From Candidatus Tayloriibacteriota bacterium (lineage in GTDB: Bacteria; Patescibacteriota; Minisyncoccia; Phycocordibacterales; UBA10002), in contig SIBZ01000004.1 in assembly GCA_009694955.1 (NCBI GenBank), positions 1 through 39,703 on the forward strand: 39,703 bases of DNA. The letters run 5' to 3'. Made by a program: the position numbers and the translations under genes. The notes below the pieces were generated by a model, which saw only the letters and a list, made by a program, of their open reading frames with translations, did not search any database and was not told the DNA's origin. Shown piece after piece: positions 1-39,703 of this stretch (the first letter of the stretch is position 1; every line of letters begins with the position of its first letter).

Positions 1-147
1 TTATTGCCTTGATACCAACTACCAATCATTGACCACATCTGGCCCTCTCTTTCTTTTTCGGGCTTGGCTGAATTACCAAAGAACCCGTTTCAAGCCTAGT
101 CTGTAGGAACGAGATTAAAAGGTCAAGGAAATTTCGGCTAGTCGTTT

Positions 148-423
148 CTATGAGTTTTTCTCTTCCTTTTTCAGCCAGCGGACGAGATAGACCGAGAGTA
201 AAACAACGACAAGCGTGATGATGATGGCGTACAAAAATTTGGCGAGAAGGCCGTTTTTATCCAGCGGAAAAAGATACTCAATCAGCGCTTTAATCGCGTC
301 GTTCCACGCGAGCCCCGCGACGAGGCCGAGACCTGCGGTGATAAAGCCGAGCGTGCGCTCGCGCACTTCTTTCTGAAGCGTCTTTCCCTCTTCTTTTACT
401 TTTTCGAGATGCATCGGTTGCAT
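148..423 (-). CDS. small membrane protein, resembles DUF5654-type proteins
   Basis: 91 aa ORF; amphipathic N-terminus, two hydrophobic segments, KKEEKNS tail. Confidence 0.6.
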   Translation of the reverse strand: MQPMHLEKVKEEGKTLQKEVRERTLGFITAGLGLVAGLAWNDAIKALIEYLFPLDKNGLLAKFLYAIIITLVVVLLSVYLVRWLKKEEKNS

Positions 424-428
424 TTTTT

Positions 429-475
429 CTACTAACTACTTACTACGAGCTACTTTCTACTTACTGATGTTATAC
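429..475. repeat. family E low-complexity repeat (CTACTAACTACTTACTAC units)
   Basis: actaactacttactacgagctactttctacttact at a gene junction; similar sequence at 13078-13110. Confidence 0.55.
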
Positions 476-1146
476 ACCACGTCCTTCCGTTCCACCACCA
501 CACGCCATTTATTGCGCTTCGCGTGGGCATACAGCTTCGCGTTCGGGTTAAAACAAATCGGCTCCGATACCAGCTCAAGGAACGGGATATCACTTTCGGT
601 ATCGCCTACTCCGACCGAGCCCTTGAGGGTAAGGTCCTCTTTCTCAACGGCACGCTTCACGACAAGCGCTTTGTTCAGCATAAAATGCAACTCGGTAATC
701 TCGCCGGTAAAACGGTCGGACGGACCTGTCTCGTACATCATCCCGTAGACCTTATCAAACCCAAGCCGTTTACAGAAATGGTCAAGGACACCCTTCGGTG
801 AATGTGAGACAGCGAGCAGAAAGAACCCTTTCTTCTTATACTCCTTTATCAAGTCACGTGTGAAGCGGTACACTCTATCTTTCTGCTCCGCGACGACTTC
901 TTCAGCGATGCGGGAGAATTCTTTGTACTCCACGCCTTTAATATTCGCCATAAAGACCTTCACAACCGCCATAATGTAGGCGTCGTAGTCACCTTTCCGG
1001 TCCAGCCACGCGAGCTTCTGGCGTGCGAAATCGGCGTTTGCGTTCTTGCTGAAAATCCCCTCTTCAATCATCCGGTCCACAATCTGGATAAGGAGCGAGG
1101 AACGGAAGATAGTTCCATCTATGTCGAAGATTGCTACCTTTTTCAT
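457..1146 (-). CDS. HAD-superfamily phosphatase (SerB/HAD-IB-like)
   Basis: DIDGTIF motif I, SHSP motif II-like, GVGDTESDIPFL motif IV. Confidence 0.85.
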   Translation of the reverse strand: MKKVAIFDIDGTIFRSSLLIQIVDRMIEEGIFSKNANADFARQKLAWLDRKGDYDAYIMAVVKVFMANIKGVEYKEFSRIAEEVVAEQKDRVYRFTRDLIKEYKKKGFFLLAVSHSPKGVLDHFCKRLGFDKVYGMMYETGPSDRFTGEITELHFMLNKALVVKRAVEKEDLTLKGSVGVGDTESDIPFLELVSEPICFNPNAKLYAHAKRNKWRVVVERKDVVYNISK

Positions 1147-1218
1147 ACACTCATAGTAGCATATTCGGAAACTTGACAGGAATGTACAAAAGATTCAGTA
1201 TATTTTCAGGATTGAACT

Positions 1219-1626
1219 ATGAAAACACCGAGACACTTCATCGTCTACGACACTGACGAGCCAACAAGTTATCTCAATATCCAGGTTATCGCCGATTGGC
1301 AAGAACGGAACGGAATCGCGCTTATCATCTGCCATACCCTAGAAAGTTTGAAGCGTATCCTACAGGATTTCCCGCACGACATCGTACTCGTGTCGCTCGC
1401 GAATCGCGAGCGTGCCGCGAGGGGCACTCTCTTTCTACGCAACCACGGCGTATCCTTCATCATCATACCGGAGAAGTTGTTTCTGGTTGATTACTTTGAT
1501 GTCGAAACGCTTGACCTTGTCCCGCCCGAACTGGTGTTCGGACGGAAACTGGTTGGGTCGAGGTTCCACCGTACCCACCATGTGGTCAACTGGGGACGAA
1601 CGGTGGATACTCTTTCCTCACGCTAG
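1219..1626 (+). CDS. hypothetical protein, orphan plus-strand gene
   Basis: 135 aa ORF with a TTGACA box upstream (1173-1178) and a strong terminator just downstream. Confidence 0.5.
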   Translation: MKTPRHFIVYDTDEPTSYLNIQVIADWQERNGIALIICHTLESLKRILQDFPHDIVLVSLANRERAARGTLFLRNHGVSFIIIPEKLFLVDYFDVETLDLVPPELVFGRKLVGSRFHRTHHVVNWGRTVDTLSSR

Positions 1627-1632
1627 GCAAAC

Positions 1633-1670
1633 GGCGCTCCGACAGTTTTGTCGCGAGCGCCGCCTTTTTT
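1633..1670 (+). terminator. intrinsic terminator
   Basis: GGCGCTC-CGACA-GTTT-TGTCG-C-GAGCGCC followed by GCCTTTTTT. Confidence 0.85.
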
Positions 1671-1689
1671 CTCACAATCCTTGTGGAAA

Positions 1690-2745
1690 TTACAGCTTGA
1701 TGATTTTCTCCCAAGGCAATCCCTTCTTGCCGAAGTGGCCATAAGCGGCAGTCGCTTGATACCACGGTTTCCGTAAATCAAGCCGTTCAATAATCGCAAG
1801 CGGACGGAAGTCAAAATGCTTTTTCACGAGTGACGCAAGACTCTTCCCTTTCTCGTCAATCGCGTGGACCATAAGGGGATCAATATGGCCAATCGCGTAG
1901 GCAACCGAGACAAGACACTCTTTCGCATATCCGTTCGCTACGATATTCTTCGCCACGAACCGGCACATATACGCGGCGGAACGGTCTACCTTGGTGAGGT
2001 CCTTTCCTGAGAACGCCCCTCCCCCGTGGCAGATAAGTCCGCCGTAGGTGTCTACCATAATTTTGCGCCCCGTGAGTCCCGCGTCCGCCTCAAATCCTCC
2101 CTGTACGAAATTCCCCGTCGGATTTACGAGCACTTCCACTCCTTTGAGTGAACCGATAATCGGAGCGATAATTTTTTTCGTCACTGTCTCCGTCACTTCG
2201 TCGTGGCCGACGCTCTTGTCATGCTGAGTAGAGACAAGCGCGGTTGCAATTTTGTTATTCAGAATCGTAATTTGCGTTTTACCGTCTGGCTTCAGCCATT
2301 TGATTTCCTTCTTCTCTCGCGCTTCCTGAAGTCTTCGTGCCATCTTGTGCACTAATACAACACCAGTCGGCAAATATTCCGGAGTTTCCTTCGTGGCGAA
2401 ACCATACATAATACCTTGGTCACCCGCGCCTCCCGTATTCACACCCTGCGCGATGTCCGGTGACTGCTCTACGATAAAGACCTGGATATCCAAAGGTTTG
2501 GTATAGCCGATGCTCCGGTATACAGCCGCGGCTATTTTCTTATAGTCTACCTTAGCGTTAGTGGTAACTTCCCCACCAAGAACGAGATGTCCGTGGCTTC
2601 CGAAGGTTTCCACTGCGACACGGCTCATCGGGTCTTGACGCATGCACTCGTCTAAAATAGCATCCGAAATCTGGTCACAGACTTTATCCGGATGGCCATT
2701 CGTAACGCTTTCTACGGTATATGTTCTTCTATCGTGTATGTGCAT
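1690..2745 (-). CDS. metK: S-adenosylmethionine synthetase
   Basis: TVESVTNGHPDKVCDQISDAILDE, GAGDQGIMYGFA, GGGAFSGKDLTKVDRSAAY motifs. Confidence 0.97.
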   Translation of the reverse strand: MHIHDRRTYTVESVTNGHPDKVCDQISDAILDECMRQDPMSRVAVETFGSHGHLVLGGEVTTNAKVDYKKIAAAVYRSIGYTKPLDIQVFIVEQSPDIAQGVNTGGAGDQGIMYGFATKETPEYLPTGVVLVHKMARRLQEAREKKEIKWLKPDGKTQITILNNKIATALVSTQHDKSVGHDEVTETVTKKIIAPIIGSLKGVEVLVNPTGNFVQGGFEADAGLTGRKIMVDTYGGLICHGGGAFSGKDLTKVDRSAAYMCRFVAKNIVANGYAKECLVSVAYAIGHIDPLMVHAIDEKGKSLASLVKKHFDFRPLAIIERLDLRKPWYQATAAYGHFGKKGLPWEKIIKL

Positions 2746-2756
2746 CGATTTGAAAT

Positions 2757-2846
2757 TAATTTTTAATTTTCTAATTTTTTAGTTTCTAAATAATTTCCGG
2801 GTGTCTTTTGTTTAAAAACTGGAAATTGGTTATTAGAAATTAAAAA
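2757..2846. repeat. family C AT-rich repeat (AAATTGGAAATT / AATTTCTAATTTT arms)
   Basis: gaaattaatttttaattttctaattttttagtttctaaataatttcc and aaaactggaaattggttattagaaattaaaaaac in rough inverted arrangement. Confidence 0.5.
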
Positions 2847-2867
2847 ACTTTCCCGTAGAGGAAAGAT
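2841..2867 (-). terminator. riboswitch expression-platform terminator upstream of metK
   Basis: minus strand: CTTTCC-TCTACG-GGAAAG-TTTTTTA. Confidence 0.8.
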
Positions 2868-2980
2868 TTTTGGCTAGTATCCTTCCCCGTTCGGGGCTGG
2901 GTTGGCACAGCACTCTTTCGAGCCAGTTGCCGGAGGGTCATTGAGCCAGTACTCTATCCTCACTCTTGATATCGCTATGA
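2868..2980 (-). promoter_or_regulatory. SAM riboswitch (SAM-I clan) upstream of metK
   Basis: minus strand: ATATCAAGAG...ACTGGCTCAATGACCCTCCGGCAACTGG...GTGCTGTGCCAA...CCCCGAACGGGGAAGGATA matches the S-box core layout; located in the metK leader. Confidence 0.88.
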
Positions 2981-3160
2981 AGTTGTAACCGACATACTAC
3001 ACAACTCGCGCCCGACGCGCAATGTTATTGGGATGTTAATTACACATCAAAGACTTGATTCCTGAAAGGTTTGGAGTAGGATACCCCAAGCTGTGTTGAC
3101 GAATTGGGAATGCTTCCCAGAATGTTCTTTACAGCGACAAACTCCCGCATTTCAAGACCT

Positions 3161-3541
3161 ATGAAAGAACATATCGGTTCCGGTCTCCTATCCGCGATTC
3201 TCATTCTTTTCGCCCTGCAGTCACGGGCCGAGGAAACAGTTTTTATCCCCACCCCAGGAATGACTCCCGGACAAACGGTCCACTTCGAATTCCGGCCCGC
3301 GTCGCCGGACGTACAAGTTGTCGGCATTATCGTGGTCTATAAGCACGTTGCTCCAAAAAAAGAGGGGCAGGCTCCACAGAAAGACCCGCCGGTGATTCCA
3401 CTGAGAAGGGTCCAGGAGACGGCGTTCTGGGAAAAACCGTCGGGAAAAATCGGTCCATTTGAGCTGAAGCTCGGCGAGTCGGCATCAAAGGGAACATTCG
3501 CCGGTGCGCCGGTGCTCGCCGTGCTCAGCCGAAAGTTCTAG
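3161..3541 (+). CDS. hypothetical exported protein
   Basis: MKEHIGSGLLSAILILFALQSRAEE signal-peptide-like N-terminus; start inside the longer predicted ORF 3104-3541. Confidence 0.55.
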   Translation: MKEHIGSGLLSAILILFALQSRAEETVFIPTPGMTPGQTVHFEFRPASPDVQVVGIIVVYKHVAPKKEGQAPQKDPPVIPLRRVQETAFWEKPSGKIGPFELKLGESASKGTFAGAPVLAVLSRKF

Positions 3542-3570
3542 CTCTTGGAAATGCTATGAACGAGAAGAAT

Positions 3571-3605
3571 AGTGCCACGCGGACAGTACGTCTGCGTGGC
3601 ATTTC
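3571..3605 (+). terminator. probable terminator
   Basis: TGCCACGC ... GCGTGGCA stem followed by TTTCTCTAT. Confidence 0.6.
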
Positions 3606-3606
3606 T

Positions 3607-4176
3607 CTATATCTCTATTTTAATTTTGACCGCCCCCGCTCGTAGTACTTTGGGCGAATCGCCGAGAAACGATACAAGTGTGGAGGGTTTCCCTCTCAAC
3701 CTCCCCGCACTAACATAGACATCTATCTTTTCCCCAAAATACTTTTTCGCCTCCGCGATGGTCTCTGCGGGTTTCTCCCCTTCCGGGTTCGCGCTCGGCG
3801 CGAGAAGCGGGCCGGTTTTTTTTAGCAATGTTTGAAGTTTTTTTGACTTCGGTAAACGAAACGCGAGTGTGTTCGTTCCTAAATGCAGATACGAAAACTT
3901 TTTTGCTTTACACGGGAAAATGACACTTACCTTTCCCGGCCAGACCGTCTTGAGAAAACGCGAAACAGCCGGAGTCGGCGTAATGGCGAATCCGGCCAGT
4001 TCCGTAATGGACGAAATGAGCACAATAAAAGGTTTTTCCGGAGTTTTCCGGCGCAGCGCGTAGAGCTTCTTCACCGCTTTCTTATCCAGCGCCCTCACGA
4101 CGACACCGTAGATGGTGTCGGTTGGGATTACTCCAATGCCCCCTTTTTTCAGAAGATTGATAAGAGTAGAAGGCAT
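3607..4176 (-). CDS. tsaC: L-threonylcarbamoyladenylate synthase (Sua5/YrdC/TsaC family)
   Basis: GVIPTDTIYGVV, LRRKTPEKPFIVLI, APSANPEGEKPA motifs; start placed at MPSTLINLL because the upstream MVIDYSV lies in a repeat. Confidence 0.9.
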   Translation of the reverse strand: MPSTLINLLKKGGIGVIPTDTIYGVVVRALDKKAVKKLYALRRKTPEKPFIVLISSITELAGFAITPTPAVSRFLKTVWPGKVSVIFPCKAKKFSYLHLGTNTLAFRLPKSKKLQTLLKKTGPLLAPSANPEGEKPAETIAEAKKYFGEKIDVYVSAGRLRGKPSTLVSFLGDSPKVLRAGAVKIKIEI

Positions 4177-4183
4177 GACAGAG

Positions 4184-4256
4184 TAATCAATCACCAATAT
4201 CCAACGAAAGAACGTTTCTTTTTGGTTATTGGTGTTTGGTTATTGGTGATTAGTTA
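4184..4256. repeat. family B palindromic element (ACCAATA arms / TATTGGT arms, central hairpin)
   Basis: TAATCAATCACCAATATCCAA CG AAAGAA CGT TTCTTT TTGGTTATTGGTGTTTGGTTATTGGTGATTA. Confidence 0.75.
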
Positions 4257-4792
4257 GCCTTAAACGTCGCCTCCTCTCCCGCGACAATGACATCTTCGCG
4301 ATAATTGAATGCGGCGGCCCCGACATCCTTGTACACAACAACTTTGTATGTACTGCCCGCGACAGTCGGGCGAAGAAGTTCAATGGTTGTCTTCTGTGCG
4401 TTGCCGACAAACACCTTCTGAGCGCCGAGAATGTTACCAAGCACACCGCCTTTTACCTCACGCACCGCTACCCACAGGATGTCTTTTGCATCGATGCTCG
4501 CGATTTCCACGCGACCGCCAGCAGGTTGGTCGGTGACACTAAGCCCCTTGGTGGTCACTGCCCCCGTCGCAGGGGTTTCGGATGCTTCTTTCTTTTCCGT
4601 CGGCGCGACAACCCCCTCTTTCTCTTTGATAACTTCTCCTACCGCTGCTTCTTCTTTGGACGTTGAAATATTCTTTACCACATCTCCCGTCCGGCGCGCT
4701 TGCCAGAAGACGCCCGTCGCGAACCCGACAAGGAGTCCGATAATGAGAGCGGTGATAATCTTTCCCGATGCGTTACTTTGAGTGGGTTCCAT
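4250..4792 (-). CDS. membrane-anchored hypothetical protein with a C-terminal beta-rich domain
   Basis: TM segment IITALIIGLLVGFATGVFW, charged linker, C-terminal domain VEIASIDAKDILWVAV... Confidence 0.65.
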   Translation of the reverse strand: MEPTQSNASGKIITALIIGLLVGFATGVFWQARRTGDVVKNISTSKEEAAVGEVIKEKEGVVAPTEKKEASETPATGAVTTKGLSVTDQPAGGRVEIASIDAKDILWVAVREVKGGVLGNILGAQKVFVGNAQKTTIELLRPTVAGSTYKVVVYKDVGAAAFNYREDVIVAGEEATFKAN

Positions 4793-4908
4793 GGTACCGA
4801 TGAATTATGAGGTATGAATAATGAATTAAGCTCTAGTGGCTGTATTGTAATCGGTAGTACGTCCTTGAACATCTTTACTTAAAAGGTCTCCTATGTCATA
4901 AATAGGAG

Positions 4909-5652
4909 ATGAACATACTGCGAACACGATTTAAAAAAGACATTGTGTGCGAATTTATTCCTCCCAATCGACCTTCAAACAAGGTGATTATTTTCTGTAA
5001 AGGAATGCCTGGGCTTCCTCGGTTCCCCCAGGTGTTGGAATTCTGGGCGAAAAAAGGCTACTGGGTATTTTTCCCCCGTTATCGTGGCACATGGGAAAGC
5101 GACGGCGAGTTTCTGAAGGAATCTCCCGAAAAGGACATTCTTGATGTCATCGACGAACTCCCAAAAGGATTTACCGACCTCTGGTCCGGTCGGTCCTATA
5201 AGCTATCAGCTAAAAGCTATAAGCTATTCATATTCGGCGGCAGTTTCGGCGGGCCGGCAGCAATACTCTGTTCCCGAGATCCACGTGTGACGAAAGCGGT
5301 CGCCTTCGCGCCAGTTATAGATTGGGAAGCGCCATCCGAGGAAGAACCGATGGATAAACTTGGTGCATTTATTCCGCAAGGGTTTGGACAGAGCTACCGG
5401 TTCTCACAGAAAAATTGGGACCGACTCAGCCACAACGAGTTTTACAGTCCGCTCAAAGAGTCCGATACGATTGATGGCAAAAAACTTCTCATCTTCCACG
5501 CTAAGGATGACGAATCGTGCCACTATCCCTCGACCAAAACATTCGCCGAAAAAACCGGCGCGAAACTCATCACGCTTCGCACCGGTGGCCACTTTGGCAT
5601 CTCAAAATCCATCGAACCGAGATTCTATAAAGAAATCAAGAAATTCCTCTAG
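4909..5652 (+). CDS. alpha/beta hydrolase
   Basis: GGSFGG nucleophile elbow, late GGHFG histidine motif. Confidence 0.75.
   Translation: MNILRTRFKKDIVCEFIPPNRPSNKVIIFCKGMPGLPRFPQVLEFWAKKGYWVFFPRYRGTWESDGEFLKESPEKDILDVIDELPKGFTDLWSGRSYKLSAKSYKLFIFGGSFGGPAAILCSRDPRVTKAVAFAPVIDWEAPSEEEPMDKLGAFIPQGFGQSYRFSQKNWDRLSHNEFYSPLKESDTIDGKKLLIFHAKDDESCHYPSTKTFAEKTGAKLITLRTGGHFGISKSIEPRFYKEIKKFL
5197..5227 (+). repeat. family A repeat (AGCTATAAGCTAAAAGCT), in frame inside the hydrolase
   Basis: tataagctatcagctaaaagctataagctat encodes YKLSAKSYKL. Confidence 0.75.
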
Positions 5653-5659
5653 TAGTAAT

Positions 5660-5697
5660 TTTAGCAAAGTAACCACGGCCGTGGTTACTTTGCTAAA
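5660..5697. terminator. 38-nt perfect palindrome between convergent genes (possible bidirectional terminator)
   Basis: TTTAGCAAAGTAACCACGG|CCGTGGTTACTTTGCTAAA, overlapping the truB stop codon. Confidence 0.6.
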
Positions 5698-6409
5698 TTA
5701 CTTCTGCATCTTCGATTTTGAATTCTCCTATTCGAGTACGGCGAAGCCCCGCGAGCGTGGCGGGAACTCCAAGACGCCTTCCGAACTCTTCGGCGAGGGA
5801 GCGGATGTAGGTCCCGCTTGTGACGTCGAAGCGGACAGACACCACCACCCCGCCTCCGGCACCCCTCCTCAACTGAGGAGGGGGTGAAGAGACACCGAGA
5901 AACTCCACCGCGGTTATCTCCATCACCTTACTTGGAGTATCTACCACTTCACCGCGCCGTGCTTTTTTATACAGTGCTTCCCCTCCCCGTTTGATAGCGG
6001 AATACGCCGGAACCGGAAGCTCAAGCTTTCCTATCATTGTCTGCAGTATCTTTTCTATTTCTTCGTTTGAAAATTTCTTATCTTGAAAATTAATTGAAAA
6101 TTGGGAATTGGAAATTGGTACTTCTTGGCCAGTGATATCTCCCGTATCCGTTTTTACTCCGAGTAGTATTTCCGCCTCATATGTTTTATCGAGCTTCAAA
6201 AACTCGTGAAGTTTTTTGGTTCCGTCACCAACTCCGATAATCATAAGCCCCGTCGCCATCGGGTCCAGCGTCCCCGCATGCCCCATCTTGCGTATATTCA
6301 GCTTCTTCCTCAGTATGCGAATACAGTCAAAGGAAGTAATTCCCTTCGGCTTATCAATGAGTAGAATATGTTCGGGAAGCACAGTAGGAGTATGGTACAC
6401 TTTTAACAT
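5693..6409 (-). CDS. truB: tRNA pseudouridine(55) synthase
   Basis: LLIDKPKGITSFDCIRILRKKL, GHAGTLDPMATGLMIIGVG, PAYSAIKRGGEALYKKAR motifs; start placed at MLKVYHTP. Confidence 0.95.
   Translation of the reverse strand: MLKVYHTPTVLPEHILLIDKPKGITSFDCIRILRKKLNIRKMGHAGTLDPMATGLMIIGVGDGTKKLHEFLKLDKTYEAEILLGVKTDTGDITGQEVPISNSQFSINFQDKKFSNEEIEKILQTMIGKLELPVPAYSAIKRGGEALYKKARRGEVVDTPSKVMEITAVEFLGVSSPPPQLRRGAGGGVVVSVRFDVTSGTYIRSLAEEFGRRLGVPATLAGLRRTRIGEFKIEDAEVI
5841..5892 (-). repeat. GC-rich palindromic repeat in frame inside truB
   Basis: CCCCTCCTCA-AC-TGAGGAGGGG palindrome; encodes SSPPPQLRRGAGGGVVV. Confidence 0.7.
6070..6120 (-). repeat. family C repeat in frame inside truB
   Basis: cttgaaaattaattgaaaattgggaattggaaattgg encodes PISNSQFSINFQ. 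Confidence 0.7.
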
Positions 6410-6410
6410 A

Positions 6411-6494
6411 TCATTAATCACCAATAACCAATATCCAATCACCAAGGAAGAAATGATTCTTTTTGGGTATTGATAATTGGTGCTTGGTTATTTT
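6411..6494. repeat. family B palindromic element, second copy
   Basis: TTAATCACCAATAACCAATATCCAATCACCAA GG AAGAA ATGA TTCTT TTTGGGTATTGATAATTGGTGCTTGGTTATT. Confidence 0.75.
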
Positions 6495-6497
6495 ACT

Positions 6498-6752
6498 ATG
6501 TCCCACATAGACCGCCTCGAATTTAAAAAAGCGTTGTACAAACTCCGCGAAAGCGGTTCGTTTTCCAATCATGAAATAGACGAGATAGAGAACGTCTTTT
6601 ACGGTAGCTTACACGAAAGCAATATGTCGGCAGGTATCAGCTCCTCTGAACTCGAAAAAGGCATCGAGTACCTCACACGACATCCCGAAAATCACCATCT
6701 TTCTCACGATGAAATCAAAAAATTGGAGGAGGTGCTGAAGCACTATCTCTAA
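6498..6752 (+). CDS. small acidic helical hypothetical protein
   Basis: MSHIDRLEFKKALYKLRESGSFSNHEIDEIENVFYG...; start inside ORF 6477-6752. Confidence 0.6.
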   Translation: MSHIDRLEFKKALYKLRESGSFSNHEIDEIENVFYGSLHESNMSAGISSSELEKGIEYLTRHPENHHLSHDEIKKLEEVLKHYL

Positions 6753-6818
6753 GAAAATAACCGAAAAATCACTGATTCTCTTTTGGTTGGTGGTTGGTGA
6801 TGGGTGTTTGATTATTTC
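6751..6818. repeat. family B element, third and more degenerate copy
   Basis: gaaaataaccgaaaaatcac tgattctctttt ggttggtggttggtgatgggtgtttgattatttc. Confidence 0.6.
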
Positions 6819-7164
6819 CCCGCAGTGTCCGTACTGCCCGCACTGCCTGCTTCAAGTGGCGGACGGTAAAAAAGCCGACCACACCGAGTACGACGAGCAA
6901 GAGCTTCATCTCAAGTTCAGTGGAGGAAAATGCCGACAGAGAGAAGTTCGAAAGGTTTCCCCCGCTCTCCGCGACCGAAAGGTTTCTCCATACGTCTTGA
7001 ACGGACACAAACAATGTGGCAATAAAGGCGACCACGACAATCACGAGACAGTCAAACGCGAACGGAGAAATATTGCGGATCATAAACAAGACGTAGATGC
7101 GTCGCATCACGCGCTGTCTGAGCGTCTTTCTCGTACTTGGTTGTATGATACTTTCGTCTTGCAT
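6769..7164 (-). CDS. two-TM membrane protein adjacent to an ECF sigma gene
   Basis: 131 aa; two hydrophobic segments; starts immediately after the sigma stop codon; C-terminus NNQTPITNHQPKENQ lies in a family B repeat. Confidence 0.6.
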   Translation of the reverse strand: MQDESIIQPSTRKTLRQRVMRRIYVLFMIRNISPFAFDCLVIVVVAFIATLFVSVQDVWRNLSVAESGGNLSNFSLSAFSSTELEMKLLLVVLGVVGFFTVRHLKQAVRAVRTLRGNNQTPITNHQPKENQ

Positions 7165-7165
7165 A

Positions 7166-7780
7166 TTATGGATGGCTCAGCGGACTTCTCTCTTTTCGCT
7201 TCTCCATTATTTCTTTCAATTCTTGTTTCGCTCTATGTACCCGCGCGCGAACCGCGCCTTCCGATATCTGCAATATACGGGCGACATCCGCGTGAGGCTT
7301 TCCTTCGATAAAGTGGAGACGCATCGGTTCCGCCAACCCCCCTGAAAGTTCCTTCAGCAATGATTCCACCTCGTCGCGGTTAAGTTCTTGCTCACGGCGC
7401 TCTCCCGCTCCTCGGTCGGCCACCAGTTCCTGAAATTCGGGGTCGAGGTCGGCAAGAAAATTTCCTTCACCTTTCGTTTTCTTGTAGGCGGTGTAGCAGG
7501 TATTGACGAGGATGCGGTATCCCCACGACTTGAATCCGGCACCCGGCTGTGGCCGGAATCTACGGGCGTTCTTGTAAATCTTCACAAACGCATCCTGCAC
7601 GGCGTCCTGTGCCGCCTCTTTGGTTCCTAAAATGTAGTATGCCTTGCGCAAAAACGCTTCTTCATACCGTTCAAGAAGCTTTTCAAAAAGGCGTGGGTTG
7701 CTAAATGAGCGCTCCAAGAGCTCTTCATCCGGCATACTCGCGATAAGGTCCCGTTTTTCGTTTGATTCGTCTAACAGCAT
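7166..7780 (-). CDS. ECF-type RNA polymerase sigma factor
   Basis: AQDAVQDAFVKIYKNARRF region 2; MRLHFIEGKPHADVARILQISEGAVRARVHRAKQELK region 4. Confidence 0.93.
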   Translation of the reverse strand: MLLDESNEKRDLIASMPDEELLERSFSNPRLFEKLLERYEEAFLRKAYYILGTKEAAQDAVQDAFVKIYKNARRFRPQPGAGFKSWGYRILVNTCYTAYKKTKGEGNFLADLDPEFQELVADRGAGERREQELNRDEVESLLKELSGGLAEPMRLHFIEGKPHADVARILQISEGAVRARVHRAKQELKEIMEKRKERSPLSHP

Positions 7781-7848
7781 GCAAAAAAGGCTTGCGTTCT
7801 CGTGCCTTACCCCAAATAGTACTCACCTTTTCCTATTACTGCAACCGT

Positions 7849-7883
7849 ATTTATATCATCGGCGTTACGCCGATGATATAAAT
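7849..7883. repeat. 35-nt perfect inverted repeat upstream of the ECF sigma gene
   Basis: ATTTATATCATCGGCG-TTA-CGCCGATGATATAAAT. Confidence 0.8.
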
Positions 7884-8054
7884 GCACCCCCCCCGCATTG
7901 AATGCGGAGTCCTTGATTTTTGGCGCTTGTCCACAGTAGGCTCTTTGAGCGATGTATACAATGTGCGATACTAGTGGTAACTCGCCTGAACTTTGCTACG
8001 GCAGAGAGAGGGTAAAAAGGTCGAAGACCAGTTCATCATCTCACTTATACATAC

Positions 8055-8228
8055 ATGCGAACAAACTCTTCCGGAGGATTGCGCCATCTCATTCCGATTC
8101 TCATCATCCTCCTTGCGGTTTCTTTCCTGCTCCAGTCTATGAATATGCTTTCGGCGCCGGTCGTTGCCGTCGTCTGGCCGATACTTCTCGGACTCATCGG
8201 ACTCGTCAAGCTAGAAGAAGCACGCTGA
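8055..8228 (+). CDS. small membrane protein (57 aa)
   Basis: MRTNSSGGLRHLIPILIILLAVSFLLQSMNMLSAPVVAVVWPILLGLIGLVKLEEAR; ends just before a strong terminator. Confidence 0.55.
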   Translation: MRTNSSGGLRHLIPILIILLAVSFLLQSMNMLSAPVVAVVWPILLGLIGLVKLEEAR

Positions 8229-8278
8229 TTCTCAAAAGAAAAACATCCGCCAACTGGCGGATGTTTTTCTTTTGAGAA
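8229..8278. terminator. bidirectional intrinsic terminator
   Basis: TTCTCAAAAGAAAAACATCCGCC-AACT-GGCGGATGTTTTTCTTTTGAGAA between convergent genes. Confidence 0.9.
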
Positions 8279-8285
8279 GTTCGTG

Positions 8286-8606
8286 TTAGAAGCTTCTTCG
8301 GTCGTCGCTACCGCGGTCAGAACTGCCACCTCGGCTGTCGAAACGACGCGGGGGTCGCTCGGCCATCGGTCGTGCCTCGTTGACGCGAAGTTTCCTTCCG
8401 TCAAGGTCTTTGCCATTCCATATCTCGATGGCCTTGGCCGCATCGGCCTCTTCCATCTCGACGAAACCGAAACCGCGTGAGCGGCCACTCATCCTGTCGG
8501 TGAGTACGGTTGCGGATACAACCGTTCCGGTTTGAGCAAAGGCGTCGCGCAGGCTGTCGTTCGTTGTGTTGTACGACAGGTTGCCGACGTAAAGCTTTGT
8601 TGCCAT
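8286..8606 (-). CDS. RRM-domain RNA-binding protein
   Basis: KLYVGNLSYNTTNDSLRDAF (RNP2), RGFGFVEM (RNP1). Confidence 0.95.
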   Translation of the reverse strand: MATKLYVGNLSYNTTNDSLRDAFAQTGTVVSATVLTDRMSGRSRGFGFVEMEEADAAKAIEIWNGKDLDGRKLRVNEARPMAERPPRRFDSRGGSSDRGSDDRRSF

Positions 8607-8816
8607 GTATTGAGAAATACTATCCTTATAACTGTCTCCCGACCTTGCCGCGCCATAGTTCGCTTAGGGCGAACGACGGAGGGCTTCTCAATACGGCTGC
8701 TTACGCTTCCTCCTTGAGAAAAAAGACAACATCACGATAGCACGATTGAAAAGGGGGCGCAATCGGTATAGTATGTGGTTTGACACACTGCACACATACA
8801 ACAATTCCAGACTTTA

Positions 8817-9145
8817 TGAGCAATAATGACCGTAGCGAGGGAAATACCGCAGGTGCGGTGATATTTCCCCTTACCTTCGCCTTTTTAGCGTTTTTCCTTC
8901 CACTCTTTGGGAAAGTCGGGCTGGTATTCGCATTTATTCTCATAGCTTTTGCCGCCTTCTTCATCGCATGGTGCCGTGCCCCACTGTGGTGCAAAATCAT
9001 CATGCGGGTATGTCTCGCACTCGGTTTCCTTTTTTCCCTGTATGTCAAAGTTGCCGACGTGAAAACGTTCGCGCCCGAGATACTTACGGCCATAGGCCTC
9101 TTTGTCATCGGACACATACTTGGACGATATAATAAACTCGACTAA
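8817..9145 (+). CDS. multi-TM hypothetical membrane protein
   Basis: MSNNDRSEGNTAG then several hydrophobic segments. Confidence 0.6.
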
Positions 9146-9188
9146 GTCTGTTCAAGAGTAGAAGTGAATTCTAGGCAATTTGCCCTTG

Positions 9189-9221
9189 TGCGACCCTCGT
9201 TTCGGGAGTCGCTCTTTTTTT
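9189..9221 (+). terminator. intrinsic terminator
   Basis: GCGACCCTCGTTTCGGGAGTCGC followed by TCTTTTTTT. Confidence 0.8.
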
Positions 9222-9231
9222 ACAACGTGCC

Positions 9232-9259
9232 TTGTAGAAACATCTAAACTTGTTAGAAT
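9232..9259 (+). promoter_or_regulatory. predicted hisS promoter, probably leaderless
   Basis: TTGTAG-16 nt-TAGAAT, only 6 nt before the hisS ATG at 9266. Confidence 0.5.
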
Positions 9260-9265
9260 ACCTTT

Positions 9266-10594
9266 ATGTCCGAACCGAAGAGACGTCTTTCAACCGAACC
9301 ATATAAAGGCGTGCGGGATTTCTATCCCGACGACTTCGCGGTGGAGAAATATATTTTCGGCGTCTGGAGCGATACCTGCCGGAAATTCGGTTATGAAGAA
9401 TACACCGCCTCCATATTGGAGCCAGCGGAACTCTACCGCGGTAAGGGGAGCGACGAAATCGTAAACGACCAGACCTACACCTTTACCGACCGCGGAGAAC
9501 GTGAAGTTACCTTGCGCCCCGAGATGACCCCCACCGTAGCACGCCTTATCGCGGGGAAACGCAAAACGCTCTACTTCCCTGTCCGCTGGTTTTCTCTTCC
9601 GAATCTGTTCCGCTATGAGCGTCCTCAGCGTGGGCGCCTGCGTGAGCACTATCAGCTGAACGCCGATATTTTCGGCGTCGCCGGCATAGACGCAGAGACG
9701 GAAATAGTTTCGCTTGCCTATGAAATAATGCATTCATTCGGCGTCGCCGACGGGAACTTTGAAATCCGTATTAACAGCCGGAAGGTGATGAATTACATCA
9801 TAGAGTACCTCCTCGGCCAGACCGGTGAGGAAGGCAAGAAAACGGCACAGCTCATTGACCGGCGGGCGAAGATGGAGAAAGAAGTATTTGAAAAAGCGCT
9901 CAGCGAACATTTGAAGGAGAAAGACGCACTCCTCCTCACACTTCTCAATTCCAAAAACTTTGCAGAATTCGTGTCGCATCTCCCGAAGGTACCCCCGCTT
10001 GAGGAGGCGCTTAAGGAAATTGATTCACTCACTGCGTCACTTGAAGCACTGGGTATCACGAACGTTGTTTTTGACCAAACGCTGATGCGCGGATTTGATT
10101 ACTACAGTGGCATCGTGTTTGAAGTATTTGATAAGAATCCGGCAAATCCCCGCTCGCTTTTCGGAGGTGGCCGCTACGATAACCTGCTCGAGTTATTCGA
10201 TGTAGAGAAAGTACCGACCGTCGGATTCGGCATGGGTGATGTGACTATCCGCGACGTACTCGAGACCTACGACTTGCTTCCGAAAAAATTCCCTTCGCCC
10301 GCGGACATCTATCTCTCCGCGTTTGATGCGAATTTCAAGAGCTCTGTAAACGATATCGCGCAAAATCTCCGCCGGGCGGGAGTCCGTGTCCTCGTAGACT
10401 ACGGAACCGGCAAGGTGGGCACGAAGGTGGCAAATGCCGACCGAGCCAAAGTTCCCTTCTTCGCGCTTATCGGCGAAGCGGAAAAAACCTCGGGACATAT
10501 CAAAGTGAAGAATTTGGAAACCGGCAAAGAAGCGATTCTCATGGAAGACAAAATCGCTGAATATATAAAAAATGCGACCTCCTCAACTCTTTAG
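9266..10594 (+). CDS. hisS: histidyl-tRNA synthetase
   Basis: GVRDFYPDDF, LRPEMTPTVARL, FRYERPQRGRLREHYQLNADIFG, GGGRYDNLLELF motifs. Confidence 0.96.
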   Translation: MSEPKRRLSTEPYKGVRDFYPDDFAVEKYIFGVWSDTCRKFGYEEYTASILEPAELYRGKGSDEIVNDQTYTFTDRGEREVTLRPEMTPTVARLIAGKRKTLYFPVRWFSLPNLFRYERPQRGRLREHYQLNADIFGVAGIDAETEIVSLAYEIMHSFGVADGNFEIRINSRKVMNYIIEYLLGQTGEEGKKTAQLIDRRAKMEKEVFEKALSEHLKEKDALLLTLLNSKNFAEFVSHLPKVPPLEEALKEIDSLTASLEALGITNVVFDQTLMRGFDYYSGIVFEVFDKNPANPRSLFGGGRYDNLLELFDVEKVPTVGFGMGDVTIRDVLETYDLLPKKFPSPADIYLSAFDANFKSSVNDIAQNLRRAGVRVLVDYGTGKVGTKVANADRAKVPFFALIGEAEKTSGHIKVKNLETGKEAILMEDKIAEYIKNATSSTL

Positions 10595-10617
10595 AGGGGA
10601 GGTTGAGTGGGGTGTTT
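10575..10617. repeat. family F GC-rich repeat at the hisS 3' end
   Basis: CCTCCTCAACTCTTTAGAGGGGAGGTTGAGTGGGGTG overlaps the last codons (NATSSTL*). Confidence 0.55.
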
Positions 10618-10696
10618 CGTACTTTCGTACCTGTTCGTAGTTGAAGAGCGAAGGCGACGAAATACGAGAAGTAACAACGTATAGTGTTCGTATTGT

Positions 10697-11272
10697 ATGC
10701 GTAAAATTGTTTTTGACATAGAAACCACCAATTTCTTCACCGACACGGGGTCAAACGACCCCACATCTTTGACGATTGCGTGCGTGTGCACTCACGATTC
10801 TGAAACTGACGCATACGCGAGTTATTACGAAGGCGACCTCCCGAAGCTCTGGCCAATTCTGGAAAGGGCAGATTTGCTTATCGGTTACAACTCGGACCAT
10901 TTTGATATCCCGCTTCTCAATAAATACTATCCCGGGAATCTTACCGGCATTAAGAGCCTTGATTTGATGAAGGAAATCCAGAAGGTGCTCGGCAGACGCA
11001 TTAAACTGGACAGCGTCGCCGAAGCGACGCTCGGCAAGAACAAGAGCGCTGACGGTAAAATGGCGAATGTTTGGTGGCGCCAAGGAGAGAAGCAGAAGGT
11101 GGTGGACTACTGTATTGATGACGTCCGTATCACCAAAGAACTCTATGAGTATATGCTGAAGCACGGCAAAGTAAAATATCCGGACGGCAAGATGATACGC
11201 GAGCTTCTTCTGGACACTTCGGCGTGGAATACCAAAAACGAAACCGTGCTCACCCACACATTACCGTTTTAG
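10697..11272 (+). CDS. predicted 3'-5' exonuclease, RNase H-like fold
   Basis: IVFDIETTNFF, LIGYNSDHFDIPLLNKYY, YCIDDVRITKELYEYM (DEDD-like acidic motifs). Confidence 0.8.
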   Translation: MRKIVFDIETTNFFTDTGSNDPTSLTIACVCTHDSETDAYASYYEGDLPKLWPILERADLLIGYNSDHFDIPLLNKYYPGNLTGIKSLDLMKEIQKVLGRRIKLDSVAEATLGKNKSADGKMANVWWRQGEKQKVVDYCIDDVRITKELYEYMLKHGKVKYPDGKMIRELLLDTSAWNTKNETVLTHTLPF

Positions 11273-11275
11273 ACA

Positions 11276-11350
11276 GTTGTAAGTTGTAAGATTAAAGATT
11301 ACAGTAAGTGTGCCGCTTTACTTACATCTTAAATCATACATCTTTAATCT
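11276..11350. repeat. family D palindromic AT-rich element (TTGTAAGATTAAAGAT arms)
   Basis: gttgtaagttgtaagattaaagattacagtaag ... cttacatcttaaatcatacatctttaatct; AGATTAAAGAT versus ATCTTTAATCT. Confidence 0.65.
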
Positions 11351-12160
11351 ATGGACTCTAAAAACCCACTCACCCTCCCTATGGCCATTGTCGTGGCCGG
11401 AGGACTGATTGCCGGAGCAATTTTTCTCAAAGGAAACGCGAATCTCGGACCGAAGGCGGTTCAAGAACGCCCTGCCGTCGTGGCACAACCGGCTGAGACC
11501 GGCGCGATGCCTCTTCGCCCGATTGACGCAAATCGCGACCATATCCGAGGTAATCCGAACGCCAATATCGTCATTGTCGAGTTTTCAGACCCCGAATGCC
11601 CTTTCTGCGAGCGATTCCACAGGACGATGCAGAAAGTTATCGAAACCTACGGCAGATCGGGAAGTGTCGCGTGGGTGTACCGAGAGTATCCCATTCCCCA
11701 ACTTCATTCCAAAGCTCCTAAAGAAGCGGAGGCATTCGAATGCGCGGGTGAACTCGGCGGAAACGCGAAGTTCTGGGAGTACGCCGACCGCTTGTTTGCC
11801 GTGACCAAGTCAAATGACAGTTTGGACCCGGCTATGCTTCCACGCATTGCCGTCGAAGTAGGGCTTGATGAAGCGCGTTTCAACGAATGTCTTTCAAGCG
11901 GACGGCAACAAGCGCGTATACAGGAAGACCGTGCCGATGGCGAAGGCGCCGGAGTTGACGGCACTCCGCACAGCGTGTTTGTACTGAAAGCCGCTGTTTC
12001 CAACAAAAACAAGGAATCGCTTCTCACGCTTATGGAACCGCTTCGCGACCCGTACGGCAATCTTCCGATAAGCTTCTCGCTTGACGGACTCCGTGTGGGC
12101 CTCAATGGCGCACTTCCGCTCGACATCATCAAGCAAGTAATCGATATACTCCTTAAGTAA
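11351..12160 (+). CDS. DsbA-like thioredoxin-fold oxidoreductase, membrane anchored
   Basis: N-terminal TM, EFSDPECPFCERFHRTM CxxC motif, WVYREYPI. Confidence 0.88.
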   Translation: MDSKNPLTLPMAIVVAGGLIAGAIFLKGNANLGPKAVQERPAVVAQPAETGAMPLRPIDANRDHIRGNPNANIVIVEFSDPECPFCERFHRTMQKVIETYGRSGSVAWVYREYPIPQLHSKAPKEAEAFECAGELGGNAKFWEYADRLFAVTKSNDSLDPAMLPRIAVEVGLDEARFNECLSSGRQQARIQEDRADGEGAGVDGTPHSVFVLKAAVSNKNKESLLTLMEPLRDPYGNLPISFSLDGLRVGLNGALPLDIIKQVIDILLK

Positions 12161-12174
12161 AATTAGAAAAGACA

Positions 12175-12202
12175 AAACCCGCGCTCCGAGAGGCGGGTTT
12201 TT
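12175..12202 (+). terminator. intrinsic terminator
   Basis: AAAACCCGC-GCTCCGAGAG-GCGGGTTTTT. Confidence 0.8.
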
Positions 12203-12224
12203 AAGTAGATTCTTCTGCGAATGC

Positions 12225-12965
12225 TTATCGATTCGCTTGCCGATATTCCCAACTTGCACGTATGAATGCCTTGAAGAGCGCGTAGGGAGCCCGTTCGGAT
12301 ATAATCTCTTCCGGATGCCATTGGACACCGAGTACGAACGGATAGTCTGGCACCTCCACGCCTTCTACGAGCCCGTCTGGAGCAACGGCACTCACCGTGA
12401 GGCCATTACCGAGCTGGTTGATTCCCTGATGGTGCAGGCTGTTCACCCGTACTTTCGGGACACCGATGATACCGCGAAGGCCAGTGCCGGCATTAATCGT
12501 CACCTCGTGCGCAATAAAGTTGCGCCCCGGCTGGTCGTGGCAATCGTGATTCAACTCTTGGTCCGGACGCTCTTTCAAGACGTCCTGCCAAAGCGTACCA
12601 CCGAAGTGCACATTCAGAAGTTGCATCCCTCTGCAAATCGCGAGGACGGGCATCCGTTCTTTGAGCGCGGATGCGAGAAGCGTGCGCTCAAGCGAGTCGC
12701 GTTCGCGACACATCTTTACGCTGTGCGTAACTCGTTGACCGTACTGTATTGGTTCAATGTCGCTTCCGCCGGGAAGTAGAAGCCCGTCGAACTGACCGAG
12801 AAAGCTCGGAATCTGAGCGGCTGGTGGCGTTGAAGCAAGCATACAGAGCACCCCGTCAGTTTGAGCGACGGCTTCCGCGTACGCTTTGTTGACGGAATGT
12901 CGGAGGGGAGAATCACCGGTTGGAGCAAAGGACGTGAGAATGCACGGCAAACCATTAGTTTTCAT
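12225..12965 (-). CDS. class I glutamine amidotransferase-like / gamma-glutamyl-GABA hydrolase (peptidase C26) family
   Basis: GLLLPGGSDIEP, PVLAICRGMQLLNVHFGGTLWQD, LGVQWHPEE. Confidence 0.92.
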   Translation of the reverse strand: MKTNGLPCILTSFAPTGDSPLRHSVNKAYAEAVAQTDGVLCMLASTPPAAQIPSFLGQFDGLLLPGGSDIEPIQYGQRVTHSVKMCRERDSLERTLLASALKERMPVLAICRGMQLLNVHFGGTLWQDVLKERPDQELNHDCHDQPGRNFIAHEVTINAGTGLRGIIGVPKVRVNSLHHQGINQLGNGLTVSAVAPDGLVEGVEVPDYPFVLGVQWHPEEIISERAPYALFKAFIRASWEYRQANR

Positions 12966-13077
12966 TTGGTAATGATGGGTTGGGTTGGAAAGTTTCAGGT
13001 AACTTCACGGAAGATACCACGCGGTACAAAAACAGTCCAGCTTGCCTCAGCGAAGTCTTACGAAGCTGTTTTTTCTT

Positions 13078-13110
13078 CCTACTAACTACTATCTACCTAC
13101 TACTAACTTC
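13078..13110. repeat. family E repeat, second copy
   Basis: cctactaactactatctacctactactaac. Confidence 0.5.
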
Positions 13111-16034
13111 TTTAGTCGGCACCATTCGCACTCCGGCTCATCGCAAAAGTCGGTCATCACACGACCGGACCAAACTGAATCAATGAGCGATTGAATTTCT
13201 GTTTTGAGTTTCTCGATATCCGCATCCGCAACCGGAAGAGAGACGATACCGCACTTCCCTTTCCTATCTGGCATCACGAATACAAGCGAAGGAACAATGT
13301 CTTTATTTTTGTATTTCGGATTGTGCTCCAAGAGGAATTTGTAGAAAATAAGCTGGCGCCAAGGGTTTCCGTCGGATGATTTGGTCTCTCCTTTAATCGC
13401 CGGAACCGTCATTGCTTCTTTGGTCTTGTAGTCGAACACGCGGACGGTGTCGCCGTCTTCAAGAACCGCGTCAAGTTTGCCGTGAACGGGCATAGTCACT
13501 TGGCCACCTTCGTACGTCCCAGAAAAGTGTCCCTCGCTCCAGCTTTCTGTAACCGCCTTCCCCGATGCGAAATGGCTTTGGAGTTCCTGAGCGATACTCG
13601 GCGCCTTTTCAAACAGTTCTGTCTTGACCGCTTCCTTTTCAAATACCGGAAGCAGTGAGCGCTCCAGGTATGCGGAAACTGAGTCCCGAAAGACCTTTTC
13701 AATAGTGCCTATACTCCGGTCGGTTTCTTCCCATATCCGTCTGAACGCTTCGTGTACCGCCGTTCCTTTCTCCGCGCTTGGCGTCGACGCTTGAGGAATC
13801 TTCAGGATACTTTGATAGAGAAACGCGCTCGGGCACGTTATGAAGTGGTTAAGCGCCGTAACGGAAAGTCCTGAATTGAGGAGCGTGGTTTTCGTGAGGT
13901 CAATAAGTTTTCGGTTGTGAGTAGAAATCCCTCCCGTCTCAGAAGATGTACTTCCTTTAAAAAAAGGAGAATGAAGACCTCCAACATCTGGAGGCAAAAC
14001 AGTCCTTTCCACACACTTCGGGTCAAGCTCATCAAGAAAACGGAGTGGCGTTTCTGTCTTTCCACCCGCAATTTCCTCCGGCACCAATACCACAGCGTGC
14101 TTCTTTGCGCGGGTGAGCGCGACATAAAACAAACGACGTGCGTCACGGATAGAATCTTCATCATCCTTTTCTTTATGCGGAAAGACGAAATACGTACCAC
14201 GTGTTCTGCCTATCCACGAACTCTCCGTTACAAACGGCAAAAAGACGTAATCAAACTCAAGTCCCTTGCTCCCATGCGCAGTCATTGCCCTGACCCGGAG
14301 TTCGGGAGAGCCGACACTTACCTTCACGCTCCGCTCCTCCGAAGAGGCTTTATAGGATAGGAGCTTCGCAAGAAGTTCTCGTGTATCGCGGATATCTCCT
14401 TCCCGTATCAGATATTCCGAGAGTTCGACAATACCGCGCCAGACTTCCATCGCGGACGGGTCTTTGACGGCGAGCGTAAGAAAGCCCGACGCTTCCGCCA
14501 AGAAGACTAGATACGCAAGCGCTCCTTCGTCGGTAAGTTTGTTCTGAAGATGCCTGAGTGCGGGGATTTTCTCCGCCACGCCTTGTTTCCCGCTCCGAAG
14601 CGCACGAATGCACTCTACACCGTTTTCAAACGGCACATCCCAGAGCCCCACCGCAATCGTCTTCGCAAGTGCCTCCGTATTGGTGGTATCCGACAGATAT
14701 TCAATCAGCGTAAAAAACAGATTACCGATGGGGTGATTAAAGATATTTATTTTCCGTTCGGAGGAAACGGGAATTTCTTTTGATTCCAAAAAACGGATAA
14801 TCCGTTCTAAATCGCGATTGGTCTTTGTAATAATCGCCATGGTGCTTTCGTTCTCTTTTTCAAGAATTGCCTGTATTTCTTTTCCTAAATACTCAAGCGT
14901 ATCGCACTCTTTCCCTGATATGAGCGCTAGCGGTTGTGGCTTTCCCCCGCCCCCTGAGGTAAGCCGGACCCGAAGATGTGTATGTTCACCTTCGCCGTAA
15001 TTGTTTTCAATCATACTGAAGGTGCTGTCGAGGAGGTGCTGATGCGAGCGGTAGTTCGTTTCAAGCGGAATACTCTTCATTCCTTTCCACGCGTTTTTGA
15101 ACCGAAGGAAGTTTTCCACGGACGCCCCCTGAAAACGGTAAATCGCCTGCTTTTCGTCGCCAACTACGAAGAGATTCGGCGAATCAAAAAAGTCGGCGAG
15201 CAAACGGATAAGCAGGTTTTGCGAATCGTTGGTATCCTGATGTTCATCGACGAGTATATAGAGAAACTTCTCCTGAAGCAGACGGAGAAGCAATGTGTCG
15301 TTCTGGAGCGCGGTGAGGAGTTCGATAATCAAGTCGTTAAAATCAATTTTCCGTTCGGCGCGTTTTCGCTTTTCATACACCTCATACACGTCGGCGAAAA
15401 GCACCGTGCGTTCGCATTTCTCTATCCGCTTCTCGGCCTCGGCTTTGAGTTTGCCTTTGGTTGGCCCGCGCGAGGAAAGAGCGTCGGGGTCGGCCTGTAT
15501 GCTCTTCTTCTCTTTCTTCGCCCCTTCACGCATCATTTCCGGCGTCAACGCTTCGCGCTTCGCGTCGCTTATGCCTCCGACTATTTTCTGTACGTAAAAA
15601 TCGGGATTACCGAATGGCCGGAGCTCCGCGAACCGTTCATCTTTCAGAATCTCACGGACGAGACTTTCTGCGTCTATGTCGGTCATCTGTATCGCCCTAT
15701 CCAGATGCGCGAAATGGTCTTTGAACTCAGCAATGATTGAGGAGGCGAAACCGTGAAAGGTGTGCAGACGCACTTCGTCAGCGCGCGAACCCATAAGGGC
15801 ACGTAGTTTCTGGCGCATCGCCTTCACTCCCGCTTCGGTAAAGGTAATCGCCAAAATCCCCGACGGTGGTGTGTCGGTCTTCCGGAGGATTTGCGCGATG
15901 CGAAGCGTAAGTACGGTCGTCTTCCCCGTCCCCGGCCCGGCGATGACCATGACGGGTCCGTCGATAGTATCGACAGCCTCCTTTTGCTTCGGATTGAGTC
16001 TGGCGTATTGTGCTTGAAATGCGCTGTCGGACAT
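13089..16034 (-). CDS. UvrD/PcrA-like superfamily 1 helicase with C-terminal PD-(D/E)XK (RecB-like) nuclease
   Basis: LNPKQKEAVDTIDGPVMVIAGPGTGKTTVL Walker A, VDEHQDTN, GDEKQAIYRFQGA, LFYVALTRAKK; C-terminal GKLDAVLEDGDTVRVFDYKTKE and CEWCR. Confidence 0.95.
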   Translation of the reverse strand: MSDSAFQAQYARLNPKQKEAVDTIDGPVMVIAGPGTGKTTVLTLRIAQILRKTDTPPSGILAITFTEAGVKAMRQKLRALMGSRADEVRLHTFHGFASSIIAEFKDHFAHLDRAIQMTDIDAESLVREILKDERFAELRPFGNPDFYVQKIVGGISDAKREALTPEMMREGAKKEKKSIQADPDALSSRGPTKGKLKAEAEKRIEKCERTVLFADVYEVYEKRKRAERKIDFNDLIIELLTALQNDTLLLRLLQEKFLYILVDEHQDTNDSQNLLIRLLADFFDSPNLFVVGDEKQAIYRFQGASVENFLRFKNAWKGMKSIPLETNYRSHQHLLDSTFSMIENNYGEGEHTHLRVRLTSGGGGKPQPLALISGKECDTLEYLGKEIQAILEKENESTMAIITKTNRDLERIIRFLESKEIPVSSERKINIFNHPIGNLFFTLIEYLSDTTNTEALAKTIAVGLWDVPFENGVECIRALRSGKQGVAEKIPALRHLQNKLTDEGALAYLVFLAEASGFLTLAVKDPSAMEVWRGIVELSEYLIREGDIRDTRELLAKLLSYKASSEERSVKVSVGSPELRVRAMTAHGSKGLEFDYVFLPFVTESSWIGRTRGTYFVFPHKEKDDEDSIRDARRLFYVALTRAKKHAVVLVPEEIAGGKTETPLRFLDELDPKCVERTVLPPDVGGLHSPFFKGSTSSETGGISTHNRKLIDLTKTTLLNSGLSVTALNHFITCPSAFLYQSILKIPQASTPSAEKGTAVHEAFRRIWEETDRSIGTIEKVFRDSVSAYLERSLLPVFEKEAVKTELFEKAPSIAQELQSHFASGKAVTESWSEGHFSGTYEGGQVTMPVHGKLDAVLEDGDTVRVFDYKTKEAMTVPAIKGETKSSDGNPWRQLIFYKFLLEHNPKYKNKDIVPSLVFVMPDRKGKCGIVSLPVADADIEKLKTEIQSLIDSVWSGRVMTDFCDEPECEWCRLKKLVVGR
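13929..13996 (-). repeat. family F-like repeat in frame inside the UvrD-like gene
   Basis: CCTCCAGATGTTGGAGG...CTCCTTTTTTTAAAGGAAG... encodes LPPDVGGLHSPFFKGSTSSETGGIS. Confidence 0.65.
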
Positions 16035-16041
16035 ATGGGAG

Positions 16042-16047
16042 AGTATA
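16042..16047 (-). promoter_or_regulatory. -10 box of the UvrD-like gene, 7 nt from its start codon
   Basis: minus strand TATACT-CTCCCAT-ATG. Confidence 0.45.
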
Positions 16048-16055
16048 ACAAAAGA

Positions 16056-16085
16056 AGCTTATAGCTGTTAGCTGATAGCTCTTAG
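16056..16085. repeat. family A repeat, intergenic
   Basis: agcttatagctgttagctgatagctctt. Confidence 0.65.
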
Positions 16086-16173
16086 GCAGACAGTAACTAT
16101 TGACATTGAATCGTAAAGGTGGTTAGATGAGCCTCGAAACGTTCGAACATCAACAACTCAACCCCCGAAATCT

Positions 16174-16593
16174 ATGCCTACTGAAATGCTACTCTTCTCT
16201 GTCTGGTGCATCCTTGGAATTGTGTTTATGGTCGCCGGTGGTGTTTTCCTGTTTGGTCCCACCAAAAAACCGAAACTGGTGCTTTGGTTCATTTACACAT
16301 TCACAATCTTCTTAACGGCCTTATGTGCATGGTATCTGGGTCACGGACATCCGAGCTATGGAAGATTCGCCTCGGTTATGTTGACGCGGGGAGACCCATT
16401 GGCAATTGCCGGAATGTCGATGCAGACAGGCAAAGACGGAGAACCCGAAGCCTACTTCTTGTTCTTTGCCAGGGAAAATAAGCCCCCGCTCACTATAAAG
16501 CTACTCGCGGCGGATATCGTCAACCCGGATGGCCTCAAACTGGGAGGCGTCCTACCAATGCTGGTGGACGGAAAATGGAGATTCCGATTTTAG
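16174..16593 (+). CDS. hypothetical two-TM membrane protein with soluble C-terminal domain
   Basis: 139 aa ORF; TM segments LLFSVWCILGIVFMVAGGVFLF and LVLWFIYTFTIFLTALCAWYL. Confidence 0.55.
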   Translation: MPTEMLLFSVWCILGIVFMVAGGVFLFGPTKKPKLVLWFIYTFTIFLTALCAWYLGHGHPSYGRFASVMLTRGDPLAIAGMSMQTGKDGEPEAYFLFFARENKPPLTIKLLAADIVNPDGLKLGGVLPMLVDGKWRFRF

Positions 16594-16740
16594 CAAGTTG
16601 CTCTGTGAAGAAAAAAACTGCCGGAGACTCCAGCTTCTTCACGCAGGAGCGTAGCTCTGAACGAAGGAAGGCGGTAACACCCGTTTCGAAACGGCGTTAC
16701 CGTCTACCACTCAGGCGAAGATTCAAAGGTTAGTCACATC
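16592..16740 (+). ncRNA. candidate structured RNA or 3' UTR (series of hairpins)
   Basis: AGCAAGTTGCT; GTGAAGAA...TTCTTCAC; GAGC-GTA-GCTC; CGGTAAC-(CCGTTTCGAAACGG)-GTTACCG; ahead of a strong terminator. Confidence 0.35.
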
Positions 16741-16773
16741 CGCTCCGGCCCACAAAGCCGGAGCGAACTTTTT
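16741..16773 (+). terminator. intrinsic terminator
   Basis: CGCTCCGGC-CCACAAA-GCCGGAGCG-AACTTTTT. Confidence 0.85.
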
Positions 16774-17635
16774 ATAGGAGTGCTTTTTCGATAAGCGGAG
16801 CAACATCGATAGTTGAAGCAGGCTCTGCAATGCTGTTCGAGAGGAACAGTTTTGAGTAATTTTTCTGCAAACGCGCGACACCCTCGGGCAGAAGTCCGTG
16901 AGTTACAACCGCAACCATCTCTTTCGGACCGTATTTTTTACACGCTTCCTCAAAGCGAATCATCGTCCCTCCCGTTTCCACAAGGTCATCAACGACGGCA
17001 ACGGCCTTCCCCCTAAGACTACCGAACAAGGCTTCGTCCTCGGCAAGGTGGACCGTATAGGAGTCAACACGGGTCTTCTGGACACCTTGTAGCCCTTTCG
17101 TGCGCTTAGTGTGCCCCATATCGGGTGCGACGAACACTGCATCGGGATATTCTTTGCGGACAGCCGAAAGAAGCGTTTCGTGAGCCGAAACGGATTGGAA
17201 TGGAAGCCCACTCAACCACGCTCCGTCGTGGAAATGCGGGTCGATGGCAAATATCTTTTTCACGCCGTAGTACGACACGAGTTTCCGGAGGATATCTTCG
17301 GCGGTTATGGTTTCCCCTGCTCCGTGGAGCTTATCCTGCATACTGTACGGAACATACGAAAAAAACACTTCAACGTCCCTCTTCCCTTCCCGCTTCAGAA
17401 TGGAAAGAATTATTTCAAGTTCCAAAAGTCCGTCATTCGGATTCGGCGCGCCGGAGTGAAGCACGACAAATCGCCCTTCCTTCGGAAGGTCGGGGAGCTT
17501 TACAAACACCTCCCCGTCCGGAAACGCATTTTTCCCATCTTTATTTTTCCCAAGCGGAACAAGCCGGAATTCCTTTCGGTTCTCGAAATAGACGCGAAAA
17601 TGCTGTGCCGACGTCGTGAGAATAAGATTAATCAT
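16772..17635 (-). CDS. prs: ribose-phosphate pyrophosphokinase
   Basis: FSYVPYSMQDKLHGAGETITAEDILRKL, VFVAPDMGHTKRTKGL, VAVVDDLVETGGTM PRPP-binding motif; start placed at MINLILTTS because the longer N-terminus is repeat-encoded. Confidence 0.9.
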   Translation of the reverse strand: MINLILTTSAQHFRVYFENRKEFRLVPLGKNKDGKNAFPDGEVFVKLPDLPKEGRFVVLHSGAPNPNDGLLELEIILSILKREGKRDVEVFFSYVPYSMQDKLHGAGETITAEDILRKLVSYYGVKKIFAIDPHFHDGAWLSGLPFQSVSAHETLLSAVRKEYPDAVFVAPDMGHTKRTKGLQGVQKTRVDSYTVHLAEDEALFGSLRGKAVAVVDDLVETGGTMIRFEEACKKYGPKEMVAVVTHGLLPEGVARLQKNYSKLFLSNSIAEPASTIDVAPLIEKALL

Positions 17636-17654
17636 ATTTATCAGGCTCTTTCTG

Positions 17655-17757
17655 AATTCTCCCTTTCCTAAAGGGAGCACTCCGTCTTCGGAGGAGGGAT
17701 TTAAATCCTCCGTCCTCGAAAACTCGGACACCTCCTTTAGGAAAGGAGGAATAAGAT
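17655..17757. repeat. family F palindromic repeat cluster upstream of prs
   Basis: CTCCCTTTCCTAAAGGGAG, CTCCGTCTTCGGAG, CCTCCGTCCTCGAAAACTCGGACACCTCCTTTAGGAAAGGAGG. Confidence 0.7.
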
Positions 17758-17779
17758 ACTGACACCTACTTCTCTTTCC

Positions 17780-17803
17780 TAAAAGCTAGAAGCTATAAGC
17801 TTC
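17780..17803. repeat. family A repeat, intergenic
   Basis: taaaagctagaagctataagctt. Confidence 0.65.
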
Positions 17804-17805
17804 CC

Positions 17806-19017
17806 CTAATATCCTTGGAGTTTTTTCGCTTTCTCGTGCTGGCGGATTTTCTCGTGCGCCTTGGCCTCAATCTGGCGGATGCGTTCACGGGTCACGCCGA
17901 ACTTCTGGCCGACTTCTTCGAGCGTGTGGGTAATGCCATCGAGAAGACCGTGACGGAGCTCCAAAATTTTTCGTTCTTTTTCGGACAGGTCGCCGAGGAT
18001 TTCTTTCACTTGGTCGCCGAGGATTCGGCGGGACGATTCCTGGTCGGGAGAAAGGATTTTGTCGTCGTGGAGAAAATCTCCGAGTGTCGACTTGCCGTCG
18101 TCTCCTTCGTCGCCCACAGGGGACTCGAGCGACACGGTGTCTTGGTCAATTTTTTCGATTTGGTATACCTTATCCGTTTCGATACCCATTTCAACACCGA
18201 TTTCTTCGGGAAGCGGGTCACGTCCGAGGTCCTGCGAGAGACGGCGTACTACCTGCTTGTACTTCGCAATCGTTTCCACCATATGCACCGGCACCCGAAT
18301 CGTGCGTGACTGGTCGGCGAGCGCGCGGGTAATCGCCTGGCGAATCCACCAGGTCGCGTAAGTTGAAAACTTATATCCTTTGGTCCAGTCGAACTTATCG
18401 ACCGCCTTGAAAAGACCCAGGTTCCCTTCCTGAATGAGGTCGAGAAGCGTGAGGTCGGGCGAGCGTCCGACGTATTTTTTGGCAATCGAGACGACGAGAC
18501 GCAAGTTCGCGCGGGCAAGCAGGTTTTTCGCTTCCGTGTCGCCTGCCTGAATGCGCTTCGCGAGTTCCTTTTCGTCCTTGGCGTTGATGAGCGGGTACTG
18601 TCCGATTTCCTTCAAATACATCTGAATCGAATCATAAGATGATTCGCTACTCTTCCCCAGATAGACATTTTTCTTGCCGTGTGGCTCTTCCACCTCCTTT
18701 TCGAGCATGCCTCCTCCCTCGAGCACATCGATGCCCGCAGTCTGGAATTTTGCGTACAGCTCATCGAGGAACATAATGTCCTCCTCGATGGTGGGAAACT
18801 CTTTCAGAATATCGTTGTAGGTGATAAACCCACGGTCCTTGCCTTTGGCGACAAGCCTGTCCGTCCGTATGTCGCGTTCTTTCCCACGGGAAAGTTTTAC
18901 CGGCTGTTCCTTCGGCGAGACTTTCTTTTTCGTCTGAGGCTTCTTTGAGACCTTTGGCGCAACCTTTTTCTTCTTTTTCTTGTCTTTCGCGCGAGGCTTT
19001 TTTGACTTTTTGGCCAT
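17806..19017 (-). CDS. rpoD: primary RNA polymerase sigma factor
   Basis: [77 protein letters not shown]; region 4 [19 protein letters not shown]. Confidence 0.97.
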
Positions 19018-19126
19018 AGGTTTTACGTTAGTGGTGGTGACACTCTACCACGTTTTATATAAATCTCAACCCCCCGTCAAAGTTTGCGGACACCACTTGT
19101 CAGTGTGAGCATCGGATATCCTTTCC

Positions 19127-20860
19127 TTAATGCATCGGCTCCGAGAACCGTGCCGATTTAAGCCCCGCTAGTTTCTGCGTAAGGTCTTTGCATCGTTGCA
19201 ACAGCGCGAGCGCTTCTTCTCTCTTCCCTTCACGCTCTTTCTGCATCAGCGTATCCATCGTCTCGGAAAGTTCTACCGTTACCCGCTCCTCCTCAAGGTG
19301 GCGGATAAGTTCCGCTTCCTCCTGCGCGCTCGGCGCGCCATCCCCGTACAGCGTCTCGGCCTCAAGAAGAAGCACATCACGAAGCAGTCCGTAGTGTTCC
19401 TGTTTTTTTGAAAATAGTTCCGGTCCGTAAAGCTTCGTAAGCGTTCCTGAACCTCGTTCGCGAAGCGGTGCGTTCCCCCGCGCCTCGGCGAAGAACAGAA
19501 TACTGAACACTCGCCGTTCTATCGTCGTCGAACGGAGCGGAGCGAGTATCTTCTGTGGCAGAGCGGCCCCCCCTTCTTTCGCTGAAGGCGCGGGTAACTT
19601 TTTGAACGTCTCCCACAACGCTTCTTCACGGAGTCCACTTTTCTCGGCGATGGTTTTCAAAAAGTGCGATTGCTCCACACTTGACGGAAGTATCCGGAGG
19701 AGCGGAAGGAGTGTCTTCTCGATGGCGAGTGCACGCTCCCGTCCCGCTTTGGCGGACGCAAGCAGACTCTCAAGCAAGAAATCAATCACGTGTCTCGCCT
19801 CGGTAACCGCCTTATCCCACGCCTGCGGTTCCTTTTGTATAAGGTCTGCGGGATCTTTTCCTCCCGCAATGGCGATAACCTTCACGTTCATACCGAGGGA
19901 AAGCGCAATATGGATAGCACGCTCGCTCGCGCGGATGCCGGCGGGGTCCGAATCGAACGAGAGAAGCAGGTTTTCCGTAAGCCGTTTGATACGCGTAAGT
20001 TGCTCTATGGTAAGCGCGGTTCCCGAAGAAGCGACGGTATGCTCGTACCCCGCCTGATGCGCCATAAGAAGGTCCATCTGCCCCTCGACAAGAATGGCAG
20101 AATCCTTCTGCCTGATGATGAGCTTTGCCTTGTCGAAACCGTGGAGTGTTTGCGACTTGTTGAAGAGTATCGTCTCCGGACTGTTGATATATTTGCCGGT
20201 CTTTCCATCGTCAAACGCGGGGAGAATGCGGGCGGAAAATGCAATCACGCGTGAAGCACTGTCCCGAATTGGGAACATAATGCGTCCGCGAAACGCGTCA
20301 TAGAATTTATTCCTATCTTGCTCGGAGCGCTTGATGAGCCCTACCTTCCCCATTTCTTCAGGTGTAAAGCCTTCCTTGGTGAGATAGTCAAACAGCACTC
20401 TCCAGTCGTTTGGAGCGAAACCGATTCGCCAGTCCTGTATCGTCTTTGGCGAGAGTCCGCGCCCCTCTATATACCGTTTCGCTTCCGAAGTATTCCGAAG
20501 CGTTTCTTCATAGAACCGAGTCGCCTTTTCAAGACAGAGGTACAGCCGAGCGTACTCACTCCGCATCTTGGGGTCGATTTTCTGGAGGGTAACACCCGCG
20601 CGTGACGCGAGCACACGGAGTGCTCCGATGAAGTCGAGCCCTTCGAATTCCTGCACAAATGTGAAGATATCCCCTTTCGCGTTACATCCGAAGCAGTAGT
20701 AGGAATTTCGCGCGGGCGAGACGAAAAACGACGGCGTTTTTTCGTTGTGGAACGGACACTTCCCCTTCAGCGAACTTCCGGCTTTGGTGAGCTGGATATA
20801 GGAGCCGACCACGTCGGCAATACCAAGTCGTTCTTTAATTTGTTCTACCGGTGTGGACAT
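19127..20860 (-). CDS. dnaG: DNA primase
   Basis: CPFHNEKTPSFFVSPARNSYYCFGCNAKGDIFTFVQEFEGLDF zinc motif; TOPRIM VEGQMDLLMAHQAG, LLSFDSDPAGIRA. Confidence 0.97.
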   Translation of the reverse strand: MSTPVEQIKERLGIADVVGSYIQLTKAGSSLKGKCPFHNEKTPSFFVSPARNSYYCFGCNAKGDIFTFVQEFEGLDFIGALRVLASRAGVTLQKIDPKMRSEYARLYLCLEKATRFYEETLRNTSEAKRYIEGRGLSPKTIQDWRIGFAPNDWRVLFDYLTKEGFTPEEMGKVGLIKRSEQDRNKFYDAFRGRIMFPIRDSASRVIAFSARILPAFDDGKTGKYINSPETILFNKSQTLHGFDKAKLIIRQKDSAILVEGQMDLLMAHQAGYEHTVASSGTALTIEQLTRIKRLTENLLLSFDSDPAGIRASERAIHIALSLGMNVKVIAIAGGKDPADLIQKEPQAWDKAVTEARHVIDFLLESLLASAKAGRERALAIEKTLLPLLRILPSSVEQSHFLKTIAEKSGLREEALWETFKKLPAPSAKEGGAALPQKILAPLRSTTIERRVFSILFFAEARGNAPLRERGSGTLTKLYGPELFSKKQEHYGLLRDVLLLEAETLYGDGAPSAQEEAELIRHLEEERVTVELSETMDTLMQKEREGKREEALALLQRCKDLTQKLAGLKSARFSEPMH

Positions 20861-20921
20861 AAAGCTTGCACGTTATCGCAAAAGAGTGTACTCTATAAGA
20901 ACAGTTGGCTTCGGCCTCACC

Positions 20922-20978
20922 CCCGCAAGGGGGAGAATGTGGGAAATCCGTCAGAGTAATCCTTTGACGGATTTCCTT
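20922..20978. terminator. tandem hairpins at the 3' end of the NYN gene
   Basis: CCCCCGCAAGGGGG; GGAAATCCGTCA...TGACGGATTTCC. Confidence 0.5.
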
Positions 20979-21565
20979 ATATCTTCAGATAACGTTTTCG
21001 GGAAATACGGTATCACGTCCTCATCTCGTAAAAGAATAGTATTGTTGGAAGCTTTCGTTAAGCCAAATGATTGCCCTTTTGAAACTCCGACGTAGACAAC
21101 TCGTTTATTGAAAGACCGAACCTCTTCTACGGCCGGCACGAGATCTGTATCAGAACTCAAAAGATATCCTATATCATACTTGTTCTCGCGGGCAAGCCGT
21201 ATCATTTCCACTGCGATTCTTACATCAACACCTTTTTCGTGGAAACTTTTATCCGGGTGTTGAATGAGATTACCCAAAATAACAGCTATGTGTTGCTGTT
21301 GTAATTTCGCAATAAGTTTCTGCTGGCTTGCGTAAAGTTTCTCAGACTTTTCTTTGTTTGGTCCACTTTGTCTCCGTATTGCTCCGACATAATATCGTAT
21401 CTCGGCAAGAGTGTTTGATTTGATAAGATTTCTAGCAAAACTCGCGTAGTCAAAATCCAGTAACTTTAAGATTTCTTTTTTTTCAGCTGTAATATCCTTC
21501 AATTTATAATAAAAATTATTGCCGTCAATGAATAGTATTACCCGATTTTGAGGCTTGTTTTCCAT
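20951..21565 (-). CDS. NYN-domain (LabA/DUF88-like) putative nuclease
   Basis: RVILFIDGNNFYYKLKD, KGVDVRIAVEMIRLARENKYDIGYLLSSDTDLVPAVEEVRSFNKRVVYVG. Confidence 0.92.
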   Translation of the reverse strand: MENKPQNRVILFIDGNNFYYKLKDITAEKKEILKLLDFDYASFARNLIKSNTLAEIRYYVGAIRRQSGPNKEKSEKLYASQQKLIAKLQQQHIAVILGNLIQHPDKSFHEKGVDVRIAVEMIRLARENKYDIGYLLSSDTDLVPAVEEVRSFNKRVVYVGVSKGQSFGLTKASNNTILLRDEDVIPYFPKTLSEDIRKSVKGLL

Positions 21566-21773
21566 ATAAAACTAAACTGCCGTCCTGGTTTGCACCAAGA
21601 AGGCAGTGGGATTAGTGCCTATACTATATCAGGCAACATACCCAAAAGTCAACTTGGCTGTTGATAAATAATTATAGTTAAATTTTATCATACATCAGAT
21701 AAAAATACCCTTATCACGAAAGAAAATTAGACACATTTTTTCTATGCTTGTGAGGGGCCTGGCCCCTATTCCC

Positions 21774-22775
21774 TTAGGCAATTTCAACGTCAACAAGTTT
21801 CAGCTTCATCCCGTAAAATTGGTCGCCGGTTATTATGTTAATTTTTCCTTCTCCGGAAAAAGGAGTATTGGTTGGGGGGACAATTTCACTCTGCCCCTTT
21901 GAAATTTTATATGATGGTCGTGTACTTTTTAAGAATAAATGATACGCACCTTCAGTTCGCGACTCGCCGGGTTTAAAGGTCAATCCCTTTCCCTCTGCCC
22001 ATAATTCATGTGGTTCACCCTCAATATCAATTCCATATCCAATGGCAAGATAATTTGCTTGCCTGAACATTTCCAGTTTTTCCGGTGAATCTCCGACAAG
22101 TTTTGTCGAAGGATCAACGGGAATCCATTGGCCATTACTCAACTTAATCTCAATCCACGAATGAGGCGATACTGGTTTACCAATTTCAGTTGATTTGAAC
22201 AATTTTTCTTTTGTATCGGTACGTTCGATATTTTTAATCGTTCCTGAATCGGAGTTCATAAAACATCCCTCGAGTCCGGCTTTCTCTGCAAGATATAAGT
22301 ACGCAACGGACAAATGCCTGCACACCCCGTAACCTTTTTCAACCAGTTCGGATAGGGGAACATTCATTGTTGAAAAACTATTCAGTCCGGTGTTTTTTGC
22401 GACCCATTGGGCAAGTTCAGGATCTGTTTCGGAAACTTTTTCTAAAACATCCTTGTGTGCGTACTGAATATTGTCTCTGAGTAAGTTTAGAATTGCCGCG
22501 GGACGTTCGTGCTCAGGTAAATTTTTGATAGCTTCCGCTTGCAAAACAAGATTGTGAACTTTTTCAGTCTCTTTGTCGATCAAAACCGAGAAGTTGGCAT
22601 AGCTTTTCCCTTCTTCTATGACGATGGGTTGCTTTTCTACAACAACTTTTACTTCGGGAGAACAGGGAGTATTTGTATCAAGTTCAAGATGTTTAAAAAG
22701 TACCACAGCTTGCGCAGAGTTTTTTTCAATTTCTATCCCATTCGGTTGTTTTAAGCCTTCCACAACGCAAATCAA
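21774..22775 (-). CDS. transglutaminase-like cysteine peptidase domain protein
   Basis: GYGVCRHLSVAYLYLAEKAG (Cys), SPHSWIEIKL (His), WIPVDPST (Asp). Confidence 0.88.
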   Translation of the reverse strand: MICVVEGLKQPNGIEIEKNSAQAVVLFKHLELDTNTPCSPEVKVVVEKQPIVIEEGKSYANFSVLIDKETEKVHNLVLQAEAIKNLPEHERPAAILNLLRDNIQYAHKDVLEKVSETDPELAQWVAKNTGLNSFSTMNVPLSELVEKGYGVCRHLSVAYLYLAEKAGLEGCFMNSDSGTIKNIERTDTKEKLFKSTEIGKPVSPHSWIEIKLSNGQWIPVDPSTKLVGDSPEKLEMFRQANYLAIGYGIDIEGEPHELWAEGKGLTFKPGESRTEGAYHLFLKSTRPSYKISKGQSEIVPPTNTPFSGEGKINIITGDQFYGMKLKLVDVEIA

Positions 22776-22782
22776 TTACCTC

Positions 22783-22890
22783 GCGGCAAGCCGACGAGGT
22801 TTGACTCGAGGCTCCGCCACATTGTTAATATTGAAAACCAAAGGTTTTCAAACTTTCCTATGCGGTTCTCGCGGCAAGCCGCGAGGAAAT
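22783..22890. repeat. palindrome cluster in the 5' leader of the transglutaminase-like gene
   Basis: CCTCGCGGCAAGCCGACGAGG; TTGAAAACC-AAA-GGTTTTCAA; CTCGCGGC-AA-GCCGCGAG. Confidence 0.65.
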
Positions 22891-22974
22891 CCGCTTCGCG
22901 TATTGTACCACTTCTGCTCAAAAAATCAAAGCAGAGAGCCGTAGAAATTAGGATGACATGGGGCGAAGGCTCCA

Positions 22975-23006
22975 CAAAACTCCCCGCAAACGGCGGGGAG
23001 TTTTGT
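22975..23006. terminator. bidirectional intrinsic terminator downstream of rpoC
   Basis: AAAACTCCCCGC-AAACG-GCGGGGAGTTTTG. Confidence 0.85.
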
Positions 23007-23035
23007 TATTCAGTCATTCAGTTATTGGTTATCCG

Positions 23036-26000
23036 TTATTCAGCCGGCTCTTCGAATGCGGGTTCCGGATAGAGCTCCGCTTGCATCTTCGCAATCATCG
23101 CGGCTTTCGGGCCTCCCTTGTAACCGGTGCCGGCGGGGATAAGACGTCCGATAATGACATTTTCCATAAGGCCTTGGAGACTGTCTTTGCTTCCACGTAC
23201 CGCAGAGTTGATGAGGACCCGAGTCGTGTGTTGGAAGGATGCAGCGGAAAGGAAACTTCGGCGCGAGAGCGACACTTCGGAAATACCCATAACGAGTGAC
23301 TCTGCTTTTGCTTCTTCTTCCCCCCGTTCTTTGGCACCTTCGTTTTCGCGTGAGAGTGTCAACGGGTCAACAACATCTCCTATCGAGAGCGCCGTGCCTC
23401 CCGCGTCCTTCACCTTCCGGCGGAAGAACATCTGGCGGACAATCGTTTCAATATGCTTGCGGGCAACCGTTTCTCCCTGGAGGTCGTAGGGTTTGGTGAC
23501 TTCACTGATGATGTATTCTTGCGCGCGTTCGCGTCCGCCGTACTTGAAGAGTTCGTCGATATCGGCCGCACCGTCGGTGAGGAGGTCGCCCTTCTTCACC
23601 GCGTCGCCAACCTTCACAAGCGGAATGCGGTTGTAGCTCGTGACGTACTCCGATTCGCTCTTCTTTTTCGTTTTGCTCTTATCGGCGATATCCGGAAGAA
23701 CCGTAATAATTTTTTCTTTGCCGAGGTCTTTGATTTCGGTAATGATGCCATCAACACGGCAGACGACCGCTGGGTTCTTCGGCGCGCGCTTCTCGAAGAG
23801 TTCTTCGACGCGCGGGAGACCTTGCGTAATGTCTCCGCCGAGTGTCGACACACCTCCAGTATGGAAGGTACGCATCGTAAGCTGTGTTCCCGGTTCGCCG
23901 ATGGCCTGCGCAGCAACGGTGCCGACCGCTTCGCCAAGTCCGACTATTTCGTGTTTACCGAGATCGAGTCCGTAACACTTCTGACAGATACCGGAAACGC
24001 TCTTGCACGAAAGCGGTGAACGTACCCATACCTCCTCTACTCCGGCTTCCTGCACTTTGAGCGCATCAAGCTTGGTAAGAAGGTCACCCTTCTTGAAAAG
24101 TACCGTACCCTCCGATGTAACGATATCGGCGGAAAGGAACCGTCCCTTGATATTCTTTGAGAGAATGGCGTCAATACCGGATGCGGAATTGCGAGAAATC
24201 TTAATACCTTCTTTCACACCGCAATCTACTTCACTCACCATTACGTCTTGCGCCACCACGAAAAGCTTACGGGTAAGGTAACCGGCTTTCGCGGTGTTAA
24301 GCGCGGTGTCGGTAAGACCTTTACGCGAACCGTGCGTGGTAATGAAGTATTCAATTGGCGTGAGACCTTCCTTCATACAGGAGAGAATCGGGAACTCAAT
24401 GGTTTCTCCGGCGGTGTTCTGGATAAGACCTTTCATACCGGCCATTTGCGTTATTTGCGAGAACGAACCGCGGGCACCGGAATACACCATATCGAAAACC
24501 GAGCCGTTTTTGTCGAGCGAGGCGGGGATGAGTTTCTCAACCTGTGCCTTGGCCGCGTGCCAGATTTCGATATTCTTCCGGAGACGTTCCTCTTCGGACA
24601 AGAGGCCGTCACGCCATTCCTGATACGCAACTTCGGATTTTTCTTTCGCCTTCTCAATCACGTCCGCTTTACCCTCCGGCACTTTCACGTCGTCGATACC
24701 CCACGTGATGCCCGAGTAGGTCGCGTATTTGAATCCGAACGCCTTGATGCGGTCCATAATGGACGGGATTTCCGAGATACCGTAGCGGTTGATGAGGTCG
24801 TCAACGAGCGAGGACATGCTCTTTCGTTCCATTTCCTTGTTGATAAACGCGTAATCGTTCGGGAGTACACTGTTGAAAAGGAGGCGCCCCACGGTCGTTT
24901 CAAACACTTTGCCTTCATACGCTTTGTATTTTTCCTGCTCGGTGGCGAGTACTTTAATCTTCGCGCGAAAATCAACCACATCGAAGTCCCACGCGGTAAT
25001 CGCGCTGTTGGGACGGGCGAACATCTTGCCTTCTCCTTTCGCGCCGGGAAGCACCTTGGTCATCCACCAGCACCCGAGCACAATGTCGAGCATTTTTCCG
25101 GATACAATAGGGTCGCCGGAGCCGGGCTTCAAGATGTTCTTGTGGGCGGCCATAATCTCCCTCGCTTCAAGCTGTGCTTCTTCAGAGAGTGGCACGTGTA
25201 CGGCCATCTGGTCACCGTCGAAGTCCGCGTTAAAGGCGGTACATACGAGCGGGTGCACTTGGATGGCGTTACCTTCAATCAGAACCGGCTGGAAGGCCTG
25301 AATACCGAGGCGGTGCAGAGTCGGCGCGCGGTTCAGGAGCACGTATTTGTTTTTGATAACTTCTTCGAGAATCGCCCAGACTTCCGGCACACCTTCTTCA
25401 ATGAGGCGTCCGGCTCCTCGAATGTTGAACGCGAGTTCGCGTTGTAACAGTTTGGAAATGACGAACGGTCGGAAGAGTTCGAGCGCCATATGTTTCGGCA
25501 AACCGCACTGGTGGAGTTTGAGTTCGGGACCAACCACGATAACAGAGCGTCCCGAATAGTCGACACGCTTACCGAGGAGGTTCTGGCGAAAGAGACCACG
25601 CTTGCCTTTCAGGTTATCCGAGAGCGACTTGAGCGGTCTTCGCTGTGAAGCGGTGAGCGCTCCCGCGGCGCCGGCGCCGTGACGGATGGAGTTGTCGATG
25701 AGGCTGTCAACGGCTTCCTGCAAAATGCGCTTTTCGTTACGCAAGATGACATCCGGCGCGTTGATTTCCTTAAGCTTTCGAAGACGGTTGTTGCGGTTGA
25801 TAACCCGGCGGTAGAGGTCGTTCACATCTGAGGTGGCGTAGCGCCCTCCGTCGAGCGGTACCATCGGGCGGAGCGCCGGAGGAATAACGGGAACTCGCGT
25901 GAGAAACATCCATTCGGGTCGGATATTCGCGGAAATCATTGAACGGATAAGGCTTAGCCTTTTGTTCAAACGGTCGCGTTCCACCGAGCTTGCCTTCTCT

Positions 26001-26722
26001 AGCTCTCCTTCAAGCGTCTTCTGGAGCACGTTCAAATCGAGCACCACGAGGAGGTCGTAAATCGCCTCCGCACCGACACCCGCTTCAAAGAGCGTGCCGT
26101 ATTTGAGCGAGAACGAATGAAATTGCACTTCATCAAGAACCGCCCCTTCGACAACGCCCTCTATTTCGCGCTTGGCCATAAGGTAGCGCTCTTTCAAAGC
26201 ATCGCGGTCTTTCTCCGTCGTAAGAGCCTTTACTTTGGTGCGGTATTCGTTCTCGAGGTCGCGCAGGAGTCTCGAGCGCTCTTCGGGCGCGACTTTCGTG
26301 ATGAGATATCCCGCGAAATAAATGACTTTTTCGAGCTCGGCCGAGGACATACCGAGAAGGAGTCCGAGGCGGGAGGGCATACTCCTGAGGAACCAGATAT
26401 GGGAAACCGGCGACGAGAGTTCGATATGTCCCATTCGCTCACGGCGGACAATCGAGCGCGTCAGTTCTACGCCACATTTCTCACAGACAATACCTTTATA
26501 GCGGACACCGCGGTATTTCCCGCAATAACATTCATAGTCGCGGTCGGGACCGAAGATGCGCTCGTCGAAGAGGCCGTTCTTTTCACTGCGCTGTGTTCGG
26601 TAGTTGATGGTTTCCGGCTTGGTGACTTCACCGAACGACCACTCCTTGATGTCGTCGGGCGACGCAAGTTTGAGGAAGACCGAGTCGAAGTCGTTGATGT
26701 TTGAGATGGTTTTGCTTTTCAT
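23036..26722 (-). CDS. rpoC: DNA-directed RNA polymerase subunit beta'
   Basis: YECYCGKYRGVRYKGIVCEKCGVE zinc motif; NADFDGDQMAVHVPLS catalytic loop. Confidence 0.99.
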   Translation of the reverse strand: MKSKTISNINDFDSVFLKLASPDDIKEWSFGEVTKPETINYRTQRSEKNGLFDERIFGPDRDYECYCGKYRGVRYKGIVCEKCGVELTRSIVRRERMGHIELSSPVSHIWFLRSMPSRLGLLLGMSSAELEKVIYFAGYLITKVAPEERSRLLRDLENEYRTKVKALTTEKDRDALKERYLMAKREIEGVVEGAVLDEVQFHSFSLKYGTLFEAGVGAEAIYDLLVVLDLNVLQKTLEGELEKASSVERDRLNKRLSLIRSMISANIRPEWMFLTRVPVIPPALRPMVPLDGGRYATSDVNDLYRRVINRNNRLRKLKEINAPDVILRNEKRILQEAVDSLIDNSIRHGAGAAGALTASQRRPLKSLSDNLKGKRGLFRQNLLGKRVDYSGRSVIVVGPELKLHQCGLPKHMALELFRPFVISKLLQRELAFNIRGAGRLIEEGVPEVWAILEEVIKNKYVLLNRAPTLHRLGIQAFQPVLIEGNAIQVHPLVCTAFNADFDGDQMAVHVPLSEEAQLEAREIMAAHKNILKPGSGDPIVSGKMLDIVLGCWWMTKVLPGAKGEGKMFARPNSAITAWDFDVVDFRAKIKVLATEQEKYKAYEGKVFETTVGRLLFNSVLPNDYAFINKEMERKSMSSLVDDLINRYGISEIPSIMDRIKAFGFKYATYSGITWGIDDVKVPEGKADVIEKAKEKSEVAYQEWRDGLLSEEERLRKNIEIWHAAKAQVEKLIPASLDKNGSVFDMVYSGARGSFSQITQMAGMKGLIQNTAGETIEFPILSCMKEGLTPIEYFITTHGSRKGLTDTALNTAKAGYLTRKLFVVAQDVMVSEVDCGVKEGIKISRNSASGIDAILSKNIKGRFLSADIVTSEGTVLFKKGDLLTKLDALKVQEAGVEEVWVRSPLSCKSVSGICQKCYGLDLGKHEIVGLGEAVGTVAAQAIGEPGTQLTMRTFHTGGVSTLGGDITQGLPRVEELFEKRAPKNPAVVCRVDGIITEIKDLGKEKIITVLPDIADKSKTKKKSESEYVTSYNRIPLVKVGDAVKKGDLLTDGAADIDELFKYGGRERAQEYIISEVTKPYDLQGETVARKHIETIVRQMFFRRKVKDAGGTALSIGDVVDPLTLSRENEGAKERGEEEAKAESLVMGISEVSLSRRSFLSAASFQHTTRVLINSAVRGSKDSLQGLMENVIIGRLIPAGTGYKGGPKAAMIAKMQAELYPEPAFEEPAE

Positions 26723-26724
26723 AA

Positions 26725-26814
26725 TGAGTTGAAAGATTTAAGTTGTAAGATTTAAGGAGGACACCTCTTTTCTTAATTCTTTACGTTAATCTTGAATCTT
26801 TAATCTTAAATCTA
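26725..26814. repeat. family D palindromic AT-rich element between rpoB and rpoC
   Basis: gttgaaagatttaagttgtaagatttaAGGAGG-ACA-CCTCTtttcttaattctttacgttaatcttgaatctttaatcttaaatct. Confidence 0.7.
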
Positions 26815-29800
26815 ACGAGCTCGTTCCCGTCTTCGCTCATAGGTGGTCGACCGCTTTGCCGGCATCTCAATTCCCGTTTCTCCTTCTTTCTTCAGTTCAA
26901 CATCAAGCGCAAGTCCTCGCAGAGTGTTCAAAAGTACACTGAACGAAGCCGGCGCGTTCATCGCTCCGATACGCTCACCTTTCACGATGGCGTCGAATGC
27001 CGCAGAGCGCCCCAGAATATCGTCGGACTTAATCGTAAGCATTTCGCGGAGCGTATATGCCGCGCCATGACCGAGAAGCGCCCAGACTTCCATTTCACCG
27101 AAACGCTGACCTCCACCTTGCGCTTTCCCTCCGAGCGGTTGCTGGGTGATAAGCGAGTACGGACCGATGGAGCGCATATGAATTTTGTCTTCCACCATAT
27201 GGTGAAGCTTCATAATGTACATATACCCTACGGAGATATCCTGGTTGAAGCCATCGCCGGTCCGGCCGTCGTACAGTTTCATCTTGCCTGTCGGTGCGAT
27301 ACCTGCCTTCACGAGTTCTTCCTTGATTTCAACATCCGTCGCTCCCGCGAATGGGGGCACGATTGCCTGATAGCCGAGCGTGTTCGCGGCAAGGCCGAGG
27401 TGTAATTCCAAAATCTGTCCGAGGTTCATACGGGAAGGTACACCGAGCGGAGTGAGAATCATATCCACCGGACGGCCATCGGCCATATACGGCATATCTT
27501 CTTCGGGAAGCACCTTGGAGATGACACCCTTGTTTCCGTGGCGTCCGGCGAGTTTGTCGCCGACCGAAGCGGCGCGCAATTCCGCGACTTCGATATGAAT
27601 GCGCTTAATGATGCCCGATTCGAGCTTGTCGCCCTTCTCGCGCGAAAATACTTTCACGCCGATAATGCGCCCACGCTTTCCGTTTTCCATACGCTTCGAT
27701 GTGTCTTTGACGTCGCGCGCTTTCTCACCAAAGAGAGAACGCAGGAGTCTTTCTTCCGGCGTAAGCTGTGTTTCGCCTTTCGGAGTGATTTTACCGACAA
27801 GAATATCACCCGGGCGTACTTCCGCACCAATGCGCACAACACCGTCTTCATCGAGGTTCTTAAGTTTGCTTTCGCCGACGTTCGGGATGTCGTGAGTCGT
27901 GATTTCGGGACCGAGCTTGGTGTCGCGGACGTTTACCACAAACTCTTCAATGTGCACGCTTGTGAACCGGCTGTCCTTGACGAGGCGTTCCGAAATAATG
28001 ATGGCATCTTCGTAGTTGGAACCTGACCACGACATAAAGGCAATCAGGATGTTCTGGCCAAGCGCCATCTGTCCGCGGTCGCTCGATGAGGTATCGGAAA
28101 GCACGTCTCCGCGGGAGACGTTTTGGTTGAGCGACACAATCGGGCGCTGGTGGAATGAGGTAAAGCCGTTGGTCCGCGAGAAATTAACGAGGGGGTATTC
28201 CTTCTCCTTTCCTTTCGCGTTTTTGAGAACAATTCGGCGCGCGTCGACGTGACTGATGATGCCGTCTTCGTCAGCAATGATAAGACGTCCCGTATCGCGG
28301 GCCGCCATCTCCTCGATGCCGGTCGCGACAAGCGGAGCTTCGGGGATAAGGCACGGAGTCGCTTGTTTCTGCATGTTCGAACCCATAAGCGCGCGGTTCG
28401 CGTCGTCGTGGTTCAAGAACGGAATCATAGACGTAGCGACGGAAAAGGCCTGATTGGTCGCGACGTCGATGTAGTCAATTTCTTCCCGCTTCACAAGCTC
28501 CGGCTTTCCGTTCAGACGAACCTCGGCTTCAGCGGCAAGAATGGTTCCGTCAGCGCCGTACTTCGTGGCGGCATGGGCGATTTTAAAGTTTTCTTCCTCG
28601 AGCGCGTTGAGATACTGCACCTCCTTGGTGATTTTTCCGTCCTTTACTTTCGCGTAAGGCGTTTCAATCATTCCGAAACTGTTGAGACGGGCGTAGGTTG
28701 AGAGGCGGAGGATGAGTCCGATGTTCGGACCTTCGGGCGTATGAATGGGACAAAGTCGTCCGTAGTGGGACGGATGCACGTCGCGGACTTCGAAGCCTGC
28801 GCGTTCACGCGTCAGTCCTCCGGGACCGAGCGCCGAAAGCGTGCGTAAATGTTCGAGCTCGGAGAGAATGTTCTCCTGTTGCATAAACTGCGAGAGTTGG
28901 TTCGTGGTGAAGAATTCCTTGATGCGCGCTTGGAGAGGTTTTGGCGAAATGAAGTTGACAGGGAGCGTCACGTCGGACTCGACGGTCGACATACGGTCTT
29001 GCACGTTGCGCTTGATTTGCGCCATACCGACACGGATTTTCTGCTGGAAAAGTTCGCCGACAAAGCGCACTCTGCGTGAACCGAGGTGGTCGATGTCGTC
29101 CTCCATCGCGTCGGCGGTGTTGTCGAGCGTGATGACATTGGTGACAATCGTGACAAGGTCGTTGAGCGAGATGACCCGGCGGTCCATTTCTTTCTCATCC
29201 ATCGATTTGCCGAACCGCTTATTAAAGCGGAACCGCCCCACTTTCGAAAGGTCGTACCGTTCCGTCTCGAAGATGGAGTTGATGAACTCTTTCGCGTTCT
29301 CGACGCTTCCGATTTCCCCGTCGCGCAGGCGCTTGTGGATTTCCATATAGGCCTCGTCGGTTGTCTTCGCGTGGTCTTTGGCGAAAGACGCCTTAAGATG
29401 GGGTTCGGCGGCGGGAGTCGTGGCAAAAAGGCTGAAAATCTGCTTTTCATCCTTGGCTCCGAGAATGCGCAGGAGTGAGGTAACGGCAAACTTGCGCTTG
29501 CGGTCGATGCGGACATAGAGTGCACCATCCACATCGGTTTCAATTTCAATCCACGCGCCGCGTGCGGGAATAATCTTTGCACCGAAGTATTTCCTGCCCT
29601 TGATTTCCTCTGCCGTGAAAAAGACACCGAATGAACGGGCGAGCTGAGGCACAATAACACGCTCAATACCGGAAATGATGAACGTACCGTGCTGTGTCTG
29701 AAGCGGAAAATCCGCCATAAAAATCTCCTGCTCTTTCACTGAACCGACAATTTTATTCTTAAGACGCACCGTGACTTTGAGCGGAGCTTCATAGGAGAGC

Positions 29801-30060
29801 TTGTTTTGCTTCGCGTAAAACTCGTCGAACTTCGGCTCCTGCAGTTTGAAACCGGTGAAATCCAGTTCAAACTTTTTGCCGGAGTAATCCTTAATTGAAG
29901 AGAATTCGGAAAACACTTCTTTGAGCCCCGTTTCAATGAGCCATTTGAATGACTCTACTTGAGGTTCAACGAGGTTCGGGAGCGTCGTGAGCGGGGCCTT
30001 ATAAGCGCCGAAGTGCTTCTGGGGCCGTGCCTGGGCGCTTGACGTGTATTCTCTGCTCAT
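26812..30060 (-). CDS. rpoB: DNA-directed RNA polymerase subunit beta
   Basis: RPLSQF-like NQLSQFMQQENILSELEHLRTLSALGPGGLTRERAGFEVRDVHPSHYGRLCPIHTPEGPNIGLI; C-terminal GGKAQGGGQRFGEMEVWALLGHGAAYTLREML. Confidence 0.99.
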   Translation of the reverse strand: MSREYTSSAQARPQKHFGAYKAPLTTLPNLVEPQVESFKWLIETGLKEVFSEFSSIKDYSGKKFELDFTGFKLQEPKFDEFYAKQNKLSYEAPLKVTVRLKNKIVGSVKEQEIFMADFPLQTQHGTFIISGIERVIVPQLARSFGVFFTAEEIKGRKYFGAKIIPARGAWIEIETDVDGALYVRIDRKRKFAVTSLLRILGAKDEKQIFSLFATTPAAEPHLKASFAKDHAKTTDEAYMEIHKRLRDGEIGSVENAKEFINSIFETERYDLSKVGRFRFNKRFGKSMDEKEMDRRVISLNDLVTIVTNVITLDNTADAMEDDIDHLGSRRVRFVGELFQQKIRVGMAQIKRNVQDRMSTVESDVTLPVNFISPKPLQARIKEFFTTNQLSQFMQQENILSELEHLRTLSALGPGGLTRERAGFEVRDVHPSHYGRLCPIHTPEGPNIGLILRLSTYARLNSFGMIETPYAKVKDGKITKEVQYLNALEEENFKIAHAATKYGADGTILAAEAEVRLNGKPELVKREEIDYIDVATNQAFSVATSMIPFLNHDDANRALMGSNMQKQATPCLIPEAPLVATGIEEMAARDTGRLIIADEDGIISHVDARRIVLKNAKGKEKEYPLVNFSRTNGFTSFHQRPIVSLNQNVSRGDVLSDTSSSDRGQMALGQNILIAFMSWSGSNYEDAIIISERLVKDSRFTSVHIEEFVVNVRDTKLGPEITTHDIPNVGESKLKNLDEDGVVRIGAEVRPGDILVGKITPKGETQLTPEERLLRSLFGEKARDVKDTSKRMENGKRGRIIGVKVFSREKGDKLESGIIKRIHIEVAELRAASVGDKLAGRHGNKGVISKVLPEEDMPYMADGRPVDMILTPLGVPSRMNLGQILELHLGLAANTLGYQAIVPPFAGATDVEIKEELVKAGIAPTGKMKLYDGRTGDGFNQDISVGYMYIMKLHHMVEDKIHMRSIGPYSLITQQPLGGKAQGGGQRFGEMEVWALLGHGAAYTLREMLTIKSDDILGRSAAFDAIVKGERIGAMNAPASFSVLLNTLRGLALDVELKKEGETGIEMPAKRSTTYERRRERAR

Positions 30061-30114
30061 AATGAGTGTACGTTTTATTAAAAACTGCTAAAAGCTCTCC
30101 CACGTGCACAAAAG

Positions 30115-30270
30115 AAAAAGGCCCTCGGTCTCTCGGGTCTTTTTATTTGAATAGATTGATTTAGTTGATGCTTAGCAAGATTAGAGAGGACAACGCCTTT
30201 AATCCTTGCCCGCAGTGCCGGAACACACTCATTCCGCAGGTGCCAAGGAGTCTAGCCTAAAGCACCTTTC
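30115..30270 (-). promoter_or_regulatory. candidate structured rpoB leader with attenuator-like terminator
   Basis: minus strand: GGTGC...GCACC, TGCGGAA...TTCCGGCA, GCAAGGATTA...TAATCTTGC, then AAAAAGACCCGAGAGACCGAGGGCCTTTTTCTTTT about 60 nt before rpoB. Confidence 0.4.
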
Positions 30271-30333
30271 TTGTCAATGGGGTTATCCACAGGCTGGATG
30301 TTTCGTCCTTTCTGCTTCCCTTTCCCCCTTTCT

Positions 30334-30386
30334 GTCATTCCAGCCCATCTATAACCTTGTGGGGGGAGAGCTGGAATCCAGATTGG
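30334..30386. repeat. family G repeat (GTCATTCCAGC ... GCTGGAATCCAG)
   Basis: inverted CATTCCAGC/GCTGGAATC; second copy at 36487-36516. Confidence 0.7.
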
Positions 30387-30412
30387 ATGCCTCATATGTT
30401 ACAATGTCGCGT

Positions 30413-31588
30413 ATGATCAAAAAACTGTTTGGAGTTGAGCGTAATGTCTTCTTTATGGGACTCGTCTCGTTCTTCAACGACTTCTCCAACGAGATGATTG
30501 TCTCCATCTTCCCCGCCTTCTTCAGCTCCGTCTTGAAATCAGGCGCCGCAAGCTTAGGATTTATCGAGGGTCTCGCGGACGGCATTTCAAACCTCACGAA
30601 AATCTTTTCCGGCCGTCTTTCCGACAAAACCCAGAAACGAAAAGTGCTGGCGCTCTCCGGCTACATTCTCTCGGTTGCCACGCGCCCGTTTTACCTCGTT
30701 TCTTCTGTCGCATCGCACGTACTTGGCATCCGCGTCGTTGACCGTATCGGTAAAGGAATCCGCGAAGCGCCTCGCGACGCACTTCTCTCTCTTTCTTCCG
30801 ATTCCGAACACATCGGGCATTCATTTGGTTTCCACCGCTCGATGGATTCGCTTGGTTCTATCTTAGGTCCTCTTACCGCATTCCTCATTCTTGAACGGTT
30901 TCCCGGCGCGTTTAATACCGTATTTATTACCGCGTTTTTTGTCGGCATTCTAGCGCTCTTCTCCTTCGTTTTTATTAAGGAGGTGCAGGCGGTACACGCC
31001 CGAGGGGAGAAACTGCGCCTCCGCCTTAAACCGCACACCAAAGAGTTCAAACGTTTTCTCGGTATTATCTTCCTCCTTTCCATCGCCAATCTCCCTATCG
31101 CTCTTCTACTCCTCCGCACGCAGGACCTTGGACTCCGCATAAGTTTCATTCCTCTTTTCTATTTATTCTATAGCGTTTCCTATACACTTCTTTCCCCCAA
31201 AGCGGGACGTCTCGCCGACAAAGTCGGAGACAAGCCGGTCATTCTAGGCGGATATCTGCTTATGGGGCTCGCGTATCTTTTCCTTATTTATGATCAGACA
31301 CTTGTCGCTCTCGCAGTTGGCTTTATCATTCTTGGTATCGGGAGCGCGACAACCGACAGCGTTCAGCGTTCATTTGCCGCGCGCCTCACGAACCCAGAAG
31401 AACGTGGAAATGCGTATGGTCTCCTGAACGCCGCCATCGGGTTTGGTCTTCTTATCTCCGGCGTTGTCGGCGGACTCTTATGGCAGAACTTCGGAGCCAC
31501 CACCGCGCTCACCTTCGGCCTCGGCCTTATTCTCATCGCGCTTATCGCGTTCGGCCTTATCGGCGCTAAACGCGCGAATACACAATAA
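30413..31588 (+). CDS. MFS transporter
   Basis: about 12 TM segments; RVVDRIGKGIREAPRDALLS loop; start chosen at MIKKLFGVERNV. Confidence 0.88.
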   Translation: MIKKLFGVERNVFFMGLVSFFNDFSNEMIVSIFPAFFSSVLKSGAASLGFIEGLADGISNLTKIFSGRLSDKTQKRKVLALSGYILSVATRPFYLVSSVASHVLGIRVVDRIGKGIREAPRDALLSLSSDSEHIGHSFGFHRSMDSLGSILGPLTAFLILERFPGAFNTVFITAFFVGILALFSFVFIKEVQAVHARGEKLRLRLKPHTKEFKRFLGIIFLLSIANLPIALLLLRTQDLGLRISFIPLFYLFYSVSYTLLSPKAGRLADKVGDKPVILGGYLLMGLAYLFLIYDQTLVALAVGFIILGIGSATTDSVQRSFAARLTNPEERGNAYGLLNAAIGFGLLISGVVGGLLWQNFGATTALTFGLGLILIALIAFGLIGAKRANTQ

Positions 31589-31590
31589 AA

Positions 31591-31616
31591 AAGAGCCGAC
31601 TCCTGTCGGCTCTTTA
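31591..31616 (+). terminator. intrinsic terminator
   Basis: AAAGAGCCGAC-TCCT-GTCGGCTCTTTA. Confidence 0.8.
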
Positions 31617-31637
31617 GCGTATGCAAAGCTGGGCTAA

Positions 31638-31928
31638 TTATTGCCCGTGCTTGAAGAGCAAGTAGTACGCAACACCCGCGAACGCGAGGGCGAAGAAGCG
31701 AACTATCCAGAGGATATTCCTCTGCAGGTTCATAAACTTGTACGCTTCATCCCGTCTCTTTTCGGGAGGTAGCACGTTGTACACCGGGTCATATCCCGCA
31801 AGGAACGCCTCGTTTTCGTGCACTCCGCGAAGCGTCCGAAGTCGGAACGAGTGAACGGGACTAGAGATACACATCCAAAGTGTCGGCTGTATCAATGTGT
31901 GTTTTTCTGACTGAGTACATTTAGACAT
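31638..31928 (-). CDS. small protein with one C-terminal TM segment
   Basis: IVRFFALAFAGVAYYLLFKHGQ. Confidence 0.5.
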   Translation of the reverse strand: MSKCTQSEKHTLIQPTLWMCISSPVHSFRLRTLRGVHENEAFLAGYDPVYNVLPPEKRRDEAYKFMNLQRNILWIVRFFALAFAGVAYYLLFKHGQ

Positions 31929-32137
31929 ATTTACTTTTTCCTTTACACAAAAATAGCCCGCTTTCTAGCGGACTTTTCCTTTTTTCATTCAGCTGGACTC
32001 CTCGCCACAGCTAGGCCGTATACAGTATCGTTCACTCGCTGAGGGCGGGTGGACAACCAAACTTACTTTTTCAAGACGACCTAACTAATATATACCCAAT
32101 ACCCCCCGTTTGTCAATCATTCCTTCCTCACTCTTAC

Positions 32138-32163
32138 TAGGCTAATTCGTGCGAATTAGCCTA
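32138..32163. repeat. perfect inverted repeat downstream of trmD
   Basis: TAGGCTAATTCG-TG-CGAATTAGCCTA. Confidence 0.7.
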
Positions 32164-32173
32164 TAACAAATTG

Positions 32174-32896
32174 TTATTTTCTGCGCTTCAGTTTCCACTC
32201 GTTGATTTTTGCCTGATGACCGGAGAGAAGGATTTTAGGGACGCGGAATTTCTTGCCTTTGTAGGAAAAGATTTCAGGGCGGGTGTAGACATCGGGGCTG
32301 GCAACACGACTTTCCTCGCGCGAGTTGAAATCGCCAAGCACGCCTTCCACTTGGCGCGCGATTACGTCAATCATCAGCATTGCGGGGAGTTCCCCGCCGG
32401 TGAGTACGAACGGACCCACGGATACCTCCTCAACCTTGAATGCCTTCTTGACTCGTGCATCTATTCCCTCATACCGCCCGCAGATAATGATGATGTCTTT
32501 CTGTTTCGCGTACTTCACTCCACTTTCGTTGGTGAACTGCTTCCCGCTCGGGCTTAGCCAGACAAGAGGAGCTTTTAGCTTATAGCTTATAGCTTTTAGC
32601 TTTTTCGCCATTCTCACATTTTTAAGAATGTCAGAATATGCTTTTTCGATGGCGCGGATAACTGGTTCGGCTTGGATAACCATGCCGGGACCGCCGCCGT
32701 ACGGAGCGCGGTCAATTCGTTTCCATTTATTTTCCGCAAAATCGCGCGGGTTGTAGAACTTCACCTGTATCTTTTTGTCCTCAATGGCGCGCTTCAAAAT
32801 CGACTCCCCGAGATAGGAGTCAAATGCGTGCGGGAATAAGGTTATGATATGGAAATTCATGTATAGCAAAATACAACAAAATTGTAATAATGGCAA
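32174..32896 (-). CDS. trmD: tRNA (guanine(37)-N1)-methyltransferase
   Basis: HIITLFPHAFDSYLGESILKRA, APYGGGPGMVIQAEPV, IIICGRYEGIDARV, SVGPFVLTGGELPAM, LLSGHQAKI. Confidence 0.96.
   Translation of the reverse strand: MPLLQFCCILLYMNFHIITLFPHAFDSYLGESILKRAIEDKKIQVKFYNPRDFAENKWKRIDRAPYGGGPGMVIQAEPVIRAIEKAYSDILKNVRMAKKLKAISYKLKAPLVWLSPSGKQFTNESGVKYAKQKDIIIICGRYEGIDARVKKAFKVEEVSVGPFVLTGGELPAMLMIDVIARQVEGVLGDFNSREESRVASPDVYTRPEIFSYKGKKFRVPKILLSGHQAKINEWKLKRRK
32569..32604 (-). repeat. family A repeat in frame inside trmD
   Basis: gcttttagcttatagcttatagcttttagc encodes KLKAISYKLKAP. Confidence 0.75.
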
Positions 32897-32940
32897 TACA
32901 ACACAAAACCGCCTTTCGGCGGTTTTGTGTTAGTCTTTTC

Positions 32941-32977
32941 TGAAAGCTAAAAGCTAAAAGCTAGAACCTAAAAGCTA
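32941..32977. repeat. family A repeat at the 3' end of the KH gene
   Basis: tgaaagctaaaagctaaaagctagaacctaaaagcta; provides the stop codon. Confidence 0.65.
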
Positions 32978-33292
32978 TATCTTGAGGTCTTCCATCGCCT
33001 CGTCCACGCTCTTCGTGGTTGAGCGTTCCGGGCGGGTTCCCCCTTCCGGCTCGTTGATTTTGAGATTTACGCGCGCATTGTTCTTCATACCGACGACTCG
33101 GAGGAGCGTGCGGATTGCCTTTGCAGTGTTGCCTGAGCGACCGATAACTTTACCCATATCAACCGGGCTAATCGAGAGTGTCAGAAGCACGCCCATTTCG
33201 TCGACGGTTCGGTTGATTTTGACATCATCCGGAGCGTCTACAAGCGCCTTCACTACGTATTCGAGAAACGCGACATCGCTTTCTTGTGCCAT
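32975..33292 (-). CDS. KH-domain RNA-binding protein (KhpA/YlqC-like)
   Basis: GKVIGRSGNTAKAIRTLLRVVG KH motif; between rpsP and trmD. Confidence 0.9.
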   Translation of the reverse strand: MAQESDVAFLEYVVKALVDAPDDVKINRTVDEMGVLLTLSISPVDMGKVIGRSGNTAKAIRTLLRVVGMKNNARVNLKINEPEGGTRPERSTTKSVDEAMEDLKI

Positions 33293-33358
33293 ATTCGTAT
33301 GCTTTTACTAAAAATCCTGATAATTCCTTCTTACTGCGACCCCTTAATCCTACGACAG

Positions 33359-33721
33359 TTATGCCCCCTGCGCAACCGGCGCTTCGACGGGTTTCTCCGC
33401 CACCGGTTCCGCCTTCTTCTCCTCCCCTTTGACCTCCTCTTTTTTGATAGGAGTTCGTCTCGGGAGGACGTTTATTTTCTTTCCCGCGATAATCTTTTCA
33501 TGTACCAAATAGTTGTGGAGCGTGTCCGAAGGCTGGGCTCCCTTTGAAATCCAGTATTTGACGCGCTCGGCGTTGACGGTCTTTTCGTCTGTCTTGAGGT
33601 TAAACGAACCGAGTACTTCGTGAAATTTACCGCTCTTAGTCGAGTTTTTTGAGTCGGTCAAAACCACCCGAAAAATCGGGATGTGCTTGCGGGCGACGCG
33701 TTGTAGTCGAATCATTAACAT
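33359..33721 (-). CDS. rpsP: 30S ribosomal protein S16 with charged C-terminal tail
   Basis: MIRLQRVARKHIPIFRVVLTDSKNSTKSGKFHEVLGSFN; start at 33721 or 33715. Confidence 0.95.
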   Translation of the reverse strand: MLMIRLQRVARKHIPIFRVVLTDSKNSTKSGKFHEVLGSFNLKTDEKTVNAERVKYWISKGAQPSDTLHNYLVHEKIIAGKKINVLPRRTPIKKEEVKGEEKKAEPVAEKPVEAPVAQGA

Positions 33722-33728
33722 GGGCGCT

Positions 33729-33756
33729 ATCATATCAGTCTTTGTGAAAAAGTCAA
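33729..33756 (-). promoter_or_regulatory. rpsP promoter, probably leaderless
   Basis: minus strand TTGACT-16 nt-TATGAT then 7 nt to ATG. Confidence 0.55.
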
Positions 33757-33775
33757 AACAGGCTATAGTAGGGCG

Positions 33776-35755
33776 GTGAAAAACAAGCGATTTCCAAAGG
33801 AAGACGGAAAAAAGCATCCTACCCTCACATTGCGAGGTATTTTAAGCGTGAATTCCCGAGCGGTTGGATTCATTGAGGATACGAAGAGCGACGAAGATGT
33901 CATGATTGAAACGCCGAATCTTCATACGGCGCTTAACCGCGACGAGGTGGAAGTTGAGCCGCTTAAAGCCAAAGTCCGGGGGCGCCGAACCGGTAAGGTC
34001 GTGCGTATCATTACGCGCGCCAAAATGCGCTTTGTCGGTACGATTGGAGAGAATGGAACACGACTCATACTGACACCCGACGACTTCCGAATGTACGCGC
34101 CTATTACGATTCCACGCCCTCCCCGTGAGGCACAAAAAGGATATAAAGCGCTTGTCGAAATCAAAGAATGGCAGGATGGCAAAGAACCGCAAGGCGAGAT
34201 TGTTAAAGTTATTGGCAAAAAGGGCGAACATGAGGTGGAAATGGAATCTATCATTCTTGAACGCGGATTCGAGAGCAGTTTCCCAAAAGAGGTAGAGACT
34301 GAGGCGGAAGAAATAGCGGAGGGAGCAAAGAGGCTTATCACCGAGACCGGCTCCCCTGTTCCGACGGAAGAAATGAAAAAGCGCCGCGACTTTCGTACCA
34401 CTACCCTGTTCACGATTGACCCCGAGAGTGCAAAAGATTTTGACGACGCCTTGTCATTTAAAAAGCTCTCGAATGGGCACTTCGAGATAGGCGTCCATAT
34501 CGCCGATGTCTCGCATTACGTCCGCGAAGGGACCGCGCTCGACCGCGAGGCACGTGAACGCGGCACCTCCGTGTATCTCGTCGACCGCACGATTCCGATG
34601 CTTCCCCACGCCCTTTCAAACGACCTCTGTTCACTGAACCCAAATGTCGACCGTTTCGCGTTTTCAGCCGTGTTTGAGATGGATGACTCGGGTACCGTAT
34701 TTAGCCGCTGGTTCGGAAAGGGGGCGATTCACTCACAGATGCGGTTTTCGTACGAAACGGCTCAGGAATCCATAGACAAGGGGGGTGTGCTCTCAGAGGA
34801 GCTACGACTCATGAACGCGATAGCAAAAAAACTCCGAGCCGAAAAATCCAAACAGGGCGCAATCGACTTTGAACAGGACGAAGTTGGCTTTGAATTGGAT
34901 GAGACGGGCCACCCCACCCGCGTCTTTAAGAAAAAACGACTGGATACCCACAAACTCATCGAGGAGTTCATGCTCCTCGCCAACCGCGAGGTGGCTTACT
35001 TTTTTCACCAGGCATGGAAAAAATCGGGAGGCAAGATTCCCTTTATCTACCGCACGCATGACGTTCCGAACCGCGAGAAAATCGAACAGCTCGGCATCTT
35101 TGTCCGCGCGCTCGGACACGAACTCCCTGTCGGCAATGACAGAAACGTGACCGGTAAAGATTTACAAGCGCTCTTTACCGCTATTGCGGGGCATGCCTCC
35201 GAATCGCTGATTAAAACCGCCGCCATACGCAGTATGGCAAAAGCGGTGTATTCGACTTCGAACATAGGTCACTTCGGCCTCGCGTTTGAATACTATACGC
35301 ACTTCACCTCCCCCATCAGACGGTATCCCGACCTCCTCGTGCACCGTTCTCTCTTCTCAATTCTGGAACAGCACAAGGTGGACCCCGACAAACTCGCCAA
35401 ACTTGAACGTATGGCGGGAGACGCCACACAAAAAGAAATCTCCGCAGCCGAAGCGGAGCGCGAATCTATCAAACTGAAGCAAGTGGAATACATGGAGGAA
35501 CGTATCGGCAAAGAGTTTGAGGGCATTATTTCCGGCGTGACCGAATGGGGAATCTACGTGGAGGACAAGGAAACACGTTCGGAGGGTATGGTGAAGCTCC
35601 GCGCCCTCGGGGACGACTACTACGTGTTGGATGAAAAGAATTACGCGGTTGTCGGGGAAAAAACAAAGAAAAAGTATACGCTCGGCGACAGTGTGCGTTT
35701 CAAGGTCATGGGTGCCGACGTGGAGAGGAAGACACTCGACTATCGGCTGGTGTAA
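33776..35755 (+). CDS. rnr: ribonuclease R / RNase II family exoribonuclease
   Basis: FTIDPESAKDFDDALSF, GVHIADVSHYV, IPFIYRTHDVPNREK, HFTSPIRRYPDLLVHR; C-terminal S1-like domain; GTG start 6 nt after TATAGT. Confidence 0.95.
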   Translation: MKNKRFPKEDGKKHPTLTLRGILSVNSRAVGFIEDTKSDEDVMIETPNLHTALNRDEVEVEPLKAKVRGRRTGKVVRIITRAKMRFVGTIGENGTRLILTPDDFRMYAPITIPRPPREAQKGYKALVEIKEWQDGKEPQGEIVKVIGKKGEHEVEMESIILERGFESSFPKEVETEAEEIAEGAKRLITETGSPVPTEEMKKRRDFRTTTLFTIDPESAKDFDDALSFKKLSNGHFEIGVHIADVSHYVREGTALDREARERGTSVYLVDRTIPMLPHALSNDLCSLNPNVDRFAFSAVFEMDDSGTVFSRWFGKGAIHSQMRFSYETAQESIDKGGVLSEELRLMNAIAKKLRAEKSKQGAIDFEQDEVGFELDETGHPTRVFKKKRLDTHKLIEEFMLLANREVAYFFHQAWKKSGGKIPFIYRTHDVPNREKIEQLGIFVRALGHELPVGNDRNVTGKDLQALFTAIAGHASESLIKTAAIRSMAKAVYSTSNIGHFGLAFEYYTHFTSPIRRYPDLLVHRSLFSILEQHKVDPDKLAKLERMAGDATQKEISAAEAERESIKLKQVEYMEERIGKEFEGIISGVTEWGIYVEDKETRSEGMVKLRALGDDYYVLDEKNYAVVGEKTKKKYTLGDSVRFKVMGADVERKTLDYRLV

Positions 35756-35789
35756 CAATTTTTGCCGAGCGCAGGTTTTCAGCGTTAGC

Positions 35790-36026
35790 ATGAAAACAAA
35801 TTCTTTCGCTCTTCACCGGCGCAAAAAATCATCAGCGCGACATTCCGATCTTCGGGTCATCCCGAGATTGGTGGAAATCCCCATCGAGGTTAAATTCTGG
35901 GCTATCAACCTGATGCGGGACTGGGACGGTTTCTTTAATGGAACTCCTCCTCCAAACCTTGCACAGCAACTGGCAAAATGCAGGCCGTTTGTTTCGGCGA
36001 AAGGCACCCTTACCCGGAGCTTTTGA
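35790..36026 (+). CDS. hypothetical protein (78 aa)
   Basis: MKTNSFALHRRKKSSARHSDLRVIPRLVEIPIEVKFWAINLMRDWDG...; followed by a terminator. Confidence 0.4.
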   Translation: MKTNSFALHRRKKSSARHSDLRVIPRLVEIPIEVKFWAINLMRDWDGFFNGTPPPNLAQQLAKCRPFVSAKGTLTRSF

Positions 36027-36058
36027 CCCAGGAACACACACCGTCTGACCACCGCACC

Positions 36059-36081
36059 AGCCGCGCACGCGCGGCTTTTTT
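36059..36081 (+). terminator. intrinsic terminator
   Basis: AGCCGCG-CACG-CGCGGCTTTTTT. Confidence 0.8.
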
Positions 36082-36082
36082 G

Positions 36083-36110
36083 TTGACTACCAGCACGGTT
36101 TTCTTATACT
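36083..36110 (+). promoter_or_regulatory. promoter of the LuxR-type HTH gene
   Basis: TTGACT-16 nt-TATACT; AAAGGAA upstream of the ATG at 36135. Confidence 0.6.
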
Positions 36111-36134
36111 ATCCGCAGTCTTGTAAAGGAACCT

Positions 36135-36434
36135 ATGCGCACCAAAACACATACACCTAGTGTCCGTTTGGCGGGAATAGCATCAGAAGAGCTCACACAA
36201 AGGCAACGGAAAGTACTGACGCTCGTCGTGAAAGGTTTTGACCGTAATAGTATCGGACGAGAGCTCGCCGTACATGGGCGAATGGTCCGCTATCATCTCA
36301 CCGCGCTCTATCGGAAGGCGGGCGTTCCGAGTTTCCAGGCCTTGCAGGCCAAAGCGGGAGTACTTCGGATCCTCAGGCTTAAAGACGGACGCCTCACGTT
36401 CGGGTCAGCGAGGCGAAAGGCCTCAGCCGTATGA
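36135..36434 (+). CDS. LuxR/GerE-type helix-turn-helix protein
   Basis: LTQRQRKVLTLVVKGFDRNSIGRELAVHGRMVRYHLTALYRKAGV. Confidence 0.85.
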   Translation: MRTKTHTPSVRLAGIASEELTQRQRKVLTLVVKGFDRNSIGRELAVHGRMVRYHLTALYRKAGVPSFQALQAKAGVLRILRLKDGRLTFGSARRKASAV

Positions 36435-36447
36435 AAGTGAACATTCG

Positions 36448-36479
36448 AAAAGCCACGCGGGTAACCGCGAGGCTTTTTT
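36448..36479 (+). terminator. intrinsic terminator
   Basis: AAAGCC-A-CGCGG-GTAA-CCGCG-A-GGCTTTTTT. Confidence 0.85.
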
Positions 36480-36486
36480 GTTTCCT

Positions 36487-36516
36487 CTGTCATTCCAACG
36501 AAAGCTGGAATCCAGA
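36487..36516. repeat. family G repeat
   Basis: CTGTCATTCCAACGAAAGCTGGAATCCAGAG. Confidence 0.65.
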
Positions 36517-36549
36517 GTTTCAGAACTGAATCCTCACTTTAGTCTACGA

Positions 36550-38829
36550 CTACTTCGCTACCGCCACCGCTTCGTCAAAGGCAATCGAGAGGAGCTTGGA
36601 CACCCCGCTCTTGTCCATCGTGACCCCGTAAATCACACCAGCGCGGGACATCGTTTCGCGATTATGCGTAATCAAAATCAGCTGGGAATATTTGGACAGG
36701 TTCTCAATCATATCGCCGTACTTCTTTGAGTTCGCTTCGTCCAGCGCCGCGTCAGTTTCGTCAAGAATGATGAACGGCGGGGGCTTCACCTGTGACATCG
36801 CGAAGAGAAGCGCGATGGAGGTGAGCGCGCGCTCGCCTCCGGAAAGCATCATAAGCGCTTTGATTTTCTTCCTCGGAAGATTCACCTCAATATCAATGCC
36901 TGTTTCCTGCTCGGTATCCTCGGATGCCGCTACCGCAGCCGCTTCCCCGCCATCGAGAAGGTCATCGACCTCCCGCCGGATTTTCTTTTCCGGTTTCGCG
37001 ATTGCGAGCTTCGCCGAACCACCACCGAACATAAGCGAAAAGTAGTTCTGGAACTCCGCGTTTATCTTCTCGATACCTCCGCGAAACTCTTCATCCAGCT
37101 TTTGCTCAAGCTCGATAATGAGATTCCGGAGCGTCTCGGCACTTTGTTCAAGGTCGGTGATTTCCCGCGCAAGAAACTGGTCGCGCTCGGTTGCCTCCTG
37201 AAACTCTTTCAGCACCTCCGCTCCGCTTCCTCCGCCCGCATCCTCGATGCGGATTTTCAGTTTTTCCACTTTCCGTCGCCGTTCTTCTTGCAGTGCTCGG
37301 TCCTCGAGTGTCATTGCTTGAGGGTTTAGGGTTTCGCCCTTCTCATCTTTCAATTCCACCTTTTCATATTCCAAAATCTCCCTACCAATAAGTAGGACGC
37401 CTTCGGTGAGTTCGCGTTTGAAATCCCCTTCCAAATGCTCGAGTTCGTGCGCTCGTACACGGAGCGCGTTTAACGCGCCGTGTAGTTCGTTCTGACGTGC
37501 CATAATGCGGAAGACTTCTTTTTCCGCGTCCCGGCTTGAATCTTTTTCCTTGTCTATTTCCGTCCGGAGCGCGTACTCTTCGTGTTGTGCATTCTTTTCG
37601 GCTTCCCGCACCTCGCGGAGTTTTTGTTCGACTTCTTTCTTCTTCTCAGCCAAAGATTCGATTTCTTTCGCCACGTCCTCTGCTCCCTGGTCCTTTTTCC
37701 TCCGGTGGCGTTCGAGAAACGTATGCATCGCTTCCTTGATGCGCCCGATGGTGACGATGAGGATACCCGCGTCCCGCTCATCTTCATCGACGGACACGGA
37801 ATCGATTTGCCGGACCAGACCTTCGACTTCGGAAAGCGGGATAACGACGCTGTCTGACTCCATTGTCCCGCGGATTTTTTGCAAACGCTGTGCTCCTGCG
37901 ACTTCGCCCTCAAGCCGGCCTACTTCGCGCGAAAGCGACTCGCGTTCTTTCCGAAGGCCGTTTAGTTTCTCTTCGATGGCGATAATCGCCTTCGTCTTTT
38001 CGTCTTTCCCATGCGTTTCTTCAAGAATTTTCTTGGACGCGATAAGTCTGTCGTTCAGTTCGGCGAGCTCTTGCTTGGGCTCACGCTCTTCTTCCGCTAT
38101 CTTCTCTTTCGAAACAGCGATGTAGGCGTGTTCCCGCTTCAGGTATTCGCCGTATAGCGCACGGAGCTCTTCCTTCAGTTGTTTGGTCTTTTCGATTTTC
38201 TCAACCTGTTTTTTGAGAAAGGAAATATGCGGGGCAATCTCACGGCGAAGTGATGCCACCTGCTTCATATTTTCGTCGGTTTTCTCGAGCTTCTTTTCCG
38301 ACTCCTCCCGCTTCCATTGGTAAATCTTGAGACCGAGCGCGTCTTCAATCATCTCCCGTCGTTCCCGCATAGTGGCGTTAAGGATTCTGTCTGCCTCGCC
38401 CTGCGAAATGATGTGGTGCCCCGATGAGCCGATATGCGCTCCGGCGAGGAGCTCCACGATGTCGCGGAGGCGCACCGGCGAGCCGTTCACGAGATACTCA
38501 CTTGATGCATCTCGGAAGATGACGCGTTCAATAACCACTTCATCGACATCAAGATTGAGCAAACGCTTTCGGTTGTCGAATACGAGCTTCACCGACGCGC
38601 GGTTGGAGCGCCCCATTTCGGGAGAGCCGTTCCAAATGAGGTCTTCGGTGCGCTTCCCTCGCATACTCTTAATGGACTGTTCTCCGAGCACGAAACGAAA
38701 CGCTTCGGCGGTGTTGCTCTTCCCGCTTCCGTTCGGACCGACGATGGACGTAATAGGCGTGTTGAAAGACAGTTCGGTCTTCTTGGCGAAGGACTTAAAG
38801 CCGGTGAGTTCCAATGATTTTAAGTACAT
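36550..38829 (-). CDS. smc: SMC-family chromosome segregation ATPase, short form
   Basis: LELTGFKSFAKKTELSF, GPNGSGKSNTAEAFRFVLGEQ Walker A; MLSGGERALTSIALLFAM signature; FIILDETDAALDEAN Walker B. Confidence 0.94.
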   Translation of the reverse strand: MYLKSLELTGFKSFAKKTELSFNTPITSIVGPNGSGKSNTAEAFRFVLGEQSIKSMRGKRTEDLIWNGSPEMGRSNRASVKLVFDNRKRLLNLDVDEVVIERVIFRDASSEYLVNGSPVRLRDIVELLAGAHIGSSGHHIISQGEADRILNATMRERREMIEDALGLKIYQWKREESEKKLEKTDENMKQVASLRREIAPHISFLKKQVEKIEKTKQLKEELRALYGEYLKREHAYIAVSKEKIAEEEREPKQELAELNDRLIASKKILEETHGKDEKTKAIIAIEEKLNGLRKERESLSREVGRLEGEVAGAQRLQKIRGTMESDSVVIPLSEVEGLVRQIDSVSVDEDERDAGILIVTIGRIKEAMHTFLERHRRKKDQGAEDVAKEIESLAEKKKEVEQKLREVREAEKNAQHEEYALRTEIDKEKDSSRDAEKEVFRIMARQNELHGALNALRVRAHELEHLEGDFKRELTEGVLLIGREILEYEKVELKDEKGETLNPQAMTLEDRALQEERRRKVEKLKIRIEDAGGGSGAEVLKEFQEATERDQFLAREITDLEQSAETLRNLIIELEQKLDEEFRGGIEKINAEFQNYFSLMFGGGSAKLAIAKPEKKIRREVDDLLDGGEAAAVAASEDTEQETGIDIEVNLPRKKIKALMMLSGGERALTSIALLFAMSQVKPPPFIILDETDAALDEANSKKYGDMIENLSKYSQLILITHNRETMSRAGVIYGVTMDKSGVSKLLSIAFDEAVAVAK

Positions 38830-38832
38830 AAA

Positions 38833-38870
38833 ATCAGATTTACGAAGTATGATTTAAGATTTACGAAAAC
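38833..38870. repeat. family D-like AT-rich repeat (single arm)
   Basis: aatcagatttacgaagtatgatttaagatttacg. Confidence 0.45.
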
Positions 38871-38905
38871 TGAAAAGACGGCTTAATCATAGCAATTTAC
38901 CGACA

Positions 38906-38939
38906 AACAAAAAAGCGCCGCGACGACAGCGCTTTTCGC
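38906..38939 (-). terminator. minus-strand intrinsic terminator
   Basis: minus strand: GCGAAAAGCGC-TGTCGTCGCG-GCGCTTTTTTG. Confidence 0.7.
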
Positions 38940-38960
38940 AAATAAGTAAAGTCTCCGCAC

Positions 38961-39151
38961 CTAAGCCGTTTCCGAAAGATTCTGTGGTCTCGAATCCTTC
39001 CTTACGGCTTCGTAAGTCTTTGCAGCTCCTTTGAGCTGCTGTAACTCCGGTTCAGTGTGAGTGACCGCCTCGGCTTCAGGTTCTTCAAAAAACCGCAGTC
39101 GTCGTCTTCCCTGCCTCTCTGTGGCTGGGGTTGCTTATCGTTTTGTTCCAT
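38961..39151 (-). CDS. candidate 63 aa protein requiring a -1 frameshift at T-TTT-TTG
   Basis: ATG frame reads MEQNDKQPQPQRGREDDDCGF; the -1 frame continues FEEPEAEAVTHTEPELQQLKGAAKTYEAVRKDSRPQNLSETA*; minus-strand terminator follows. Confidence 0.35.
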
Positions 39152-39225
39152 ACTGAAAAAAACAGTACAATAAAAGCGAAAAAGAGCAGGCTCTGACGTA
39201 CGCTTTCCTTCTATTTCATTCCACG

Positions 39226-39516
39226 ATGTATAAGAAGATGTTACAATTTCTTCAAATGGGAAAACTGAATTCCGAGAAGAAGATAACTCGCAACCGTGTC
39301 CTTCTTTTCATAATAGGTGGTGGAGTACTAGCGTGGCTCCTCTTCCTGTCGATCCAAACGATTATAGTGAATATAAGCTGCACAAAGGAAGGCGGGCTTT
39401 TTCTATCTAGCACGAGTGGGGGGATATCTCCTAGTAGTAGACTTTCCGATTACGCTGTGAGAAAGAAGTACGGCGATAACTACACAAGATACGTCTCCGG
39501 TTATTGTATTCATTAA
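39226..39516 (+). CDS. small membrane protein
   Basis: MYKKMLQFLQMGKLNSEKKITRNRVLLFIIGGGVLAWLLFLSIQTIIVNI single TM segment. Confidence 0.5.
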   Translation: MYKKMLQFLQMGKLNSEKKITRNRVLLFIIGGGVLAWLLFLSIQTIIVNISCTKEGGLFLSSTSGGISPSSRLSDYAVRKKYGDNYTRYVSGYCIH

Positions 39517-39550
39517 CCGTTACATCTCGCCTGCCATCTTTACTAACTTT

Positions 39551-39703
39551 TTATTCCCACTTTTTGGCTTCTAGCCCGGCTTTCGCCGCCGATTGTTCAG
39601 CTTCCTGCTTTGACTTCCCTTCGCCCTCGGCGACACGTTCTTTGCCTAAGAAAACGGCGACGGTGAACTGCTTGTCATGGTCGGGGCCGATTTGTTTGAC
39701 CAT
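39551..39703 (-). CDS. rnc: ribonuclease III, C-terminal dsRBD (gene truncated by window edge)
   Basis: minus strand: MVKQIGPDHDKQFTVAVFLGKERVAEGEGKSKQEAEQSAAKAGLEAKKWE*, a typical dsRNA-binding domain end; upstream of smc as in many bacteria. Confidence 0.8.
   Translation of the reverse strand: MVKQIGPDHDKQFTVAVFLGKERVAEGEGKSKQEAEQSAAKAGLEAKKWE

Follow-up and report, generated by a model that had tools for sequence, protein, structure and literature searches.

The occurrence of a short repeat in frame within conserved enzymes of a reduced genome leads us to ask what kind of element it represents and how it came to occupy these sites. The window, that is, the whole stretch of 39,703 nucleotides analysed here from a Candidatus Tayloriibacteriota genome (G000), had been described preliminarily as carrying five copies of a fixed 18-bp unit, "family A", two of them in frame within conserved genes. 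All five sites were recovered, with coordinates off by at most 1-2 bases, and the motif is not a product of chance: AGCTAWAAGCT occurs 10 times in the window versus 0.02 expected from dinucleotide shuffles, and the 18-mer with up to three mismatches 11 times versus 0.01. At the scale of the 869-kb genome, exact AGCTAWAAGCT is counted 35 times versus 2 for the reversed control, which disposes of the possibility that it is no more frequent than expected. Among the relatives scanned, AGCTAWAAGCTAWAAGCT is frequent in G002, G004, G008, G009, and G012 as well as in G087, a member of another family, and is scarce or missing in the rest of the order. The fixed 18-bp unit, for its part, proved too narrow and can be ruled out: the true unit is neither an 11-mer nor an 18-mer but 7 bp (AGCTAAA or AGCTATA), and AGCTAWA is one word among many.

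Indeed, the five copies, all of them real, do not make up the whole family but are a subset of about 15 period-7 arrays in the window, for which Tandem Repeats Finder also reported the units CTACTTA, TTGGTGA, AATTGGA, CTACTAA, AATCTTA, and more. As had been claimed, two AGCTAWA arrays lie in frame within genes. The first, of 4.6 units (5196-5227, plus strand), belongs to an alpha/beta-hydrolase gene (4909-5652) and encodes YKLSAKSYKL before the GGSFGG strand, and the second, of 5 units (32569-32604, minus strand), belongs to trmD (32174-32896, minus strand) and encodes KLKAISYKLKA. A third in-frame array, made of another word, AATTGGA (6092-6123, minus strand), encodes ISNSQFSINF within truB (5693-6445, minus strand). 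Read directly from the sequence, AGC TAW yields a stop when the second codon is TAA, so that an open frame needs AGC TAT; the idea that the unit keeps its frame open is thus correct for both in-frame AGCTAWA copies but only for the sense orientation with AGC TAT. The remaining AGCTAWA arrays lie 22 bp upstream of the start codon of a helicase gene (array 16056-16085, minus strand; gene 13089-16034, minus strand), immediately 3' of a sigma factor gene (array 17779-17803, plus strand; gene 17806-19017, minus strand), and at the 3' end of a KH-domain gene, whose TAG stop is included (array 32940-32977, plus strand; gene 32975-33292, minus strand). The first two of these are degenerate, with one perfect AGCTAWAAGCT apiece; they were considered as borders of a cassette, as the 1.7 kb between them is absent from G008, and this was rejected, the intergenic sequence being too diverged to define a boundary. 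Within this interval we noted a dispersed element of about 100 bp (17654-17757) with inverted ends ATTCTCCCTTTCCTAAAGG / CCTTTAGGAAAGGAGGAAT, for which BLAST retrieved matches to many loci in the genus and which overlaps a predicted N-terminal extension of a PRPP synthetase gene.

Other words are found at similar positions. The gene at 457-1146 (minus strand) has its stop codon within a CTACTTA array (429-465, plus strand), and the helicase gene ends, stop codon included, within a CTACTAA array (13079-13111, plus strand); with the KH-domain array, this makes three window arrays that contain the stop codon of a neighbouring gene. The others, to which no strand is assigned, comprise an intergenic TTAATTT-type array conserved in G008 (2756-2789), a TTGGTTA/TTGGTGA array of period 14 at the 3' end of the gene at 4250-4792, minus strand (4219-4256), a CCAATAA array at the 5' end of truB (6410-6445), an inverted array pair just past the gene at 10697-11272 (11275-11350, with arms at 11275-11304 and 11321-11350), an AAGATTT-type array (26727-26756) between rpoC (23036-26722) and rpoB (26812-30060), and an AATCTTA array at the 3' end of rpoB (26786-26813).

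Dozens of such heptad words, mostly AT-rich, occur in this genome, and what unites them is an exclusive period of 7 bp. In samples of 150-290 kb, some of which were picked for array matches and therefore give upper estimates without affecting the contrast between lags, lag-7 self-matches per 100 kb reached 16.7 in G000, 31.9 in G007, 33.0 in G004, 24.2 in G001, 17.3 in G002, 14.6 in G012, and 5.2 in G008; lag 14 shows up as a harmonic of lag 7, and the remaining lags from 4 to 13 mostly stayed below 3 per 100 kb. The density was 47.5 in G087, in regions picked near matches, and no period-7 array was seen in the 60 kb sampled from each of G014 and G015. Loci from many phyla, fetched solely because they hold the AGCTAWA word, contained 146 additional lag-7 arrays versus 3-22 at each of lags 5, 6, 8, 9, and 10. 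The period-7 bias is therefore widespread across phyla, as earlier papers noted, and the AGCTAWA word itself is also present in the cyanobacteria Pleurocapsa, Hyella, and Pseudanabaena.

The arrays share an anatomy as well as a period. Four units is the mode (284 of 531 arrays). Where same-word arrays lie no more than 150 bp apart, the arrangement is inverted 55 times and direct twice, and in the AGCTA, ACGCT, and AGGC families polarity is constant: with a left arm (NNNNTAG)n and a right arm (CTANNNN)n, arrays point away from the middle of the intergenic region. Of 288 arrays, 235 have as their nearer gene the one on the side predicted by polarity (235:53); polarity was assigned from resemblance to the words of inverted pairs, and these pairs are included in the count. 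According to mechanical ORF calls with uncertain starts, 195 of 280 intergenic arrays lie within 20 bp of an ORF end versus 124 under uniform placement, and a stop codon falls inside an array in 72 of 1600 ORFs. The 5' and 3' gene ends are similarly frequent (169:196), and intragenic arrays are sense in 79 cases and antisense in 28. Placement at ORF ends and around stop codons might suggest a selected signal, either a binding array of 7-bp pitch, an all-frame stop, or a gene-end hairpin, whose recognition word drifts between species; the species-specific vocabularies described below and the better conservation of near-identical arrays relative to their flanks would fit as well. We nevertheless consider such a signal unlikely: both gene ends are used about equally, each genome holds many unrelated words, and arrays are found within enzymes. 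Single arrays are direct repeats of about 30 bp, and paired arms are complementary at the level of the word only; since they do not share the order of unit variants (the order is not mirrored, and complement identity is 0.80 versus 0.81 with shuffled order), nothing points to a selected hairpin between inverted arms.

The 55 inverted pairs out of 57 and their fixed polarity may also be viewed as the trace of a MITE- or RPE-like mobile mini-element, in which heptad arms and spacer move together and single arrays are solo arms. Y1_Tnp transposases exist in most genomes, and G087 has TTGAAAA heptads as the arms of longer palindromic repeats, scattered elements some 130 bp in length whose palindromic core, TTTTCAAACACGACGTCGT, is conserved and of which 80 kb hold many copies (L130:50-182, 958-1083, 13691-13845, and 18063-18194; L131:6921-7052). 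Within the genus, however, the spacers of the inverted pairs inspected vary in length and sequence, the same site holds different words in different species, no target-site duplication was seen, and array-poor congeners have Y1_Tnp too, all of which makes the displacement of a whole element an improbable origin of the arrays.

The in-frame copies were examined in the hydrolase (PF00326/PF12146), TrmD (PF01746), and TruB (PF01509). The array is absent from the trmD of G005, G006, and G011; in the cleanest alignment, the G005 gene is exactly 21 nt shorter than that of G000 between conserved flanks, that is, three heptads or seven codons. Solved TrmD proteins, 3KY7 for example, likewise lack the segment, which sits before the strand PLVWLSPSG. 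The proposal that an insertion into a loop could be tolerated is borne out by these insert-less orthologues, and orthologues rule out that the repeat residues are a conserved protein sequence. The search for insert-less versions succeeded for TrmD but not for the hydrolase, where a clean insertion is ruled out: other heptad arrays fill the site in congeners whose gene has the same length, and the short form lacks no more than 6 nt. Judging from the alpha/beta-hydrolase fold, the array would be located in a loop, and no solved structure related to the hydrolase was retrieved at E 0.001. At this site G000 and G004 have a near-identical 31-nt block, and the word is CTAWACG (CTAAACG) in G007, CTACNAA in G008, and CATATTC in G001, with a weak array in G012. 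The trmD site carries AGCTAWA in G000, G012, G010, and partly G008, CTACACG units plus a second array of AACGCAA in G007, CCTAGTG and AAGCTCG in G004, CTTCAAACTAAAAA in G001, and a CCCGCGGGAATGAC-type palindrome in G002. As for the truB site, CAATTYC is found in G000, G008, and G003 and GAATTAN in G001, G012, and G007, and CAAATTC is also among the words of congeners.

Several palindromes were encountered around these genes. Adjoining the trmD array, the loop at 32605-32640 contains a palindrome, imperfect in G000, that stays near-perfect across species while its sequence changes (ATTCCAACATTCTCAAGAATGTTGGAAT in G008, CTCCTACATTCCTAGGAATGTAGGAG in G005, and TTCTAATGTTCTCAAGAACATTAGAA in G010; G006 and G011 were also examined), which looks like compensatory or templated change within a coding region. 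In truB, an in-frame palindrome CCCCTCCTCAACTGAGGAGGGG (5862-5883) encodes SPPPQLRRGAGGG; a related insert, SSPPRLRRGAGGG, lies in the hydrolase of G001 (L070), a longer one occupies the same place in G012 (L066), and CCTCCTCAACTGAGGAGG is present at several further loci of the genus. This palindrome appears to be a second in-frame mini-repeat family, nearer to Rickettsia palindromic elements than the heptads are. At array sites, some congeners hold, in place of heptads, GTCATTCCCGCGGAGGCGGGAATCCAG-type palindromes, which we take to be dRS3-like (L084 / L280, in frame in G002 trmD; L311 in G008). Finally, the G012 bin contains second, diverged copies of trmD and rpoB (52% and 74% identity; L090, L352, G012:C4), probably from a contaminating contig.

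The changes of word at a given site were then considered over the 41 sites that could be matched between species through both of their flanks; equal-length pairs were available at 15 of them. Equal-length orthologous arrays are either near-identical or rewritten, with only three pairs in between. The near-identical class comprises 12 unique pairs with at most 2 substitutions versus 1.2 predicted from flank divergence, and the hydrolase arrays of G000 and G004 keep the order of their variant units. The rewritten class amounts to 32 comparisons with at least 6 substitutions, one of them without any shared aligned base, although these equal-length pairs come from seven sites only and are not independent; trmD is a further rewritten site, of unequal length. 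Rewritten arrays keep a mean lag-7 identity of 0.67 versus 0.35 under simulated random substitutions, and 0.21-0.24 at other lags. Between the sister species G001 and G004, a partner array is present for 28 of 33 arrays, and exact gains and losses of 7-nt units stand beside concerted changes of all units, such as AACTTNA to GAGCTTC; the conversion of CTAWAAG into CTAWACG in every unit of an array is another example. Where array lengths differ, they mostly do so by multiples of three and not by those of 7 or 21, in keeping with selection for frame at coding sites.

Each species has its own heptad dialect. Among pairs of arrays at different loci, words alike at 6 of 7 positions or more account for 16.3% within species versus 8.9% between species; with permuted species labels the sharing was 10.0 ± 0.5% and the observed value was reached in 0 of 2000 trials, a signal that near-identical paralogous regions could somewhat inflate. 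ACGCT words number 32 in G007 and 0-5 elsewhere, AGCTC is restricted to G004 and G001, GTTAAC to G002, and AGGTAG to G007. The word at a rewritten site fits the dialect of its own species better than that of the partner (pairwise p = 0.008, with pairs that are not independent; per-array p = 0.053), which is suggestive only. One may argue that the arrays change independently of one another, through replication slippage and homogenisation of their own units, and that shared words merely reflect common starting sequences or a mutation bias. The exact unit indels and concerted all-unit changes between species speak for it, as does the polymerase-footprint hypothesis for 7-mers cited in PMC4692102; the sharing of words such as GTTAAC or AGGTAG across unrelated loci of one species, the sharp four-unit mode, and the fixed polarity do not, and we hold this explanation to be possible but doubtful.

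Taken as a whole, it seems reasonable to propose, with a probability of about 0.55, that AGCTAWA is one word of genome-wide heptanucleotide arrays that evolve by slippage and template copying at 7-nt steps, together with copying between arrays. Slippage in 7-nt steps would lengthen and shorten arrays; templated synthesis, through misalignment or template switching, would copy units between the repeats of an array; and, occasionally, units would be copied from another array elsewhere in the genome. Copied units would replace the word in place, giving rise to a dialect per species. Copying between loci, to which the dialects point, is the least certain of these steps. The in-frame copies may simply be passengers, retained only where frame and absence of stops permit, and no function would be necessary; in this way TrmD and TruB, core enzymes in a reduced genome, would acquire new peptide loops from the dynamics of the repeats. 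Three observations do not sit easily with slippage and copying: slippage alone predicts a broad distribution of unit numbers and not a peak at four, length differences are not those of whole heptads, and strong homogenisation within arrays should scramble the order of variant units that near-identical arrays keep. It is conceivable, albeit tentatively, that a sequence-independent process holds four-unit arrays at fixed sites and rewrites their words in trans, period, unit number, and polarity being set by the process itself; every species would then possess a drifting dialect at the borders of genes and within protein loops. Rewriting at conserved sites and dialects make copying between loci directly testable across close strains.

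Our search did not reveal an enzyme behind the arrays: none of RVT_1, Y1_Tnp, MutS, and the Y-family polymerase is a clean correlate. A dedicated enzyme, reverse transcriptase or telomerase-like, could in theory write heptads from a drifting template and so produce both a sequence-independent 7-bp period and species-specific words. We find it highly improbable, as RVT_1 is absent from the array-rich G000, G004 (100% complete), and G087 and present in the array-poor G005, G006, and G011. The Y1 transposase was also rejected as the driver: of 19 genomes, 16 encode it, array-poor ones among them, and it was not found in the array-rich G012 (90% complete), so that repeat presence does not track it as in REP/RAYT or IS200/IS605-type systems. 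Of the 99 genomes of the order, only one or two have MutS; its loss may permit arrays but does not explain which genomes carry them. The lack of MutS among the relatives, like their small genome size, is consistent with a patescibacterial affiliation. The Y-family polymerase is encoded by array-rich congeners except G012 and by G087, and is absent from the array-poor clade; the correlation fails, since G014 and G015 encode it, with no array seen in the 60 kb sampled from each, and most of the other genomes with AGCTAWA matches lack it. In the RpoB tree, G005, G006, and G011 group together, apart from the array-rich species, and the within-genus contrast in arrays is therefore close to one event.

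How do these arrays compare with known repeats? The preliminary description had likened them to Rickettsia palindromic elements, which are palindromic, follow a family consensus over some 100-150 bp, and count among the short repeats, scattered through a genome, that housekeeping proteins can accommodate in frame. Copies in frame in protein genes, three of them in the window, and insert-less orthologues such as TrmD are common to both. The analogy goes no further: the arrays are direct heptad repeats of about 30 bp with neither a palindromic unit forming a stable hairpin nor a 100-150-bp consensus, and their word varies by site and species, so that membership of this group is not supported. 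It is approached in part by the inverted arrangement of neighbouring arrays and by the G087 elements with their conserved core. Bacterial heptameric repeats have been noticed since 1990, their mechanism never having been established. The STRR sequences of cyanobacteria, reportedly the subject of work by Mazel et al. in 1990, and our arrays are both dispersed heptanucleotide tandem repeats, and the AGCTAWA word occurs in cyanobacteria. Heptanucleotides of Calothrix are mentioned in PMC4692102, where long simple sequence repeats (Mrazek et al. 2007) are also cited; in the literature searched, we did not find inverted pairs, copies in frame, or turnover of words described for STRR or long simple sequence repeats, nor, subscription literature lying outside the search, any description of word turnover, dialects, or such repeats in Patescibacteria. 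In Beggiatoaceae, TAACTGA direct repeats (arrays of 2-6 copies close to the ends of genes, with all-frame stop codons in one orientation) have a patchy distribution including Cyanobacteria and Bacteroidetes (MacGregor 2015, PMC4679880); they consist of a single word whose related heptamers are rarely repeated, whereas many related words are found here. The closest counterparts are the GGGAATC heptads of Xanthomonas, mostly of four units with variable positions 5 and 7, which form 70-75 closely spaced inverted pairs, each made of a plus and a minus array, lie nearer to one neighbouring ORF (28 nt vs 160), and are intragenic in 7-11% of cases (Rehm et al. 2015, PMC4692102). G-quadruplexes have been discussed for these G-rich heptads, with one word per organism, that of Nostoc being GGGGA(C/T)T (PMC4692102). 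Words like AGCTAWA, AATTGAA, and CATAATT lack G-runs, and quadruplexes therefore cannot be the general cause; the same anatomy being built from dozens of words unable to form them, the explanation should not depend on sequence. The type is thus known, and the arrays studied here share with the Xanthomonas and Nostoc heptads the 7-bp tandem unit with fixed and variable positions, the four-unit mode, the inverted close pairs, the orientation by the nearer ORF, and the intragenic minority; unlike them, they use dozens of mostly AT-rich words, form species dialects, and are rewritten in place at conserved sites.
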